From Tritonibacter mobilis (lineage in GTDB: Bacteria; Pseudomonadota; Alphaproteobacteria; Rhodobacterales; Rhodobacteraceae): a DNA stretch of 64,000 nucleotides. This document shows positions 1-64,000 of the stretch, one piece after another. The first letter of the stretch is position 1. Each line of letters starts with the position of its first letter. The notes under the pieces were generated by a model, which did no database searches, was not told where the DNA came from, and worked only from the letters and a program-made list of their open reading frames with translations. Position numbers and translations under genes: made by a program. The stretch spans positions 1 to 64,000 of the forward strand of contig NZ_LNWY01000018.1 in NCBI RefSeq assembly GCF_001681715.1. Direction: 5' to 3'.

Positions 1-161
1 TGAATCCTGACCCTAAAAGTGTGGGTCCGATATTTTTTCCTTTACCTACAGTTGCTTGACTCTGAGGGGGCGTCGTTGATGGACAAGTACTTGTGGGTTC
101 AACAGCGCTGCGCTGCGCAAAAACGCTGAACCGGGCTGACCCCGTTTCCAACGCCCGGAAC

Positions 162-3100
162 CTAGAGTTCATGAACGATGGGCGGTGTCGTGCAGACGGA
201 TTTGGCGATGTCGACCACATGGCGGTGATGGGTCAGGTAGATTGCTTGGCCACGCCCACCGATGGTTTCCATAACGCGGCAGGCAGCACTGGTGCGTGCC
301 TCGTCAAAGGTTTCGAAAATATCATCGCAGAAAAACGGCAGCGTCGTGCCTTGGGCCACGAGCTGTTCATGCGCTGCGGCGCGTAGTGCCAGATAGAGCT
401 GAAACCGAGTGCCCTTTGACATCTCATCTGCTCTCTTGCTTACGCCATATTTGTCGACGGCCAGCAAAACCTCGCTATCCTTATCGATCTGGGTGCTGAG
501 GGACGGATAGGCCCCTTGTGTCAGACTGGCAAAACACTGTTCGGTTGCCGTGAGCATCCCGCTGCGGTGGCTGTCGCGGTAGCGTCGGATCGCATCCGAG
601 GCGAGATGGTGACCCAAGGAAAGCTCAAGGTGCTTGACTGCGGTCTCTTCGAGTTGCAGTTCCAGCGTTGCCTTCTGTTCGACCAAAGTGGCAATCGCAT
701 CGTCTCCCTTGATCTCGGCAAGAGCATGTTCGGCGGTGACTCGCTCTTGGATCGCACGGGTCAGCTGCTCTTCGGCGTGCGCGAGGTCGGAGGCGTTGCT
801 GTCCAGCGTTGCGTCCAGTTCAGAAACCGAGGTCTCTGCAAGCTGCGCTCTTGCGGTGTCGATATCATCGGTGTCCAGTTCAGAGCGCACTTGGCGGGTG
901 AGGGCGTCCAATTTGGCGCGGCTCTCGATGACTTGCTGCGCGCGGGTTGCGACCTCGCGCAGAGCGTCGATATCCTGCAGTGCCTCAGGGGTCGGGAAGA
1001 CCGACGCGATGGCCGCGACCTCCTGATCAATGGCGTCCTGCCTGCTTTTGTGATCGGCTTTGTCCGCCTTGGCGGCCTCAAGCGCATGATCGAGGCTCTC
1101 CTGTTTCTCTTGGGTCGCCCGCGCATGTTCTGCCAGAGCCTTGAGCGCGGCATATGTTTCGGCTGCTGTCGCCTGCGGGGGTAGATCGTGGGCGCGGGCC
1201 AATGCGGCCACTTCCTCGGCGAATTGCGATTGGTCCGTCTGCATGGTCACGACCCTACGGGCCGCGCCAGCGCGGGTTTTCTCATGTTCGCGCAACGCGC
1301 GCAGTGGCTCTAACGAGGCCATGAGGCGCTCGGGCGCAAACCCTGCGCCAAGAAGGTTCTGAACCAGCCTCTGCCACGCCTGCTCTGCATCCTCTTTTGC
1401 GCGTTGTGCTTTTGTGTGGCGCGCCTCGCGCTGGGCGAGATCCCGTTTTGCCTGTTGCTGGGCGTCCTGGGTCTTGGTGCGAACCTCAGCTTGTTTGCGC
1501 TCTTCTTCAGTCAGGCGGCGTGCGGTGGCCAGGGCCGTGTTCAGATCAGCCGGAGCAAACGGCAGGACGGCGGCAAGCTCCGTCATCAGGGCCTCCGCCC
1601 GCCGCAATGTCGATTGATGAGCCTCCTGTGTCTCGCGAAGGCTCCGCGCGTCTTCGCTGGCAACCTCGTGGAGCTGCACCCACTCCAGCCACTCGGCAGG
1701 TGACAGAGGAGCGGTGAGCCCCACCTGAGCCGCTGCCGCGTGGACGTCCCGCTCAATATCGCTGCACGCGTCGTGCAGGCTTGTGATGCGCACCTGTGCT
1801 TGCGCTGCGCGTGCACGAGCCTCGGCCTCAGCCTGCCGGATCTCACGCAATTGCGCCAATTCGCGGGACTGGGTCAATCGCGCGTCGGCAGCGGTATCGT
1901 GCAGTTGCATCGCGGTGTGAAAGCCGTTGGCGGTGCTTGGGGTCAAGGCCGCAAGATGCTCTGCCCACCGGGTATCCCGCTGCGCGCGCAACTCTTCCGC
2001 CTCGCTGTCAGAAACGACCTTTGCATCCTCTGTCAGCACACGGGCCTGAGCCGCGCGCGCTTCTGCGTCCTCTTGGTGTGCGTCGCGTTTTTCCTGTGTC
2101 GCACGCAGCTCACGCAGCACCTCTTGGTGGCGTTCGGACCAGAGTACCGCCTGCGGGCGAGAGCAGGGGCAAGCGGGCAAGCTGTCAAATGAAGCACCCG
2201 CAAATGACAGCGCCGAGAGGGACCGACCTGCCTTGATCTTCGCGGTTTCAATGGCTTGCAGTGCTGTGGCATGGGCGGGGGCAAGGCTCTCTGCATCGAA
2301 ACGGAGCAAGATATCCCCGACCAGCGGGGCCGGATCAGCCACGGGCTGAGTGTCCTTCAGGGCTTGGTTTGCGGCATTCACCCGTTCTTGCAGGTCAGCG
2401 ACTTCGCGCGCCTCGGCTTCTGCGGCGGCACTGGCGGCGCGCAGGGTTTCTCTGACAGTTTCCAGCTGCGCAATATCGGCGCTGGATAGGACAAGGTCCT
2501 GCAAATCCGCGTCTGGCGATACGATGCCAAGATCCCGCGCCGTCTGCCGCATCGCCACCTCAGCCGCCTGCTGCTCGTCCTGCCGTCTGCCGAGGTCAAG
2601 CCGTGCGGTGCGGTCGCGTGCGGCCAGATCCTCAAGCGCCTGCAAGGCACCCGCAAGCTCAAGCCCTGCCGGCGCAACCGAGAGGCGGGCGCGCTCTTCC
2701 TGTAGGGTGGCAATCTCGTCGCTCAGCCGCGCGATATTCTGTGAGGCGACACCGCGATCACTGCGCAGTTCGATCAGACGTTCAGGATTGAAATCAAGGT
2801 GTGTGGGGTAGGCCGACCATGGCGCAATGGCCTGTTCCAGTTCGGCAATTTCTGCCACCAGTGGCAAGGCACGCCGCTGTGCCTCGGTCCGGGCCTTGGC
2901 GGTGTTCAACGCATTGCGGGTCTCACGCGCGCTCAGTTCAGCGTCCTGCGCTTTTGCGAGGTCGCGTTTCAGGGCCTTCCACGCGCTGGCCGTTACGTCG
3001 CGCGCTTTTATGTCCTTGTCGACCTCCGCCAAGGCGCGTTTCAACTCGGCCATACGGGTGGTGCTTGCGCGCTTTTTCCAGAGCGCATCAGCCCGTTCGC

Positions 3101-3599
3101 GGATGCCATCCAACACACTGCTGAGGTCCGCGACGCCCGCGGCGGCGGAAAAGAGCAGACGCCCGATGTCACCTTCGGCGTTTGCGATCTCCTCACCGCC
3201 GCGTTCGATCGTCTCGTCATCAAGGCAAAGGAGGCGGCGATAGTCCAACTCCGACAGGCCCGCCAGATGTGCAGAGAGGGCGGCTTCTGGCACTGCGGTC
3301 CCGGTCTCATCCACCAAGGCCCCGCTGCGGGAGGGCAGGCGGGTGAAATTGCGCAACGCCCCCTCAATCTCTAATGTGGCAGAGATTTGCAGGTTCTTGC
3401 GCGGGTGCCGGAAGGCATAACTCTCGCGCATCGGAAAACCGTAAAACAGCCGCAGGACCGCTTCCATCGTGGTGGTTTTACCCGCCTCGTTGGGGCCGTA
3501 GATGATGTGAAAATCATGCCCGTCGCGCCCAGATCCAAAATCATACTGCCGGTCGGTGAAATGGCCAAAACGGTCCAGAGAAAGCCGTTGGATCCGCAT
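162..3599 (-). CDS. yhaN: YhaN-type AAA ATPase (SbcC/Rad50-like)
   Basis: This is a 1145-residue SMC/SbcC-like ATPase. A Walker A motif GPNEAGKTT lies at residues 35-43. A very long Ala/Glu/Arg-rich coiled-coil region follows (roughly 180-1000). The C-terminal ATPase half has a Walker B-like FFCDDIF and a following THH segment. This split-ATPase, coiled-coil layout is that of YhaN, the partner of the YhaO nuclease, and parallels SbcC-SbcD and Rad50-Mre11. The start overlaps the stop of the upstream nuclease gene (TGATG), so the two are translationally coupled. The inferred role is cytoplasmic processing of DNA ends. The length fits the family and no frameshift is seen. The specific substrate is not predictable. 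Confidence 0.9.
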   Translation of the reverse strand: MRIQRLSLDRFGHFTDRQYDFGSGRDGHDFHIIYGPNEAGKTTTMEAVLRLFYGFPMRESYAFRHPRKNLQISATLEIEGALRNFTRLPSRSGALVDETGTAVPEAALSAHLAGLSELDYRRLLCLDDETIERGGEEIANAEGDIGRLLFSAAAGVADLSSVLDGIRERADALWKKRASTTRMAELKRALAEVDKDIKARDVTASAWKALKRDLAKAQDAELSARETRNALNTAKARTEAQRRALPLVAEIAELEQAIAPWSAYPTHLDFNPERLIELRSDRGVASQNIARLSDEIATLQEERARLSVAPAGLELAGALQALEDLAARDRTARLDLGRRQDEQQAAEVAMRQTARDLGIVSPDADLQDLVLSSADIAQLETVRETLRAASAAAEAEAREVADLQERVNAANQALKDTQPVADPAPLVGDILLRFDAESLAPAHATALQAIETAKIKAGRSLSALSFAGASFDSLPACPCSRPQAVLWSERHQEVLRELRATQEKRDAHQEDAEARAAQARVLTEDAKVVSDSEAEELRAQRDTRWAEHLAALTPSTANGFHTAMQLHDTAADARLTQSRELAQLREIRQAEAEARARAAQAQVRITSLHDACSDIERDVHAAAAQVGLTAPLSPAEWLEWVQLHEVASEDARSLRETQEAHQSTLRRAEALMTELAAVLPFAPADLNTALATARRLTEEERKQAEVRTKTQDAQQQAKRDLAQREARHTKAQRAKEDAEQAWQRLVQNLLGAGFAPERLMASLEPLRALREHEKTRAGAARRVVTMQTDQSQFAEEVAALARAHDLPPQATAAETYAALKALAEHARATQEKQESLDHALEAAKADKADHKSRQDAIDQEVAAIASVFPTPEALQDIDALREVATRAQQVIESRAKLDALTRQVRSELDTDDIDTARAQLAETSVSELDATLDSNASDLAHAEEQLTRAIQERVTAEHALAEIKGDDAIATLVEQKATLELQLEETAVKHLELSLGHHLASDAIRRYRDSHRSGMLTATEQCFASLTQGAYPSLSTQIDKDSEVLLAVDKYGVSKRADEMSKGTRFQLYLALRAAAHEQLVAQGTTLPFFCDDIFETFDEARTSAACRVMETIGGRGQAIYLTHHRHVVDIAKSVCTTPPIVHEL

Positions 3600-4834
3600 C
3601 AGTTTTCCACTCCCTTCATCTGCGCCAGCACAAGATCGGCGCCCGCTTGGGTCAGCCGGTCGATCAGGGCGTCGCGGGCGGCTTCATCCGCCATCAGCTT
3701 ATCGCGCAGGGCAGCAGGCAGATCCTGCAGGACGGTTTCCACCTCAGCGCGGGCATGGTCTGCAAACCCCGGCTCGGTGCGGATGGTCGCCATTGTCGCG
3801 GCCAGCTCATCTGCGGCGCTGCTGGTGCGCTCGTCCGTGTTTGGCGGCGAGAAGGCGAACAGCAGCTTGTCGATCCAGAGGCTGCCTTGGCTCTGGGCAA
3901 GCTCTTCCAACTGTTCGATCCAAACATCACGGTCCCTGAGAAATTGCCAATGGCGGGCAGGGCGACCGGTCAGCGTCAGGCGCAGGACACCCTGAGGCGC
4001 CGAGAGCGCGTTTCGCATCGCGGTCAGATGATCCTTCAGCAGCACCCGCAGGGCCTCATCGCTATCGGCATCTGTGACGTCCAGTTCGGTCTGGACAAAT
4101 TCGACAACGGATGTAGGCACTTCGCTGATCTCGATGTGCCCACCATCGATTGTCAGCAGGGTGGCGGATTTTGGGCCTGCCTCGCCAATGTCGCGTCCTT
4201 GGGGAATGCCGGGCATCACCACCCATGGCGCGCTGGAATGAACCTGCCGCTTGTGGATGTGACCAAGCGCCCAGTAGTCAAACCCCATGCCTGCCAGCTC
4301 CGTGACGCTGCAGGGGGCGTATTCATCGTGACCCGCCGCCCCACCAAGAGAGCTGTGCAGCATGGCGATGTTCACCGCCCCCGACACCGGAGATTTGAAG
4401 CGCGGCAATAGGCTGTCGGGCGCGTGGCGATCCGCAAAGCTGACCCCGTGTATCCAGACATCTTCGGTCAGTTGATATTTGCCACCCCGCGCATCGAACA
4501 CATGCACATGGCCGGGCAGGTCGAGCGTGCCGGTGATCGGGTTTTCCGCGTCATGGTTGCCCTTGATGTAGAACGCCTTGATCCCGGCCTCTCCGAGGCG
4601 ATCCAGTTCCGCCAGCAAGAACGCGCCCGTGCGTGCGGTGCGTTCTTTTCCGTCAAAGAGATCCCCGGCGATCAACAACGCCGCCACCTCTTCGGAAATC
4701 GCGCGGTCAATCAACTGGCTGAAAGCAGACCGCGACGCCGCCGCGATGGTGTCACGCAAGCCGGTGTTTCTCAGGGCAAGTGATCGCAGTGGTGAATCTA
4801 GATGAACGTCGGCGGTATGCAGGATTTTTATCAA
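3599..4834 (-). CDS. yhaO: YhaO-type metallophosphoesterase (DNA exonuclease)
   Basis: This 411-residue protein has a calcineurin-like phosphoesterase core at the N terminus. All the metal-binding motifs are visible in order: ADVHLDSP (residues 8-15), GDLFDG, GNHDAEN and GHIHKRQ. They match the SbcD/Mre11/YhaO nuclease family, which uses two Mn ions to cut DNA ends. The C-terminal third (about 270-411) is the capping region that contacts the ATPase partner in related complexes. The gene is first of a two-gene unit and overlaps yhaN by one base. The family assignment is firm; the DNA-repair role is inferred from the family. Confidence 0.92.
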   Translation of the reverse strand: MIKILHTADVHLDSPLRSLALRNTGLRDTIAAASRSAFSQLIDRAISEEVAALLIAGDLFDGKERTARTGAFLLAELDRLGEAGIKAFYIKGNHDAENPITGTLDLPGHVHVFDARGGKYQLTEDVWIHGVSFADRHAPDSLLPRFKSPVSGAVNIAMLHSSLGGAAGHDEYAPCSVTELAGMGFDYWALGHIHKRQVHSSAPWVVMPGIPQGRDIGEAGPKSATLLTIDGGHIEISEVPTSVVEFVQTELDVTDADSDEALRVLLKDHLTAMRNALSAPQGVLRLTLTGRPARHWQFLRDRDVWIEQLEELAQSQGSLWIDKLLFAFSPPNTDERTSSAADELAATMATIRTEPGFADHARAEVETVLQDLPAALRDKLMADEAARDALIDRLTQAGADLVLAQMKGVEN

Positions 4835-4932
4835 GTGGGTCCCCTTATCGGGGCCGAATGAACCAAGATTTCAACTGCAAAACAATAGCGAAAGCCGCTC
4901 TCAGCCCGTGCCCGCCGCGATTGACCCCGCGC

Positions 4933-5202
4933 CTAAGGCTCCAGCGGCCATGCGCGGCCATAGGCCACAAGGCGCCGGTTCAGTTCATGGGCGCGGGAAA
5001 TTCCGGTTTCCAACGCAAAAACAAAGGCCTGCGTCAGAAAGAAACAGGCGGCATCCACATCGCCTTCTCTTTCTTTGCTGTCAGCAGCAATTGCGTAAAG
5101 CTCGACCAGTCGTTCCAGATCGTGATTGGCATGAGCCGCAAGGATCGCTGCATGGAGCGCTGCGGCCTCCTGCGGGGATATTTGCGTCCATTCTGCGTTC
5201 AT
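4933..5202 (-). CDS. small helical protein coupled to Rieske oxygenase
   Basis: This is an 89-residue, acidic, Ala-rich, mainly helical protein with no signal peptide or membrane segment. I do not recognise a named family. The pattern of paired amphipathic helices (NHDLERLVELYAIAAD, then AACFFLTQAFVFALE) resembles a short TPR-like hairpin. Its start codon overlaps the stop of the Rieske oxygenase gene (ATGA, 4 bases), so it is probably translated with the oxygenase and may serve it as an accessory or binding protein. That link is inference from coupling only. The reading frame is intact and codon use is like the neighbours. Confidence 0.72.
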   Translation of the reverse strand: MNAEWTQISPQEAAALHAAILAAHANHDLERLVELYAIAADSKEREGDVDAACFFLTQAFVFALETGISRAHELNRRLVAYGRAWPLEP

Positions 5203-6353
5203 GACGCGCGCCCGGCCTCGATTTGGGTGGCGACCCAGTGATGGAAGTTATGCGTCGGCCCGTCCATCGCAGGCGAAAACCGCCCGCCGTCGAACATTGG
5301 CCCATGACGGCCCTTTTGCATGCCCTCAACAACAAAGATGTCTTCTTCAAAGACGGTCTTCCACAGTTGCGCGTTCTGGTGGCGCAACGGATCGAGTTCC
5401 GGCGTCTCGGCGCTGGATTTTGCGTAATAAAGCTCAATATGCTCGACCGTTTGCTCGCAGCTCCGAGGTTCCAGCACGATGGCAAAGGTATGATCACGCT
5501 GCACGCCCAAGAGGACGTTGGGATAAACGGCAACATATTCACCGCCGGTCGTCCATTTGTCGCTGAGCGCGTCGAAATCGGGGAAAACCTCACCTTCGGC
5601 GCCGCGCAACTGGCGATAAACCAGCGTGCCTTGGCCCGAGTATTTTCCGGGTGATTCAATGTTGTAGTGATCTTCCAGCCGGGAATAACTATTCAAACCC
5701 GGATGCACCCAGGGCAGATGGTAGCTCTCGCAATAGTTCTCCACGGCGAGCTTCCAATTGGTGTTGACCTCAAGTTTCAACGAGCTTTCCGGCCCGCCGT
5801 GATGCAGGGGGCGGTCAAACTCCTGCCAGCGGTCCAAGAGCTCTGCATGCACCTCCTCAAAGGGTGCGGCCTTGCCGTCGATATTCACAAAGATCACATC
5901 CTGCCACACATGCGCGCGAAAGGAGACAAGGCCCAGCTCCGCCATCTTCACGTCCTCATGGGTGTTTTGCCCCACACCGCCCACATGGGGTGCGGCTCGC
6001 AGCTGCCCTTTGAGGCTGTAACACCAGCTGTGGTAGGGGCAGCGAATGGTGCCACGGATGTTTTTTGCCTCCTCCACAAGGATCATCCCGCGGTGGCGGC
6101 AGGTGTTCTGATAGACATGAATGGCCCCGTCCTGATCGCGCACCAACAACAGCGGCACGCCGAGGAAATCCACGGGCTTGGCATCGCCCGGTTCGGGAAT
6201 GTCCTTGCCAAAGCCCACACCGGACCAGCTGGCAAACAGCACCGAGGCGCGTTCCTCGGCAAAAACCACCGGGTCAATATAATGGGCATTGGGCAGCCCA
6301 TTGGCCCGGTTGACCGAAGTCATGACAGACTGAAGCGTGCTTGGCTTGTTCAT
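5199..6353 (-). CDS. Rieske non-heme iron oxygenase, alpha subunit
   Basis: This is a 384-residue ring-hydroxylating-type oxygenase alpha subunit. The Rieske [2Fe-2S] ligands are C85-x-H87 and C105-x2-H108. The mononuclear iron site is H212 and H217 in NYCESYHLPWVH, with D338 in FEEDIF as the probable third ligand. Full-length members of this family hydroxylate aromatic compounds or demethylate quaternary amines such as glycine betaine, stachydrine and carnitine. The sequence alone does not decide the substrate. No ferredoxin or reductase gene is adjacent, so electrons must come from elsewhere. Only a small coupled ORF follows. The LysR gene upstream lies on the same strand and is better read as the regulator of the divergent pxp operon. 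Confidence 0.9.
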   Translation of the reverse strand: MNKPSTLQSVMTSVNRANGLPNAHYIDPVVFAEERASVLFASWSGVGFGKDIPEPGDAKPVDFLGVPLLLVRDQDGAIHVYQNTCRHRGMILVEEAKNIRGTIRCPYHSWCYSLKGQLRAAPHVGGVGQNTHEDVKMAELGLVSFRAHVWQDVIFVNIDGKAAPFEEVHAELLDRWQEFDRPLHHGGPESSLKLEVNTNWKLAVENYCESYHLPWVHPGLNSYSRLEDHYNIESPGKYSGQGTLVYRQLRGAEGEVFPDFDALSDKWTTGGEYVAVYPNVLLGVQRDHTFAIVLEPRSCEQTVEHIELYYAKSSAETPELDPLRHQNAQLWKTVFEEDIFVVEGMQKGRHGPMFDGGRFSPAMDGPTHNFHHWVATQIEAGRAS

Positions 6354-6446
6354 CAGGCTCTCCTGCGAACTGACGTGGCAAGGATATTCCGTCGAGGATG
6401 AGACGCGGGGGGGATGCCCTCAATATCAGAAAATCTCACTCACAGG

Positions 6447-7361
6447 TTAGCTTGGTTCATCCGTGAGCTGGCTGGCCTCTGAGATTATCCAGTCGCGCAG
6501 CATCCGCGCGCTGGGCGTCAGTTCCTCTTCGGGTTTGCTGACCAGAAAAAACCGCTCCGGTGCGGATAGGACATGCGGCGGGATCACATGCAGATCGCCC
6601 CGGTCGGTGAGGGGCGAAATCAGCCGCTCCCATCCAAGCGTCAACCCAGCCCCGTCGCGCGCGGCCTGCAACGCGATGGAGTAGTTATTGACCCGAATGC
6701 CCGAGGCCACCGGGCCGCTGTAGCCAAGCTGGCGGAACCAATCGTGCCATTTGGTCCAGCTGATATCGTCGCCTTCTAGATGGATCAGCCTTTGCCGGGC
6801 CAGCAGATCAAGGTCCGCCCCCGCCAGTTCTGCGGCTTTTTCCGGAGCGGCGACGGGCAGCAACCGGTCGCGATAAAGCGGAAACTGATCGAGCCGCTGA
6901 TCCTTTTCGCGCCCATACCAGATATAAAGATCCATCTCGGCAGAGGTGGTAAAGGCGCGGTCGCGCACCACTTGGTTGATGTTGATCTCCGGATGATCGC
7001 GCCAGAACCGGATCACCGCAGGCGATAGCCACATCGAGGCCATTGCCGTGGTCGACCCCACCGTGACCACGCCCGCGCTGCCTTGGTCGCGGATCGCCTG
7101 CAGGCTTTGGGAGACTTTGGTGAGCGAGGCGGCCAGCGTGTCATAGAGCGTCCGCCCCGGTGGCGTCAGCTCCACCCCACGATGTTTGCGCCGAAACAGG
7201 GCCACACCCAATTCGCCCTCCAGCGCCTTCACCTGATGGCTGACCGCGCCGGGGGTTACCGACAGTTCCTTGGCGGCCTGCTTAAAGCTCAGATGCCGCG
7301 CCGCCGCTTCAAAAGCGGTGAGCGTTGTCAGAGGCGGCAGGTTATAATGGCGGCGAGACAT
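6447..7361 (-). CDS. LysR-family transcriptional regulator (GcvA-like)
   Basis: This is a 304-residue LysR regulator. The N-terminal winged helix-turn-helix runs from LTAFEAAARHLSFKQAAKEL through VTPGAVSHQVKALEGELG, as in GcvA-like members, followed by a periplasmic-binding-like effector domain. I take the ATG at 7361 rather than the in-frame TTG ten codons upstream, because GcvA-type proteins begin just before the PPLTTLTAF segment. The gene is divergent from pxpB with about 137 bp between starts. That is the usual arrangement for a LysR activator of the neighbouring operon, so control of 5-oxoproline use is the likely role. The effector is unknown. Confidence 0.88.
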   Translation of the reverse strand: MSRRHYNLPPLTTLTAFEAAARHLSFKQAAKELSVTPGAVSHQVKALEGELGVALFRRKHRGVELTPPGRTLYDTLAASLTKVSQSLQAIRDQGSAGVVTVGSTTAMASMWLSPAVIRFWRDHPEININQVVRDRAFTTSAEMDLYIWYGREKDQRLDQFPLYRDRLLPVAAPEKAAELAGADLDLLARQRLIHLEGDDISWTKWHDWFRQLGYSGPVASGIRVNNYSIALQAARDGAGLTLGWERLISPLTDRGDLHVIPPHVLSAPERFFLVSKPEEELTPSARMLRDWIISEASQLTDEPS

Positions 7362-7497
7362 ACATGCGTGCTCATGGCTAGGGTCTTGCAACTATGGGCC
7401 GCAAGCCGCCACTTGGCGAGAGGCTTCCCGACAAAAGGCCAGTCACTACCGACATTTGGGTCTGGTGTTTCGCCGCAACCGCTGGCAGTCATATGCC

Positions 7498-8268
7498 ATG
7501 ACAAACAGCCCTTCATCTGCTCCGGTCCCCGCAGGGGATAAGCAATGGCCCAAGGTCGCAACCGCCGGATTTGACGGCGTGGTGGTGCGCTTTGCCGACA
7601 GTCTGAGCGAACCCGCCAACCGCGCCGCCCTTGCGTTTCGCGCTGCGGTCGAGGCGGCTGGCTGGGCGGCAATTGAGGAAACCTCCACCTCGCTGGTCTC
7701 GACCTATCTGCGGTTTGATCCTTTGGGATGTGCCCATGACGCGATGATGGCGCAGGTTCAGGCATTGCTGAAAACGCGTGATTGGTATGACGCAGCATTG
7801 CCGCAGGGGCGCCGGCTCTGGCGGGTGCCAACGGTCTTTGGCACCGATCTCGCCCCCCAGCTTGAGGAGGCCGCCGCGCGTGCGGGGCTGACCCCAGATG
7901 AGGCAATCCAGCAGATCGCGCAGACCCAGCTGCGGGTGCAGACCATCGGCTTTGCCCCCGGTCAGCCCTACTTGGGCGAGCTGCCGCCTGCCTTTGATAT
8001 TCCGCGCCAGACCGAGCTCACGCCGCAGGTGCCCGAGGGTGCGGTGGTGGTGGCGATCCGCCAGATCGTCCTGTTCTCCGTAACCACCCCCACCGGCTGG
8101 CGTCACATCGGCCAGACCCGCTTTCGCCTGTTCCGCCCCGACGCGCCAGAGCCATTTGTGCTGCGCCCCGGCGATGAGGTGCTGTTTGAGCCGATCTCGC
8201 CCGAGCGCTACGCCGCCCTTGAAGAAGCGGGCGCAGATGGTGGTGCCACATCCGAGGTGCTGGCATGA
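7498..8268 (+). CDS. pxpB: 5-oxoprolinase subunit PxpB (KipI-like)
   Basis: This is a 256-residue KipI/PxpB-family protein, one of three subunits of the ATP-dependent prokaryotic 5-oxoprolinase that opens 5-oxoproline (pyroglutamate) to glutamate. The family hallmark FAPGQPYLGELP is present in the C-terminal half, followed by a PxR-type segment and the VVVAIRQIVLFS strand. An in-frame start 14 codons further upstream exists, but ATG 7498 begins a normal N terminus. The stop overlaps the start of pxpC (ATGA), and pxpA follows. The complete pxpBCA set makes the assignment strong. In Bacillus the homologue KipI also inhibits a sporulation kinase, which is not relevant here. Confidence 0.9.
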   Translation: MTNSPSSAPVPAGDKQWPKVATAGFDGVVVRFADSLSEPANRAALAFRAAVEAAGWAAIEETSTSLVSTYLRFDPLGCAHDAMMAQVQALLKTRDWYDAALPQGRRLWRVPTVFGTDLAPQLEEAAARAGLTPDEAIQQIAQTQLRVQTIGFAPGQPYLGELPPAFDIPRQTELTPQVPEGAVVVAIRQIVLFSVTTPTGWRHIGQTRFRLFRPDAPEPFVLRPGDEVLFEPISPERYAALEEAGADGGATSEVLA

Positions 8269-9290
8269 GCGTGCGTCTGATTATTCACCGCGCGGGGCCG
8301 GGCCTCAGCGTGCAGGACCTTGGCCGCAGCGGCTATCTGGTGTTCGGCCTGTCGCGTGGCGGGGCCGCGGATCGGCTGGCCCTCTACGAGGGGGCGGCTC
8401 TTTTGGGGCATGACCCCAGCACGGCGGCGATTGAAATGGCCGGGCTTGGCGGCACGTTTGAGGTCACGCATGACACGCGAATCGCCCTCACCGGCGCGCC
8501 CATGGGGGCGACCCTTCAGGATGGTACGGTGCTGCGCTGGAACGCCAGCCACCTGCTGCCCGCGGGGGTGCAACTGACCATTGGCGCGGTGCGGGCAGGG
8601 TCTTACGGCTATCTGCACCTTGGCGGTGGCATTGCAAGCGAATTGCAGCTTGGCGCGCGCAGTGCGCATCTCGCGTCGGGCCTTGGCGCGCGACTTACAG
8701 ATGGCACCGAGCTGCCCTTGGGCCGTGATGCAGGTGGTGCGGTCAATATGACGCTTGAGCCGGAACCCCGTCTGGAGGGCGGCCGTTTGCGCATGGTGCC
8801 AAGCCTTCAGACCGGCCTTTTTGGCGATGCGGAGGTGGCCCGCTTCCAAGAGGTCCGGTTCAGCCGCGACAGCCGCGCCAATCGCATGGGTGTGCGGCTC
8901 TTGCCAGAGGGGCAGGGGTTTGCGCTTGAGGGGGGCTTGAGTGTCCTGTCTGAGGTGATCGCGCCCGGTGACATTCAGGTCACAGGCGATGGCACGCCTT
9001 ATGTCTTGATGAGCGAATGCCAGACCACCGGTGGCTATCCCCGCATCGGCTCAGTGCTGCCCTGCGATATGCCGCGTGTGGCGCAGGCACAGGCGGGGGC
9101 AGAGTTCCGGTTCACGCTGGTTTCACTGGACGAGGCCATAGAGCTGGAACGCCGCGCCTTGGCGGATCTGGAGCGTCTGCCGTCGCGCCTTGCGCCGCTG
9201 TTGCGCGACCCGGCCAGCATGCGCGATCTTCTGTCCTATCAGCTTGTGGGCGGTGTTACCGCTGGCCGTGAGCTGGATGAGGGACTGTAA
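8265..9290 (+). CDS. pxpC: 5-oxoprolinase subunit PxpC (KipA-like, biotin-dependent carboxyltransferase fold)
   Basis: This is a 341-residue KipA/PxpC-family subunit. The N-terminal GPGLSVQDLGRSGY is the family signature, and SRDSRANRMGVRL and YVLMSECQTTGGYP are further conserved blocks. Homologues are often labelled urea amidolyase-like or biotin-dependent carboxyltransferase, but with PxpA and PxpB next to it the 5-oxoprolinase role is the better reading. The gene overlaps pxpB by four bases. A 27-bp gap containing GAGGAGG precedes pxpA. Confidence 0.9.
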   Translation: MSVRLIIHRAGPGLSVQDLGRSGYLVFGLSRGGAADRLALYEGAALLGHDPSTAAIEMAGLGGTFEVTHDTRIALTGAPMGATLQDGTVLRWNASHLLPAGVQLTIGAVRAGSYGYLHLGGGIASELQLGARSAHLASGLGARLTDGTELPLGRDAGGAVNMTLEPEPRLEGGRLRMVPSLQTGLFGDAEVARFQEVRFSRDSRANRMGVRLLPEGQGFALEGGLSVLSEVIAPGDIQVTGDGTPYVLMSECQTTGGYPRIGSVLPCDMPRVAQAQAGAEFRFTLVSLDEAIELERRALADLERLPSRLAPLLRDPASMRDLLSYQLVGGVTAGRELDEGL

Positions 9291-9317
9291 ACCAAAGACC
9301 GAGGAGGGCCATGTGCC

Positions 9318-10091
9318 ATGACATCTACCGTTGATCTGAATGCCGACATGGGCGAGAGCTTTGGCCCATGGGTGATGGGGCGCGATGCTGAGGTGCTGGA
9401 TGTCGTAACCTCGGCCAATGTGGCCTGCGGTGTGCATGCGGGCGATTGGGATGTGATGGCGCGCACCATGGCCGATGCGGTGGCGCGCGGCGTTGGCATT
9501 GGCGCGCATCCGGGCTTTCCCGATCTGCAGGGCTTTGGCCGCCGCAAGCTGCACCTGCCGCATGAGAGCCTGGCCAATCTGGTACAATATCAGGTGGGGG
9601 CGGCGCAGGCTATGGCAGAGGCCGCCGGGGGCAAGGTACGTCACCTGAAACTGCACGGGGCCATGGCCAATATGGCCGCAGCCGATCATGACATGGCGCG
9701 CGCCTGTTATGAGGCTGCCTTGAGGGTGGCACCGGAAATCATCATCATGGTGATGGCGGGCACCCAGCAACAGGCCGCAGCCGAGGCCTTGGGCTGCAAT
9801 GTCGCCTGCGAGATCTTTGCCGACCGCGCCTATAACGCCGATGCCACCCTTGTGGACCGCGCGCTGCCGGGGGCGGTGATCCACGATGCGGATCGCGCCG
9901 GGCAGCGGATCACCCAGATGGTGAAAGAGGGCGCGATTCTGGCCGAGGACGGCAGCCGTATTCCGGCACGCATCGACACCATTTGCCTGCACGGCGACAC
10001 GCCCGAGGCGCTGGACATCGCGCGCGCGGTGCGTCGCCAGCTTGAGGCGGCAGGTGTCACCTTGCAGCAGTTCGAAGGCAAGCCGCTCTGA
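9318..10091 (+). CDS. pxpA: 5-oxoprolinase subunit PxpA (LamB/YcsF family)
   Basis: This is a 257-residue LamB/YcsF-family protein, the third subunit of 5-oxoprolinase. It starts with the family hallmark DLNADMGESFG. Other conserved parts are ANVACGVHAGDWDVM, GIGAHPGFPDLQGFGR and LKLHGAMAN. These carry the Asp and His residues of the TIM-like metal-dependent fold. A purine-rich GAGGAGGGCC lies before the start. It is last in pxpBCA and is followed by a hairpin-rich repeat before the convergent thiC gene. Confidence 0.92.
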   Translation: MTSTVDLNADMGESFGPWVMGRDAEVLDVVTSANVACGVHAGDWDVMARTMADAVARGVGIGAHPGFPDLQGFGRRKLHLPHESLANLVQYQVGAAQAMAEAAGGKVRHLKLHGAMANMAAADHDMARACYEAALRVAPEIIIMVMAGTQQQAAAEALGCNVACEIFADRAYNADATLVDRALPGAVIHDADRAGQRITQMVKEGAILAEDGSRIPARIDTICLHGDTPEALDIARAVRRQLEAAGVTLQQFEGKPL

Positions 10092-10129
10092 TCAGGCGCT
10101 GATCTCGGCCTGATTTGGGTAGGTTGCGG

Positions 10130-10245
10130 CGGGGAGGCTCCCGCCCGTCGGTCATGCCCCACCTTTTCAAGGTGGGACCCGACCTCCCGTTGGGCCGGGC
10201 GCTGCCCGCGCGCCTAAAAAGGCGCACAGGCAGCGCAGCGGGTGG
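10130..10245. repeat. composite hairpin repeat, copy A
   Basis: This lies in the convergent gap between pxpA and thiC. It contains CTCCCGCC (from 10138), a hairpin CCACCTT/AAGGTGG (about 10160-10176), the 12-mer GTTGGGCCGGGC (10189-10200) and a long hairpin GCGCTGCC/GGCAGCGC enclosing GCGCC/GGCGC. The two core blocks recur in the same order in copies B and C. It probably folds in RNA at the ends of both flanking transcripts, which is inference. Confidence 0.65.
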
Positions 10246-10257
10246 ACACGGCTGCGC

Positions 10258-12120
<1,863 letters not shown>

Positions 12121-12123
12121 TCA

Positions 12124-12156
12124 GGAAAACGGGGCAGGGTGTTCAGATCCTGCCGT
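12124..12156 (-). terminator. candidate expression-platform terminator of the thiC riboswitch
   Basis: On the minus strand, a GGCAGG / CCTGCC stem (12149-12154 with 12133-12138) with a 10-nt loop is followed by CCGTTTT. It lies between the TPP aptamer and the thiC ribosome binding site, where a transcription-terminating expression platform would be expected. The stem is short, so sequestration of translation is an alternative mechanism. Confidence 0.45.
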
Positions 12157-12205
12157 ATCAGATCAGCGCGAACGCGCCCTGAACGGGGGCGGTGCGCGAC
12201 TGTCC

Positions 12206-12318
12206 TAGCTTCCTACGCCAGTATCAACTGGGTCAGGTTCTAAGGGTCGCGTCACCGGGATTTCCCCCTGTCTGCCTCTCAGTCCCCTCGGCGGGACTCC
12301 CCTGCGTGCCTTAGGGGT
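12206..12318 (-). promoter_or_regulatory. TPP riboswitch (thi-box) upstream of thiC
   Basis: Read on the minus strand, the leader has the conserved TPP aptamer pieces in order: a GGGGAGTCC block, GGGACTGAGAGGC, GCGACCCTTAGAACCTGA, and GATACTGGCGTAGGAAGC. CTGAGA and ACCCTT-GAACCTGA are the ligand-binding segments. Its place about 130 bases before thiC fits thiamine-pyrophosphate feedback control. Exact ends of helix P1 are approximate. Confidence 0.93.
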
Positions 12319-12446
12319 AGGGGAGGGGAGCGTGGTGCGTCAAGCGAATTTTCCATCGCCCTTTCAATGGGCCTCTTTTCGCGTCTTCCGGGCGGTCAGG
12401 CGGGGGAGACGCCTTCAAGGCGACTGAAAATCAAGGATTTAAACTC

Positions 12447-12479
12447 TTGCGACTCATTTTATATATTATCTATAAAATG
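12447..12479 (+). promoter_or_regulatory. bioB promoter with BioR-type operator
   Basis: TTATCTATAA (12466-12475) matches the alphaproteobacterial BioR box TTATMKATAA. It lies inside a longer inverted repeat CATTTTATA / TATAAAATG (12455-12463 and 12471-12479). A -35-like TTGCGA (12447-12452) sits 18 bp before a -10-like TATAAA (12471-12476), so the operator overlaps the -10. Repression of bioB by a GntR-family BioR when biotin is plentiful is inferred. No bioR gene is in the window. Confidence 0.65.
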
Positions 12480-12529
12480 GGAGATCGCCTTTGGCGTGTC
12501 CCCTGCCATCTGCCCAGCGAGGTTTTTCC

Positions 12530-13507
12530 ATGCTCGATACGCCCCTTATCCGCACCGACTGGACCCGACAGGAGGCAGAGGAGATTTATGCCCAACCCTT
12601 CATGGATCTGCTGTTTCAGGCCCAGAGCCTGCACCGCCAGATGTTTGATCCCAACGCGGTGCAGAAATCGCGCCTCCTGTCGATCAAGACCGGCGGCTGC
12701 GCCGAGGATTGCGCCTATTGTTCGCAATCGGCACGCAATGGCGCGCAGCTTCCGGCGTCCAAACTGATCGAGGTGCAGCGTGTTATCGCCGAGGCCAAGA
12801 AGGCCCGTGACGCTGGTGCCACGCGCTACTGCATGGGCGCGGCATGGCGCAGCCCCAAGGCGCGCGACATGGCTCAGCTGGAAGCGATGATCGAAGGCGT
12901 CAAGGCGCTGGGGATGGAGACCTGCATGACGCTTGGTATGCTGGAGCAGGATCAGGTGCTGCGCCTGCGGGATGCGGGTTTGGATTACTACAATCACAAC
13001 ATCGACACCTCGGAGCGCTACTACCCGGAGGTCATCACCACCCGCAGTTTTGCGGATCGGTTAGAAACCCTGGCACGGGTGCGCGAGGCCGGGATCAACG
13101 TCTGCTCGGGCGGTATTCTTGGCATGGGTGAAGAGCGCGGCGACCGCATCGACATGCTGCTGAGCCTCGCGACGCTGCCGGAACATCCGCAATCTGTGCC
13201 GATCAACATGCTGATTCCGATGGCAGATACGCCACTGGCCGACACGCCTCCGCTCGATCCGATCGAATTCGTTCGCACCATCGCGCTGGCCCGCATCCTG
13301 ATGCCGCGCGCGCATGTGCGGCTCTCGGCCGGGCGCACCGAAATGAGCGATGAGCTGCAGGCGATGTGCATTTTTGCCGGGGCGAACTCGATCTTTATGG
13401 GCGACACGCTGCTGACGGCGGACAATCCAGAAGAGGACGCGGATGAGGCGCTCTTTGCCCGGCTCGGCCTCAGCGCTATGGCCGCGGGAACGCACGGTAC
13501 GCGCTAA
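12530..13507 (+). CDS. bioB: biotin synthase BioB
   Basis: This 325-residue radical-SAM enzyme inserts sulfur into dethiobiotin. The SAM cluster motif is C57-x3-C61-x2-C64 in [15 protein letters not shown]. The YNHNIDTS block and the RLSAGR region near the C terminus, with the Arg ligand of the [2Fe-2S] cluster, are both present. ATG 12530 is preferred to an upstream in-frame ATG because it gives the normal N terminus. No other bio gene is adjacent, so bioB stands apart here. A BioR-like operator precedes it. Confidence 0.96.
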
Positions 13508-13583
13508 TCTGCGACAACAGCGCTCTGGCGGCGGCATATCTTTCACGCTAGGCTCGCGCGGAAGACATGCAAAGGACGACCCC

Positions 13584-14102
13584 ATGCAGCTTGCCTATGT
13601 GATGACCACCGAACGCGGCGCCACGGATCGCCTGCTGACCGCTCTGGCAGAGCGGCTCGCCGCACAGGGTATCCGCACCGCAGGCATCGTGCAGACCAAT
13701 ACCGAATGCTATGACAACAAGCTTTGCGATATGGACGTGCGCGTGTTGCCCGACGGCGAAACCATCCGCATCTCGCAATCGCTGGGCGAAGGGGCCCGCG
13801 GCTGTCGCCTTAATCCAGAGGCGCTCGAACGGGCGGTTGGCCTTGTGACCAGCGCACTGGACGCAACACCGGCCCCACAAGTCCTGATCGTCAACAAATT
13901 CGGCAAACATGAGGCCGACGGGCGCGGCATGCGCCCCCTCATCGGCGAGGCGCTGGCCATGGGGCTGCCCGTGGTCTGCGGCGTCAATCGCATGAATGTC
14001 GCCGCCTTCGAGAGCTTTGCCGAAGGCGTCTCTCAAGAAGCCGCCCCGGATCTGGATGCGCTGGTGGCATGGGTTGAGGCTGCAATTTCCCAACCGGTCT
14101 GA
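13584..14102 (+). CDS. DUF2478 family protein
   Basis: This is a 172-residue protein with a good ribosome site (AAAGGA, seven bases before ATG 13584). It begins LAYVMTTERGATDRLL and contains LIVNKFGKHEADGRGMR and PVVCGVNRMNVAAF, the pattern of DUF2478, a fold related to small P-loop and nucleotide-binding proteins. Members often lie near molybdate-transport genes. Here it follows bioB by 76 bp on the same strand and may share its transcript. Biochemical function is unknown. A long in-frame upstream extension overlapping bioB is not credible as coding. Confidence 0.75.
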   Translation: MQLAYVMTTERGATDRLLTALAERLAAQGIRTAGIVQTNTECYDNKLCDMDVRVLPDGETIRISQSLGEGARGCRLNPEALERAVGLVTSALDATPAPQVLIVNKFGKHEADGRGMRPLIGEALAMGLPVVCGVNRMNVAAFESFAEGVSQEAAPDLDALVAWVEAAISQPV

Positions 14103-14124
14103 GGCCCAGCCTCTTCATCTTCTC

Positions 14125-14157
14125 AAAAATATCTCGGGGTCCGGGGCAGCGCCCCGG
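14125..14157 (-). terminator. hairpin plus ATATTTTTGAG element after the CoA-binding gene
   Basis: The stem CCGGGGC/GCCCCGG (14141-14147 with 14151-14157, AGC loop) is followed on the minus strand by ACCCCGAGATATTTTTGAG. It lies directly after the CoA-binding gene stop and works as a plausible terminator in that direction. A sister element with the same loop and the ATATTT tail lies at 26379-26413. Confidence 0.55.
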
Positions 14158-14162
14158 CGGGA

Positions 14163-14627
14163 TCAGAGCTTTGACGATATGATCCCAGTGGCAAAGCCCC
14201 CCTGCCGCAACTCGCCAAACAAGCGTTGGTATTCGATCTTGGGACAGCGGTTCTGAATCACCGTGACGCCACGCGCTTCAGCCTGTGCTGCCGCGTCTTT
14301 GTGCTCGACCCCGATCTGCATCCAGATCGTTTGCAACGATGCAAAGGCCATAAGCGCCTCGTCGACAATCTCCGGGACCGCTTCTGAGCGGCGAAAGATA
14401 TCGACCATATCCACCGGCTCATCAATATCGGCAAGCGTCGCGCGCACGGTCTCACCAAAGAGCTCCTTGCCAGCGTGGCCGGGGTTGACCGGAATCACCC
14501 GGTAGCCTTTCAGCGACAGGTATCGGGCGACATAAAAACTCGGTCGCACGGGATTGGCAGAGACCCCGACCACGGCAATGCTGCGTGTTCGGCGCAAGAT
14601 ATCGGTCAGGAGCGCATCAGAATACAT
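14163..14627 (-). CDS. CoA-binding (YccU-type Rossmann) protein
   Basis: This 154-residue protein consists of a single CoA_binding Rossmann domain. IAVVGVSANPVRPSFYVARYL is the nucleotide-binding turn, followed by GYRVIPVNPGHAGKELFGE, VDIFRRSEAVPEIV and the conserved WMQIGVEH. These correspond to the free-standing CoA-binding domain of succinyl-CoA synthetase seen in YccU-like proteins. The function is unknown, though acyl-CoA or redox sensing is often suggested. The start at 14627 gives the normal family length; a much longer in-frame extension crosses two terminators and is rejected. Confidence 0.85.
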   Translation of the reverse strand: MYSDALLTDILRRTRSIAVVGVSANPVRPSFYVARYLSLKGYRVIPVNPGHAGKELFGETVRATLADIDEPVDMVDIFRRSEAVPEIVDEALMAFASLQTIWMQIGVEHKDAAAQAEARGVTVIQNRCPKIEYQRLFGELRQGGFATGIISSKL

Positions 14628-14706
14628 AAAGACACTGTGTAAGCCGCGCCTCGCGCGCGCAAGCCCTCTCGCGCGGGGTGGGCGAACAGGTCCCCCATCA
14701 GAGCAA

Positions 14707-14737
14707 GAAAAAAGCGCCCGAAATTGCTTCGGGCGCG
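14707..14737 (-). terminator. intrinsic terminator
   Basis: A perfect 9-bp stem GCGCCCGAA / TTCGGGCGC (14714-14722, 14728-14736) with a 5-base loop is followed by TTTTTT on the minus strand. It is the second of two terminators between the YHS gene and the CoA-binding gene. Confidence 0.85.
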
Positions 14738-14821
14738 AGGTGTGGAACGAGGGACAGTGAAAAAGATCTATGGCGGTTCCAGTGCCACAGTCTGATTGAG
14801 AATCTGGGGCGTTTATATTCC

Positions 14822-14884
14822 AAAAAAAGGGGCGCTCTCGTTTTCGTGAATAAGGTGCGAGCTTTGCAACTTGACAAGAGCGCC
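14822..14884 (-). terminator. long-loop intrinsic terminator after the YHS gene
   Basis: An 11-bp stem with one G-U pair (GGCGCTCTTGT with ACGAGAGCGCC, 14874-14884 and 14831-14841) and a loop of about 32 bases is followed by CCTTTTTTT on the minus strand. It fits transcription stop for the YHS gene about 50 bases after its stop codon. Confidence 0.7.
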
Positions 14885-14934
14885 AGTGCCACACCGCGGG
14901 CTGCGACGTCAGCGCGGAAAACAGGCTGAGCGGA

Positions 14935-15417
14935 TCAGTCCTGATGCAGCGCGTCGGGCCATTCTGCAAGGGCGGCCTCGATCATCTGGTTTTGATCCTC
15001 CAGCCACAGGCTGCGCCCGCGCGGTGAGCGGAAAAGATAGAGCTGCCCGTCCACAATTTCCCATGTGTCAGGATCGCCTTCAAAGACTTTCCCACGCGCC
15101 AACCCATAGGCGCAATGACCGCCAAATCGCGGTGCAAAGGCACGAGGATTGGCTTCGAACCGGGATTGATTTTGCGCTGAATGAAACAGCCAGACCGCCC
15201 CTTTCCACATCAAGGCGTGGTCTTCATGCCCCTTCATCGGTTCATGCGCCACATGGAAGGACACCGGATCATACCCCCCAATCGCCAGCCCATCCTGCAC
15301 CGCCACATACACCGTTTGTGCCTTGGCTTCGGTCGAGGGCAAAAGCGACACCGCCCCCCCGAGCGCAAGAGCAAGGCCCGTGCCACGCAGAATATATGTC
15401 AGACAGTCGGTCAGCAC
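14935..15417 (-). CDS. YHS-domain exported protein
   Basis: This is a 160-residue protein with an N-terminal hydrophobic stretch (about residues 10-25, GTGLALALGGAVSLL) ending in AKA, typical of a Sec signal peptide. The mature part is a YHS-type domain with GLAIGGYDPVSFH, VWLFHSAQNQSRFEANP and GHCAYGLARGK. These proteins are small periplasmic factors often linked to metal handling, but no ligand is assigned. The gene stands alone on the minus strand with two strong terminators after it. Confidence 0.85.
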   Translation of the reverse strand: MLTDCLTYILRGTGLALALGGAVSLLPSTEAKAQTVYVAVQDGLAIGGYDPVSFHVAHEPMKGHEDHALMWKGAVWLFHSAQNQSRFEANPRAFAPRFGGHCAYGLARGKVFEGDPDTWEIVDGQLYLFRSPRGRSLWLEDQNQMIEAALAEWPDALHQD

Positions 15418-15589
15418 CCGGTAGATCTCCGTTTGTTCGTATCGCGCCGGAGAATGCCCAAGCTCGCGTCATCAGAAAAGGGACTAAACGGGAAAGTGAA
15501 TGCTCTGTGCGCAAAGCGGCGCTCCACTGCAGCCGTGAGGACACAGCAACTGCGCAGATGCGATTGCCCTGAACCGGCGCGCCCTTCCT

Positions 15590-15931
15590 TCAGTCGAAAA
15601 TATCCTCGATCACATCAAAGACTTTCTTCCAGGAGGACTTCTTTTTCTTCTTATGTTTCTTCATCAGCTTGGCATTGGCCAACTCGTAAGCGAGCGCGCC
15701 CCAGTCCCCCGATTTGGACTTCTTGGGCTTTTTCGCCTTGGTTGGTTTTGCCGCCGTTGGCATTTTCGCCCCCTTGTGTTCGCTGAGGGGGCGTTGTTTT
15801 TGGGCCGAGAGGGGGGCGCCACAGGTGCCACAGACCAGCGCGTGTAGGGCTGCATCAGGGACAAAGGCCGATTGCATGCCGCAATAACAGCAAATGATCA
15901 GCTTGCCTCCGGGAATGCTCTTATGTGCGAT
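15590..15931 (-). CDS. basic zinc-ribbon protein with apparent ATC start
   Basis: This is a 113-residue protein. The first ATG in frame (15877) would give only 95 residues and would cut off the first zinc knuckle. Reading upstream in the same frame gives KLIICCYCGMQ, so that CCYC and the later CGTC form a complete two-knuckle zinc ribbon. No ATG, GTG or TTG lies between there and the preceding in-frame TGA, which is the rlmB stop. A perfect AGGAGG stands five bases before an ATC codon (15929-15931). A rare ATC start is therefore proposed; CTG at 15907 is an alternative. The C-terminal half is very Lys-rich (KKHKKKKKSSWKK), suggesting nucleic-acid or ribosome binding. Confidence 0.6.
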   Translation of the reverse strand: MAHKSIPGGKLIICCYCGMQSAFVPDAALHALVCGTCGAPLSAQKQRPLSEHKGAKMPTAAKPTKAKKPKKSKSGDWGALAYELANAKLMKKHKKKKKSSWKKVFDVIEDIFD

Positions 15932-15949
15932 GGGGACCTCCTGTGTGCC

Positions 15950-16738
15950 TCAACCCTTCAGAGATGCATATAGGGAGAGTGCAGCCGCATTTGAAACATT
16001 CAACGAGCCAAAACCCCGCGCTGCGTCGATTTTGACCAGTTTATCCACGGTTTCCTTGGTTTTCTGCCGCAAACCCGGCCCCTCCGCGCCAAGCACCAGC
16101 GCAATCGGCTCTTTGGTGCGCCCTGCCACGGCCTCTTCGATGGTTTCTTCGGCCTCACCGTCCAGCCCCAGCACCAGATACCCCATTTGTTGCAGTGCAA
16201 CGATGGTATCCGAGAGGTTGCGCATCCGCAGATAGGGCTGGCGTTCCAGCGCACCCGATGCGGTCTTGGCGAGCGCGCCTGTCTCTGGCGCCGAATGGTG
16301 CCGGGTGCCGATCACCGCAGAGGCTCCCAACACCTCGGCAGAGCGCAGGATCGCACCGACGTTATGAGGATCTGTCACCCGGTCCAGCAGGATCACACGC
16401 GGGACCTCAGCCCCGATACAGTTTTCATCGAGGCCCCCCCAGTTCAGAGGCTTCACTTCCAGCGCCGCCCCCTGATGCACCGAACCGGGATCGATCGGCA
16501 CTGAGAATTTGCGCGGGTCGACCACTTCGGGGGTGACCCCAGAGGCGGTGATCGCATCTTCCAGTTTGTTGTGGGCATTCAATGTCACCACAAGACGCAG
16601 TTTTTCACGCTTTGGATTCAGCAGAGCGTCGCGCACAGCATGAAGGCCAAAAAGCCAGACGGTCTCGGCAGATGCAGCTTTCTTGGCCTTCTCTTTGTCC
16701 ACCACCCAAGAGGGTTTCTTGCTGGGTTTCTTGTTCAT
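15950..16738 (-). CDS. rlmB: 23S rRNA 2'-O-methyltransferase RlmB (TrmH/SpoU family)
   Basis: This is a 262-residue SPOUT methyltransferase. Motif 1 DPHNVGAILRSAEVLGA (from residue 123), motif 2 LVLGAEGPGLR and motif 3 GFGSLNVSNAAALSLY make the trefoil-knot SAM site. The N-terminal VWLFGLHAVRDAL is the substrate-binding domain of RlmB, which methylates the 2'-O of G2251 in 23S rRNA. An extra Lys-rich N-terminal tail of about 20 residues precedes it. The gene is followed at once by the zinc-ribbon gene and preceded by the tRNA-Tyr on the other strand. Confidence 0.92.
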   Translation of the reverse strand: MNKKPSKKPSWVVDKEKAKKAASAETVWLFGLHAVRDALLNPKREKLRLVVTLNAHNKLEDAITASGVTPEVVDPRKFSVPIDPGSVHQGAALEVKPLNWGGLDENCIGAEVPRVILLDRVTDPHNVGAILRSAEVLGASAVIGTRHHSAPETGALAKTASGALERQPYLRMRNLSDTIVALQQMGYLVLGLDGEAEETIEEAVAGRTKEPIALVLGAEGPGLRQKTKETVDKLVKIDAARGFGSLNVSNAAALSLYASLKG

Positions 16739-16857
16739 GGCGCGCTCCGGAAAACAAAATTCGAGGTGGGCGAAAAAAGTTGTGCTTTTGCTGTTGACGC
16801 CCGATTGGGGTGCTTGTAATCACGCCTCCACGTTAGGTGCAACAAGCTTCTGACAGT

Positions 16858-16941
16858 GGGCGACAGGCCGCAAGGTGTGGCAGGGGACTGTAACTCCCTC
16901 GCGGAGACGCACGCCTGGTTCGATTCCAGGGTCGCCCACCA
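16858..16941 (+). tRNA. tRNA-Tyr (GTA)
   Basis: The acceptor stem GGGCGAC / GTCGCCC, the T arm CCTGG-TTCGATT-CCAGG, anticodon GTA in CTGTAAC, a long class II variable arm and an encoded CCA are all visible. The 84-base length fits tRNA-Tyr. Confidence 0.95.
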
Positions 16942-17293
16942 TCTCACTTCTGAGATGGTATTTAAACTCCCGATGATACATATGTAACGGATTGAAAATT
17001 ATCCGATTTTTGCGCGCTCTGTGAAGTTGCGCACGAACATCGCATCCCTGCGCCGGCGATGCTGTGCGTGGTTTTGCTCCCTCTTTCCCCCGGCATAGAA
17101 TATGTTCGCACGCCACCGAGCAGGGGCGAGCAGGGGCAAGCAACTCCAAACACATCGCCTGCGTTTTCTATGCTGAGGTGTGTTTGGCAGAGGGGCGCGC
17201 TCAAGCCGCCGCGGCCTTGGTGGCACGTCTTGCCGCGCCTTCAGGGTGTCGCTCCTTGCTGGCAGGGGGAGAGCCCGCAAAGCGGGGCAGGGT
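16942..17293. other. intergenic region between tRNA-Tyr and hisE
   Basis: There are about 350 bases with no credible gene. A small stem CATCTCA / TGAGATG lies directly after the tRNA, without a T-run. A 10-bp tandem repeat GAGCAGGGGC occurs twice near 17120-17140. Nothing else is recognised. Confidence 0.5.
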
Positions 17294-17611
17294 CTATCCC
17301 TTGGGGCGTGCTGCTTTTTCGGCGATGCCGCTCAGGCCCTGACGCTCGGCCAGAACCTTAAGCACATCATCCAGCGCCACATCGCGCGCGGCCAACATCA
17401 CCAGGAAATGATAGAGCACATCCGCGCCCTCAGACGCGAGCCCGGCTTTGTCGTCTTTCACCGCCTCGATGATGGCCTCTATGGCTTCTTCGCCGAATTT
17501 CTCCGCACATTTCTCCGGCCCTTTGGACAGGAGTTTCGCGGTCCAGCTGGTGTCTGGATCGGTGCCCTTGCGCGACAGAATGGTCTGTTCGAGGTCATGC
17601 AGCAGAGTCAT
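17294..17611 (-). CDS. hisE: phosphoribosyl-ATP pyrophosphatase HisE
   Basis: This 105-residue all-helical MazG-like NTP pyrophosphohydrolase catalyses the second step of histidine synthesis, PRATP to PRAMP. The conserved [24 protein letters not shown] and [10 protein letters not shown] segments carry the acidic metal ligands EExxE and D. The start overlaps the stop of hisF (ATGA). HisE is separate from HisI, as is usual in alphaproteobacteria. It is the last his gene of the series. Confidence 0.95.
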
Positions 17612-18369
17612 TGGAGCCTCATCGGGATGCCATTGGCGATCATGTGCTCTTTGGCCTGTTGCACCGTGTATTCGCCAAAGTGGAAGATCGATGCGGCCAG
17701 CACTGCGCTAGCGCCACCTTTGGTCACACCATCCACGAGGTGATCCAGAGTGCCGACACCGCCAGAGGCAATCACCGGCACATCCACCGCATCGGAAATC
17801 GCGCGGGTCATCTCGAGGTTGAAGCCCGATTTGGTGCCGTCGCGATCCATCGAGGTCAGCAGGATCTCGCCCGCGCCTTTGGCGGTTACAAGACGGGCGA
17901 ACTCCACCGCGTCGATGCCGGTCTCGCGGCGCCCGCCATGGGTGAAAATCTCCCATTTGCCGGGAGCGACGGATTTGGCGTCGATGGCGCAGACGATGCA
18001 CTGGCTGCCGAACTGGTCGGCGGCCTCGCGGATCACATCCGGGTTGGCCACCGCAGCAGAGTTGAAAGAGACCTTATCGGCCCCCGCCAACAGCAGCGCG
18101 CGCACATCGTCCTTGGTGCGTACGCCGCCGCCCACGGTGAGCGGCACAAAGCATTGCTCGGCAGTGCGGCGCACCATGTCAAACATCGTGCCGCGGTTTT
18201 CGTGGGTCGCGTGGATGTCGAGGAAACAGATCTCATCGGCACCGGCGGCGTCATAGGCGCGCGCGGCCTCCACCGGATCGCCTGCGTCACGCAGGCCGAC
18301 AAAATTCACGCCCTTGACCACACGGCCATCGGCGACATCGAGACAGGGAATGAGACGGGTCTTAAGCAT
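17608..18369 (-). CDS. hisF: imidazole glycerol phosphate synthase cyclase subunit HisF
   Basis: This 253-residue TIM-barrel protein forms with HisH the synthase that makes imidazole glycerol phosphate and AICAR. Catalytic D11 ([11 protein letters not shown]) and D130 (CAIDAKS) are both at the canonical positions when ATG 18369 is used. A longer in-frame N-terminal extension is rejected for that reason. The phosphate-binding loops TVGGGVRT and IASGGVGT are present. The gene is coupled to hisE. Confidence 0.96.
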
Positions 18370-18577
18370 ATGTGCCTTATGGACCGGAACCGACTGCGGG
18401 AAAAGAGGGCTTTGCGCGCGGGCGTGCGAATTGCACGAGGTGGGCGCGGGGCAGGCGCGGGGCAGGGGGTGGCCGGTCTTTGCCGATTTCAGCGCTTGTC
18501 GCGTTTGTGACTGGCGAAGCCCGGTGGCGCGCGCCAGATTTTGCGCCAAATCGTCCATTTGTGATTGAGGAGATCTT

Positions 18578-19021
18578 ATGAAAACCTTTGTAACCGCTGC
18601 CGCGATTGCCCTGATGAGCGCCGTGCCCGCCCTTGCGGATCTGGTCAAAGTCGAGAGCCGCCATTCCGTGCCTGCAACACTGGATGCGCTCGAAATGGCG
18701 CTGGACAAGGCGGGCGCGACCGTGTTTGCCCGCGTCGATCATGCCAAAGGGGCCGAAGGCATTGGCGAGGAGCTTGCCGCCTCGCAACTGCTGATCTTTG
18801 GCAACCCCAAGATCGGCACAGCGGCGATGCAGGCTGATGCGCGCGCGGGGCTGTTTTTGCCGCTCAAGGCGCTGGCCTATGAGGACAGCGAGGGCAAGGT
18901 CTGGCTCACCTATGAGGACCCGGTGATGATGTTCGAGGGCCTGGATATCAAAGCCAATGCTGAATTCATCGCGGGCATGACTGCTGCGCTGCAAAAACTC
19001 TCGGAGGCCGCAACGCAGTAG
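18578..19021 (+). CDS. DUF302-family exported protein
   Basis: This is a 147-residue protein with a clear Sec signal peptide ([19 protein letters not shown]) and a single DUF302 domain: [44 protein letters not shown] and [23 protein letters not shown]302 proteins are small periplasmic alpha/beta proteins of unknown function. An AGGAG lies seven bases before the ATG. It is transcribed opposite to the his genes and is one of the inserts between hisF and hisA. Confidence 0.85.
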
Positions 19022-19060
19022 CAGGTTTGAGGAATACCCTGTCTCGGCGTGAGGGCTGCG

Positions 19061-19543
19061 TTAGTGCGGCGTTTGCGCTGAGGCAGCAGGCGCGTCTGCG
19101 CGCGCGATCCGGCGCATGGAATCGCGCACGATCAGGATGTGAAACGGCATCACCACCATCAGGTAGATCCGTCCCAGCCAATTGTTACGATGCACCCAAG
19201 TCGCCATGTGAATGCGACCTGCCTCCTGACGCACGCAGATGCGGAAATTCAAGTGGGTGTCATCGGTTCCCAGGATCACCTCCTGCGCATCTTCATAGGT
19301 GACCGGAAAAATCGCGCCTTCACCGGAATCGCTCACTTCGGTCTTGAGGCCCAAAGGGCGCACGATGCGGTTGCGCAAGGCCAGCAGAGCGCTGGCCCAT
19401 TTGGGCATGCTGAGGCCGATGTCCGCCGCCTCTCGTGGGCCGAGGCGGCTCTCCACCGCATAGCCATCGATGAAGTCACCCGGTTGAACCAGCCTCCACA
19501 GGGTGGAGGTTTTTGGCAGCGGGCTGGTCTCGATCTTCGGCAT
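19061..19543 (-). CDS. DUF2867-family protein
   Basis: This is a 160-residue protein from ATG 19543. It shows the DUF2867 pattern: GDFIDGYAVE, the PKWASALLALRNRIVRPLGLK block, VILGTDDTHLNFRICV, and MATWVHRNNWLGRIYLMVVMPFHILIVRDSMRR. The C-terminal hydrophobic stretch could touch the membrane but is short. Function is unknown. The longer in-frame upstream extension runs through the hairpin repeat and is not coding. Confidence 0.8.
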   Translation of the reverse strand: MPKIETSPLPKTSTLWRLVQPGDFIDGYAVESRLGPREAADIGLSMPKWASALLALRNRIVRPLGLKTEVSDSGEGAIFPVTYEDAQEVILGTDDTHLNFRICVRQEAGRIHMATWVHRNNWLGRIYLMVVMPFHILIVRDSMRRIARADAPAASAQTPH

Positions 19544-19630
19544 GGCGAGGCTCCTTTTCAGGGAGCGTGACAGGCTCAGGCGTGTGGCACCAGTGGGCAA
19601 GGTGCCGCAGATCGAGTGCTGCGTTCTCCA

Positions 19631-19765
19631 GCGAGGGGAAGGCTCCCGCCCCCGATGCAATCCCCGCCTTTGGCGAGGATCTTTCGGCGTTGGGCCGGGC
19701 GCGGAGGCGCGTGTCCGCAGGACACGCGCCTCCGCGGTCGCTTCGGGCAAAGCCCGAAGCGAAAC
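19631..19765. repeat. composite hairpin repeat, copy B
   Basis: CTCCCGCC (from 19643) and the 12-mer GTTGGGCCGGGC (19689-19700) are followed by a perfect 16-bp inverted repeat (19701-19716 with 19720-19735, loop GCA). A second perfect 11-bp inverted repeat TCGCTTCGGGC / GCCCGAAGCGA follows (19738-19748 with 19752-19762). The first half also has a small CCTCGCC/GGCGAGG-type stem. It lies between hisA and the DUF2867 gene. Confidence 0.7.
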
Positions 19766-19824
19766 ACCTCATGAACAGGTCGACCGGACAGCCGCAGGCG
19801 CAAGGCCCTGTGCGGCAGGGACGA

Positions 19825-20547
19825 TCAGCCTTTGAGGACCGCCAGCGCCTCAGAGAGATCAATCGCGCCATCATAGAGCGCGCGGCCCGAAATTGCGCCA
19901 TCGAGCGGCGCGCCGCAGGATTTCAGCGCGCGCAGATCGTCGAGCGAGGACACGCCGCCAGAGGCGATCACCGGGATCGACACGGCATTGGCCAGCGCGG
20001 CGGTGGCGTCAATGTTTGGACCTTTCATCGCGCCGTCGCGCATGATGTCGGTGTAGATGATCGCCGCAACGCCGGCGTCCTCAAAGGACTTCGCCAGATC
20101 GGTGACGTCGACATCGGTTTCCTCCGCCCAGCCTTTGGTCGCAACCTTGCCACCACGCGCATCGATCCCAACCGCGACCTTGCCCGGAAACGCCCGTGCC
20201 GCCTCGCGCACCAGATCGGGGTTCTCCACCGCCACGGTGCCAAGTATCACCCGCGCCAGCCCCTTGTCGAGCCAGCGCTCGATGGTGGCCATATCGCGGA
20301 TACCACCGCCAAGCTGCGCGGGCACCTGACACTGCTTCAGGATCTCCTCAACCGGCGCGGCGTTCACCGGCTCCCCGGCGAAGGCACCGTTCAGATCCAC
20401 CAGATGCAGCCATTCACAGCCCGCCGCCACGAACTCCAGCGCCTGCGCGGCCGGATTATCGTTGAACACGGTGGTCTTATCCATGTCACCATGCAGAAGC
20501 CGCACGGCCTGGCCGTCCTTGAGGTCAATGGCAGGGTAGAGGATCAT
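19825..20547 (-). CDS. hisA: phosphoribosylformimino-AICAR-phosphate isomerase HisA
   Basis: This 240-residue TIM-barrel isomerase carries out the fourth histidine step. Catalytic D8 ([10 protein letters not shown]) and D129 (VGIDARGG) are in place when ATG 20547 is used. [15 protein letters not shown] and [13 protein letters not shown] are the phosphate-binding loops. It is a paralogue of HisF. In compact operons it would lie between hisH and hisF; here several unrelated genes separate it from both. Confidence 0.96.
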
Positions 20548-20741
20548 CGGCGGGGCCCTTCTGGTCATGGAGGAGATATGTCGGCTGCTCTTTTGCCCAA
20601 GGTCACGGCGAATTGCAACGCAGGCCGCATCAAACGGCCCTGTGGGCGGTTCCGAGAGGCGCATTCAGGCAAGGCGACCCGAGGTCAATCTTGCCTGAAT
20701 GCGCACGCCTCGGTCAGACTTCAAACCCATAGGGAGGACGA

Positions 20742-21137
20742 ATGACCATGAAACAAATGATTGCAACCCTTGCCGTGACGCTTGGGCTGGCGACAGCCGC
20801 CTTTGCCGCCGATCCGGTCGAGGGCACATGGAAGACCCAGCCAGATGATGGCTCTTACGCGCATGTGGCGATGAAACCCTGCGGCAGCGCCGTTTGCGGT
20901 ACCATTGCGCGCACCTTCAATGACAGCGGCGAGTATAAATCTCCGAACCTCGGAAAAACGCTGGTGATCGATATGGTCCCGCAGGGCGGCGGCGCCTATG
21001 AGGGCAAGGTCTGGCGGCCCTCCAACAATAAGATCTACATCGGCAAGATGGATCTGAGCGGCGACAGCCTGCGCCTGCGTGGCTGTGTGGCGGGTGGGCT
21101 GATCTGTTCGAAACAGACCTGGACGCGGGTGAAGTAA
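20742..21137 (+). CDS. DUF2147-family exported protein
   Basis: This is a 131-residue protein with a signal peptide (MIATLAVTLGLATAAFA) and a DUF2147 beta-rich domain: VEGTWKTQPDDGSYAHVAMK, CGSAVCGTIA, YEGKVWRPSNNKIYIGKMDL, and LRLRGCVAGGLICSKQTWTRV. Four Cys in the mature part could form disulfides in the periplasm. A GGGAGG lies close before the start. Function is unknown; homologues are single-domain periplasmic proteins. Confidence 0.85.
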   Translation: MTMKQMIATLAVTLGLATAAFAADPVEGTWKTQPDDGSYAHVAMKPCGSAVCGTIARTFNDSGEYKSPNLGKTLVIDMVPQGGGAYEGKVWRPSNNKIYIGKMDLSGDSLRLRGCVAGGLICSKQTWTRVK

Positions 21138-21165
21138 CGCGCGTTCAAACCTGGATGTGGTAGGG

Positions 21166-21489
21166 TCAGAACAGCCCCATCTGCACCGGGATCGGCACAA
21201 AGCCCCGTTTGACCTGCCGCTCCCGCGTGCTCTCAAACAGTGATTGCGCCTCATCAAGGGTGGGGCAGTAGTTACGCCGCTCCTGCCCGCCGGGCTGGCC
21301 GATCGGGCCGGTGGATTGCACCACGCACCAGTCGCCGAACAGTGTCGGCGTCAAGCTCAGCACCAGATAGCGATGCTGCCCGTCCCGGTGGCTGAATTTT
21401 TCGAAACGCAAGTACAAGTGGAAGTGGGCCTGACCGTGAAAGTGGTCAGGCCCATATGCCTTTTTAGCAAGGCGATGTCCATTGCTCAC
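21166..21489 (-). CDS. stand-alone WGR-domain protein
   Basis: This is at most 107 residues. From about residue 24 it reads as a WGR-like domain: LYLRFEKF, RYLVLSLTPTLFGDWCVVQSTGPIG, then a DEAQSLFESTRERQVKRGF helix. WGR domains bind nucleic acid in PARPs and occur as single-domain proteins in proteobacteria; here the W-G-R core reads TGPIG. The start is doubtful. The GTG at 21489 would make the first 20 codons cross a perfect 10-bp inverted repeat (21426-21453), so a TTG start after that hairpin is possible. Confidence 0.7.
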   Translation of the reverse strand: MSNGHRLAKKAYGPDHFHGQAHFHLYLRFEKFSHRDGQHRYLVLSLTPTLFGDWCVVQSTGPIGQPGGQERRNYCPTLDEAQSLFESTRERQVKRGFVPIPVQMGLF

Positions 21490-21532
21490 ATTGGTTTAGG
21501 GGACCGGTGATGCAGGACATATAGGTTCAGGC

Positions 21533-22069
21533 TCAGCCGCTGCCGGTGTATTCGCCGCGCGCCGGATAATTGTTAGCGATGGCAAAATCCAGCGCCGCCA
21601 CCAGTTCGGAAAAATGCGGGCGCACAAAGGGCATGGTCTGCACGGAGCCATAATAGAGCGTCTGCTCCGGCGTCACCATGAACAGGCCCGGCTCGGAAAA
21701 CAGTGCAGGTTCTTCAATGCCGATCGAGGTGGTGCCGCGCGACGTCGAGATATAAAGCCCCCAGTCCTTGGCGACATTCAGCGGCAAATCATAGGCAAAG
21801 CGCAGATTTTTGGCTTCGATCTTTTCGGCCATCAACCGAGTGCGGTCCTCGTCGTCAGAGCTGATGGCGATGCAGTTGACGCCGCGTTCGGCAAAATCTG
21901 CGGCGCGCTTTTCGAACTCTTTCAGATAGGTGGCGCAGATCGGGCAGTGCAGGCCGCGATAGAAACAGATGACAGTGCCGCGCTCGGAGACTTCAGAGGC
22001 AAGGTCGAACTGGCCGCCGCCCAGCAAAGGCAGTGACAGGGCAGGGGTTTTCTGGCGAGGGATCAGCAT
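21533..22069 (-). CDS. peroxiredoxin-like (AhpC/TSA) protein
   Basis: This is a 178-residue thioredoxin-fold protein of the AhpC/TSA class. ICFYRGLHCPICATYLKEFE carries C42-x2-C45, a peroxidatic and resolving pair in the peroxiredoxin-like subgroup. ATG 22069 is chosen because it has a GGAG six bases upstream; another ATG ten codons earlier lacks one. It is divergent from an AraC-family gene. The inferred role is reduction of peroxides in the cytoplasm, with a reductant not evident here. Confidence 0.88.
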   Translation of the reverse strand: MLIPRQKTPALSLPLLGGGQFDLASEVSERGTVICFYRGLHCPICATYLKEFEKRAADFAERGVNCIAISSDDEDRTRLMAEKIEAKNLRFAYDLPLNVAKDWGLYISTSRGTTSIGIEEPALFSEPGLFMVTPEQTLYYGSVQTMPFVRPHFSELVAALDFAIANNYPARGEYTGSG

Positions 22070-22210
22070 GGGCAACTCCGGTATGCTTGGGGCCGACATG
22101 AGGTCGGTGCGCTGTGTGGGATCTCTATCGCACGCATTTGTGCTTGGTAATTCCGAAAAAACTGACCTAAAAACCGGATGTGCGCCGAATATGCGTATGC
22201 GGAGGATGTG

Positions 22211-22945
22211 ATGGACCGTCTCACCAGTCTTATTTCCCGGTTTCGGATGCGGGTGGATATCGCGGCGTGTCCGCGTGCAAATCTGTGTGTTCTGACAGGG
22301 CGCACAGGCGTGCAGACCCTGCTGTTTACCCCCGGCAGCACAGTGCAGGCCACGGAGGCTGCGGCAGGGGCGCTCTGCCTTGCGCTGCGGGTGGACTGGG
22401 ACGGGGCGCATAACCCTTTGGTGGCGGCGTTGCCGCAGCGGGTCGAGGTGGCGTTGTCACAAACCCCACAGTTGGCCGCGATTCTGGACCTGATGCGGCA
22501 GGAGCTTGAGGCCCATCGCTGCGGGGCGGAATCGGTTCTGTCCAGTCTCGGGCAGGCGCTGATGGTGCGGCTGCTGCGCCATCTGATCGAGGCAGGCACC
22601 GCAGAGCCGGGCCTGCTGGCAGGGCTTGCCGATCAGCGGTTGGCCCGCGCGATTGTATCGATGCATGATGAGCCGGGACGGGTCTGGACCACCGCTGATC
22701 TGGCACAGGAGGCGGGATTGTCGCTGTCGCGGTTCTCTGAGCTGTTCTCAGCGCAGATGAACGAGACGCCGATGGGATACCTGCGGCGCTGGCGGTTGAC
22801 GCTGGCGCGGCAGGATCTGCTTCGGGGCGACCGGGTCGAGGCCGTCGCCCGCCGCTATGCGTATGAGTCACCCGAAGGGTTTACCCGCGCCTTTCGCAAA
22901 GCCTACGGCGTGGCGCCGGTCTCCCTGAGGCAAAGCGCGGCTTGA
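22211..22945 (+). CDS. AraC-family transcriptional regulator
   Basis: This is a 244-residue regulator from ATG 22211, which has GGAGG five bases before it. The N-terminal cupin-type sensor region (RMRVDIAACPRANLC to ALRVDWDG) is followed by two AraC helix-turn-helix units: WTTADLAQEAGLSLSRFSELF and VEAVARRYAYESPEGFTRAFRKAYG. It is divergent from the peroxiredoxin gene with 141 bp between the starts, so that gene is the most likely target. The ligand is unknown. Confidence 0.9.
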   Translation: MDRLTSLISRFRMRVDIAACPRANLCVLTGRTGVQTLLFTPGSTVQATEAAAGALCLALRVDWDGAHNPLVAALPQRVEVALSQTPQLAAILDLMRQELEAHRCGAESVLSSLGQALMVRLLRHLIEAGTAEPGLLAGLADQRLARAIVSMHDEPGRVWTTADLAQEAGLSLSRFSELFSAQMNETPMGYLRRWRLTLARQDLLRGDRVEAVARRYAYESPEGFTRAFRKAYGVAPVSLRQSAA

Positions 22946-23038
22946 GGCTGGGCTGCGTTTGGCCCAGCTGCGCCACGCCGTATGGGCATGGCCAGTGTTG
23001 CGTGTTCTGACATCTGTTGAGTGTGATGGTCAAACGCC

Positions 23039-23131
23039 GCGCGCCCGCCCCTCGATGGGGCGGGCGCGCGGGCCTGCCGGTGGCGCGCAAGCGGCCAAGG
23101 GCCCCTTGCGCGCGCCGCCCTTTCGGGCGGC
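23039..23131. repeat. array of three strong hairpins between araC-type gene and hisH
   Basis: This is a convergent gap. Perfect inverted repeats are: GCGCGCCCGCCCC / GGGGCGGGCGCGC (23039-23051, 23057-23069), GCGCGCAAG / CTTGCGCGC (23083-23091, 23105-23113), and GCCGCCC / GGGCGGC (23114-23120, 23125-23131). No T-run follows on either strand. It resembles the composite repeats at 10.1, 19.6 and 63.6 kb but lacks their shared 12-mer. Confidence 0.6.
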
Positions 23132-23155
23132 AGGCGTCCAGATCAGAGCGGGGTG

Positions 23156-23794
23156 TCAGGGGGTCCAGGTGAGGAAGTTGCCGATCATCCTGAGCCCGAC
23201 ATGCTGGCTTTTTTCCGGGTGGAACTGCATTCCGAGCATGGTGTCGCGCCCGATCACTGCTGTGACATCCCCGGCGTAATCCACATGCGCCAGCCGTTCA
23301 GCCGGATTGGTGACACGGAAGTGATAGCTGTGTACGAAATAGCAGTGATCGCCCGTCGAGATGCCATCAAACACCGGGTGCGGGTTGTCGATCACCAGAT
23401 CGTTCCAGCCCATATGCGGCACCTTCAGGTTCCTATCCGCAGGCGTGATCTTCACCACGTCTCCGCCCACCCAGCCAAGGCCCGGCGTCTCGGAATATTC
23501 GTGACCCGTCGTGGCCATCAACTGCATGCCGACACAAATCCCAAGGAAGGGGCGGCCCTTGACCTCTACGGCCTCAACCATGGCGTCATAAATGCCTTTG
23601 TGGCCGCGCAATTCTGCCGCGCAGGCGGGAAAGGCACCGTCGCCCGGCAGCACCAGCCGGTCGGCGCGGGCGACCACATCGGCGTCGGATGTCACCACAA
23701 CCTCGCCAGCGCCGACTTCAGCCGCCATGCGCTGAAACGCTTTTTCGGCGGAGTGCAGGTTGCCGGATTCATAGTCGATGATGGCGGTCAGCAT
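23156..23794 (-). CDS. hisH: imidazole glycerol phosphate synthase glutaminase subunit HisH
   Basis: This is a 212-residue class I glutamine amidotransferase that supplies ammonia to HisF. The nucleophile is C87 in FLGICVGMQLM. The His-Glu pair of the triad is in MQFHPEKSQ near the C terminus, and the oxyanion PGDGAFPAC loop is present. It follows hisB in transcription order, but a TetR/DUF2306 pair intervenes. Confidence 0.96.
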   Translation of the reverse strand: MLTAIIDYESGNLHSAEKAFQRMAAEVGAGEVVVTSDADVVARADRLVLPGDGAFPACAAELRGHKGIYDAMVEAVEVKGRPFLGICVGMQLMATTGHEYSETPGLGWVGGDVVKITPADRNLKVPHMGWNDLVIDNPHPVFDGISTGDHCYFVHSYHFRVTNPAERLAHVDYAGDVTAVIGRDTMLGMQFHPEKSQHVGLRMIGNFLTWTP

Positions 23795-23866
23795 AGGAAG
23801 ACGTCCTCATTGTCATGCGCCCCTGAAGTGGCGGGAAACCGCGCGAGGGTCAAGAGGCGCAGGGGA

Positions 23867-24475
23867 TCAGGTGCTGCCCGATGTGCCCAGCGCATTCAAC
23901 AAGCCGAGGATCTGGTCAAACAGCCCGTCCTCCAGCGGCCCACCCGGCGCGCCGAATTCGCCCGCGAGGCTCAGCATGGTGAAGCCGTGGATCAGCGACC
24001 AGACCTGCAGCTCGATCACCCGCGCAGCGGTGCCCTCGGGGACAAAGGGCGCGCAGACCTCGCGCAGGATCTGATAGGCGTCTGCGTCTTCGCGCGCGCC
24101 GCCGGGCACCAGCCCCGCCAGCCCCCGGTCGCCAAAGATCACCCGCAGGATGCCGCCATGATCGACGCCAAACTGCAGATATCCTCGGCAAATCGACTTG
24201 AGTTGCCCGCGCGGGCTTTGGTCGCCCTGCGCGCGCGCCTCGCGCATGTAGTTGGAAAAGATCCGGAACCCTTCAGCCGCAATCGCCGCCTTCAGCCCCG
24301 CAAGCCCGTCGAAATGATGCGCCGGAGCGGCATGGGAGACACCGGCCCGCGCGGCGCATTTGCGCAAAGTCAGCGCCTCTATCCCGCCCTCTTCCAAGAG
24401 GTCGATCCCGGCGCGCACCAAGGTGTTGCGCAGGTCCCGTTGCCGGGAGTGGGAAGAGGGAGGTGAGGCCGTCAT
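23867..24475 (-). CDS. TetR/AcrR-family regulator (WHG-type C-terminal domain)
   Basis: This is a 202-residue regulator. The N-terminal helix-turn-helix RNTLVRAGIDLLEEGGIEALTLRKCAARAGVSHAAPAHHF is typical of TetR. The C-terminal part, with YLQFGVDHGGILRVIFGDRGL, is of the WHG type. It is divergent from a DUF2306 membrane gene with 84 bp between starts. The gap holds two copies of a CTTGAC-N3-GTMAAG operator, so self-regulation and control of the membrane gene are likely. Confidence 0.9.
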   Translation of the reverse strand: MTASPPSSHSRQRDLRNTLVRAGIDLLEEGGIEALTLRKCAARAGVSHAAPAHHFDGLAGLKAAIAAEGFRIFSNYMREARAQGDQSPRGQLKSICRGYLQFGVDHGGILRVIFGDRGLAGLVPGGAREDADAYQILREVCAPFVPEGTAARVIELQVWSLIHGFTMLSLAGEFGAPGGPLEDGLFDQILGLLNALGTSGST

Positions 24476-24496
24476 AAAGGCAGGATCGATGCGGAA

Positions 24497-24537
24497 CTTG
24501 ACGGTGTCAAGTTCGATCTCTACTTTACAGTGTCAAG
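24497..24537. promoter_or_regulatory. two TetR operator sites
   Basis: CTTGAC-GGT-GTCAAG (24497-24511) is a perfect inverted repeat. CTTTAC-AGT-GTCAAG (24523-24537) is the same site with one mismatch. Their centres are 26 bp apart between the divergent tetR and DUF2306 genes. On the minus strand each site also contains a -35-like TTGACA, so binding could block the tetR promoter. Confidence 0.65.
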
Positions 24538-24559
24538 TTGACCGTAAAGGAGCCACCGC

Positions 24560-25192
24560 ATGACATGTCACTTCTGGACCAAGCGCCGCCTCGCATGGGG
24601 GCTTGGCACACTCTGGGTGCTGTCAATCCTGATTGCATTGGGATCCCTGCGGTTTCTCGTGGCGGAGATGTCACTGGTGATGCCGGCGATGGTGCATCAC
24701 CTGCTGGCGCATCCGGTGGTGCTTTACCTGCATATAGGGCTGGCGCCGGTGGCTCTGGCGCTGCTGCCGGTGCAGTTTTCGCATCGCTTGCGCGGTAGAC
24801 GTCCGGGCCTGCACCGATGGGGCGGGCGGCTCTATGCATTGTGCGTTTTGATGTCCGGACTTGCCAGCCTGTGGCTGGCGTATACCACGGCCGAAGGCGT
24901 GGTGGCGGGGTTTGGTTTTGCGCTGCTGGCGGTGGCCTGGCTGGCAACAACGGCGATGGCGGTGATCGCCGCCCTGCAACGCAGGTTCGCTCAGCACAGG
25001 GCCTGGATGATCCGTTCTGCCGCCCTGACGCTGGCAGCTGTGACACTGCGGCTCTATCTGCCCATCGGCATGATGACTGTGGGGTTTGAGGCGAGCTATC
25101 CCGTGATCGCATGGATTTGCTGGGTGCCAAATCTCTTAGCGGTAGAGTGGCTGCTGCGTCGGGAGGCGCGCGGGGCCGTGTCTGCGGGCTAA
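24560..25192 (+). CDS. DUF2306 integral membrane protein
   Basis: This is a 210-residue membrane protein with about six transmembrane stretches, the first at residues 13-34. It shows DUF2306 features: an LHIGLAPVALALLPVQF helix, HRWGGRLYAL, and the HRAWMIRSAALTLAAVTLRLYLP block with conserved His, Arg and Trp. AAGGAG stands seven bases before the ATG. Function is unknown. The divergent TetR gene and the shared operators suggest inducible expression. Confidence 0.85.
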   Translation: MTCHFWTKRRLAWGLGTLWVLSILIALGSLRFLVAEMSLVMPAMVHHLLAHPVVLYLHIGLAPVALALLPVQFSHRLRGRRPGLHRWGGRLYALCVLMSGLASLWLAYTTAEGVVAGFGFALLAVAWLATTAMAVIAALQRRFAQHRAWMIRSAALTLAAVTLRLYLPIGMMTVGFEASYPVIAWICWVPNLLAVEWLLRREARGAVSAG

Positions 25193-25209
25193 GCGCTACA
25201 CCAACGCAT

Positions 25210-25250
25210 GTATTTAAAAAAGAAAAGGCCCGGGCTGTGCCGGGCCTTAG
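25210..25250 (-). terminator. intrinsic terminator of hisB
   Basis: A perfect 9-bp stem AAGGCCCGG / CCGGGCCTT (25225-25233, 25240-25248) is followed on the minus strand by TTCTTTTTTAAATA. It lies about 25 bases after the hisB stop. Confidence 0.85.
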
Positions 25251-25274
25251 CGTCAGAAAACACCCTAAGAAGGC

Positions 25275-25862
25275 TCAGAGCGCGCCTTTGGTGGAGGGCA
25301 CGGCGTCGGCCTTGCGTGGGTCGACCTCAACGGCGGTGCGCAGCGCGCGGGCCACGGCCTTGAACGCGGCCTCGGCGATGTGGTGGCTGTTCACCCCATG
25401 GATCTGGTCGATGTGCAGGGTGATGCCGCCATGGGTCGCAAGCGCCTGAAAGAACTCGCGCACCAGTTCGGTGTCAAAAGTGCCGATCTTCTGGGTCGGC
25501 AGCTCCACATTCCACACAAGGAAAGGTCGGGCCGAAAGGTCCAGCGCGGCACGCACCTGTGCGTCATCCATCGGCAAGTGACACTCGCCGTAGCGGTTGA
25601 TGCCTTTTTTGTCGCCAAGCGCCTGCACCAGCGCTTGCCCGAGCGCGATACCGGTGTCCTCGACCGTGTGGTGGTCGTCGATGTGATAATCACCCTTGGC
25701 GCGGATGGTCATATCGATCAGCGAGTGGCGCGACAGCTGGTCCAGCATGTGGTCGAAAAAGCCAACGCCGGTCTGATTGTCATATGTGCCGCTGCCGTCG
25801 AGGTTGACGGAAACGGAGATCTCCGTCTCGGCGGTGGAGCGGGAAACCTGGGCTGTGCGCAT
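25275..25862 (-). CDS. hisB: imidazoleglycerol-phosphate dehydratase HisB
   Basis: This 195-residue Mn-dependent dehydratase carries out the sixth histidine step. The metal-binding [17 protein letters not shown] and [17 protein letters not shown] repeats are intact. It has no HisN phosphatase domain, as is usual outside enterobacteria. ATG 25862 matches the family N terminus. A strong terminator directly after the gene isolates it from hisH, so the his genes here are not one transcript. Confidence 0.96.
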
Positions 25863-26074
25863 GGTGAAATCCTCAATCTGTCGCCTAGGCTTATAGGGTG
25901 CGGGGCGGCGCAGGCTCAAGGGGGATCGCGCGGATTGCGCGGCGCTTGTGATCTCTCTGTACTTTCTTTGTGGCGGAGGAGCGATCACACGGCGGCACAG
26001 CGGCGGGATTGCCCTTTGCGCCGCTGCGTGCGAGGTTGCCTGGCAACCAGACCTGACAGAAGCTGAGGCGAGAA

Positions 26075-26314
26075 ATGTCCACCTGCGTCTTTATCCAGAT
26101 CCGCTGCAAACCCGGCACCACCTATAAGGTGGCCGAGGATATTGCGCTGCATGAGATCCACTCGGAACTTTATTCCACCAGTGGGGAGTATGATCTGCTG
26201 ATGAAGCTCTACATCCCATCGGGCGAGGATGTGGGCAAATATATCAACGACCACCTGTTGCAGATCCCCAATATCGAGCGGTCGCTGACGACGATGACGT
26301 TCAAGGTCTTCTGA
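26075..26314 (+). CDS. stand-alone RAM (Lrp/AsnC ligand-binding) domain protein
   Basis: This is a 79-residue protein consisting only of the RAM alpha/beta domain of Lrp/AsnC regulators ([20 protein letters not shown], then [22 protein letters not shown]). The helix-turn-helix half is absent. Such proteins assemble as multimers that bind amino acids. The likely regulatory partner is not in view. Start 26075 has no strong ribosome site, but the N terminus is that of the family. Confidence 0.88.
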
Positions 26315-26378
26315 GGATTACCAAAAGGAGCGCCTTGCGGCGCGCGGGTTGCGCTTTTCCTTGTGGGAAAAGCCTGTT

Positions 26379-26413
26379 GCGAGGCGCTGCCTCGCGCTCC
26401 GGGATATTTAGAG
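26379..26413 (+). repeat. hairpin plus ATATTTAGAG element
   Basis: A stem GCGAGGC / GCCTCGC with GCT loop (26379-26385, 26389-26395) is followed by GCTCCGGGATATTTAGAG. It has the same layout as the minus-strand element at 14125-14157. A further stem GCTTTTCC/GGAAAAGC lies just upstream. Confidence 0.5.
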
Positions 26414-26423
26414 TTAGAAGAGG

Positions 26424-26458
26424 AAAGGCGCCCGTTTTGGTCGGGGCGCCTTTTGTTT
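26424..26458. terminator. bidirectional intrinsic terminator
   Basis: The stem AAAGGCGCCC / GGGCGCCTTT (26424-26433, about 26444-26453) has T-rich DNA on the plus side (TTTTGTTTTA) and ends four bases from the aminotransferase stop on the minus side. It can serve the RAM gene and probably the aminotransferase. Confidence 0.8.
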
Positions 26459-26462
26459 TAGG

Positions 26463-27815
26463 TCAGCTGTTCAGGAGGCCTTCGGATTTTAAGGCCTCGT
26501 AGGCGGTGTCGACGCCGGCCTTGGTGCGTTTGAGCATCTCGTCCACCTCAGCCTTGGTGATGATCAGCGGCGGGCAGAAGGCCAGCGCGTTTCCGGCCAC
26601 GGCGCGCAGGATCAGGCCTGCGTCCTGGCAGGCTTTGACTGCCGCAGCACCGCCTTTGCCGCCAGCAATCGTTGCGCCGGTGGTCTTGTTGGAGACCAGT
26701 TCGAGCGCCGCGATTAGCCCTTTGCCGCGCACCTCACCCACCAGCGGGTGATCAGTGAAGATCTCGCGCAGTTGCGCTTGCATGTAAGCGCCCACCTCGG
26801 CGGCATGGTCAAAGATCTTGTCGCGCTCATATATCTCCAGCGTTTTTAGGGCGGCGGCACAGGCGGCGGGGTGGCCGGAGTAGGTATAGCCGTGGCCAAA
26901 GACGCCGACCTCATTGGTTTGATCCACCATCGCCTTATACATCCAGCCGGGAATGACCGAGGCGGAGATCGGGAAATAGGCCGAGGACAGCTGCTTGGCG
27001 AAGGTCATCAGATCCGGTTTGATCCCCATGGTGGTGCAGCCGAAATCGGCGCCTGTGCGACCAAAGCCACAGATGACCTCATCCGCCCAGATCAGGATGT
27101 CATGTTTGCGCAAGAGCGCCTGCAGTCCCTCGTAGTAGCCTTCGGGGGGGACGATCACGCCGGAGGCGCCGGTGATCGGCTCTACGATCATCGCGGCGAT
27201 GGTCTCTGGGTCCTCGGCGAGGATCTGGTCTTCAAGGTTTTGCAGGATGCGTTCGACAAACTGCGCCTCGGTCTCATTGCCCTGACGACCGGTGTAGTAA
27301 TGCGGCGCATCGGCGCGCAGGATCGACAGTGCCTCAAGGGGCGCGTCGAAATGGGCGAGGTTGGCGGGCAGGGAGGTCAGCGATCCCGCCGCCACCGTCA
27401 CGCCGTGATAGCCGCGCTCGCGGGTGATGATCTTGCGCTTTTGCGGCTTGCCGATCGCATTGAAGTAATAGCGCAGCATCTTGTAGTGGCTGTCATTGGC
27501 GTCCGAGCCGGAGTTGCCAAAGAAGAAATAGGCATCCTCCACCGGCACCATCGCCTTGAGCTTCTCGGCCAGTTGCATCACCGGCGCGTGGGTCTTGCCG
27601 CCGAATGTGTGCTGGAAGGGCAGGCGGTTCAGCTGTTCGGTGATCGCCTCCACCACCTCGGTGTTGGAATAGCCCAGCGAGGTACACCACAGGCCCGCGA
27701 GCCCTTCGATGTATTCCTTGCCGGTGTCATCATAGACGTAGATCCCCTCACCATGGGTGATGCAGAGCTGCTCCGTCGCGGTGAAATTCGTCGTCGGGTA
27801 GATCACGCTCGCCAT
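26463..27815 (-). CDS. class III PLP aminotransferase (omega-amino acid/pyruvate type)
   Basis: This is a 450-residue fold-type I aminotransferase. The PLP-binding region has the DEV motif in LIWADEVICGFGRTG and the Schiff-base Lys in MTFAKQLSSAYFPIS. The GNSGSDANDSHYKM phosphate-binding loop and the TYSGHPAACAAALKTLE block are present. It matches the marine-roseobacter omega-transaminase group that moves amino groups from beta-alanine, taurine-like or polyamine substrates to pyruvate. The exact substrate cannot be assigned, and annotations as aspartate aminotransferase family are only generic. A terminator ends it close by. Confidence 0.9.
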   Translation of the reverse strand: MASVIYPTTNFTATEQLCITHGEGIYVYDDTGKEYIEGLAGLWCTSLGYSNTEVVEAITEQLNRLPFQHTFGGKTHAPVMQLAEKLKAMVPVEDAYFFFGNSGSDANDSHYKMLRYYFNAIGKPQKRKIITRERGYHGVTVAAGSLTSLPANLAHFDAPLEALSILRADAPHYYTGRQGNETEAQFVERILQNLEDQILAEDPETIAAMIVEPITGASGVIVPPEGYYEGLQALLRKHDILIWADEVICGFGRTGADFGCTTMGIKPDLMTFAKQLSSAYFPISASVIPGWMYKAMVDQTNEVGVFGHGYTYSGHPAACAAALKTLEIYERDKIFDHAAEVGAYMQAQLREIFTDHPLVGEVRGKGLIAALELVSNKTTGATIAGGKGGAAAVKACQDAGLILRAVAGNALAFCPPLIITKAEVDEMLKRTKAGVDTAYEALKSEGLLNS

Positions 27816-27920
27816 CTGGCCAATCCTTTGCTGTCACAGGTTGGAATAAGGATTGGCGCGCATTTGAGAGCCAGTCAAAGGATTTTGATCAAAAATCACA
27901 AGCGCCTGTTCTGAAAAGCG

Positions 27921-27946
27921 AAAAGCCGCATCTTATGATGCGGCTT
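27921..27946 (-). terminator. terminator of tRNA-Gly copy 1
   Basis: A perfect 11-bp stem AAAGCCGCATC / GATGCGGCTTT is followed by TTCGCTTTTC on the minus strand, 14 bases past the tRNA 3' end. The plus side also has a T-run. Confidence 0.75.
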
Positions 27947-27959
27947 TTTCGGTTCCAAA

Positions 27960-28034
27960 TGGAGCGGGCGAGGCGATTCGAACGCCCGACCCTAACCTTG
28001 GCAAGGTTATGCTCTACCCCTGAGCTACGCCCGC
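27960..28034 (-). tRNA. tRNA-Gly (GCC), copy 1
   Basis: The 75 bases include CCA. Acceptor GCGGGCG / CGCCCGC, D arm GCTC/GAGC, anticodon GCC within CTTGCCAAG, and T arm CGGGC-GTTCGAAT-GCCTC-like are visible. It is identical in sequence to copies 2 and 3 over the mature tRNA. Confidence 0.96.
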
Positions 28035-28165
28035 GCTGCCATTTGGTGAGGCGGGGTTTAGGCAATCCCGCCAGTGGCTGCAAGCGGAAAATTTGCGCAT
28101 CACGGCAAAAACTTCTGTGTGTCGTCAGGGGCGGGGGGGGGGCGGGATGAGAAGCCAGAAAAGCG

Positions 28166-28193
28166 AAAGGCCACATCCGAAGATGCGGTCTTT
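28166..28193 (-). terminator. terminator of tRNA-Gly copy 2
   Basis: AAAGGCCACATC / GATGCGGTCTTT is a diverged version of the stem after copy 1, with mismatches. It stands 11 bases after the tRNA and is followed by CGCTTTTC on the minus strand. Confidence 0.6.
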
Positions 28194-28204
28194 TCGATTT
28201 CGAA

Positions 28205-28279
28205 TGGAGCGGGCGAGGCGATTCGAACGCCCGACCCTAACCTTGGCAAGGTTATGCTCTACCCCTGAGCTACGCCCGC
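28205..28279 (-). tRNA. tRNA-Gly (GCC), copy 2
   Basis: The mature sequence is the same as copy 1, in a repeat unit about 245 bp upstream of it. CCA is encoded. Confidence 0.96.
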
Positions 28280-28410
28280 GCTGCCATTCGGTGAGGCGTG
28301 ATTTAGGCAATCCCGTCAAAGGCTGCAAGAGAAAAATTGAGAATTGGGTGAATTTATTGGCACGCCTTTGGGTCTTGGTGCGGAGCGCAGGCGGCCAGAG
28401 GGAAAAGCGA

Positions 28411-28436
28411 AAGGCCGCATCGGATGATGCGGCCTT
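28411..28436 (-). terminator. terminator of tRNA-Gly copy 3
   Basis: A perfect 11-bp stem AAGGCCGCATC / GATGCGGCCTT is followed by TCGCTTTTCC on the minus strand. Confidence 0.75.
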
Positions 28437-28448
28437 TTCGGTTCCGAA

Positions 28449-28523
28449 TGGAGCGGGCGAGGCGATTCGAACGCCCGACCCTAACCTTGGCAAGGTTATG
28501 CTCTACCCCTGAGCTACGCCCGC
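28449..28523 (-). tRNA. tRNA-Gly (GCC), copy 3
   Basis: The mature sequence is the same as copies 1 and 2. It is the first of the three in transcription order and has its own terminator. Confidence 0.96.
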
Positions 28524-28842
28524 GCTGCCATTCAGTGAGCGGGATTTAGGAAATCTTGTCACAGGCTGCAAGCGGAAAATGCGGGGTGGGGCAATTTCAG
28601 CGTATCCCACGGCGGTTTGCCGGAATGCGGCGGGCGATAAACGGCGGGCCAAAAGGTTCCATAGGGATGCGTACACAGCTGCGTGAACGGCAGGAATATG
28701 CACAGGCAGATCTGGGGAAGCGGCAATTTTTTACCGGCTTTGCGCTTGGGGTCAGGAAGAACGGGCGCAGTGGTTGTCCTCGTCCGGCAACAGACCATGT
28801 TCTGCACACAGCGAAAGGCTGCAATAAAATGGAGACAACATC
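28524..28842. other. intergenic region upstream of the outer-membrane beta-barrel gene
   Basis: There are about 320 bases. The left edge holds the shared upstream flank of the tRNA-Gly unit. The rest should carry promoters for tRNA-Gly (minus) and the barrel gene (plus), but I cannot place them with confidence. No gene is seen. Confidence 0.4.
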
Positions 28843-29439
28843 ATGAAGCGCATCATTCTAGCATCTACCCTGTCGATCTCGGCCTCCGCTGCTGTGGCGG
28901 GCAATCTGGAAGAACCGGTCGTCGAACCCATGCCGACCCCGCCCGCACCTGTGGTAACCGCTGCACCGGACACTGACTGGACCGGCTTTTACGGCGGTCT
29001 GCAATATGGTCAGGGCGAGGCGGATCTGTCGCTGGGCGGTGCCTCTGCATCTGAGGATTTCGACGCCTTTGGTGTGCACGGCGGGTATAACCACGACTTC
29101 GGCCGCTACGTGCTCGGCGGTGAGTTGATGTATAACGACATCAGCGGCGACAATGGCGGTGATGGCGATTTGACCTCGCTGCGCGCCCGCGCCGGTATGG
29201 ATCTGGGACGGTTCATGCCCTACGTGACCGCAGGCGTGTCGCATCTGTCGCTTGCCTCGGGTGGCGCAGATATCTCTGAGAACGGGTTCACCTATGGTGT
29301 GGGCGCGGAATACCTCGTCAGCGAGCGGTTCAGCGTGGGTCTTGAATACACCAAGAGCGACTTTAGCGATGCAGGCGGCGTCGCGGGCGCAGATCTTGAT
29401 ACGGACAAAGTACAATTGCGCGCCTCCTACCGGTTCTGA
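28843..29439 (+). CDS. outer-membrane beta-barrel protein (OmpA-like barrel)
   Basis: This is a 198-residue protein with a signal peptide (KRIILASTLSISASAAVAG), a Pro-rich linker (VEPMPTPPAPVV) and an eight-strand barrel pattern of alternating residues: DWTGFYGGLQYG, FGVHGGYNHDF, YVLGGELMYN, LRARAGMDLG, MPYVTAGVSH, FTYGVGAEYLV and FSVGLEYTK. It ends in KVQLRASYRF, whose C-terminal Phe is the outer-membrane insertion signal. GGAGA precedes the start. The role is structural or unknown. Confidence 0.88.
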   Translation: MKRIILASTLSISASAAVAGNLEEPVVEPMPTPPAPVVTAAPDTDWTGFYGGLQYGQGEADLSLGGASASEDFDAFGVHGGYNHDFGRYVLGGELMYNDISGDNGGDGDLTSLRARAGMDLGRFMPYVTAGVSHLSLASGGADISENGFTYGVGAEYLVSERFSVGLEYTKSDFSDAGGVAGADLDTDKVQLRASYRF

Positions 29440-29458
29440 TCGGTACACGCGCTTAAAA

Positions 29459-29492
29459 GAAGAGGGGCGGTCTTTGGCCGCCCCTCTTTGCA
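29459..29492 (+). terminator. intrinsic terminator of the barrel gene
   Basis: A perfect 10-bp stem AGAGGGGCGG / CCGCCCCTCT (29461-29470, 29478-29487) is followed by TTGCATTCT on the plus strand. It is also close to the end of pyc on the other strand. Confidence 0.75.
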
Positions 29493-29533
29493 TTCTGTAT
29501 CAGTGGTCTGCGTCTGGATGTGGACGCGCTGGT

Positions 29534-32500
29534 TTACTCCAGTTCGACCAGCAGGTCCTTGGCGTCGATCTGGCCGCCGGGCTGGACGTGCACGGCCTTC
29601 ACCACCGCGTCGCGCTCGGCATGCAGGCCGGTTTCCATCTTCATCGCCTCGATGGTCAGCAGAAGGTCGCCCTCATGCACCTGCTGGCCCACCTGCACCC
29701 CAATGGAGGCCACGACACCGGGCATCGGCGCGCCGATGTGGTTGGCATTGCCGACCTCAGCCTTGGGGCGCTGCGCGGTGGAGGATTTCACCAGACGGTT
29801 GGGCACCCGGATGACACGCGGCTGGCCGTTCAGTTCAAAGAACACTTTGACCTCGCCCTGTTCATCGGTCTCGCCGATGGCTTGCAGGCGGATTTCCAGC
29901 GTCTTGCCTGGATCGATCTCGGCGGTGATCTCGTCACCCGGCTCCATGCCGTAAAAGAACGTCCGTGTCGGCAAGGACCGCACCGGGCCGTACTGGCGGT
30001 GGCGACCCATGTAATCCAGGAACACCTTGGGATACATCAGATAGCCGTTCAGATCCTCGTCATCGACCTTGAAGCCTTCGAGCTCTTTGGACAGCGCCGC
30101 GCGGGTGCTTTCAATGTCGACAGGCTCCAGATGCGCGCCGGGGCGTTCCAGATTGGGGGCCTCGCCCTTCAGCACCTTCTTGACGATGCCTTCGGGGAAG
30201 CCGCCCGGAGGCTGGCCGAGGTTGCCGCGCATCATGTCCACCACCGAGTCGGGGAAGGAGACGTCGGATTTCGGGTCCTCGACCTGCGCGCGGGTCAGGC
30301 CCTGAGAGACCATCATCAGCGCCATGTCGCCAACCACCTTGGAGGAAGGCGTCACCTTCACGATATCGCCGAACATCTGGTTCACATCCGCATAGGTCTG
30401 GGCGACCTCGTGCCAGCGCTCCTCCAGACCCAAGGACCGCGCCTGTGCCTTGAGGTTGGTGAACTGGCCGCCGGGCATCTCGTGCAGATAGACCTCGGAG
30501 GCCGGGGCCATCAGGCCGCTCTCGAACGCCGCATATTGCGCGCGCACGTTTTCCCAGTATTCCGAGATTTCGCGGATGTTGCCGATGTCCAGACCGGTGT
30601 CGCGGTCGGTGTTCTTCAGCGCCTCCACGATGGACCCCAGACAGGGCTGCGAGGTGCCGCCAGAGAAGGCATCCATCGCCGCGTCCACGGCATCAACGCC
30701 CGCATCCGCCGCCGCCAGAATGGTCGCGCCCGCAATGCCAGAGGTGTCATGGGTGTGGAAATGGATCGGCAGGCCGACCTCTTCCTTCAGCGCCTTGATC
30801 AGCAGCTTGGCAGAGGCCGGTTTCAGCAGACCCGCCATGTCCTTGAGGCCCAGCACATGCGCGCCCGCCGCTTCCAGCTCCTTAGCCATGCCGACGTAGT
30901 ATTTCACGTCATATTTGGCGCGCTCTGGGTCGAGGATATCGCCGGTGTAGCATATGGTGCCTTCGCAGATCTTGCCGCTCTCGACCACCGCATCCATGGC
31001 AACGCGCATGTTCTCGACCCAATTGAGGCTGTCAAACACGCGGAAGACGTCGATACCCTTGGCCGCTTCTTTCACAAAGAACTGCACCACATTGTCGGGA
31101 TAGTTGGTGTAACCCACCCCGTTGGAGGCGCGCAGCAGCATCTGCGTCATCAGGTTTGGCATTGCCTCGCGCAGGTCGCGCAGACGTTGCCACGGGCATT
31201 CCTGCAAGAAGCGATAGGCCACATCGAACGTCGCCCCGCCCCAGCACTCGACCGAGAACAGCTGGCTGAGGTTCTGCGCATAGGCCGGCGCGACCTTGAT
31301 CATGTCATGGCTGCGCATGCGGGTGGCCAGCAGGGACTGGTGCCCGTCGCGCATGGTGGTGTCGGTGAGCAGCAGGTGTCGCTGCGCCTTCATCCAGTCC
31401 GCGACCGCCTTGGCACCCTTTTGTTCCAATAGGTTACGGGTGCCATAGGGCAGGTTGCCCTTGTCGACCTTGGGGGCGCGCGGCTCCTTCAGGTCGGGAT
31501 GCGGCGCGGCGCGGCCCTCGGTTTCCGGGTGACCGTTGACGGAGATATCCGCGATATAGGTCAGCACCTTGGTGCCCCGGTCGCGGCGCTTGGCGAACTG
31601 GAACAGCTCCGGCGTCTCGTCGATGAACTTGGTGGTGTATTCATTCGACAGGAAGGTCGGATGCTTCAGTAGGTTCTCGACAAAGGCGATGTTGGTGCTG
31701 ACACCGCGCACCCGGAACTCGCGCAGCGCGCGGTCCATACGGGCGATGGCCTTCTCCGGTGTCGGCGCTTTGGCCGTCACCTTGGTCAGCAGGCTGTCAT
31801 AGTAGCGCGTGATGACCCCGCCCGCATAGGCGGTGCCGCCATCCAGACGGATGCCCATGCCGGTGGCCGAGCGATAGGCGGTGATGCGGCCATAGTCCGG
31901 GATGAAGTTGTTGAGCGGATCTTCGGTGGTCACACGGGTCTGCAGCGCATGCCCGTTAAGGGTGATATCGCCCTGGCTGGCCTTGCCGGTGGCCTCTGCG
32001 AGGGTCTTGCCCTCGGCAATCAGGATCTGCGCCTGCACGATGTCGATGCCGGTGACTTCTTCGGTGACGGTGTGTTCCACCTGCACCCGTGGGTTCACCT
32101 CGATGAAGTAGAAGTTGCCCGTCTCCATATCCATCAGGAATTCGACGGTGCCCGCACATTCATAGTTCACATGCTGGCAGATCTTGCGGCCCAGATCGCA
32201 GATCTCGGTCCGTTGTGCATCCGTCAGATAGGGCGCAGGCGCGCGTTCCACGACCTTCTGGTTGCGGCGCTGCACAGAACAGTCGCGCTCAAACAGGTGG
32301 TAGATCTCGCCGTGTTTGTCGCCAAGGATCTGCACCTCCACGTGACGGGCGCGGGTGATCATCTTTTCGAGATACCCTTCGCCATTGCCGAATGCGGCTT
32401 CGGCCTCGCGGCGACCTTCCAGAACCTTCTCTTCCAGCTCGTCTTCCGAGTGGATCGGGCGCATGCCGCGTCCGCCGCCGCCCCAGCTCGCCTTGAGCAT

Positions 32501-32974
32501 CAGGGGATAGCCGACCTCCGCCGCTTCCTTGCGGATCGCGTCCATGTCATCGCCCAGCACCTCGGTGGCGGGAATGACCGGAACGCCGGCCTCTACGGCC
32601 ACGCGACGGGCGCTGGCCTTGTCGCCAAGGGCGCGCATAGTTTCCGCCTTCGGGCCGATAAAGGTGATGCCGTTGCGCGCGCAGGCATCCACAAAATCGG
32701 GGTTTTCCGACAATAGGCCATAGCCCGGATGGATCGCATCCGCGCCGCATTCCTTGGCGACGCGAATGATCTCATCGATCGACAGGTAAGCGGCAACCGG
32801 GCCAAGGCCCTCGCCGATGCGGTAGGCTTCATCCGCCTTAAAGCGGTGCAGGCCCAGTTTGTCCTCCTCCGCATAGACAGCAACGGTACGTTTGCCCATC
32901 TCGTTGGCGGCGCGCATCACACGGATGGCGATCTCACCACGGTTGGCAATCAGGATTTTGTTGAACTCAGTCAT
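29534..32974 (-). CDS. pyc: pyruvate carboxylase
   Basis: This 1146-residue enzyme is complete for the single-chain form. In order it has an N-terminal biotin carboxylase with ATP-grasp (KILIANRGEIAIRVMRA at the start, KASWGGGGRGMR as the Gly-rich loop, FIEVNPRVQVEHTVTEE), the DmpG/HMGL-like carboxyltransferase (LLTDTTMRDGHQSLLATRMR, with metal-binding His in HFHTHDTSG), the PC tetramerisation region (about 900-1050) and the biotinyl domain with its Lys in TIEAMKMETGL. It makes oxaloacetate from pyruvate and bicarbonate for anaplerosis. It is monocistronic, with a long gap to the divergent BLUF gene. Confidence 0.98.
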   Translation of the reverse strand: MTEFNKILIANRGEIAIRVMRAANEMGKRTVAVYAEEDKLGLHRFKADEAYRIGEGLGPVAAYLSIDEIIRVAKECGADAIHPGYGLLSENPDFVDACARNGITFIGPKAETMRALGDKASARRVAVEAGVPVIPATEVLGDDMDAIRKEAAEVGYPLMLKASWGGGGRGMRPIHSEDELEEKVLEGRREAEAAFGNGEGYLEKMITRARHVEVQILGDKHGEIYHLFERDCSVQRRNQKVVERAPAPYLTDAQRTEICDLGRKICQHVNYECAGTVEFLMDMETGNFYFIEVNPRVQVEHTVTEEVTGIDIVQAQILIAEGKTLAEATGKASQGDITLNGHALQTRVTTEDPLNNFIPDYGRITAYRSATGMGIRLDGGTAYAGGVITRYYDSLLTKVTAKAPTPEKAIARMDRALREFRVRGVSTNIAFVENLLKHPTFLSNEYTTKFIDETPELFQFAKRRDRGTKVLTYIADISVNGHPETEGRAAPHPDLKEPRAPKVDKGNLPYGTRNLLEQKGAKAVADWMKAQRHLLLTDTTMRDGHQSLLATRMRSHDMIKVAPAYAQNLSQLFSVECWGGATFDVAYRFLQECPWQRLRDLREAMPNLMTQMLLRASNGVGYTNYPDNVVQFFVKEAAKGIDVFRVFDSLNWVENMRVAMDAVVESGKICEGTICYTGDILDPERAKYDVKYYVGMAKELEAAGAHVLGLKDMAGLLKPASAKLLIKALKEEVGLPIHFHTHDTSGIAGATILAAADAGVDAVDAAMDAFSGGTSQPCLGSIVEALKNTDRDTGLDIGNIREISEYWENVRAQYAAFESGLMAPASEVYLHEMPGGQFTNLKAQARSLGLEERWHEVAQTYADVNQMFGDIVKVTPSSKVVGDMALMMVSQGLTRAQVEDPKSDVSFPDSVVDMMRGNLGQPPGGFPEGIVKKVLKGEAPNLERPGAHLEPVDIESTRAALSKELEGFKVDDEDLNGYLMYPKVFLDYMGRHRQYGPVRSLPTRTFFYGMEPGDEITAEIDPGKTLEIRLQAIGETDEQGEVKVFFELNGQPRVIRVPNRLVKSSTAQRPKAEVGNANHIGAPMPGVVASIGVQVGQQVHEGDLLLTIEAMKMETGLHAERDAVVKAVHVQPGGQIDAKDLLVELE

Positions 32975-33402
32975 CTCTCCCCCGAGGTCTTGCTAGGTTG
33001 GGCAAGTGGTAACGGCTGTATGACACGCAGACCATCCGTGGTTCTGGGTATCTGCGGCATGATTGCGCTCACTTGCGTCCCTTATTCTTGAATTTCGGCG
33101 CATGAGGCTGCCGAAATGCGAAACATTGGCCGGGACCTCCCGGTTTTTGCCGCCACGGAAAGCCGTTTGGGAAGGCGGGCTGGCGATGTTGTAGCCACCC
33201 CACGGCTCCAGCGCACGCATTTTTTTGCAGTGCAGCATTTTCAACCTGAGCTTTTGGCGCGTTAACCACTCTTTAGGATAGTGCTTCTGTTCTTGCGAAT
33301 TTCGGATAAATTTTAATCAACAGCACCGGATCAGCAAAACGCGATCCTCAACGACCACCGCAAAGCAGGGTCTTCGTTCTACCACACCAAGGAACCCAAA
33401 AG
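32975..33402. other. intergenic region between pyc and BLUF gene 1
   Basis: There are about 430 bases with no credible gene. It must hold promoters for pyc and the BLUF gene. TTAACCACTCTTTAG (33262-33276) resembles a CtrA half-site pair (TTAA-N7-TTAA) with one mismatch. AAGGAA precedes the BLUF start. Confidence 0.4.
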
Positions 33403-33837
33403 ATGTACCGCTTCGTTTTTGTCAGCACCGCTTCTCAGGATCTCTCCGCGCAGCAGATCGCGGATATCGCGGGGGCGTGTCATCGCAACAACCGCAAGGC
33501 CGGGTTAACTGGCATGCTGGTGGCGCATCAGGGCCGGTTCCTGCACATTCTCGAAGGCGACGAGACCGCAATCCGCCGCCGCGCCCAGAAAATTCAGGAC
33601 GATCCGCGCCACCGCGATTTCGAGGTTCTGCAAGCCCGCGAAATTCAGATGCGCGCCTTTAAAGACTGGGTTTTTGTGCATGAGACACCCGAGGCACTGC
33701 CGCTACTGGGTGGCGAGAATATCGCCCCGTTGCGTGCTTTGCTACCGATCAACAGCGCCCTGCGCGGTCGCGATCTGACGGTGCGCCAAGTGGTGCGCGA
33801 CTTCCTGGCCAGCTTTAAACAATTGCTGGCGGCCTAA
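33403..33837 (+). CDS. BLUF-fold protein lacking the photochemical Tyr and Gln
   Basis: This is a 144-residue single-domain BLUF protein: VFVSTASQDLSAQQIADI, NNRKAGLTGMLV, GRFLHILEGDE, IQDDPRHRDFEVL and FKDWVFV. Canonical blue-light BLUF domains need a Tyr in strand 1 (AppA Y21) and a Gln in strand 3 (AppA Q63). Here these positions are F6 and H48, while the Asn (N30) that binds flavin and the Trp in FKDW remain. It is thus predicted to lack normal BLUF photochemistry, though flavin binding may persist. A 40-residue helical tail follows. A second BLUF gene with all key residues lies 1.4 kb away. Confidence 0.88.
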   Translation: MYRFVFVSTASQDLSAQQIADIAGACHRNNRKAGLTGMLVAHQGRFLHILEGDETAIRRRAQKIQDDPRHRDFEVLQAREIQMRAFKDWVFVHETPEALPLLGGENIAPLRALLPINSALRGRDLTVRQVVRDFLASFKQLLAA

Positions 33838-33942
33838 GATCGGGCGCGTCAGCGCGACACCCATAACAACCAGTCTGACCCGGGGGGATAGGCGGGGGAG
33901 GCGCGGTCCTTGGGCGAGGATCGCGCCTCAACTTTTTGGCAC

Positions 33943-35103
33943 TTAGTCCAGATGCAGCCGCTTAAGGTCGCGCAGCTCTGCCAGCGTGCCGATACCCAGC
34001 TGTCCCATATTGGCGCTCAGATCCTTGCTCAGGATGTCATGTAGATGCGCCGGTCCCGCGGCCCCCAATGCTGCAAGCGCATAGTGCCACGCCCGTCCCA
34101 GCATCACAAAATCCGCCCCCAGCGCCATGGCGCGTAGGATATCCAGCCCACCCTCAATGCCGCTATCAAGGATCAGCGGCAGGCCGGTGGCGGCGCGCAT
34201 CTCTTCCAGCACCTCGATCGGGGCAGGGGCTGCATCAAACTGACGGCCCGCGTGGTTGGAGATCCAGATCGCATCAACCCCTGCCGCCTCCAGCCGGGGC
34301 GCGTCGCGCGCATCCAGAACGCCCTTAACCACCAGCGGCCCCTCCCAATGATCGCGCAGCCACTGCAGGTAGTCCCAATCCGGCGCGGTGCGCAGCAGAT
34401 AGCCAATATGCGCGGTTGACGACAGTGCCGAGGCCGCGCCCTCGATGTATTTGTCCAGCGTGCGCATATGTGGCATGCCGCCATCGCCGCGATGCTGCCG
34501 CGCCATCCCCAGCGCCCATGTGGGGCGCATCGCCACCTGTGCCAGCAGGCGCGGGGTCAGCCGGGGTGGTTGTGTCAGCCCCGACCGCACCTGCCGTTCC
34601 CGGCGCGAGGCCACCGGCACATCAACTGTCAGCACCAAGACCTTGAATCCGGCCGCGCGGGCGCGGGCCAGCATGTCCTTGCGGATGCCCTCATCCTTGG
34701 GCGGATACATCTGAAACCAGCCCTGTTCGCCCAGATGCGGGGCCAGATCCTCGGGGCTTTGGCTCGCCACTGTCGAGAGCCCATAGGGGATCTGGGTCGC
34801 CGCCGCATGACGGGCCAGATGACCTTCGGCGTCGGGCCAGATCAGCCCCGACATCCCCACCGGCGCAATGCCAAAGGGGCGCGGCAATCTGGTGCCAAAG
34901 AGTGTGGTACTCAGGTTCACCTCCTGCGGCCCACCCAAGATCGCAGGCATCAGCCCGATCCGGTCAAGGCAGCGGCGATTGCGCGCCTGCGTGGCTTCTC
35001 GCCCGGTGGCGCTGTCGAGATATTCCCAGACAAAGCGGGGCAGACGCGCGCGGGCCTTGGCGCGCAGATCATCAAGGCCGGGGAAACGTTGATCCAAATT
35101 CAT
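33943..35103 (-). CDS. FMN-dependent alpha-hydroxyacid dehydrogenase (LldD-like)
   Basis: This is a 386-residue TIM-barrel flavoprotein of the lactate dehydrogenase/glycolate oxidase/mandelate dehydrogenase family. PFGIAPVGMSGLIWPDAE, FQMYPPKD and VLTVDVPVASRRERQ are present, as is the catalytic His in WISNHAGRQFD (most members read SNHGGRQ). The FMN-phosphate loop LILDSGIEGGLDILRAMALGADFVMLGRAW is also present. It probably oxidises L-lactate or another 2-hydroxyacid and passes electrons to the quinone pool. It sits between the two BLUF genes, in the same direction as BLUF gene 2, and may be in its transcript. Confidence 0.9.
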   Translation of the reverse strand: MNLDQRFPGLDDLRAKARARLPRFVWEYLDSATGREATQARNRRCLDRIGLMPAILGGPQEVNLSTTLFGTRLPRPFGIAPVGMSGLIWPDAEGHLARHAAATQIPYGLSTVASQSPEDLAPHLGEQGWFQMYPPKDEGIRKDMLARARAAGFKVLVLTVDVPVASRRERQVRSGLTQPPRLTPRLLAQVAMRPTWALGMARQHRGDGGMPHMRTLDKYIEGAASALSSTAHIGYLLRTAPDWDYLQWLRDHWEGPLVVKGVLDARDAPRLEAAGVDAIWISNHAGRQFDAAPAPIEVLEEMRAATGLPLILDSGIEGGLDILRAMALGADFVMLGRAWHYALAALGAAGPAHLHDILSKDLSANMGQLGIGTLAELRDLKRLHLD

Positions 35104-35229
35104 GCGGCCATTGTTCCCAGAATGCTGCGCATGTCCAGCGGTTGCGCATCTGGCACAGGATTTAGGGGGCTGGCAAAAAAGAACTGGCCGCGCGGCGCTC
35201 CGATCACTGGATAAGTTGACTGGAAAAGC

Positions 35230-35625
35230 TCACTGGGTGAACGAGGGCAGAAGGTGCCTCAGGGTCTTGGGCGGCGCTTTCGGCGCCAGATCATAACGCG
35301 ACAGCAGCGCCTCCCGCGCATCTTGTGGCAACTCTTCCGGTATCACAATTTGCATCGGCTGGCCCGGATAACAGCGCGACTGGACCGGCCCGTCTGACAG
35401 CGTAATAAACGCCTGATGGCGGAAATCTCCGCGGATCGCCTCAAAGCGCTGGGCCACCGCCAAGTCCGGCCCTTCGAGGATTTGCAGAAACACCCCGTCC
35501 TCAAGCGCCAAAACCCCGGTGATGCCGAGGCTTTCGTTCTTGCGGCGCGACTTTTCAACAATGGCAGCGGCTTTTTCTGCTGTCATGGTGCTGCTGGCGC
35601 GGCTTAGGTACATTATTCTGCGCAT
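35230..35625 (-). CDS. BLUF blue-light sensor, canonical residues
   Basis: This is a 131-residue BLUF protein. Key residues are all present and collinear with AppA: Y6 in IMYLSRAS, N30 in RKNESLGITG and Q48 in VFLQILEG. It is a single-domain, short BLUF protein with a C-terminal helical tail of about 35 residues (QDAREALLSRYDLAPK) that in such proteins docks partner proteins. No output domain is attached, so signalling must work through a partner. It lies upstream of the FMN dehydrogenase gene, same strand, 126 bp apart. Confidence 0.92.
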   Translation of the reverse strand: MRRIMYLSRASSTMTAEKAAAIVEKSRRKNESLGITGVLALEDGVFLQILEGPDLAVAQRFEAIRGDFRHQAFITLSDGPVQSRCYPGQPMQIVIPEELPQDAREALLSRYDLAPKAPPKTLRHLLPSFTQ

Positions 35626-35925
35626 GGCGTGCGTTCTCCGCCTGTTTTACACCTTTGTGGTGGTACGTTCAGTATAGGCAGTGTTTGCCGTCACTTGCCT
35701 CTGGCATGGGAACAGCGCGCGCTGCTTTGGCTCAGATCACCTATCCTTTGGACCATCTGCATGCCGCGATGGCGGAGCATGGCCCCGCTTTATTTCGCAC
35801 CCCCGTGCTGTTATGCGCCTTACGGAGTTGGGGGCGCCGCACCATCAGGCCGTATCGAAATTTGCGCGGAACGGAGCGTGAACAGACCTCTTCCCGTCCA
35901 CTGTGAAACAGGTTAGGATCGCCGC

Positions 35926-38361
35926 ATGAGCACATTTGACGAAATGGACGCCTTTGAGGGCGCATCGCTGTCCGCCCGCGCCATGGCCGCGGGCTCCACA
36001 CGCTATATGGACGGCCTCAACGCGGCCCAACGCGAGGCGGTGGAAACGCTGGACGGCCCGGTGCTGATGCTGGCGGGCGCGGGCACTGGCAAGACCAAGG
36101 CGCTGACCACCCGGATCGTGCATCTGTTGACCACCAACAGGGCGCGCACCAACGAGATCCTCGCGGTGACCTTCACCAACAAGGCCGCCCGCGAAATGAA
36201 GGAACGCGTGGGTCGCATGCTCGGCCAGCCCGCCGAGGGCATGCCATGGCTCGGCACCTTCCACTCGATCTGCGTCAAGCTGCTGCGCCGTCACGCGGAA
36301 CTGGTGGGGTTGAAATCCAACTTTACCATTCTGGATACCGACGACCAGATCCGCCTGCTGAAACAGCTCATCTCTGCGGCAGGCATCGACGACAAGCGCT
36401 GGCCCGCGCGGATGCTGGCAAACATCATCGACGACTGGAAAAACCGCGCGCTGACGCCTGCCAAGGTGCCCGCAGGGGATGCGGCGGCCTATAATCATCG
36501 CGGCACCGAGTTTTACGATCAGTATCAGACCCGCCTCAAGGAGCTGAACGCAGTCGATTTTGGCGACCTGCTGCTGCACTGCGTTGAGATTTTCCAGAAC
36601 AACCCGGACCTTCTGGCGCAATACCATCGCTGGTTCCGCTACATCCTTGTGGACGAATATCAGGATACCAACGTCGCCCAATACCTCTGGCTGCGGCTCT
36701 TGGCCTCGGGGCATAAAAACATTTGCTGCGTCGGCGATGACGACCAGTCGATCTACGGCTGGCGTGGCGCCGAGGTGGGCAATATCCTGCGGTTTGAAAA
36801 GGATTTCTCCGGCGCCAAGGTGATCCGGCTGGAGCAGAACTACCGCTCTACCAAACATATCCTCTCCGCCGCCTCCGGCGTTATTCGCGGCAATGAGGGC
36901 CGCTTGGGCAAGGAGCTCTGGACCGAAGCCGACGGCGGCGAAAAGGTCCGCCTGATCGGCCATTGGGACGGCGAGGAAGAGGCCCGCTGGATTGGCGAGG
37001 AAATCGAGGCCATGCAGCGCGGCACCCGTGGTATGCGCCAGTATGGCCTCAATGAAATGGCCATCCTCGTGCGCGCCTCGCATCAGATGCGCGCCTTTGA
37101 GGACCGGTTTCTGACCATTGGTCTGCCCTACCGCGTCATTGGCGGTCCGCGCTTTTACGAGCGGTTGGAAATCCGCGATGCCATGGCCTATTTCCGCGTG
37201 GTGATCTCGCCCGAGGATGATCTGGCCTTTGAGCGCATCGTCAACACGCCCAAACGCGGCCTTGGCGACAAGGCACAGCAGACCATTCAAATGGTGGCGC
37301 GCGAAAACGGCGTCTCCCTCGTTGAAGGCGCGCGTCTCGCGGTCGAGGAAGGTCTCATCAAGGGTAAGGGCGGGGCCGCCCTGCGCCGGCTCGTGGAAAA
37401 CATCGCCCGCTGGGGGCAGATGACCCGCGCCGTGGTCCCGAATGACGGTGATGAGGATGCGGTTCTTGAGGGCGTGCAGAGCTTTGAGGAATTTCAGGCC
37501 CGCACAGAGGTCTCGCATGTTGAGCTGGCCGAGATCATCTTGGATGAAAGCGGCTACACCTCCATGTGGCAGGCGGACAAGAACCCCGACAGCCCCGGAC
37601 GACTCGAGAACCTAAAGGAACTGGTCAAGGCGCTGGAAAACTTCGACAATCTGCAAGGGTTCCTCGAACACGTCAGCCTTGTGATGGACAATGACAAGCA
37701 AGACGCCGAGCAAAAAGTGTCGATCATGACGCTGCATGCCGCCAAGGGGCTGGAGTTTCCTGCGGTGTTCCTGCCGGGCTGGGAGGATGGGCTGTTTCCG
37801 TCGCAACGCTCGATGGATGAAAGCGGCCTCAAGGGCCTCGAAGAGGAACGCCGCCTGGCCTATGTGGGCATCACCCGCGCCGAGGAGGTGTGCACGATCT
37901 CCTTTGCGGGCAACCGGCGGGTGTTTGGCCAGTGGCAGTCGCAATTGCCCTCGCGTTTCATTGACGAGCTGCCCGAAGAGCATGTGGAGGTGCTGACACC
38001 TCCGGGCCTTTATGGTGGCGGCTATGGCGCGGCTGCGCCCTCTGCGGCAGAGCCCCCGGTGCGCTCCACCATCGAAGAGCGGATGAGCAATGCGGATGGG
38101 TATAATTCGCCCGGCTGGAAACGCATGCAGGCGCGCACGGCAGAGCGCGGCTATTCCAAGCCCCGCAAGAGCGACTCGCAGATTATTGATCTGACCGCCA
38201 CCTCGAGCTTCACCATTGGCGAACGGGTGTTTCATCAGAAATTCGGCTACGGCGCCATCATCGGCATGGAAGGCGACAAGCTGGAGGTGGATTTCGAAAA
38301 AGCGGGCACCAAAAAAGTGGTCGCCCGGTTTGTCTCCGCCAGCGATGACATCCCGTTCTGA
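35926..38361 (+). CDS. uvrD: UvrD/PcrA-type SF1A DNA helicase
   Basis: This is an 811-residue 3'-5' helicase. Motifs in order are: LNAAQREAVE (Q motif), LAGAGTGKTKAL (Walker A, K57), LAVTFTNKAAREMKERV, GTFHSICVKLLR, VDEYQDTN (Walker B), GDDDQSIYGWRGAEVGN, LEQNYRSTKHIL, TLHAAKGLEFPAVFLPGWEDGLFP and VGITRAEE. The C-terminal FTIGERVFHQKFGYGAIIG region is the Tudor-like RNA polymerase/UvrB contact domain of PcrA/UvrD. It acts in nucleotide excision and mismatch repair and in clearing stalled forks. A start with AGGA upstream is used. Confidence 0.95.
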   Translation: MSTFDEMDAFEGASLSARAMAAGSTRYMDGLNAAQREAVETLDGPVLMLAGAGTGKTKALTTRIVHLLTTNRARTNEILAVTFTNKAAREMKERVGRMLGQPAEGMPWLGTFHSICVKLLRRHAELVGLKSNFTILDTDDQIRLLKQLISAAGIDDKRWPARMLANIIDDWKNRALTPAKVPAGDAAAYNHRGTEFYDQYQTRLKELNAVDFGDLLLHCVEIFQNNPDLLAQYHRWFRYILVDEYQDTNVAQYLWLRLLASGHKNICCVGDDDQSIYGWRGAEVGNILRFEKDFSGAKVIRLEQNYRSTKHILSAASGVIRGNEGRLGKELWTEADGGEKVRLIGHWDGEEEARWIGEEIEAMQRGTRGMRQYGLNEMAILVRASHQMRAFEDRFLTIGLPYRVIGGPRFYERLEIRDAMAYFRVVISPEDDLAFERIVNTPKRGLGDKAQQTIQMVARENGVSLVEGARLAVEEGLIKGKGGAALRRLVENIARWGQMTRAVVPNDGDEDAVLEGVQSFEEFQARTEVSHVELAEIILDESGYTSMWQADKNPDSPGRLENLKELVKALENFDNLQGFLEHVSLVMDNDKQDAEQKVSIMTLHAAKGLEFPAVFLPGWEDGLFPSQRSMDESGLKGLEEERRLAYVGITRAEEVCTISFAGNRRVFGQWQSQLPSRFIDELPEEHVEVLTPPGLYGGGYGAAAPSAAEPPVRSTIEERMSNADGYNSPGWKRMQARTAERGYSKPRKSDSQIIDLTATSSFTIGERVFHQKFGYGAIIGMEGDKLEVDFEKAGTKKVVARFVSASDDIPF

Positions 38362-38630
38362 ACGCATCACTGCAACATGAGGCGGTCGAATCGCCTAAGG
38401 CGATCCGATCCGGCCATCCCCCAGCCCAGATGCAACCAACCTTTCGGGTGAAATCAGCCGCATTATGACCCGTGTCGTGACCGCTGTCCGACAGCAATCT
38501 GATCGTCCATGTGCAGTGGAAATCGACAGGTATGTTCAGTGAGGACCGACATTCCTGAGCAATCACCGCCAGTGCTGACATTGGGGCGCGTGCGGCGAAG
38601 GTCTGTAGAGAGCTCTTAATGCTGGTCAAC

Positions 38631-38999
38631 TCAGGTACCAGTTTTGCTGCGAGCCCTCTGCCATCGGGCAATATCCCCCAGAATTTCAATTATCTGGCTT
38701 CCGTCAGATGTCAGGGAGTACCGGGTGCCACCAGCCGAACGTTCAATAAGACGATCTTCCTCAAGTTCGCGCAACGCTCGGACAAGCACCCTTCGGTCCG
38801 CCACGGCGAGACGACCTTGGAGAGCTGGTATATCACTCTCAGCTTCCGAGAGCGCCATAAGAATAGATGCTTTCCACTGTCCTCGAATGGTTTGCATACC
38901 AACGGCAAGATCACACCATTGGTGCAGGTTCGCGCGATTTCGCTCTTGTGTCGTAGCGGGTGTACGAGACCCTCTGTCAAAATTGTCAGGCTTGTTCAT
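38631..38999 (-). CDS. HxlR-family regulator
   Basis: This is a 122-residue winged-helix protein. IRGQWKASILMALSEAESDIPALQGRL and RRVLVRALRELEEDRLIERSAGGTRYSLTSDG give the HxlR helix-turn-helix and beta-wing. The usual N-terminal Cys of redox- or aldehyde-sensing members is present in LHQWCDLAVG. It is divergent from a VOC-family gene with 48 bp between starts, so it probably controls that gene. The GC content of this pair is visibly lower than that of the neighbours. Confidence 0.85.
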   Translation of the reverse strand: MNKPDNFDRGSRTPATTQERNRANLHQWCDLAVGMQTIRGQWKASILMALSEAESDIPALQGRLAVADRRVLVRALRELEEDRLIERSAGGTRYSLTSDGSQIIEILGDIARWQRARSKTGT

Positions 39000-39047
39000 G
39001 GGACCTTAGGGCTGGATACCGATCTCCCGTAATATGGAGATGAGAGT

Positions 39048-39515
39048 ATGACTGAACAACTGTTTGTCGGATTTCACCATTTTGCCATGCGTACCCCAGA
39101 TTTGCAGCGTTCGATCACGTTCTACGAAGCACTGGGTTTCCGGCAGGTGCATGAGTGGACACTGCCGGATTATGGGATTGATCGTGCCGTTATGATGCAA
39201 GCGGCCGACACTAAAAGCTGGATCGAGATTTTCGACCTGAAGGCAAGTATCCCGATGCAGGGCAGGGGCGCGAAAGTTGGCCAAGTTATCGTGACGGGCG
39301 CACTCGCGCATATTTGCCTGACGGTAAATGACTTGGAGAAAGCATGCGCGCGAATCGTCGAAGTTGGCGCTACGCATCTGCATGGCCCTGAAAATCTTGG
39401 ACTTGGCCAACCTGAGGTGAGCGTACAAAACGCGATCTTTGAAGGCCCCGCTGGGGAAGTGATTGAACTACTGCAGCATGTTCGTTTTCCGAGTGATCTG
39501 CCGGGGTCAGCGTGA
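39048..39515 (+). CDS. VOC (glyoxalase/dioxygenase superfamily) protein
   Basis: This is a 155-residue vicinal-oxygen-chelate protein with two beta-alpha-beta-beta-beta modules. FHHFAMRTPDLQRSITFYEALGF carries the first metal His, and AHICLTVNDLEKACARIVEVGA carries the second. FEGPAGEVIELLQH supplies the final Glu. It may be a glyoxalase-like or ring-cleavage enzyme; the substrate is not predictable. A GGAGATGAGAG region precedes the ATG. It is paired with the divergent HxlR regulator. Confidence 0.87.
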   Translation: MTEQLFVGFHHFAMRTPDLQRSITFYEALGFRQVHEWTLPDYGIDRAVMMQAADTKSWIEIFDLKASIPMQGRGAKVGQVIVTGALAHICLTVNDLEKACARIVEVGATHLHGPENLGLGQPEVSVQNAIFEGPAGEVIELLQHVRFPSDLPGSA

Positions 39516-39837
39516 ATGCGAAGGTCGGCTTCGTCCACATTGCCCCCAACCGTCTAAGCATATGTGTCCGCTTGCGGCAATTCGGAAGGTGTCAGCTAAA
39601 CTGTTCAGCCTTGATGGAATTCGATGCCCATTGGATGCCTAAAGGTGTCGGCTTGCATGACCACCAGCAGCGTAACACAATCTGCCGCTAGAACGCAGCT
39701 GGTGCGGCACGGAATGATGTCTGAATAAACTCTGGGGAGATGGCGCGCGTGCAATGCGGGTTGGAAGGGGAGGCCCGTCAGACCCTGCGCAGCATCACAA
39801 GAGCACACTAGGAAACTTGCCTCCCCACAACAGGAAA
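39516..39837. other. intergenic region downstream of the CcsR-type RNA cluster
   Basis: There are about 320 bases with no credible gene. On the minus strand a GGGGAGGC / GCCTCCCC pair, about 40 bases apart (39770s and 39820s), could close the transcript that carries the small RNAs. The GGGGAGG arm is also complementary to CCTCC. Confidence 0.4.
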
Positions 39838-39872
39838 CGGCGGCGCCCAGGGAGGAGGAGAGGGCACCGCCG
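39838..39872 (-). ncRNA. CcsR-type hairpin RNA 4
   Basis: Stem CGGCGG-TGCCC / GGGCG-CCGCCG with a small mismatch. The loop shows CCTCCTCCC on the minus strand (39850-39858), complementary to the Shine-Dalgarno sequence. It is the last of four hairpins behind the DUF1127 gene. Confidence 0.85.
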
Positions 39873-39882
39873 TTCTGTCAAA

Positions 39883-39914
39883 CACCGGGTTAAAAGGGAG
39901 GAGGAAACCCGGTG
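39883..39914 (-). ncRNA. CcsR-type hairpin RNA 3
   Basis: A perfect 9-bp stem CACCGGGTT / AACCCGGTG has CCTCCTCCC in its loop on the minus strand (39896-39904). A plain hairpin CCGGC/GCCGG without the motif (39924-39937) separates it from RNA 2. Confidence 0.87.
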
Positions 39915-39945
39915 TATCTGGTTCCGGCTCTCGCCGGTATTAGGT

Positions 39946-39979
39946 GCGGTGGCATCAGGGAGGAGGAGGATGCCACCGC
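39946..39979 (-). ncRNA. CcsR-type hairpin RNA 2
   Basis: A perfect 11-bp stem GCGGTGGCATC / GATGCCACCGC has a loop of about 12 bases carrying CCTCCTCCC on the minus strand (39958-39966). Confidence 0.88.
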
Positions 39980-39985
39980 GTAGGA

Positions 39986-40017
39986 CAGGCCCTTAAGGGA
40001 GGAGGAGAAAGGACCTG
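39986..40017 (-). ncRNA. CcsR-type hairpin RNA 1
   Basis: Stem CAGGTCCTT / AAGGGCCTG has one mismatch. The loop has CCTCCTCCC on the minus strand (39997-40005). It begins 14 bases after the DUF1127 stop codon, so the RNA is cut from the 3' part of that mRNA. Confidence 0.85.
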
Positions 40018-40031
40018 ATCTCGTTTGTTCT

Positions 40032-40253
40032 TTACTTAACCTCGCCGTACGCAGCTTCAAGAGCAATGCGCTTCAGCATGGAGCGGTTGAGACCCAGATC
40101 CGCCAGTTCGCGGTTGCTCAGCTCGCCCAGCTCGCTCAGCGTCTTGCGATAGACGCGATATTGCGCAAAGCGGGCACGAGCAGCCTCAATCATCCCGGTC
40201 ACACCGCCGGTGGTGAAGGATTTGGGTGCATGGATCGTGTTCAGAATTGCCAT
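40032..40253 (-). CDS. ccaF1: small DUF1127 protein, CcaF1-type
   Basis: This is a 73-residue basic protein. After a short N-terminal part it has RFAQYRVYRKTLSELGELSNRELADLGLNRSMLKRIALEAAYG, a classic DUF1127 domain with its conserved ELSNREL-DLG core. In Rhodobacter sphaeroides the DUF1127 protein CcaF1 is encoded just upstream of the CcsR1-4 small RNAs, binds RNA and helps their maturation. The same layout here (gene, then four CCTCCTCCC hairpins) supports the assignment. ATG 40253 is used; longer extensions in frame cross the promoter. Confidence 0.88.
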   Translation of the reverse strand: MAILNTIHAPKSFTTGGVTGMIEAARARFAQYRVYRKTLSELGELSNRELADLGLNRSMLKRIALEAAYGEVK

Positions 40254-40322
40254 CGTCTCGTCTCGCTTATGTGTCGTCCGGACCGTGTGCCCGACTGACT
40301 GTCTGTGTCTCTGTTGATCCTT

Positions 40323-40350
40323 AAGATAATGAAATGCTGCAAATGCACAA
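40323..40350 (-). promoter_or_regulatory. promoter of the DUF1127/CcsR unit
   Basis: On the minus strand TTGTGC (40345-40350) and TATCTT (40323-40328) are 16 bp apart, about 70 bases before the start codon. In R. sphaeroides the equivalent unit is driven by stress sigma factors of the RpoH type. Whether this site is read by RpoH cannot be settled by eye. Confidence 0.5.
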
Positions 40351-40573
40351 TCCGGGGAATGGACAATTCTGCTATGCAGCAAGTGCATGGGTAGATACGA
40401 TATTTTTCTACTTTTGCCCAATGGCTGAGCGACAATCTTTCAGATTGATGTATACACGGGCAATAAATGGTCGCCTGCGCGCCCATGCGGGCAATTTGAC
40501 GCTTGGGCAGGCGGACACCGCATGCCTATATCTGTCACGGCCCCGAATTTGGCACAAAACAGGAGTTTCCCCC

Positions 40574-41644
40574 ATGTCCGTCACCAAGGAAGAGATTCGC
40601 ACCGCATTGGACCGTCTTGCGCTTCCGGGCGGGGGCACATTGGTGTCGCGCGACATGCTGCGCGCCCTCAGTATCGAGGGCGGTACGGTGAGATTCGTGA
40701 TTGAGGCCCCCTCGCCAGAGATGGCCGTCCAGATGGAAACCCTGCGCCGTGCCGCGGAGGCCTGCGTGAAAGAACTGCCCGGCGTCGAGGAGGTCTCGGT
40801 GGTGCTGACCGCCCACGGCCCCGCGCCGCAAAAAGCCGCCCCCAGCCTTAAACTCGGCGGTCACCCCAAACCGCAGGCCGCGCCGATGAAACCCTCGGGC
40901 GTCGGGCGCATCCTCGCGGTGGCCTCGGGCAAAGGCGGCGTTGGCAAATCCACCGTCAGCGCCAATCTCGCGGTGGCGCTGGCCCGGCAGGGGCGCAAGG
41001 TCGGGCTCTTGGACGCTGATATCTACGGGCCGTCCCAGCCGCGCATGATGGGGGTCTCTGGCCGTCCGGCCAGCCCCGACGGCACCACCATCGAGCCGCT
41101 CCATGCCCATGGGGTCACGGTGATGTCGATTGGCTTTATGGTCGAGGAGCGCAAGGCCGTGGTCTGGCGCGGGCCGATGCTGATGGGGGCGCTGCAGCAG
41201 ATGCTGGGGCAGGTGAACTGGGGCGAGCTGGATGTGTTGATCGTCGACCTGCCGCCGGGCACGGGCGATGTGCAACTCACGCTCTGCACCAAGGCCGAGC
41301 TGTCAGGCGCCATCGTGGTCTCCACCCCGCAGGATGTCGCCCTTCTGGATGCCCGCAAGGCGCTCGATATGTTCAACACGCTCAAAACCCCGGTGCTGGG
41401 GCTCATCGAGAATATGTCGTTCTTTACCTGCCCCGATTGCGGCGGCACCCATAATATCTTTGGCAACGGCGGCGTTGCGGCCGAAGCCAAGGACCTGGGC
41501 CTGCCGCTCCTTGGGGCCTTGCCGATTGATCTGGAGACCCGGTTGGCAGGCGACAACGGCACGCCTATCGCCGCTGGAGAGGGCGTCATGGCCGAGGCCT
41601 ACGCGCGCATCGCCAAGGGGCTGGTCGAAGGCGGCATGGCCTAA
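40574..41644 (+). CDS. apbC: iron-sulfur cluster carrier ApbC (Mrp/Nbp35 family)
   Basis: This is a 356-residue P-loop ATPase. An N-terminal DUF59/MIP18-like domain ([13 protein letters not shown], then [13 protein letters not shown]) is followed by the deviant Walker A in [36 protein letters not shown] and [28 protein letters not shown] holds the CxxC that binds a bridging [4Fe-4S] cluster. It carries clusters to apoproteins in the cytoplasm. AGGAG lies eight bases before ATG 40574; the upstream in-frame extension runs through the ccaF1 promoter region and is rejected. Confidence 0.95.
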
Positions 41645-41663
41645 ATAGGGAGGAAAGGCGCGG

Positions 41664-42716
41664 ATGGTGTTAAGGCGATTGTGGGCGAGGCTGGTGGCCA
41701 GTGATGCTGCGCGCGCTCTTAGCTCGTCAGATGTAGAAGGTTACAAACGCCTGCTCAATGAGGGCACACGCATAATCCAAGCGGCGTCACGGCCCGATCA
41801 GTTCGAGGCGACTTACTGCGCCCTACGCGACACCCTGTGGTCACCGCCGGATTGGGACTATGACGAGCAATATTATGCGAGCCGGACGCTCCGTCGCAAA
41901 AAGAACGTTAAAGCAGTTGAACAGATTCCGAGCTTGGCGGAGGTCTTTCTATTCCATCAGGACGGCTATGTACGCGAAGCGGCGCTCCAGCAACTGGATA
42001 CACCACTAACCGCGCCTGCAAGCATCTACGCCCTGTTCTGGCGCACAAATGATTGGGTGCCTGAGGTACGCGAGGCGGCCCACGAGGCCCTGGCACGCGT
42101 ACTGCCTCAGACCTCTGCAGACGTCATCGTCCCGGCCCTGAAGGCGGCCCTCCCACGGATCGCCAGTTGGGGGCGCTGGTCGCAGGCGGGGCCAGAAATG
42201 ATCACGGCACTCGCCCAAAGAGACGACGTGGCCAGCGCCCTAGTTGATGATATCATTCAGTCCGAGGGCGCGGCCCTCACGGTCGTGTTTCGGGAACTGT
42301 GCAAAACCCCCAAGGTCGACCCCCAGCTTGAGCGGATCTTTCGCACAGCCCACCAACCGCATATCCGGGCGATGGCTCTTCAGACCTTATTGTCGGGCAA
42401 GGCCAGATGGCCTTTGCTTCAGCGCCGAAAGGTCTGGATCGACAAACCTTCGGGGCGCTCTCGTATGGAACTGCAATTCCAGAGCCGAGACATCACGGTC
42501 GATACCGACGTCCTCGGGCTGTTGCAAAGGGCTGTGACCGATCGCGCCAGTATCGTGCGCAAACATGCGCTCGATGGGATGATCGCTTTGCGCCATGATC
42601 GCGAGATGGCGCACACATTGGACGCGCTGGTCGCGGAACTTGAAGATGATCCCAACAGCGGCGTCCGGTCCCGCGTTGCGTTTTTTCAGCGCAAGCGACG
42701 AGAAGAAAACCCGTAA
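41664..42716 (+). CDS. HEAT-repeat-like protein of unknown function
   Basis: This is a 350-residue soluble, helical protein. I do not recognise a named family. Repeated helix pairs such as VREAALQQLDT, VPEVREAAHEALARVLP and IRAMALQTLLSGKARWPLL fit HEAT-type repeats. The last 90 residues hold a beta-rich insert (ELQFQSRDITVDTDV) before a closing repeat (IVRKHALDGMIALRHD). It starts 19 bases after apbC, with AGGAAAGG before the ATG, so it is probably cotranscribed. A protein-protein scaffold role is inferred only from the fold. Confidence 0.72.
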   Translation: MVLRRLWARLVASDAARALSSSDVEGYKRLLNEGTRIIQAASRPDQFEATYCALRDTLWSPPDWDYDEQYYASRTLRRKKNVKAVEQIPSLAEVFLFHQDGYVREAALQQLDTPLTAPASIYALFWRTNDWVPEVREAAHEALARVLPQTSADVIVPALKAALPRIASWGRWSQAGPEMITALAQRDDVASALVDDIIQSEGAALTVVFRELCKTPKVDPQLERIFRTAHQPHIRAMALQTLLSGKARWPLLQRRKVWIDKPSGRSRMELQFQSRDITVDTDVLGLLQRAVTDRASIVRKHALDGMIALRHDREMAHTLDALVAELEDDPNSGVRSRVAFFQRKRREENP

Positions 42717-43029
42717 CAGGTCCTCCGCCGTTGCACCCCCACCGCACGCTCTGCTCAGGGTGTTTTCACCCCGTTGCCCTATGCTGGCGGTGTCGCGACA
42801 TATCACAGGAGACCGGCCCCCAGAGACCACCCCCTCATTGGGTGCAGGGCGGGTCCGATTGAGGCTCACAGGATCTGACCTTTCGGGGTCAGTCGATGCT
42901 CCGCCCCTATGGCGACGCCGTCATCCTTTAATAAGCGAAGCCGCGCCAAGGTTTCCCCCGCGCGGCTTTCATAGCTCAGATGTTAAACAGACGCTGCGGC
43001 TCAGGCCACAAGCGTCCCTTTGGCGTGGC
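42717..43029. other. convergent intergenic region between the HEAT gene and mraY
   Basis: There are about 310 bases with no credible gene. A 9-bp perfect stem AAGCCGCGC / GCGCGGCTT (42948-42956, 42970-42978) lies close to the mraY end and is probably its terminator, though the T-run on the minus side is poor (CGCTTATT). Confidence 0.5.
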
Positions 43030-44112
43030 TCAGCGCACCTTCAGCGTTGCCAGACCGATCATCGCGAGGATCAGCGAGATGATCCAGAAGCGGATCACGA
43101 TCGTCGGCTCCGCCCAGCCTTTTTTCTCATAGTGGTGATGGATCGGCGCCATCAAAAACACCCGTTTGCCAGTGCGTTTGAAGTAGAGCACCTGAATGAT
43201 CACCGACAGCGCTTCGACCACAAAAAGACCGCCGACAATAGCCAGCACCAGCTCGTGTTTGGTCGAGATCGCAATCGCCCCCAGCGCGCCACCCAAGGCC
43301 AGCGATCCGGTGTCGCCCATGAACACCGCCGCAGGCGGGGCGTTGTACCACAGGAACCCAAGCCCCCCGCCAAAGAGCGCAGAGGTGAAGATCAGGATTT
43401 CACCGGTGCCCGGCACGTAATGCACGTCGAGATATTCGGAAAAGTCAACGCGACCAACCGCATAGGCGATGATGCCAAGCGTTCCGGCCGCGATCATCAC
43501 CGGCATAATGGCCAGCCCGTCCAGACCATCGGTCAGGTTCACCGCATTGGCCGCGCCCACGATCACGCAGATGCAGAACGGCACATAGAGATAGCCAAGG
43601 TTCAGCAAAACGTCCTTGAAAATCGGCATCGCCAATTGGTTTTGCAGCTCCGCCGGGTGGTTCCAGCTCGCCCAGAGCGCGGCGACGATTGCAATCAGGA
43701 AACCGAGCAGCAGACGCACCTTGCCGGGCACGCCTTTGGTGTTTTGTTTTGAAACCTTGGCATAATCATCGGCAAACCCGATGAGGCCAAACGACAGTGT
43801 TACAAACAGCACCAGCCACACAAACGGGTTGTCCCAGCGCGCCCAGACGAGGGTCGAAAACAGCAAGGCTCCGACAATCAGCAGCCCGCCCATAGTGGGG
43901 GTGCCGACCTTGGCAAGATGCGCCTCCGGGCCGTCATTGCGGATCGGCTGGCCCTTGCCTTGCCGCTTGCGCAGCACATTGATCAGGGGCTTGCCAAAGA
44001 CAAAGCCAAAGATCAGCGCGGTCAGGAAGGCTCCGCCTGCGCGGAAGGTGATGTAGCGGAAGAGGTTAAAGAAATCCCCCCCGTCCGACAGTGCGGTCAA
44101 CCAATAGAGCAT
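43030..44112 (-). CDS. mraY: phospho-MurNAc-pentapeptide transferase MraY
   Basis: This 360-residue integral membrane enzyme has about ten transmembrane helices and makes lipid I from undecaprenyl phosphate and UDP-MurNAc-pentapeptide. [17 protein letters not shown] contains the metal-binding Asp pair, [13 protein letters not shown] is the family signature with further Asp residues, and [13 protein letters not shown] is the cytoplasmic His motif. It follows murF with a gap of about 41 bases, in standard dcw order. It is the last dcw gene present before the operon ends here; murD, ftsW and later genes are not in the window. Confidence 0.97.
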
Positions 44113-44153
44113 TCCAGTGCGGTTCCTGTTTTAATGTGGTCTATCTTTACGAT

Positions 44154-45545
44154 TCACGAAGGTGGGTTGCCTTGACCGATTTCCCGGATCGCGTCAACCA
44201 CGCGCGCAACCGCCATCGACAGCGACCCTTTTGCCAGCACCGCATCGCCGCCGCTGATATGGGTGGGCAGGGCGGTGGCGGCCTCGGCCGAGGTCTCGAC
44301 CCATATGCCACGCTTGGTCGCGGGCAGCGCGTCAAAGAGGTGTTTCATCAAGGGGCCGATGCAGTGGATCTGATCGATGCGATCCAGTGCCGGATGCGCG
44401 GCGAGGGCGGCGTGCAACGCGGCCTCTTGCGGGCCAAGCTCTTTCATATCGGCCAGATAGGCGATCCTGCGGCCCGTGGCTGGGGTGGCAGCCAGCACCG
44501 TCAGCGCTGCGGCCATCGAGGTCGGGTTGGCGTTATAGGCATCATCCAGCACCGTCACCGACCCCGAGGGCAGATCCACGGTGAACCGCGCGCCGCGCCC
44601 TTTAACCGGCGACCATCCCGCCAGCCCGGCCAGCGCCAGATCAAGATCGCCGCCAAGCGCCAACACCGATGCCAGCGCGCCGGTGGCGTTCATGGCAAAA
44701 TGCGTGCCAAGCGATTGAATGTCGGCGGTGACGTCGCGCCCGGCCAGCGACAGATGCGCGCGGGTGATATCCCCGTCGAGCTCTGCGTCCTTGAGGCGAT
44801 AGGCGTCGGCGCTCTGGCCAAACCAGCGGGTCTCGATGCCTGCGGCCTCTGCCACGGCGCGCAGCACCGGGGTTTCGTCCAGATCGGCGTTCAGCACGGC
44901 AACACCGCCCGGCTCCAGCCCTTCAATGATGGCGGCCTTTTCACGGGCGATCCCGGCCACATCCTCAAAGGCCTCAAGGTGCACGGCGGCCACGGTCGTC
45001 ACCAGCGCCACATGCGGGCGGGCCTGACGCGACAGCGGCGCGATCTCGCCGGGGTGGTTCATGCCGAGCTCGATCACCGCGAATTCCGTATCCGCAGGCA
45101 TTCGCGCCAGTGTCAGCGGCACGCCCCAGTGGTTGTTATAGCTGGCCACCGCCGCATGGGTGCGCCCTTGCGGCGCGAGCATCGCGGCGAGCATCTCCTT
45201 GGTGGAAGTCTTGCCCACCGATCCTGTCACCGCCACCACGCGGGCTTTGGTGCGAGCACGCCCCGCACGGCCCAAGGCCTCAAGCGCGGCCTGTACGTCA
45301 TCGACCACCAAGAGGGGTGAACCTTCGGCGACGCCCTCGGGGATATGCGAGACCAGTGCGGCGCCTGCGCCCTTGGCCAGTGCCTGCGCGACAAAGTCAT
45401 GCCCATCGCGCGCGGCCTTGAGCGCGACAAAGAGATCCCCGGGCGCAAGGGTGCGGGTATCGATCGAGATGCCGTCCACCGCCCAGTCGGAGGTCGCACG
45501 CCCCCCGGTGGCGGCAGCGGCATCTGCAGAGGTCCAGAGGCTCAT
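44154..45545 (-). CDS. murF: UDP-MurNAc-tripeptide-D-Ala-D-Ala ligase MurF
   Basis: This is a 463-residue Mur ligase. The ATP-binding P-loop AVTGSVGKTSTKEML, the ELGMNHPGEIAPL segment, and the C-terminal VLDDAYNANPTSMAAALTVL with the MurF-specific DAYNANP motif are all present. It adds D-Ala-D-Ala to complete the cytoplasmic precursor. Its start overlaps the murE stop (ATGA). Confidence 0.96.
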   Translation of the reverse strand: MSLWTSADAAAATGGRATSDWAVDGISIDTRTLAPGDLFVALKAARDGHDFVAQALAKGAGAALVSHIPEGVAEGSPLLVVDDVQAALEALGRAGRARTKARVVAVTGSVGKTSTKEMLAAMLAPQGRTHAAVASYNNHWGVPLTLARMPADTEFAVIELGMNHPGEIAPLSRQARPHVALVTTVAAVHLEAFEDVAGIAREKAAIIEGLEPGGVAVLNADLDETPVLRAVAEAAGIETRWFGQSADAYRLKDAELDGDITRAHLSLAGRDVTADIQSLGTHFAMNATGALASVLALGGDLDLALAGLAGWSPVKGRGARFTVDLPSGSVTVLDDAYNANPTSMAAALTVLAATPATGRRIAYLADMKELGPQEAALHAALAAHPALDRIDQIHCIGPLMKHLFDALPATKRGIWVETSAEAATALPTHISGGDAVLAKGSLSMAVARVVDAIREIGQGNPPS

Positions 45546-47026
45546 ACCATTCTCCCGTCCAGTGCGGCGACGGCCATGCTGGCCTGTTCGACATCGTCAA
45601 AGGGCAGCACATCGGTGCCGATGGTCTGGCCGCTCTCATGGCCCTTGCCGCAGATCAGGAGCGCATCACCCGGCTCCAGCATGTCGACACCGCGCAGGAT
45701 TGCTTCGGCACGGTCGCCGACATTGAGCGCATCGGGCGCACCGCCCATCACGGCAGCGCGGATCGCGGCGGGATCTTCTGAACGGGGGTTGTCATCGGTG
45801 ACGATGACCGCATCGGCGTTTTCATGCGCGGCCTGTCCCATCAACGGGCGCTTGGTCGCATCGCGGTCCCCACCTGCGCCGACGATGGCCACCAGACGTC
45901 CCAGCACATGCGGGCGCAATGCCTTGATCGCCGTCGCAACCGCATCGGGGGTGTGGGCATAGTCCACAAACACCGTAGCACCGTTTTCGCGCGTTGCCGC
46001 CAGTTCCATGCGGCCGCGAACCGTGCTGAGGTGGGGGAGGGTGTCAAAGACCTGCACCGGGTCTTCGCCGCTGGCAATCGCAAGCCCCGCCGCCACCAGC
46101 ACGTTCTCCGCCTGAAAGCCGCCAATGAGGTTCAGCCGCTTGGCAAAGGGGCGGTCATGCCATGTGAACCGGATGTCCTGCCCGGTGGCATCAACCCGCA
46201 TGCCCATCAGGGCAATATCGCCAAGTCCCCGGCCCACGGTGATAATCTCCTGACCGCGCGCGGCGGCAATGGCGCGCATCTCCGCACCTTTGGGATCGGT
46301 CATATTGATAACGGCCACGCCATCTTCGGACAGAACCCGGCGGAACAGACCTGCCTTGGCGGCAAAATAGGCCTCGAAGGTCTCGTGGTAGTCCAGATGG
46401 TCTTGGGTGAAGTTGGTAAACCCCGCCGCCGACAGTTGCACGCCGTCCAGACGTCGCTGGTCCAGCCCATGCGAGGAGGCTTCCATCGCCGCATGGGTCA
46501 CACCGGCCTCGGCTGCCGCTGCAAGGGCACGATGCAGCGTGATCGGCTCGGGCGTGGTATGAGCGAGCGGGTGCGACCATGCGCCCTCAATGCCGGTGGT
46601 GCCAAGGTTCACCGCCTGATGGCCCAACTCGGTCCAGATCATGCGCAGGAAGGTCGACACCGAGGTCTTGCCATTGGTGCCCGTCACCGCCGCCATCACC
46701 GGCGGTTGCCCGCCGAACCACAGGGCCGCTGCCCCCGAAAGCGCCTGACGCGGGTCCTCTGCCACCACAAGTGCTGCGCCTGCGCGGGCGATTGCTTCGC
46801 CTGCGATCTCGGCCCCTGCTGTGTCAGTGAGAATCGCAACCGCGCCCTGATCGAGCACCTGATCGACGAATTTGGCACCATGCACCCGAGAGCCGGGAAG
46901 GGCCGCAAAAACAAAGCTCTGCTGCACCTCGCGGCTGTCCACCGCAAGCCCTGTGATTTGCGGGTCCATCCCCGCCCTTGCGGTCAGTCCCAACTGGCTG
47001 AGCTTTAGCGCTGGTCTTTCGGTCAT
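45542..47026 (-). CDS. murE: UDP-MurNAc-L-Ala-D-Glu:meso-diaminopimelate ligase MurE
   Basis: This is a 494-residue Mur ligase. AVTGTNGKTSVSTFLRMIW is the P-loop, MEASSHGLDQRRLDGV and FTNFTQDHLDYHETFEAYFAAK are the central motifs, and VDYAHTPDAVATAIKALR lies in the C-terminal part. The TDDNPRSEDPAAI block near the C terminus has the DNPR motif that marks a diaminopimelate-adding MurE, consistent with a Gram-negative wall. It lies 14 bases after ftsI. Confidence 0.97.
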   Translation of the reverse strand: MTERPALKLSQLGLTARAGMDPQITGLAVDSREVQQSFVFAALPGSRVHGAKFVDQVLDQGAVAILTDTAGAEIAGEAIARAGAALVVAEDPRQALSGAAALWFGGQPPVMAAVTGTNGKTSVSTFLRMIWTELGHQAVNLGTTGIEGAWSHPLAHTTPEPITLHRALAAAAEAGVTHAAMEASSHGLDQRRLDGVQLSAAGFTNFTQDHLDYHETFEAYFAAKAGLFRRVLSEDGVAVINMTDPKGAEMRAIAAARGQEIITVGRGLGDIALMGMRVDATGQDIRFTWHDRPFAKRLNLIGGFQAENVLVAAGLAIASGEDPVQVFDTLPHLSTVRGRMELAATRENGATVFVDYAHTPDAVATAIKALRPHVLGRLVAIVGAGGDRDATKRPLMGQAAHENADAVIVTDDNPRSEDPAAIRAAVMGGAPDALNVGDRAEAILRGVDMLEPGDALLICGKGHESGQTIGTDVLPFDDVEQASMAVAALDGRMV

Positions 47027-47040
47027 GGCGTCCCCACCTG

Positions 47041-48822
47041 TTAATTTGAGGTGAGGGTTACACCAGTGACAGGGGCAGGTTCAATCTGCGGTCTGAGGCC
47101 AAGGAGCGGCGCGAGACGCGCAATCATCTCGCCGGCCACCGGGGCAGCCGTCCAACCCGCGGTGCGGCGGTCCTTGTCGAGGGCGATGATCTCCGGCTCG
47201 TCCAGCGTCACGATCAGCACATATTTGGGCTCATCGGTGGGGAAGACGGCGGCAAAGGTGGCGATCACCTTGTCTTTGTAATAGCCACCCATCGGCTTGG
47301 GCTTATCGGCAGAGCCGGTCTTGCCGCCGACGCTATAGCCGGACACATCCGCCATCGAGGCCGTGCCGCTGCTGACAACGCCGCGCAGCATATCGAGCGA
47401 GGCGCGCGCGACGTCTTCGCTGACGATGCGCTCGCCCATCTGAGGGCCGTTCTGTTTCAGGATCGTGGGCTGCACGAGACGCCCGCCATTGGCAAGCGCC
47501 GCATAGCCCGCCGCCAGATGCATTGGCGTGGTGGAAATACCGTGGCCATAAGAGATGGTCATGGTCGAAAGCTCCGACCAGTTCTTGGGCAGCAAAGGCT
47601 GGCCGCCAGAGGCTTCGACGATCTCAAACGGCGTTGCCTTGAGCATACCAAGACGGTCAAGGAAAGCGCGCTGGCGTTCGGTGCCGATCTGCTGGGCAAG
47701 GCGCGCGGTGCCGATGTTCGAGGATTTCTCGATAATGCGTGTCACCGACAACTCTTTGCCGTAGTTGCTGAAATCGCGGATGGAGAACTTGCCCCAGCGC
47801 AGCGGACCGCGAATGTCGATGATGGTGTCCGGATTGACCAACCCCAGCTCCATCGCTTGCGCCGCGGTAAAGATCTTGAAGGTGGAGCCCAGCTCATAGA
47901 CCCCCTGAACCGCGCGGTTGAACAGCGGGCTTTCCGACGGATCAAAGCCAGAGGTGGGCGGGCGCGGGCGCTCGTTGGGATCAAAATCGGGCAGCGATGC
48001 AACCGAGATCACCTCGCCTGTGTAGACATCCATCAGGATCGAAGTCGCACCCTTGGCGTTCATCAGTTTCATGCCACCGTAAAGCACTTCTTCGGTGGCG
48101 TCCTGAATAGACAGATCAAGGCTCAGGGCCAGCGGCTTGCCGCCATTGGCAGGGTCGCGCAGGTAGTCGTCGAATTGCTTTTCCACACCTGCAACGCCGA
48201 TCACCTCGGCGGCATTTACGCCTTCTTTGCCAAAGGAGGCCCCACCCAGCACATGGGAGGCCAGCTTGCCATTGGGATAAAGGCGCATCTCACGCGGGCC
48301 GAACATCAGGCCGGGGTCGCCAATATCATGCACCGCCTGCATCTGCTCTGGGCTGATTTTCTTTTTGATCCACAGGAACTTACGGCTTCCTGTGAAGTCC
48401 TTAACGAGGCGTTCGCGGTCCAGATCGGGGAAGATCGACACCAGCTTGTCGGCGGCATCCAGCGGATCGACCATTTGCGGTGGCTGCGCATAGAGCGAGA
48501 AGGTCTCAAAATTGGTGGCAAGGATGCGGCCCTCACGGTCCACAATATCGGCGCGCTGGTTGGCAATGGCGCTGCCCCCGACCGAGACGGGCTCAGCAGG
48601 TTCCGATGTGGCCATCACCGCCATACGCCCGCCAATCGCCACATAGGCGCAGACAAAGAACGCCGCGAGCACAAGCAGGCGGCCCTCCGCGCGGGTCCGG
48701 GCGCGGGCTTCCATGTCGCTGTGACGCTGGGCGATGTTTTCGCGCTCGATCAGGTCGGGGTTCTCGCCACGGGCGCGGGCGGGCAGAATACGGGCGAGGG
48801 GGCGCAGTGGCGTGCGGATCAT
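47041..48822 (-). CDS. ftsI: division transpeptidase FtsI (PBP3)
   Basis: This is a 593-residue class B penicillin-binding protein. A cytoplasmic basic N terminus, one membrane anchor (LLVLAAFFVCAYVAIGGRMAVM, given here in parts about residues 48-70), a PBP dimer domain and the transpeptidase domain follow in order. The catalytic motifs are STFK in YELGSTFKIFTAA, SSN in EKSSNIGTARL, and KTG in VGGKTGSADK. It cross-links septal peptidoglycan together with FtsW. The gene overlaps ftsL by four bases. Confidence 0.97.
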   Translation of the reverse strand: MIRTPLRPLARILPARARGENPDLIERENIAQRHSDMEARARTRAEGRLLVLAAFFVCAYVAIGGRMAVMATSEPAEPVSVGGSAIANQRADIVDREGRILATNFETFSLYAQPPQMVDPLDAADKLVSIFPDLDRERLVKDFTGSRKFLWIKKKISPEQMQAVHDIGDPGLMFGPREMRLYPNGKLASHVLGGASFGKEGVNAAEVIGVAGVEKQFDDYLRDPANGGKPLALSLDLSIQDATEEVLYGGMKLMNAKGATSILMDVYTGEVISVASLPDFDPNERPRPPTSGFDPSESPLFNRAVQGVYELGSTFKIFTAAQAMELGLVNPDTIIDIRGPLRWGKFSIRDFSNYGKELSVTRIIEKSSNIGTARLAQQIGTERQRAFLDRLGMLKATPFEIVEASGGQPLLPKNWSELSTMTISYGHGISTTPMHLAAGYAALANGGRLVQPTILKQNGPQMGERIVSEDVARASLDMLRGVVSSGTASMADVSGYSVGGKTGSADKPKPMGGYYKDKVIATFAAVFPTDEPKYVLIVTLDEPEIIALDKDRRTAGWTAAPVAGEMIARLAPLLGLRPQIEPAPVTGVTLTSN

Positions 48823-49166
48823 TCGTCTGCTTCCTGTCCATAGGCCGACACTTCGACGCCCTCTTCAATCACCAGACCGGAGGGCGGGAAGGAGACCTCA
48901 TCCACGCGGCCAAATTGCTCCGGGCGCAGGGGCAGAAGGCCGAGGCTTTCAAAATTCAGTTCCGCCAGATCACGCAGGCGGTCGGGACGGTTGAGATAAG
49001 CCCATTCCGCACGCAGCACGCTTAGACGTACCTGAGCAGAGGCAATCTCGCCCCGCAAAACGCGCGTTTCCTTCAGCACCTGCTGGGTGGCGTAATTCTC
49101 GCGGTAGGCCCAGAACGCCAGACCAAAGACCGCGAGGATCGTCATCATATAGGCAAGGGTTCTCAT
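48819..49166 (-). CDS. ftsL: FtsL-like cell division protein
   Basis: This 115-residue bitopic protein has a short N terminus, one transmembrane helix (LAYMMTILAVFGLAFWAY), then a heptad-like coiled coil (QQVLKETRVLRGEIASAQVRLSVL, roughly residues 28-52). FtsL proteins are poorly conserved, and the identity rests on size, topology and position between rsmH and ftsI. It bridges FtsB/FtsQ to the septal synthase. The start overlaps the rsmH stop (TGATG) and its stop overlaps ftsI. Confidence 0.9.
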   Translation of the reverse strand: MRTLAYMMTILAVFGLAFWAYRENYATQQVLKETRVLRGEIASAQVRLSVLRAEWAYLNRPDRLRDLAELNFESLGLLPLRPEQFGRVDEVSFPPSGLVIEEGVEVSAYGQEADE

Positions 49167-50155
49167 CAGCGCGTCTCTTTCAACTGCGGCATGCTCAGCT
49201 CTTTGGCGGTGATCTCCACCGGAGCGGCATCGGTGCGCCGCCCCACGCGCAACAGGGCCGAGCGCGAGCGCGGGTTTTGCGCCAGCTCGTCCTTGTCGGG
49301 GCCAACGGCCTTGCGGGTCACCAGCTCAAACTGGCTGGGCTGTTCTTCCATTGCGGGCGCAAAACGGTTGGCATTGCCGGTCTTATTGGCGCGGTGCTGG
49401 AAGAAGCGTTTGACCATGCGGTCCTCGACCGAATGGAAGGTCACAACCGCCAGCAGCCCGCCGGGTTTAAGCGCGCGTTCTGCGGCCAAGAGCCCGCCCA
49501 TCAGTTCCTCATATTCGCCATTCACCGCGATGCGCAGCGCCTGAAAGCTGCGGGTGGCGGGGTGGGACTGGCCGGGTTTGGGACGTGGCAGGCAGCTCTC
49601 GATGATCTCGGCCAGACGCAGGGTGGTGGTGATCGGCTCCAGCGCGCGTTCCCGCACGATCGCCTTGGCAATCCGGCGCGAGGCGCGCTCTTCGCCAAAA
49701 CTATAAAGGATATCAGCTAGTTGCACCTCGGTGAGCTCTGCCACCAGATCCGCGGCCGAGGGGCCATCTTGCGACATGCGCATATCCAGCGGGCCGTCCT
49801 TCATAAAGGAAAAACCGCGCTCCGCCAGATCCAGCTGCATCGACGACACCCCAAGGTCCAGCACCACGCCATCCAGATCAGAGGCGTATTCATCCATGCG
49901 CGAGAACACGCCCTGTTGCAGCACCAGGCGCGCGCCATACTCCGCCGCCCAATCCTGCGCCATCTCGAAGGCCAGCGGGTCACGGTCAACGCCAATGACC
50001 TGATCGGCACCCGCCGCCAAGAGGCCCTTGGTGTAGCCTCCGGCGCCGAAAGTGCCATCAAGCCAGCGGCCCGTGACCGGCGCCACCGCCTCCAGAAGCG
50101 GTTTCAGCAGGACAGGAACATGGGGACCGGAGGGAGCAGCGGTGCGGTCCGTCAT
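49166..50155 (-). CDS. rsmH: 16S rRNA m4C1402 methyltransferase RsmH (MraW)
   Basis: This is a 329-residue SAM-dependent methyltransferase that methylates N4 of C1402 in 16S r[16 protein letters not shown] opens the protein, and [15 protein letters not shown] is the SAM motif. [28 protein letters not shown] and [16 protein letters not shown] are the family hallmarks. It starts three bases after mraZ ends, so it is in the same transcript. Confidence 0.96.
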
Positions 50156-50158
50156 GGG

Positions 50159-50662
50159 TTATGCGCCTCCGGCGCCGTCTAGGAATTCAAGGGGGTCGAA
50201 GTCTTCGGGCAGGTCTTCCATCATCTTCTCGGCTTCGGCCATCTCGACCTCTTCGTAGGTCTCGGGCTTCCAGATCTGGAAGGTGTCACCAGAGGCGATA
50301 AAGAAGGCCTCGCCATCGAGATCGATCTTTTGGCGCAGTTTTGCAGGCAGCACAAGGCGGCCCGTCTCGTCCACGGTGGTCGGCAGCGATTGACCGTTGA
50401 ACATGCGCTCAAGAATCTTGCGGCCCTTGGAGCCACGGGGCAGGGCGGCGATCTTGGCGTCGACCTCTTCAATGGCTTCCATGGTGTAGCATTCAAGGTA
50501 TTGGCGGCGCTGATCGCCGTAGACGATCACCAGTTCGGGGGCGTCACCGGGCTGCCAGTTCGGATCAGAGGCCTCAAGCACACGGCGAAAAGAGGCCGGG
50601 ATAGACACCCGCCCCTTGCTGTCCACCTTATGGTGGCTCTCGCCTCTGAACCTGCGACCCAA
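50159..50662 (-). CDS. mraZ: MraZ, dcw-cluster transcriptional regulator
   Basis: This is a 167-residue protein with two SpoVT/AbrB-like domains: FRGESHHKVDSKGRVSIPASFR near the N terminus (given in parts), with the conserved DSKGR, and TTVDETGRLVLPAKLRQKI in the second half. A TTG start at 50662 is proposed: it gives the family N terminus GRRFRGE, and no ATG, or GTG lies at the right place. A longer in-frame extension crosses a terminator hairpin and is rejected. MraZ binds tandem GGG-type repeats at its own promoter and represses the dcw operon. Such repeats lie at 50940-50974. Confidence 0.9.
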   Translation of the reverse strand: MGRRFRGESHHKVDSKGRVSIPASFRRVLEASDPNWQPGDAPELVIVYGDQRRQYLECYTMEAIEEVDAKIAALPRGSKGRKILERMFNGQSLPTTVDETGRLVLPAKLRQKIDLDGEAFFIASGDTFQIWKPETYEEVEMAEAEKMMEDLPEDFDPLEFLDGAGGA

Positions 50663-50724
50663 TGTGCCGCCCTTTCTCGCGTCCCGCGCTTTTCCCCGGT
50701 TCCTCCTGAACGCGGGGCCTGAAA

Positions 50725-50767
50725 CTAAAAGGGGCGGGTTGATCCGCTGCCACTGATCAACCCGCCA
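50725..50767 (-). terminator. terminator-like hairpin in the dcw leader
   Basis: A perfect 12-bp inverted repeat GGCGGGTTGATC / GATCAACCCGCC (50756-50767 with 50734-50745, 10-base loop) is followed by CCTTTTAGTTT on the minus strand. It stands about 70-105 bases before the mraZ TTG start, inside the likely leader. Confidence 0.7.
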
Positions 50768-50939
50768 CCTTGACCCGCTGTGCGGGGTGTCCGACTGCGC
50801 GCGCCACCTGGGGGGATGTCTGCTCGCCCGCGCGCCGGATCTCTCTTTGTGATGAAAGCGAAGGCCTGTATGAAACCTGCCGTATTTTGACGTTGGGGTC
50901 GTTTTGTGCCCCGTGCTCTCCGTCTTCATCCGATGAATT

Positions 50940-50974
50940 AGGGATACTCTGGGAATGCATGGGACTGCAAGGGA
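50940..50974. promoter_or_regulatory. MraZ-box repeats over the dcw promoter
   Basis: Four GGGA boxes start at 50941, 50951, 50961 and 50971, an exact 10-bp period (plus strand). On the minus strand a -35-like TTGCAG (50965-50970) and a -10-like TATCCC (50941-50946), 18 bp apart, lie within them. E. coli MraZ binds TGGGN repeats with 5-bp spacers, so this is a good candidate for the autoregulatory site. Confidence 0.7.
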
Positions 50975-51220
50975 TTTTTGAGGATTTCTTGTAAGAATCG
51001 GTGCGTTGAGTCGCATCTTGCGGAGCTGTTCAAGGGCTCAAAAGAGGATTTTTGCAGGATGTGGGGTCATGGTCGCGCACCCACACCATATATATGCCTC
51101 ATTGTTGCCGCGAAAAACTTCCCCTATTTTCCCGCATTTCTTTCTGTTGAAAGCAGGCAGGTGGATTTTGTTTCTCTTATGTTCTCATCTTTTGGCAGGA
51201 TTGGGTGCAAAAAACCCTGA

Positions 51221-51325
51221 ATCCCATGGTTTGATGTGATTCGTTTTCGCTGGGAGCTATGCTTGGACCATGGTTTCCCATACCGCCCATGATTTCCCAT
51301 CAGCAGGGGTGCCGTGGTTTCCCAT
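51221..51325. repeat. scattered TTTCCCAT repeats
   Basis: TTTCCCAT occurs at 51274-51281, 51293-51300 and 51318-51325, two of them as TGGTTTCCCAT. ATCCCAT lies near 51221. Spacing is irregular (19 and 25 bp). The surrounding 51000-51330 region has no credible gene. Confidence 0.5.
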
Positions 51326-51335
51326 TGTGGCTGTT

Positions 51336-51405
51336 TGTAGCGTGACGGACTTTTTTGCTGTAGCGTGACGGACTTTTTTGCAGTGATTTACGGACTTTTT
51401 TACAG
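51336..51405. repeat. iteron-like tandem repeats, 23-bp unit
   Basis: A 23-bp unit containing GTAGCGTGACGGACTTTTTT occurs twice head to tail without change (51336-51358, 51359-51381). A third, diverged copy (51382-51405) keeps ACGGACTTTTTT. A short open frame through them on the minus strand is a by-product of the repeats. Iterons of plasmid or phage replicons look like this, but no initiator gene is nearby. Confidence 0.7.
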
Positions 51406-51431
51406 CAACCAGATTTTGGGCTGAAGTGGGA

Positions 51432-51449
51432 TTGAAGGGGCGTTTAAGC
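51432..51449. repeat. 18-bp direct repeat, left copy
   Basis: TTGAAGGGGCGTTTAAGC here is identical to 53036-53053. The two copies bracket the com / ABC-GNAT genes exactly. This copy lies six bases past the ABC-GNAT stop codon. Confidence 0.75.
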
Positions 51450-51455
51450 GCGGTT

Positions 51456-52538
51456 TCATTCGATGTAGCGAAACCCCTGCACGGCGCGCAAGTGCCCCGC
51501 CATGCCACCCTTCAGCCCGACCTGCTTTCTTGCCCCGCCGTACAGAAGGCATGAGGTCTGCATCCACTGATCATGCGCGCGCAACCGGCGGCACAGGCCC
51601 GGATGCGATGTGTTGATCAGGGTGGGCATCGGGCGCTCAAACCGGTTGACGCCGCGCCGCCACAGGGCGGCAACCTCAGTGAGAAACCGCAGCCCAATCC
51701 CCAAGCCCTGCCACTCTGGCAAAACAACAAAGCGGCAGGCGCGCGCCTCGCGCAGGCCGGGGCGGGGCGTAACCGCCAGATGGGCCACATCCACCCCCTC
51801 GGCGCGGGCGAGATAGAAGCTCCCAGCGATCACATTATTGGTTTTCAGGTAGTGATGCGGCTCAAAGGTGGGCCAATGGGAGCCGTCGGTTTGGTGGATT
51901 TCGACCTCAAGGCTGGGGCATCGTCGAAGACGCCTCCATGCAAATTCGCCGCCGCGTCCGGTATCGATCACCCAATCCGGCTGCAGCCAGTCTTCCACGT
52001 CATCATGGCAGGCCACGGCCACAAACTGGCCCGGTCCGCGCCGCCACGCTTTGCCAAAGGCCCCGGCGGCGATGGTCGCCACGCGACGGTCAATGGCCGA
52101 GGTGAACTCATCCATCACAAAGAGACCGGGGCGCTCGCACAGGACGCGGGCAAGATCGGCGCGGAATTTCTCGCCGGTGGAGAGCGCCGCATAGGGCCGC
52201 AGCCATGAGGGCACAGAGCCAAGGCCCACAGCCGAGAGGGCAGCGGTCACCGCATCAAACGACCCGCCCGGCGTGATCTCGTCCACGATGGCCCCTTTGC
52301 CCGGCCAGCGGTTGGCGCATTTGAGGCGGCGCGCACCAAAGAGCGCACGGGCAATGGAACTCTTGCCAGATCCCGAGGGGCCTTTGATCAGGCCGATCTG
52401 CCAAGGGCGGTCCTTTAGCGGGGCTTCCAGTGAGATTTTGAAATCTGCGTCGCCTTCGACATTGAAGAGACTGGACACGCGCGCGGCCCGATAGGTGTTG
52501 GGCAAAGGCGAGCGGTGGTGAACCGTGATCTGGGTCAT
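51456..52538 (-). CDS. ABC-ATPase/GNAT fusion, Mom-like DNA-modification candidate
   Basis: This is a 360-residue two-domain protein. The first half is a soluble ABC ATPase: Walker A GPSGSGKSS (53-61), signature-like LSTGEKFRADLAR (119-131), Walker B GLFVMDEF (138-145) and switch His in ACHDD (178). It has no membrane partner. The second half is a GNAT acyltransferase fold: FEPHHYLKTNNVIAGSFYLA, then the acyl-CoA loop VVLPEWQGLGIGLRFL (271-286). Phage Mu Mom is itself a GNAT-like enzyme that modifies adenine in DNA, and its gene follows com. Here a Com-like gene lies just upstream, so a Mom-type DNA modification enzyme with a fused ATPase is proposed. The ATG at 52538 overlaps the upstream stop and has AAGGTGG before it. 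Confidence 0.7.
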   Translation of the reverse strand: MTQITVHHRSPLPNTYRAARVSSLFNVEGDADFKISLEAPLKDRPWQIGLIKGPSGSGKSSIARALFGARRLKCANRWPGKGAIVDEITPGGSFDAVTAALSAVGLGSVPSWLRPYAALSTGEKFRADLARVLCERPGLFVMDEFTSAIDRRVATIAAGAFGKAWRRGPGQFVAVACHDDVEDWLQPDWVIDTGRGGEFAWRRLRRCPSLEVEIHQTDGSHWPTFEPHHYLKTNNVIAGSFYLARAEGVDVAHLAVTPRPGLREARACRFVVLPEWQGLGIGLRFLTEVAALWRRGVNRFERPMPTLINTSHPGLCRRLRAHDQWMQTSCLLYGGARKQVGLKGGMAGHLRAVQGFRYIE

Positions 52539-52735
52539 GTGTTCACCACCTTGCACTTGAGGCTTTCTGCGGTCAGCCGATCAAAGAGGGCGATCTGCGC
52601 CGCCTCATCTTTGACAATGACAATAACGCCGAACTGGCGCTTATAGCGGTTTCCCTTTGGTTTCCCGTGGGTATCAGCGGGAAGTGGGGGCAGGGGAATG
52701 TCTTTGGATTTGGGCACTTTGCCCGTCCTTTCCAT
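52535..52735 (-). CDS. small phage protein between com and ABC-GNAT
   Basis: This is a 66-residue basic protein of unknown family. After a Pro/Lys-rich start (KSKDIPLPPLPAD) it has a compact beta-alpha unit, RQFGVIVIVKDEAAQIALFDRLTAESLKCKVVNT. It overlaps the end of the Com-like gene and is coupled to the ABC-GNAT gene by an ATGA overlap. Its strict place in the cassette suggests it works with the modification enzyme; nothing in its sequence shows how. Confidence 0.65.
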   Translation of the reverse strand: MERTGKVPKSKDIPLPPLPADTHGKPKGNRYKRQFGVIVIVKDEAAQIALFDRLTAESLKCKVVNT

Positions 52736-52892
52736 CACGCTCTGGGCGTTCTGGTGAAGGGCTCAAGGGCCTCAATTCTAGGTGAGACCGGCACCGGGGG
52801 CACTTGATCGATAGCACCCCAGACAATGCGCCGGGTTCAAATTTGAATAGCAGTTTGCGGCATGCACCACAACGTTGCTCTTGTAGTTGCAA
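52674..52892 (-). CDS. com: Com-like zinc-finger translational activator
   Basis: This is a 72-residue protein resembling phage Mu Com: RCGACRKLLFKFEPG then LSIKCPRCRSHLELR gives a CxxC...CxxC zinc ribbon with the LLFK core seen in Com. In Mu, Com binds the mom mRNA and exposes its start codon. A TTG start at 52892 is proposed, with GGAG nine bases before it. The C-terminal 30 residues are a Pro/Arg-rich tail overlapping the next gene. The order com, small gene, GNAT enzyme parallels com-mom. Confidence 0.8.
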   Translation of the reverse strand: MQLQEQRCGACRKLLFKFEPGALSGVLSIKCPRCRSHLELRPLSPSPERPERDGKDGQSAQIQRHSPAPTSR

Positions 52893-53032
52893 CTGGAATC
52901 ACTCCATGAAAGCGCCGTCCTCGAGGACAGGAGGCGGCCATGAAGCGTGAGCTGGTCGGCGGGGTCGCGTGTGAGAATGTTGGCCCCGTGCAGATTGGCG
53001 CTTGCGCCCGTCTGCCCTCCGCTACTGTGAAG

Positions 53033-53064
53033 CCTTTGAAGGGGCGTTTAAGCCCCCTCAAAGG
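53033..53064 (-). terminator. hairpin after the tail-fibre gene, containing the right 18-bp repeat
   Basis: CCTTTGA-GGGGC / GCCCC-TCAAAGG (53033-53045 and 52-64 of the same line) is a 12-bp stem with one mismatch and a short loop. It starts right after the stop of the tail-fibre gene on the minus strand and probably ends the tail transcript. The right copy of the 18-bp direct repeat (53036-53053) is part of it. Confidence 0.6.
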
Positions 53065-53067
53065 CCC

Positions 53068-54939
53068 TTAAATCGCAGCGAGAATAAAGGCGAACAGCTC
53101 GTCATAGCGCACGCCTTGCCGGTCGTGGTACTCGGCCCCCTCCGGGGCTTCCTCGGCGCTGGCGAAGGTTTGCAGCTCTGTGCGGGCTTCAATGAGGGTC
53201 TCCAGTTCGCCGGTCTCCACTTGTTTTTTCACAAGCACGACCATTTCTTTTTCGACCTGCTGAACTTCGCCGGTCGGCTCACCTCGGGCATCCAGCACCG
53301 GCTCCTCAACTGTCACGGTGTGGGTGATCTCTTCCTCCACCTCTTCCATGATGGGCGCGGTCTCGGCGGGGATTTCGACCATTGCAGACCACCATTCATC
53401 CCAGCACAGAACGCCATAGCGCCACGGGTCCAGACCCTCGGCCTCAAAGGCGGCTGCGAGCTCTTGGGCAATGATACCGAAGTGCCAGCGGGCCGCGTCG
53501 CCTTTCTCGGCCACAGCGTCACGAATGCGGTATTTTTTTAGCAGGCTTTTTGCGACCACGGCCACACGGCGCTCGGCAGCATCCAAGTCCTGAATGTCGG
53601 TCTTGGTACACGCGTCGGACGTGTTGATTGTACCTGTTGCGGCGTAGACAACATCCCACCGATACGAGGGGAAACCACAGTTTTGTACACCGTCAGAACC
53701 CGGTCGAAACGTGCCATCAGGTGTTATGCGAGCCGCGTGCGTTCCCCCGGTATAGAAACTTACCCCGCCGTCAGTACCCGTGGAGCCTCTACCTTCCAGC
53801 AACAAGTCATATGACACAATTCCAACGGAACCAATAATGTCATCACGCTGCAATCTTATCCGGCTATCGTTGGCGCTTGATCCTCGAATGTGTAGGGCGT
53901 TTACCGGCGAAGTGGCCGCCTGACCAATGCCAAGGTAACTACCAATCGGCACGTTAAACTTTATGTCATCTTTGCCAATCTCTAGCGGGCGCGTGGCCTG
54001 AACCTCAATCAACAGCTTTGGGTTCGATGCGTTGGATGCCGGGTCAATTTTTGCGTAGAGGTGACCACCGGTGCTGTTGCCGCTCAGGGTATGCTTCACG
54101 CCGCTATCAGCGTCAGTAAGGTTCAGGTACGGGCCAGAGTTGCGAATTTCAATGTTGTCAGGCGTGACGCCCGCGCTGTTGACAATGATAGCCTTTTCCC
54201 AATCCGACCAACCGTAGGTCTGGGTCTTATGGCGTGCAAATATTTGTTGAGCTTCATGTCCTCTCGTCACAGCGATCTGCACGTAAGCATCGGCTGAGCG
54301 TACAAGGTGCTGTACGACAACAGGACCGGCTGGTGGGCTGTTTGCAATCCCAGCTTCCCCGCCACGCCAAAGGCCAGTTGTCGCTCCAATATCATTAAGA
54401 TCGTTGTTCGGGGGAATTAACGCAACGCCGCCCAAACCAAACGCCCCCACTTTCATGAGTTTATCTTCAGTCGCATCTGAGAGGCTCGCCTGCACCGCAG
54501 CGCCTGAAGCCTTCCCGCCCTTCAAGCGCAATTGCCACTCATCGCCCGCCTTCAACCCCACCTCATTGGAGGACGGATTGCCCATGCCAGTGTCGCGGTC
54601 TGCGTCAAACACAATGTCGCCTGTAAACCGCCCCTGACCCACGGTGTTATAAAAACCCTGATAGTTGCCCAGAAGTTCCTGCAGTGCCGCTGCAAGGTCG
54701 AGGTTATGCGAGCCGGTGGGGAAGACCGCATATGCCTGTCCCGCTGCTGTAGAACCCTGATAAGGCGCCTTGAGCGTGATGGTGTCGGCGCTATCGACGG
54801 TCAGGATCTCATAGACCCGCCCGTCCGGGCCGACAAAGCCCCAGCCGTTTTGCATCGCGCCAAACCAATCGGTGCCCGCGCCGGTGACGGTGGCGTTGCC
54901 ATTGGTCACAGTGACCGTGCCTGATGATACCCAAGCCAT
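53068..54939 (-). CDS. phage tail fibre with S74-type intramolecular chaperone
   Basis: This is a 623-residue tail-fibre protein. The N-terminal part (VTVTNGNATVTGAGTDWFGAM, split here) is the collar-like repeat seen at the base of tail fibres. The middle is beta-rich. From about residue 455 the CTKTDIQDLDAAERRVAVVAKSLLKKYR region and KGDAARWHFGIIAQELAAAFEAEG form a Peptidase_S74 chaperone domain, which cuts itself off after trimer folding. A C-terminal coiled coil (VEEEITHTVTVEEP, VEKEMVVLVKKQVE) follows. It would recognise the host surface. It is the last gene of the tail unit. Confidence 0.85.
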   Translation of the reverse strand: MAWVSSGTVTVTNGNATVTGAGTDWFGAMQNGWGFVGPDGRVYEILTVDSADTITLKAPYQGSTAAGQAYAVFPTGSHNLDLAAALQELLGNYQGFYNTVGQGRFTGDIVFDADRDTGMGNPSSNEVGLKAGDEWQLRLKGGKASGAAVQASLSDATEDKLMKVGAFGLGGVALIPPNNDLNDIGATTGLWRGGEAGIANSPPAGPVVVQHLVRSADAYVQIAVTRGHEAQQIFARHKTQTYGWSDWEKAIIVNSAGVTPDNIEIRNSGPYLNLTDADSGVKHTLSGNSTGGHLYAKIDPASNASNPKLLIEVQATRPLEIGKDDIKFNVPIGSYLGIGQAATSPVNALHIRGSSANDSRIRLQRDDIIGSVGIVSYDLLLEGRGSTGTDGGVSFYTGGTHAARITPDGTFRPGSDGVQNCGFPSYRWDVVYAATGTINTSDACTKTDIQDLDAAERRVAVVAKSLLKKYRIRDAVAEKGDAARWHFGIIAQELAAAFEAEGLDPWRYGVLCWDEWWSAMVEIPAETAPIMEEVEEEITHTVTVEEPVLDARGEPTGEVQQVEKEMVVLVKKQVETGELETLIEARTELQTFASAEEAPEGAEYHDRQGVRYDELFAFILAAI

Positions 54940-55322
54940 TATTGATTTTCCTCTTCAGGGACAGAAAGTTCGAAGTTTTCAGTTTGGTAAGGCCAGAGGC
55001 GGACACGCACCTGCACGGTGCTGCCAGCCGCAATGCCGGATTGTGCGAGCGAGAACTCGGTGACGGATACGGGCAAGTCGGAGCTGTTGATTTGCACCAC
55101 GGCCTCTGCCGGGATTTCAGAGACGAATGCGCCGCTGATCGACAGGCTCATCTTGGGTCGCTCTTGCAGCACGCCGCCGGGCACATAGTGCGTGACGTCC
55201 GAGTGCTTGCCGTCGAGATAGCCGGTCTCGTCGTCGTCAACCGGCGTATAGGTCTCGGGCACATCCAGAGCGCGAAGGATTGCGCCGGTCTGTTTGGAGT
55301 AAACGGAAATCTCTTTGCTCAT
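54939..55322 (-). CDS. small phage tail-associated protein
   Basis: This is a 127-residue protein of unknown family, beta-rich (YVPGGVLQERPKMSLSI, IAAGSTVQVRVRLW), with no signal peptide. It is coupled at both ends: four-base overlap with the J-like gene before it and one-base overlap with the tail-fibre gene after it. Its position suggests a fibre adaptor or assembly chaperone. That is inference from gene order. Confidence 0.7.
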   Translation of the reverse strand: MSKEISVYSKQTGAILRALDVPETYTPVDDDETGYLDGKHSDVTHYVPGGVLQERPKMSLSISGAFVSEIPAEAVVQINSSDLPVSVTEFSLAQSGIAAGSTVQVRVRLWPYQTENFELSVPEEENQ

Positions 55323-58300
55323 CGTTTGGTTTCCTCAACTTGCAGAAAGCGATTGAAGACATGCGCGGAGGCCGACATGCTTCCCGCCTTCAGGCGGGCA
55401 TGCAGAGAGACCCGATGCGTTCCCTCACCCGGCGTGACTGTCATCATGATGGTTTTCAGGTCGGCGTAGAAAATCGGCGTCGGCACAATATGCGCAGATG
55501 CGGTGCCGTTGACTGAGATGTTGACCCATCCGCCGCCCTCACCGACATATGTGCTGCCGCGTGCAGTAAACCCTACTGGGTAGCTCTGCTGCTGCATGAA
55601 GATCCCGGCGCTGACCGTGAAGACACGCTGAGGCGCACCATTGACGCGCACCTCGATCTCTATGGCCGAGGCCCCATCGACCTGAATATTCGCCTGCAGC
55701 GACATGGTGTTGCCGGAGCACTCCACATTGTCGATTGCGAGCACTTCTTGGTAGCTTGAGGACAGGTAGAAATCGGACCCGGCAAAAGCCGCGAAATTGT
55801 TGGTAATCGCACCCTCTGCGATGTTGGCGGTGTGGATGTCCGCGCGCCCGATGATGGCCCTGCGGACATAGATGTCCTCCATGTAAACGCCGGGCGGGTA
55901 ATAGATCTCGTCAATCGTGCGCCCCACGGTAAAGACCGAGAACGGCACGGTGAGGGATGATCCATCCGGCGCGGAAATCGTGAAGCTATCGGCGGCAAAG
56001 GCAACAGAGCTGCTGACCGCGCCATCGTCGCCCGCCTCCGCTGCGATCACCATGCCAGTGGCAACGCCATTCACGTTCACGCGCAGCATGTGCCGCCCTG
56101 AGATACCGTCGACACTCTCCGAGAGGGTTTGCACGGTTGCGGTGTTTTCACCGACCGTTGTGGTGAGCGTGTTCAGTGATGCGGCAAGGGCCTCGCCCTG
56201 AGACGCGCGGGCGAGGCTTTCCTGCTCGATGAGCGCCATCGCATTGTCGATAGACGCGCCAATCTGCACAGACCGGATCGCGAAGGCCTCGCGGTCCTCG
56301 GTCACTTTTGCCCGCAGATCCTCGGTCGCATAGGCGATGTCTTGGCGGATGCGTTCACCATCGGCGTGAGCCTGCAAGAGGCTTGCCAGCGTCTGCTCTG
56401 CGGCTTCCTCATCGGCGGCCAGAAGGTAGCGCGTGTCTGCGACGGTCTGGGTAAGCTGCGGCCCATCAAAGGCGCTGAGCACTTGTTCTGCGGTCTGAAC
56501 GCGGCCCTGCAAGGTCTCTAGCTGCGTCTGTTCGGCCTTGAGGCTGATGGCCTGTTGCGCGGCATCCAGTTCGGTCTCGGCGGTGGAAAGGCGCGTGATC
56601 AGCCCATCGACAACGGTCTGCGTGGCCGTTTCCTTCAGGGTCCCATTGATCGCGTCCAGCTCCACCTCCACTTGGTTGACCTGCAATTGCAGATCCTCGA
56701 CCAGCGGGAGCTGGCTTGGGTCCAGCAGCGCCTCTGTGATCTGACCGCGCACCCATGCTTGCGTGGCAGAAAGGGCGATACTGGCCTCAGCGGCGCTCAG
56801 GCGGATTTCAGCCTCGCTGATGCGCTCTGCCTCTTGCTCAAGCGCATAAATTCGCACCTTGCCGGTTTCTGGATCTGTCACGATCCCGGCGTCTGCGAAC
56901 TTGCCATCCACCTCGGACAGTTGTGTCGTCACCCACAGCACCTGATCGCCAATCATGGCAACTGCCTCGGACACGGTGCGCTGTTCCGCGGTGCGCAGAT
57001 CCACCTCGCGTTTCAGCGGCTGGATTTCATTGATGACCAGATCATCATCGAGGGCGGCGGCAACACTTGCGGCCTCATCCCCAACCGCGTCCCAGACGTC
57101 ATCGTCCAGTGCCCCCGGATTGATCCGCACATCAGGCGTTGTGACGGGCAGCCACCCAGACCACTTGGTCTGCCGCGTGGGTGCGATGGCTTTGCCGCGT
57201 ACTTCATAGTCAGCATTCGGCTGCACCGGGTGGTGGCGGTAGTTGCCCCCCGCGACATTGGTGGTGCTGACGGTATCGGCCTCGGCTTCAGGCCGCCCCT
57301 GCACGCGGATCTGGAAGGTCAGGCCGGTGCAGGTGTCAGATAGCCGACCGTCCCAGACAATGCGGATTGCGGGCGCATGGGCCTTGCCATCCGCTGCCGT
57401 GATGGTCTCACCGGCAACGGCCAAGCCGACAACGCCCGCGTCGGTCACCGGGATCGGGCCGGTCGGGTGCGGTGTCTCTGGCAGCTCCAGCGCCGGATCC
57501 GGGTCAAAGTCTGTCGGGTCGGTTTCGCGCAGCGAGAGGGAAACGTTCAGCGTCTGCAGGTCATAGGCCGCCTCGGTGATGCGGAAGGTCTTGGCGTCGT
57601 AGCCGTAGTCCTGAAGGCTCAAATGCACATTCTGCAGCGGACGCAGGCGGGCGTATTCACCGGGCAGGGGCAGGCGGTGGGTCCGAAACCGGCGGTTTTC
57701 CCGCAAGAGCGCATCGGTGAGCTGGCGCGCTTGTTCGGCGATGTAGACCATCGGCAGGTTCAGCTCGAAGAGCTTCTGGCGGCCATCCTCTGCGACCCAC
57801 TCGTCTTTGACGATGGTTTCCAGCGTGGAGGCCTCCCACAAAGAGGCCGGGCTGGTGTAGGTCGTGGTGACCGCGTTAAAGGTGTTTTCAAGGCCGGGAA
57901 AAGGGTCGTGCTGCCACGCCTGCGAGATCAGAACATCATCATCGGAAATCGTGGCCGAGGCGGCGGTGGCGCTGCCGACAATCGGATACCAATAGCCGCC
58001 GGTCTCGACGATCTGGGCATTCGCGGCGGAAAACAACTCTTCCAGAAAGTCGGCGGGGGCCTCTTCAAACTTGACTTCAAACCCGGCTTCAAACTGCGCG
58101 CGGCCAACCCCTTCAATGCCAATATCGCAGGCGTCCATGGCCTCGGCCCACTCGGTATAGGGCAGGTCTTCAGCCGGAAACCCGCCGCCCCAGATATCGC
58201 CACTCGGTAGGGCGATGCCGCGCAGGACATTGTAGGCAATGACCAGGGGATTGGCGGTCTGATCCCAGCTTGCCGGATCATTGAAACGGTGCGATCCGTT

Positions 58301-58528
58301 GCCGCCCACGGTGCTGTCTTTGCGGATGTCATAGAGCGGCGGGCCATCCAGCTCAAAGGCGTATCTGGGCACGCCGCTGGGGTAAAGATGATCGCGCCGA
58401 TAGAAGTAAAGCACCGCATAGCAAGTGCCGGTCAGGATGTGGTCGGGGGTCCATGGCCGGTCGGCAGCGCCGCCGCGCCAGTTCACCAGATGACTATGCG
58501 CGGTGGTATTGCGCTGAGGTCTCTGCAC
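55319..58528 (-). CDS. phage tail-tip protein J-like, N-terminally truncated
   Basis: This 1069-residue protein matches the central and C-terminal parts of tail-tip/host-specificity J proteins. There is a baseplate-like domain (YRRDHLYPSGVPRYAFELDGPPLYDIRKD, shown in part; FNAVTTTYTSP), a fibronectin-type stretch (PAIRIVWDGRLSDTCTGLTFQIRV region), a long coiled-coil segment (residues about 540-800) and a tip domain. It opens at WTPDHILTGTCYAVLYF with a GTG start; complete J proteins have 100-200 residues before that point. The upstream phage genes are missing, so the prophage is cut here. Host DNA begins within about 90 bases. Confidence 0.8.
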   Translation of the reverse strand: MQRPQRNTTAHSHLVNWRGGAADRPWTPDHILTGTCYAVLYFYRRDHLYPSGVPRYAFELDGPPLYDIRKDSTVGGNGSHRFNDPASWDQTANPLVIAYNVLRGIALPSGDIWGGGFPAEDLPYTEWAEAMDACDIGIEGVGRAQFEAGFEVKFEEAPADFLEELFSAANAQIVETGGYWYPIVGSATAASATISDDDVLISQAWQHDPFPGLENTFNAVTTTYTSPASLWEASTLETIVKDEWVAEDGRQKLFELNLPMVYIAEQARQLTDALLRENRRFRTHRLPLPGEYARLRPLQNVHLSLQDYGYDAKTFRITEAAYDLQTLNVSLSLRETDPTDFDPDPALELPETPHPTGPIPVTDAGVVGLAVAGETITAADGKAHAPAIRIVWDGRLSDTCTGLTFQIRVQGRPEAEADTVSTTNVAGGNYRHHPVQPNADYEVRGKAIAPTRQTKWSGWLPVTTPDVRINPGALDDDVWDAVGDEAASVAAALDDDLVINEIQPLKREVDLRTAEQRTVSEAVAMIGDQVLWVTTQLSEVDGKFADAGIVTDPETGKVRIYALEQEAERISEAEIRLSAAEASIALSATQAWVRGQITEALLDPSQLPLVEDLQLQVNQVEVELDAINGTLKETATQTVVDGLITRLSTAETELDAAQQAISLKAEQTQLETLQGRVQTAEQVLSAFDGPQLTQTVADTRYLLAADEEAAEQTLASLLQAHADGERIRQDIAYATEDLRAKVTEDREAFAIRSVQIGASIDNAMALIEQESLARASQGEALAASLNTLTTTVGENTATVQTLSESVDGISGRHMLRVNVNGVATGMVIAAEAGDDGAVSSSVAFAADSFTISAPDGSSLTVPFSVFTVGRTIDEIYYPPGVYMEDIYVRRAIIGRADIHTANIAEGAITNNFAAFAGSDFYLSSSYQEVLAIDNVECSGNTMSLQANIQVDGASAIEIEVRVNGAPQRVFTVSAGIFMQQQSYPVGFTARGSTYVGEGGGWVNISVNGTASAHIVPTPIFYADLKTIMMTVTPGEGTHRVSLHARLKAGSMSASAHVFNRFLQVEETKR

Positions 58529-58618
58529 TGCTCATCTGACTTAGATCAAAGACGAAACAGGGCCTTGCTGCGCATGAGCATATGCAAACGCGCGTCACAT
58601 TAAATATGAGGTTTCGAA

Positions 58619-58801
58619 ATGCTTCGCTTGGCCCTGATCTTGCACATCTTTATCGGCTCCACGCTGGGTGGCAGCGCCGTCATTGCCGCGCTGGTGATGG
58701 GGTATTCCACGATCTGGACGATCCTGATCGCGGCTGTGGTGGGCTTTGTGCTGGCGGTGCCAGTCAGTGCGATCGTTGCGCGCAAGCTTTATGGCGGGTG
58801 A
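58619..58801 (+). CDS. small two-helix membrane protein
   Basis: This is a 60-residue protein with two hydrophobic helices (LALILHIFIGSTLGGSAVIAALV in part, and TILIAAVVGFVLAVPVSAIVA) and a short loop. It is common in Rhodobacteraceae and often mislabelled CTP synthetase in databases, with no similarity to that enzyme. Function is unknown. It is the first host gene beside the prophage remnant. Confidence 0.75.
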   Translation: MLRLALILHIFIGSTLGGSAVIAALVMGYSTIWTILIAAVVGFVLAVPVSAIVARKLYGG

Positions 58802-58835
58802 GCCGGGGCAGCGGCGCGCTGTGATGGTCGTGACG

Positions 58836-58973
58836 TCAGAGCGCGTTTTGCACGTTTTGGGCCGTGCCTGAAATCGCCTCTCCGGCTTTTTGCAGGTCAC
58901 GGCCTGCGCCTTTGGTGGTCTCACAGGCGGCAAGGCCGAAGATCACAAGGGTCAGGAGCAGAGGGCGGATCAT
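58836..58973 (-). CDS. entericidin-type lipoprotein
   Basis: This is a 45-residue precursor. The signal sequence RPLLLTLVIFGLAAC ends with a lipobox (GLAAC) at Cys 16. The mature part TTKGAGRDLQKAGEAISGTAQNV is the short amphipathic helix of entericidin A/B-like lipoproteins. These are small cell-envelope lipoproteins found in many proteobacteria, with an uncertain role. The ATG at 58973 is the only sensible start. Confidence 0.85.
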   Translation of the reverse strand: MIRPLLLTLVIFGLAACETTKGAGRDLQKAGEAISGTAQNVQNAL

Positions 58974-59287
58974 GGGCGGGTCTCCATCGCGGTGCGGTGC
59001 CGCGAGAGGGCGGCGTCTGATCTGATGAAAATTCCCGATGTTTTCGAAAATGGCAAGAGCGAAGACAAGGCGGCGCGCGCTGCATTCTGTGCAATTGCAG
59101 CATAAATTTGTCGCTTCTTTATCGCCCTTAGGTTGCGTTGACGCGGTATTATACCGGTGGTGAGCGGGGGATTCGTTGCATTGCAAGATGGCGAATTTTC
59201 GCTTGGCTGCCCTTGGGGAGGGGCGTTGCACTTGTTTGCGTGAAGGCCAGCCCCAAATCAAAAGACAACTGTTTGCGAGGAGAGACG

Positions 59288-59581
59288 ATGGATTTCAATG
59301 TTCAGAAGAAATGTCTCGAAACCCGGCTGAGCGCACTCTCGGCCGGAATGCTCGCGGGGCAGGGGTTATCGGCCCTTGCGCGTGCGAGTGAGGCGCAGAT
59401 TGCCGGGCGGGGAAGCAGAGCTTCGACGTTGGCGGGGCGGGAAATGCGGGCGATTTTGACCGCATTGGACCGTCTGAAGGCCGGGGAATACGGCTATTGT
59501 CGGATTTGTGGCGCCGATATCGCGCCGGAGCAACTGCGGGCGCATCCCGAAATACCCTTTTGCGAATCCTGCTCCGCCTGA
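59288..59581 (+). CDS. DksA/TraR-type C4 zinc-finger protein
   Basis: This is a 97-residue protein. An N-terminal helical part precedes AILTALDRLKAGEYGYCRICGADIAPEQLRAHPEIPFCESC (seen in parts), the DksA/TraR zinc finger with four Cys (CRIC and CESC). It lacks the long coiled coil with the DxxDxA tip of true DksA, so it is a short TraR-like member that may bind the RNA polymerase secondary channel. GGAG precedes ATG 59288. Confidence 0.88.
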   Translation: MDFNVQKKCLETRLSALSAGMLAGQGLSALARASEAQIAGRGSRASTLAGREMRAILTALDRLKAGEYGYCRICGADIAPEQLRAHPEIPFCESCSA

Positions 59582-59890
59582 GGCGGCAGGACGAGCACCA
59601 AAATTGAGGCGGAGCCTGGCGTGAGGCGAAGGCATCATGCCGGGCTATGTGTTCATAAGGTGCATTTCACAACACAGAAGGTCTCAATCTTTCGGGGATA
59701 TATCGGGGTCGGGCAGGGCCACGATTTGAAAGCGGGCGCATGTGGCAATGGGCGCGCGATTTCACCGCGACGACAGCAGAGTGCGGGCAACAGGTTCGTT
59801 AAACCTTAGCCATTGTGCATCGGGGCCGTTGCCGCGCAGGTGGTGATGTGGCAAAACCCATGCGAATGCCTGACCATATGAGTTTAGCAG
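59582..59890. other. intergenic region upstream of the pcm-type gene
   Basis: There are about 310 bases with no credible gene. The first 50 bases are GC-rich and the rest should carry the promoter of the pcm-tolC unit. No clear -10/-35 pair stands out. Confidence 0.4.
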
Positions 59891-60544
59891 ATGACTGATT
59901 TCTCCGACCGCCGCCGCATGATGGTAGACACCCAGATCCGCCCGGCGGATGTGACCAAATACCCGATCATCGAAGCCCTGCTTGCCATTCCGCGCGAAAA
60001 CTTCGTGCCGGATTCGCAAAGCGAGGTTGCCTATGCAGACCAATCGGTGCCCCTGAGCGACGGGCGCGTGGTGCCTGAGCCGCGCACCTTGGCAAAAATG
60101 CTGGATGCGCTGGATGTGCGGCAGGATGAGCTGGTGCTGGATGTGGCCTGCGGGCTTGGATACTCCACCGCTGTGGTAGCGCGGCTGGCACAGATGGTGA
60201 TCGGGGTCGAGGAAGACGAAAGCCTCGCCGCTGAGGCGCAAGAGACCCTCAGCAACAGCAGCGCCGACAATGCCATCGTGCATCAAGGAGTGCTGACCGA
60301 GGGGGCCGCCGAGCATGGTCCCTATGATGTGATCCTCATTGAAGGCGGCGTCGAAGAGGTGCCGGATGAGCTTTTGGCGCAACTCAAAGACGGCGGACGT
60401 ATCGCGGCGTTGTTCATGAGTGGCGCGTTGGGCGAAGTTAAGGTAGGATATAAGAGTGCCGGTCGCGTGTCTTGGCGCTTTGAATTTAATGCGGGGGCAC
60501 CCGTGTTGCCCGGCTTTGCCAAGCCGGAAGTCTTTTCGCTCTGA
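59891..60544 (+). CDS. protein-L-isoaspartate O-methyltransferase family protein
   Basis: This is a 217-residue SAM-dependent methyltransferase of the PCMT family. MVDTQIRPADVTKYPIIEALLAIPRENFVP is the typical start (given in part), and LVLDVACGLGYSTAVVARLA is SAM motif I. YDVILIEGGVEEVPDELLAQL carries the later motifs. In place of the G-TGSGY of repair enzymes it has CGLGYS, and the substrate-gating residues are changed, as in the alphaproteobacterial type encoded next to tolC. Repair of isoaspartate is not certain. tolC follows 144 bp on. Confidence 0.87.
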   Translation: MTDFSDRRRMMVDTQIRPADVTKYPIIEALLAIPRENFVPDSQSEVAYADQSVPLSDGRVVPEPRTLAKMLDALDVRQDELVLDVACGLGYSTAVVARLAQMVIGVEEDESLAAEAQETLSNSSADNAIVHQGVLTEGAAEHGPYDVILIEGGVEEVPDELLAQLKDGGRIAALFMSGALGEVKVGYKSAGRVSWRFEFNAGAPVLPGFAKPEVFSL

Positions 60545-60688
60545 CGCAGGCCATCCTGTCGCGCTCCTGTCTTTTCGGTCAGATAAGCAAGATAGGCTCT
60601 TTTCAAATAGATGTGACGTTCACATATGTTTGGCGCAAACGAGATTGATAACGGGGCAAAAAACCCCACAAGACATCGAGGCGACAGG

Positions 60689-62110
60689 ATGCAACGAATA
60701 CTGAAAACAAAGCGGATCAGGGCTTTTGCTGCTATCGGCGTCCTTGCCACCGCCGTGGTGAGCGCACCGCAGGCACGGGCAGACAATGTGACCGATGCAA
60801 TGATCGGCGCCTATACCAGCAGTGGCCTTTTGGAACAAAACCGCGCGCTTTTGCGGGTTGCGGATGAAGGGGTTGCGGCCACGGTTGCCAAGTTGCGCCC
60901 CGTGGTGACCGCGACGCTCGGGATTGCGCGGGACTATAACCGCACCGGACTTGGCGCATTGGGCGCAAGCTCCAACCACAACACCGGCGCGACGCTTCGG
61001 GTGGGTATGGAGTGGCTGCTGTTTGATAACGGGGCCACCCAGCTTGATCGGGCGGCGGCGCAGGAAACCGTGCTGGCGACCCGTCAGACCCTGCTGGATG
61101 TGGAGCAGCAAGTGCTGTTCGCGGCGGTGCAGTCTTATGTCAACGTCTTGACCCAACAAGATATTGTGGCGCTACGCCAGAACAACCTGCGTCTGCTGCA
61201 AGAAGAGCTGCGCGCGGCCAATGACCGTTTTGAGGTGGGGGAAGTGACCCGCACCGACGTGGCGCTTGCTGAAAGCCAAGTGGCAGAGGCGCGCGCCAAT
61301 CTGACGGATGCGCGCGGCGCATTGCTGACCGCCCGTGCCACCTATGAAGAAGTCGTGGGACGCGCGCCGGGCGCGGTGGCCTCTTATCCGCCATTGCCGC
61401 GTCGTGCCGCCAGCCTGTCTGATGCGCAGGCGCGGGCGCTGCGCAGTCACCCGAGCCTGCGGGCACAGCAGCATTCGGTGAAAGCGGCGCAGCTGACGGC
61501 TGACAGTTCCTTGCGCGACATGGGGCCGAATGTGAAGTTCACGGCGAGCGCGTCTCATGGTGAGGTGCGCGGCACTGACGGAACCTCTGACAACTTTGAT
61601 CTGGGCCTTTCGCTGAACCAGACCCTTTATGCGGGCGGCGGGCTGGCTGCCGCGCGGCGCGCCGATCTGGCGCGTGTGGATGCAGAGCGCGGCTCGCTCC
61701 TTTCGGTCCAGCGCAGCATTTCCAGCAATGCCGCAAGTGCCTATACCGCGTTTGACACGGCGGCGGCGAGCCTTGTGTCCTCTAATGAGCGGGTGCGTGC
61801 GGCGCAGGTGGCTTTTGACGGGATCCGCGAGGAAGCCACGCTGGGGTCGCGCACCACGCTGGACGTGTTGCAAGCCGAGCAGGAGCTTTTGGATGCGCAG
61901 ACCGCCCGTTTGTCGGCGCGCGCCAATCAGGCCCTGGCGGCCTATCAGTTGCTGCAGGCGCAGGGGCTGTTGACCGCAGAGAACCTGAACCTGGCTGTGG
62001 AACGCTATGACCCTGAGATCTATCACAATCAGGTCCGGTCCGCCCCGGCCTTCGTGACCAAACGCGGGCAGGATTTGGACCGTGTTCTCAAGGCTCTGAG
62101 AAAGAACTGA
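60689..62110 (+). CDS. tolC: TolC-family outer-membrane efflux/secretion channel
   Basis: This is a 473-residue TolC-type protein. A signal peptide (KRIRAFAAIGVLATAVVSAPQARA) is followed by two structural repeats with long helices: VLATRQTLLDVEQQVLFAAVQSYVNVL and RFEVGEVTRTDVALAESQVAEARANL in the first, then IREEATLGSRTTLDVLQAEQELLDAQTARLSARANQALAAYQLL in the second (quoted in parts). GEVTRTDV and LGSRTTLDVLQAEQ are TolC hallmarks. It forms a trimeric channel for type I secretion and multidrug efflux. ATG 60689 gives the signal peptide. Confidence 0.95.
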   Translation: MQRILKTKRIRAFAAIGVLATAVVSAPQARADNVTDAMIGAYTSSGLLEQNRALLRVADEGVAATVAKLRPVVTATLGIARDYNRTGLGALGASSNHNTGATLRVGMEWLLFDNGATQLDRAAAQETVLATRQTLLDVEQQVLFAAVQSYVNVLTQQDIVALRQNNLRLLQEELRAANDRFEVGEVTRTDVALAESQVAEARANLTDARGALLTARATYEEVVGRAPGAVASYPPLPRRAASLSDAQARALRSHPSLRAQQHSVKAAQLTADSSLRDMGPNVKFTASASHGEVRGTDGTSDNFDLGLSLNQTLYAGGGLAAARRADLARVDAERGSLLSVQRSISSNAASAYTAFDTAAASLVSSNERVRAAQVAFDGIREEATLGSRTTLDVLQAEQELLDAQTARLSARANQALAAYQLLQAQGLLTAENLNLAVERYDPEIYHNQVRSAPAFVTKRGQDLDRVLKALRKN

Positions 62111-62185
62111 AAATCTGACGTTGCTGTTGTGTGATGCGGGCAAGCTGGCTACACTTGCCGTAAGAGGTGAGCTTGGCCAATAAAA

Positions 62186-63553
62186 ATGTCTGAACCCGTT
62201 ACGCACGCAGAAATCGAAGACGTCCTATCCTCCATCCGTCGCCTGGTCAGTGAGACTGGGCGGGCGGAGGAACCTGCGCGTCCTGCAGCCAAACCCGCAA
62301 CGCGTCTGGTGCTGACACCGGCGCTGCGGGTGCCCGAAGCTGAGGTCGCGCGTTCTGATGCGGCGAAACATGATGCGGTGCAGCATGGCGGGGCGCCTCA
62401 CTCTGATGCAGTCACGCCGCGTGATGCCGCGTTTGATGCTGCACCAGAGCAACCCCAAGAGCCGGTGATGCCGCAGGTCAATGGGACCGCGCGCAACGGG
62501 ACGGCGACAGACAAACTCACCACACAAACTGACACTGCAGATCCGCAAGGCGAGCCGCATCGCGATGAAGCTGCGACGTCCGGGCCGCTGAATCCTCAGG
62601 GCGTGTCCCCTGAGCGGGCTGCCCCAGAGCAGGCGGGTGAGGCAGGTGACGAGACATCTGCGCAGGAACCCAGCCGCGTGCTGTTTCGGGCCAGCGCGCC
62701 GGTTGATGCGCCGCGCAAGCCGGAATTGGTCAGAACCGCCCCGTCAGAAGCGGCCATGGTCGACAGTTTCCAACAGAATGAGCCCGTCGCTGAGGCCCCA
62801 TTTGTCAATGTGGACGACGCCGAGGCTCAGACGTTTGAGGAATCCGAGCGCAGCGCGCCCATCCTGCTGAACACCAAAAGCGCGCCGCGCTTCCCTGAAA
62901 CAGAAAGGCCCGAGGCCCCGGCAGCTGTCGCGGATAGGGCGCTGAATGAGGTCGCGGCTGATGATACGGCAGCGGATGGTGCGGCAGGGGATGATGCACC
63001 TTGGCGCGACCCGGAGGCGCGGCTCTATGACAGTTTGGAGCCCGGTACCGCACAAGCCGAACAGCCCACCTCTGCAGAGCCGCAGAATATGCAGCGGGAA
63101 CAAAGCTCTCGCGTGGCTGCCGTGGTGCGCCGGATTGCCGAGCTTGAAACCGCTGGGCGTGCCGAGCCGGAGGCCGCAGACCAAAGCAGCCGCCGCGTTC
63201 CGGACATCAATGAGGATGAGATCGAAGCGGTGCCCCATAGTGGCCCCACGGTTGAGACCATCCAGTGGGAAGATCATCAGGAAGAGGCGTCCGGTGGTGC
63301 ATCCTTTGCTTCGGCCCGCGATTCGGTGGCGGGAAACGCGCGTGAGATGGCGGGGGATGCGCTGACGGAGGCCGCGATGGACCGGCTGGCGGCGCATGAG
63401 GATTTCCTTGATGAGGAAGGTCTGCGCGAGCTGGTCTCTGACATCGTGCGGGAAGAGTTGCAGGGGGCGCTTGGCGAGCGGATCACCCGCAACGTGCGCA
63501 AGCTGGTGCGCCGCGAGATCCAGCGCGCCTTGGCGACGCAAGAGCTGCTCTGA
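62186..63553 (+). CDS. PopZ-like polar organiser (DUF2497-type)
   Basis: This is a 455-residue protein. A short N-terminal helix HAEIEDVLSSIRRLVSE matches the EILASIRRII motif of PopZ/DUF2497 proteins. About 330 residues of acidic, Pro/Ala-rich, low-complexity sequence follow. The C-terminal end has a helix set: LDEEGLRELVSDIVREEL then ITRNVRKLVRREIQRALA. PopZ of Caulobacter has the same plan and forms a matrix at the cell pole that anchors the origin. The place after pcm and tolC agrees with DUF2497 gene neighbourhoods in alphaproteobacteria. It is longer than the Caulobacter protein (about 180 residues). Confidence 0.7.
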   Translation: MSEPVTHAEIEDVLSSIRRLVSETGRAEEPARPAAKPATRLVLTPALRVPEAEVARSDAAKHDAVQHGGAPHSDAVTPRDAAFDAAPEQPQEPVMPQVNGTARNGTATDKLTTQTDTADPQGEPHRDEAATSGPLNPQGVSPERAAPEQAGEAGDETSAQEPSRVLFRASAPVDAPRKPELVRTAPSEAAMVDSFQQNEPVAEAPFVNVDDAEAQTFEESERSAPILLNTKSAPRFPETERPEAPAAVADRALNEVAADDTAADGAAGDDAPWRDPEARLYDSLEPGTAQAEQPTSAEPQNMQREQSSRVAAVVRRIAELETAGRAEPEAADQSSRRVPDINEDEIEAVPHSGPTVETIQWEDHQEEASGGASFASARDSVAGNAREMAGDALTEAAMDRLAAHEDFLDEEGLRELVSDIVREELQGALGERITRNVRKLVRREIQRALATQELL

Positions 63554-63621
63554 CGCGGCGCGCGAGACTTCACCATTAACTCAAAACATTAAGCGTGGTG
63601 CTGCACTCTTCTGAGTAACGG

Positions 63622-63712
63622 CGGGGGCGCTCCCGCCCATCCGGCATGTTTTCTGCGAAAACCCGCCGTCTGGTTGGGCCGGGCAGCGGGCTGGCGCCCG
63701 CTGCGGGTGCGT
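63622..63712. repeat. composite hairpin repeat, copy C
   Basis: CTCCCGCC (from 63630) and the 12-mer GTTGGGCCGGGC (63673-63684) are followed by a perfect 9-bp stem GCAGCGGGC / GCCCGCTGC (63683-63691 with 63696-63704). A small GTTTTC/GAAAAC stem lies between the core blocks. It is in the convergent gap between the popZ-like gene and cobQ. Confidence 0.65.
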
Positions 63713-63749
63713 CTTGGTGCGGGTGTTTTGGCTAACGCAGGCAGGGTGT

Positions 63750-64000
63750 TTAGCGCGGGCGGGCGGGGATCGGTTCCGCCAGTTCCAGCAGGCGGTCGAT
63801 ATCCATGTAGCGCTCCAGATGGGCGGCCAGCGCATCCAGCGTGGCCTCCACACCTGCGTCATAGCCAATGTCGGACTGGTGGCCGAGGTCGGCAAGGAAG
63901 CGGGCGCGAAATGCATCCGAGGCAAACAACCCGTGCAGGTAAGAGCCGCGCACGCGGCCATCGGCGGAGGTCGCACCCTCCGCGCGCCCCTCCAGCGTCA
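63750..64000 (-). CDS. cobQ: cobyric acid synthase CobQ, C-terminal part
   Basis: The frame is open to the right window edge, so the gene starts outside. The visible 83 residues end the protein: GRVRGSYLHGLFASDAFRARFL, then a helical tail TLDALAAHLERYMDIDRLLELAEPIPAR. YLHGLF holds the His of the glutaminase triad of cobyric acid synthase, which amidates side chains of the corrin ring in B12 synthesis. The related CobB has a similar ending, so the exact paralogue is slightly uncertain. Confidence 0.8.
   Translation of the reverse strand, partial: TLEGRAEGATSADGRVRGSYLHGLFASDAFRARFLADLGHQSDIGYDAGVEATLDALAAHLERYMDIDRLLELAEPIPARPR

What the first reader, a model, noticed from the sequence alone, without database searches (positions are those of the whole stretch)
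51432..53053. Com / ABC-ATPase-GNAT cassette: a Mom-like DNA modification module with a fused ATPase
The order Com-like zinc finger, small coupled gene, ABC-ATPase fused to a GNAT domain resembles Mu com-mom, where the GNAT-like Mom enzyme alters adenine to escape restriction. An ABC ATPase in the same chain is not part of Mu Mom and would add an energy-dependent DNA-scanning or gating step. All three genes overlap. The module is not a tail gene and looks like cargo ('moron') of the prophage.
Basis: partly seen in the sequence, partly recalled or inferred. Interest (0 to 1): 0.85.

Follow-up and report, generated by a model that had tools for sequence, protein, structure and literature searches.

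The report
Com-controlled phage DNA-modification cassette, ATPase-acyltransferase
A leftover piece of a Mu-like virus in this bacterial genome carries a small, translation-controlled gene set whose main enzyme joins an ATP-driven motor-type domain to an acyl-transferring domain, probably to put an unknown chemical mark on viral DNA; related sets often also carry a formyl-transferring enzyme, which hints at what the mark could be.

Summary
On the minus strand lie a Com zinc ribbon, a small gene (here X) and a 360-aa ABC-ATPase fused to a GNAT domain, with overlapping frames. They end 120 bp from a Mu-type right end, but only about 7 kb of that prophage is left.

The cassette very probably is Com-controlled DNA-modification cargo. 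The Com target hairpin, CC(N)2-3GAG, lies twice in front of X here and in 44 of 56 related leaders (shuffles: mean 4.3). In other phages the gene behind Com is mostly a DNA methyltransferase, or Mom. The GNAT half is not a Mom: no Pfam Mom match, no significant profile similarity, and its 50 best PDB fold matches are general GNATs.

The ABC-GNAT fusion is a known, widespread family, already predicted to acylate DNA bases (Iyer 2013, cited in PMC7824862). Not seen in the papers I could search: X equals the tail of ParB-like proteins that precede ABC-GNAT elsewhere; the hairpin evidence; a recurrent downstream formyltransferase-like gene (63 of 77 genome loci), absent here. That suggests a formyl mark made from 10-formyl-tetrahydrofolate, an untested idea. 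No base modification has been shown.

The parts
51336..51405 (+). Mu-type right end of the prophage remnant: three ACGGACTTTTTT repeats, spacing 23 and 22; the element probably starts TGTAGCG at 51336
   Evidence: D1, D3; similar repeats end the Mu-like elements of T. scottomollicae
51432..51449 (.). copy 1 of the 18-bp exact direct repeat TTGAAGGGGCGTTTAAGC, right behind ABC-GNAT; in T. scottomollicae the same sequence follows the formyltransferase-like gene
51456..52538 (-). ABC-ATPase fused to GNAT, 360 aa, ATG start overlapping the stop of X
51930..52538 (-). ABC-ATPase half (about residues 1-203): Walker A GPSGSGKSS, signature LSTGE, Walker B VMDEF, H-switch H178
51459..51929 (-). GNAT half (about residues 204-360): HHYL motif, CoA loop PEWQGLGIG
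52535..52717 (-). small gene X, 60 aa from GTG (open to ATG 52735): stand-alone form of the C-terminal domain of ParB-like proteins
52737..52749 (-). Com-target-like hairpin 2: stem ACGC/GCGT, loop CCAGA, just upstream of X
52760..52771 (-). Com-target-like hairpin 1: stem GGC/GCC, loop CCTTGA
52674..52892 (-). Com-like zinc-ribbon gene (TTG start uncertain); its 3' end overlaps the start of X
53036..53053 (.). copy 2 of the 18-bp repeat, between the tail gene and com
53068..58528 (-). context: S74-type tail fibre gene, a small gene of unknown function, and a J-like tail gene lacking about 157 N-terminal positions of its family: the rest of the remnant

Best explanation
It is the right-end DNA-modification cargo of a Mu-like phage, left behind in a truncated prophage. 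Com would bind CC(N)2-3GAG hairpins in the com/X overlap and open translation of X and, by ATGA coupling, of ABC-GNAT, as Mu Com does for mom. X would dock the ABC-GNAT enzyme onto its substrate (elsewhere X is the tail of a ParB-like protein). The ABC half would dimerise on ATP and clamp or scan DNA; the GNAT half would transfer an acyl group from a CoA thioester to a base amine, so that host restriction enzymes no longer cut. In most Com-linked relatives a formyltransferase-like enzyme follows; it probably supplies or finishes the acyl group. Shown by sequence: gene order, overlaps, motifs, predicted folds, hairpins, slot equivalence. Inferred: DNA as substrate, the roles of X and ATP, the nature of the mark, protection from restriction.
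For: Com above the PF10122 cut-off. Com-target hairpin in 44 of 56 distinct Com-X-ABC-GNAT leaders against a shuffle mean of 4.3 (highest 10 in 100); with synonymous codons redrawn, 43 of 56 against mean 12.1 (highest 22 in 200); Mu's com-mom start gives one site. The second outer stem pair is C-G 35 and G-C 34 times, 74 of 104 paired against a shuffled mean of 44.9. Slot equivalence: behind Com lie Mom (L150), D12 and N6/N4 methyltransferases and C5 methyltransferases; in T. scottomollicae two adjoining Mu-type elements hold Com + C5 methyltransferase and Com-X-ABC-GNAT-FMT. ABC and CoA-loop motifs invariant or nearly so in 58 sequences. dN/dS 0.03-0.05 against near relatives. Published prediction that an ABC-coupled GNAT acylates a DNA base.
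Against: I found no biochemical evidence for any member. The GNAT half resembles general protein and small-molecule acetyltransferases, so a protein substrate is open. 12 of 56 leaders lack the hairpin by my rule. 11 of 80 genes behind Com were not classed as modification enzymes, and L157 has Com without one I recognise. The window copy lacks the formyltransferase-like gene and sits in a remnant, so it may be silent. The first outer stem pair shows no signal beyond shuffles (69 against 62.2, highest 70).
Confidence: 0.7

Rival explanations
1. The enzyme acylates a protein, for example a host restriction enzyme, RNA polymerase or a phage protein, and the ABC half gates that reaction.
For: The PDB fold matches shown are protein, small-molecule or unassigned GNATs such as RimI, NatF and PaiA; the Pfam hits are general GNAT models.
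Against: 68 of 80 genes behind Com look like DNA methyltransferases by motif (six Pfam-checked genes behind Com are methyltransferases or Mom); ParB-like partners of relatives point to DNA.
Confidence: 0.14
2. The cassette is a true Mom system: the GNAT half is a divergent Mom that makes methylcarbamoyl-adenine.
For: Com next door, com-mom geometry, a shared HHY/HYS-like motif; rank 14 of the viral fold search is Orf128 of phage LP65, a phage that one search shows to encode a Mom-like protein (whether it is the same protein was not checked).
Against: No PF25680 match, hhalign E=0.2, general GNATs rank first and 8bv8 is not in the 50 shown; ABC-GNAT keeps a Q-G-x-G CoA loop that I do not see in the ten aligned Mom proteins (by eye).
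Confidence: 0.04
3. It is an anti-phage defence or toxin module carried by the prophage against other phages, not a self-protection mark.
For: Weak match of the ABC half (residues 114-195) to mad3 of the MADS defence system (E=6e-12); the cassette outlived most of the prophage and its family is under purifying selection.
Against: No nuclease or other effector seen in the cassette; the mad3 match covers only the signature and Walker B part of the ABC half; a Com-controlled place is otherwise mostly used for DNA modification.
Confidence: 0.07
4. In this genome the cassette is an inactive relic: the prophage is mostly gone and the last gene is lost.
For: Remnant of about 7 kb; the genome's only PF09299 match is on another contig; no FMT; a near relative, Phaeobacter sp. 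HF9A, has a broken ABC-GNAT frame.
Against: All three frames and both hairpins are intact; 24 and 31 synonymous against 4 and 3 nonsynonymous differences to L016 and L015.
Confidence: 0.3

Closest known systems
Phage Mu com-mom
   Same: Com zinc ribbon, overlapping reading frames, Com-target hairpin before the modification gene, place at the right end after tail-fibre genes
   Different: The enzyme is ABC-GNAT, not Mom; an extra small gene X; a formyltransferase-like partner in many relatives
ABC-ATPase-GNAT predicted DNA-modification system (Iyer et al. 2013, as cited in PMC7824862; phrog_11143)
   Same: Same family, full length; phage pT24, named in that paper as carrying the system, is matched at 35% over 63%
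   Different: Here under Com, in a Mu-like element, with stand-alone X instead of the ParB-X protein of many relatives
Com + DNA methyltransferase gene pairs of prophages
   Same: Com and its hairpins
   Different: Methyl transfer by a methyltransferase instead of a GNAT with an ATPase
10-formyl-THF dehydrogenase hydrolase domain, PurN/ArnA-type formyltransferases, HypX N-domain
   Same: Formyl_trans_N domain of the partner in relatives; the His and nearly always the Asp of the active site kept
   Different: The Asn of the usual triad is replaced in 67 of 67 distinct proteins with a readable motif; sits next to ABC-GNAT; absent from the window

Membership tests
Com (PF10122) | four-Cys zinc ribbon scoring above the Pfam cut-off | tested here: met
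   34.2 bits, cut-off 22.9; four Cys invariant in 23 of 23 aligned, Mu included
Com (PF10122) | CC(N)2-3GAG hairpin target before the controlled gene | tested here: met
   two sites in the window, 44 of 56 related leaders
Com (PF10122) | activates translation | not testable with these tools
   needs a reporter assay
Mom (PF25680) | profile match to the Mom family | tested here: not met
   no match at E up to 1; hhalign E=0.2; control Mom L150 2e-78
Mom (PF25680) | structure nearest to Mom 8bv8 | tested here: not met
   the 50 best PDB matches are other GNATs; later ranks not seen
Mom (PF25680) | methylcarbamoylation of adenine | not testable with these tools
   needs LC-MS
ABC-GNAT family (phrog_11143) | full-length homology with one chain ABC then GNAT | tested here: met
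   E=3.5e-118, residues 3-359; 118 related loci kept, some partial
ABC-GNAT family (phrog_11143) | acyl modification of DNA | not testable with these tools
   a prediction also in the literature
ABC ATPase | Walker A, signature, Walker B, H-switch | tested here: met
   G53, S55, G56, G58, K59, S120, G122, D143, E144, H178 invariant in 58 of 58
GNAT | GNAT fold with CoA pyrophosphate loop | tested here: met
   199 PDB matches at E<=0.001, the 50 shown being acetyltransferases by title or unassigned; Q277 and G278 58 of 58, G280 57 of 58
Mu-like transposable prophage | right-end transposase-site repeats | tested here: met
   51336-51405; that they are transposase sites is inferred from position and from Mu
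Mu-like transposable prophage | Mu-type transposase gene in the same element | tested here: not met
   remnant; the only PF09299 match of the genome is on another contig; present in the L016 record and in T. scottomollicae

The most novel reading that the evidence does not exclude
The four-gene form (Com, X, ABC-GNAT, formyltransferase-like) is a DNA formylation system: the formyltransferase-like enzyme moves the formyl group of 10-formyl-tetrahydrofolate to CoA, as proposed for HypX and as 10-formyl-THF dehydrogenase does to a phosphopantetheine arm, and the GNAT half puts it, under ATP control, on a base amine. The window would be a lineage that lost the formyl supply and either uses another acyl-CoA or is silent.
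Probability: 0.2. Interest if true: 0.85.

Novelty: new variant of a known kind. Interest (0 to 1): 0.6.

Why it matters
It ties a widespread ABC-GNAT family, for which I found no experiment, to a regulator with known biology, so its function can be tested directly. It indicates that phages of this kind treat the place behind Com as an exchangeable DNA-modification slot with a conserved RNA switch, and it names a chemistry (formyl from folate) to look for by mass spectrometry.

Tried and rejected
Mom membership: Pfam, hhalign and PDB fold searches gave no support, the BFVD fold search none that is clear. The full-length fold search shows only the ABC half in its 50 rows. tblastn with the window Com in phages found nothing at E up to 0.01; a class-level Com survey found it in 7 of 385 genomes, 5 above cut-off, the window's own included. 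Rfam: 0 matches in 51000-59000. Left flank of the T. scottomollicae elements: no similarity to the window's flank in the stretch from 70 to about 150 kb of that contig, so a shared insertion place rests on the right side only. COG2401 (recalled as an ABC-acetyltransferase fusion) gave no paper. Iyer 2013 and 2009 are not held, so I cannot say whether they describe X, ParB or the formyltransferase. X was looked at as an HNH-repeat (PF18780 E=0.0088, below cut-off) and set aside.

Full report
WHAT IS THERE. On the minus strand, in transcription order: a tail fibre gene (53068-54939, S74 chaperone domain), an 18-bp repeat copy (53036-53053), a Com-like zinc ribbon (52674-52892), a small gene X (52535-52717 from GTG, or from ATG 52735), a 360-aa ABC-GNAT protein (51456-52538), a second repeat copy (51432-51449), and three ACGGACTTTTTT repeats at 51336-51405. 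com and X overlap by 44 or 62 nt; X and ABC-GNAT share ATGA.

THE PROPHAGE IS A REMNANT. Left of 51336 lie host genes that I recognise as mraZ, rsmH, ftsL and ftsI from memory of their sequence and order; right of about 58530 the frames look like host genes again. The J-like tail gene starts at position 158 of its family profile. The only PF09299 transposase match in the genome is on another contig. More complete relatives exist: a 38.5-kb virus record (L016, ABC-GNAT 99% identical) carries a transposase, and so does Tritonibacter scottomollicae DSM 25328 (L053/G005, 80-81%) on the contig where its cassette lies.

COM CONTROL. Nowacka et al. 2019 (PMC6483171; I read the abstract and section 15) report that Mu Com binds CC(N)2-3GAG in a hairpin loop next to the translation-inhibition structure of mom. 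I searched for that motif with a stem of at least three pairs, closing C-G included. One search listed 59 Com-X-ABC-GNAT leaders; three were dropped because their first 60 nt repeat another's (the window's own, same as L015; L133, same as L053; L093, same as L092), leaving 56. 44 of 56 have at least one site and 17 at least two; 100 dinucleotide shuffles give a mean of 4.3 loci (highest 10). Redrawing synonymous codons in the com frame gives 43 of 56 observed against a mean of 12.1 (highest 22 in 200 draws). The com-mom start of Mu gives exactly one site. The window has two, 52760-52771 and 52737-52749. Without a stem requirement, the motif occurs 104 times in 9,743 nt of leader and 82 times in 61,407 nt of ABC-GNAT coding sequence; three or more outer pairs in 53 of 104 against 5 of 82. 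Outer pair 2 is paired in 74 of 104 (C-G 35, G-C 34; shuffled mean 44.9, highest 64), pair 3 in 64 (mean 46.0, highest 57), pair 1 in 69 (mean 62.2, highest 70: no signal). Some places are counted in both spacings and the sequences are related, so these are not independent events.

THE SLOT BEHIND COM. By motif, the longest frame behind Com looks like an N6/N4-type or D12 methyltransferase in 64, a C5 methyltransferase in 4, ABC-GNAT in 1, and other or too short in 11 of 80; many of the 80 are near-identical to each other, so the independent number is far smaller. 80 of 80 have a hairpin site. Pfam confirms N6/N4 (L244), D12 (L180, L152), C5 (L186, L144) and Mom (L150) (L150 and L152 come from the genome survey, L144 from T. 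scottomollicae). L157 has Com with no modification gene that I recognise. In T. scottomollicae two Mu-type elements adjoin: the right end of the first, with Com + C5 methyltransferase, touches the second, which has Com-X-ABC-GNAT-FMT, and the leader around the hairpins is nearly the same; the second element is flanked by the 5-bp repeat ACAAA, read by eye. Of the first element I saw only the right end. A paper on P. fluorescens Pf-5 (PMC2647930, passages) lists a DNA-modification gene beside a cytosine methylase in a prophage and a Com-like protein, which fits but does not state the link.

THE ENZYME. It is a full-length member of phrog_11143. tblastn finds it in 53 of 50,697 phage records, and the genome scan gave 471 relatives among 510 stretches, best 80 kept. 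In the window's genus 3 of 18 genomes and in a sample of its family 4 of 394 carry it at E<=1e-30, the window's own included in both. Walker A, signature, Walker B and H-switch residues are invariant in 58 of 58; Y230, Q277 and G278 too. AlphaFold2 with 58 sequences: pLDDT 88.5; the folds shown are ABC ATPases. The GNAT half alone: pLDDT 89.4; the 50 PDB matches shown are general GNATs at query TM 0.51-0.67, and Mom (8bv8) is not among them. In the viral library the first match is another ABC-GNAT relative, Leptospira phage LE4. hhalign with ten Mom proteins: E=0.2, 49 columns, with the HHY and HYS motifs aligned. So it may work in Mom's place but it is not a Mom.

X AND PARB. X matches the last ~37 residues of ParB-like proteins that precede ABC-GNAT in Gordonia, Oenococcus and Pseudoalteromonas phages (the X profile was built from seven such stretches, the window's included). 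In 78 genome loci with enough upstream sequence: Com 52, ParB 8, both 0, neither 18; X found in 75, fused to ParB in 8, alone in 67. In 27 viral loci: Com 3, ParB 16, both 0, neither 8; X in 18, fused in 12. One locus (L123) has both on its stretch, but its Com hit lies 4 kb downstream. Com and ParB thus exclude each other in front of ABC-GNAT in these 105 loci. The ParB protein before a Mom in phage Antuna lacks X by eye, which fits X being specific to ABC-GNAT (one case).

THE FORMYLTRANSFERASE-LIKE PARTNER. A Formyl_trans_N protein (two Pfam-checked) follows ABC-GNAT in 63 of 77 genome loci with room, 43 of 51 with Com; but in 0 of 33 viral loci with room, which are mostly more distant (the profile was built from three proteins and may miss divergent ones). 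Of 71 distinct frames, 67 distinct proteins show HPSxLP; the residue two before its His is G 56, I 5, A 5, V 1, never Asn; a D-x-G follows in 64 by pattern and in two more by eye, the last being cut by a frame break. That Asn-His-Asp is the usual triad is recalled. The Pseudomonas phage protein is nearest to the hydrolase domain of 10-formyl-THF dehydrogenase (2bw0, 8e-24), whose aligned motif also lacks Asn; the Tritonibacter one is nearest to GART (4.8e-10), so the dehydrogenase link is not general. That dehydrogenase passes formyl over a phosphopantetheine arm (PMC8748788, abstract), and HypX is proposed, without direct experimental results, to make formyl-CoA (PMC6802093, passages). Hence the formyl-CoA idea for a neighbouring CoA-dependent GNAT: inference only. 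Com-linked loci without this gene also exist (8 of 51 with room), so it is dispensable for at least some.

THE WINDOW LOST IT. In the tree of 117 sequences the window groups with L015 and L016 and then L053 (support 1.0 each), inside a clade of nine (support 1.0) where the six members other than the window that could be judged all have the formyltransferase (L015 and L016 end too early to tell). In L053 the gene lies between ABC-GNAT and the repeat sequence; in the window the repeat follows ABC-GNAT at once. Phaeobacter sp. HF9A (L129, same stretch as L134) also shows none in the 1.1 kb held and its ABC-GNAT is broken. Against L016 and L015 the window's ABC-GNAT has 24 and 31 synonymous but 4 and 3 nonsynonymous differences, dN/dS 0.054 and 0.031; against L053 0.135. 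These pairs include the other lineages' branches, so they show constraint on the family, not proof that this copy works.

PRIOR KNOWLEDGE. PMC7824862 (passages) says that a GNAT coupled with an ABC ATPase was identified by Iyer et al. [quoted passage not shown] I found no paper in the held library on Com with ABC-GNAT, X or the formyltransferase: searches, judged from their listings and from passages of PMC7824862, PMC12839542, PMC8705779, PMC4553209 and PMC2647930, with no term found in PMC8670742. The 2013 paper itself could not be read, and most subscription papers are not held.

Noticed in passing
51432-51449 and 53036-53053: 18-bp exact direct repeat flanks the whole cassette; single copies (or their core) occur at one or the other end in L053, L015 and L016, and the L015 contig ends at it. 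Possible recombination or terminator sequence.
   Followed up: partly
L144 (G005:C4 about 149854-151149): A Mu-type right end with Com + C5 cytosine methyltransferase directly beside a second Mu-like prophage with the ABC-GNAT cassette.
   Followed up: partly
L179-L258: Com plus DNA methyltransferase gene pairs with Com-target hairpins: apparently a general exchangeable modification slot.
   Followed up: partly
L157: Com followed by an unrelated frame and no modification gene recognised.
   Followed up: no
51456-52538: Weak match of the ABC half to mad3 of the MADS defence system (E=6e-12).
   Followed up: no
51268-51325: Three copies of a CCATGGTTTCCCAT-like sequence just outside the prophage end.
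   Followed up: no
L059, L068, L086, L103, L122, L127: Com-X-ABC-GNAT loci with room downstream but no formyltransferase found, so the partner is dispensable in some.
   Followed up: partly
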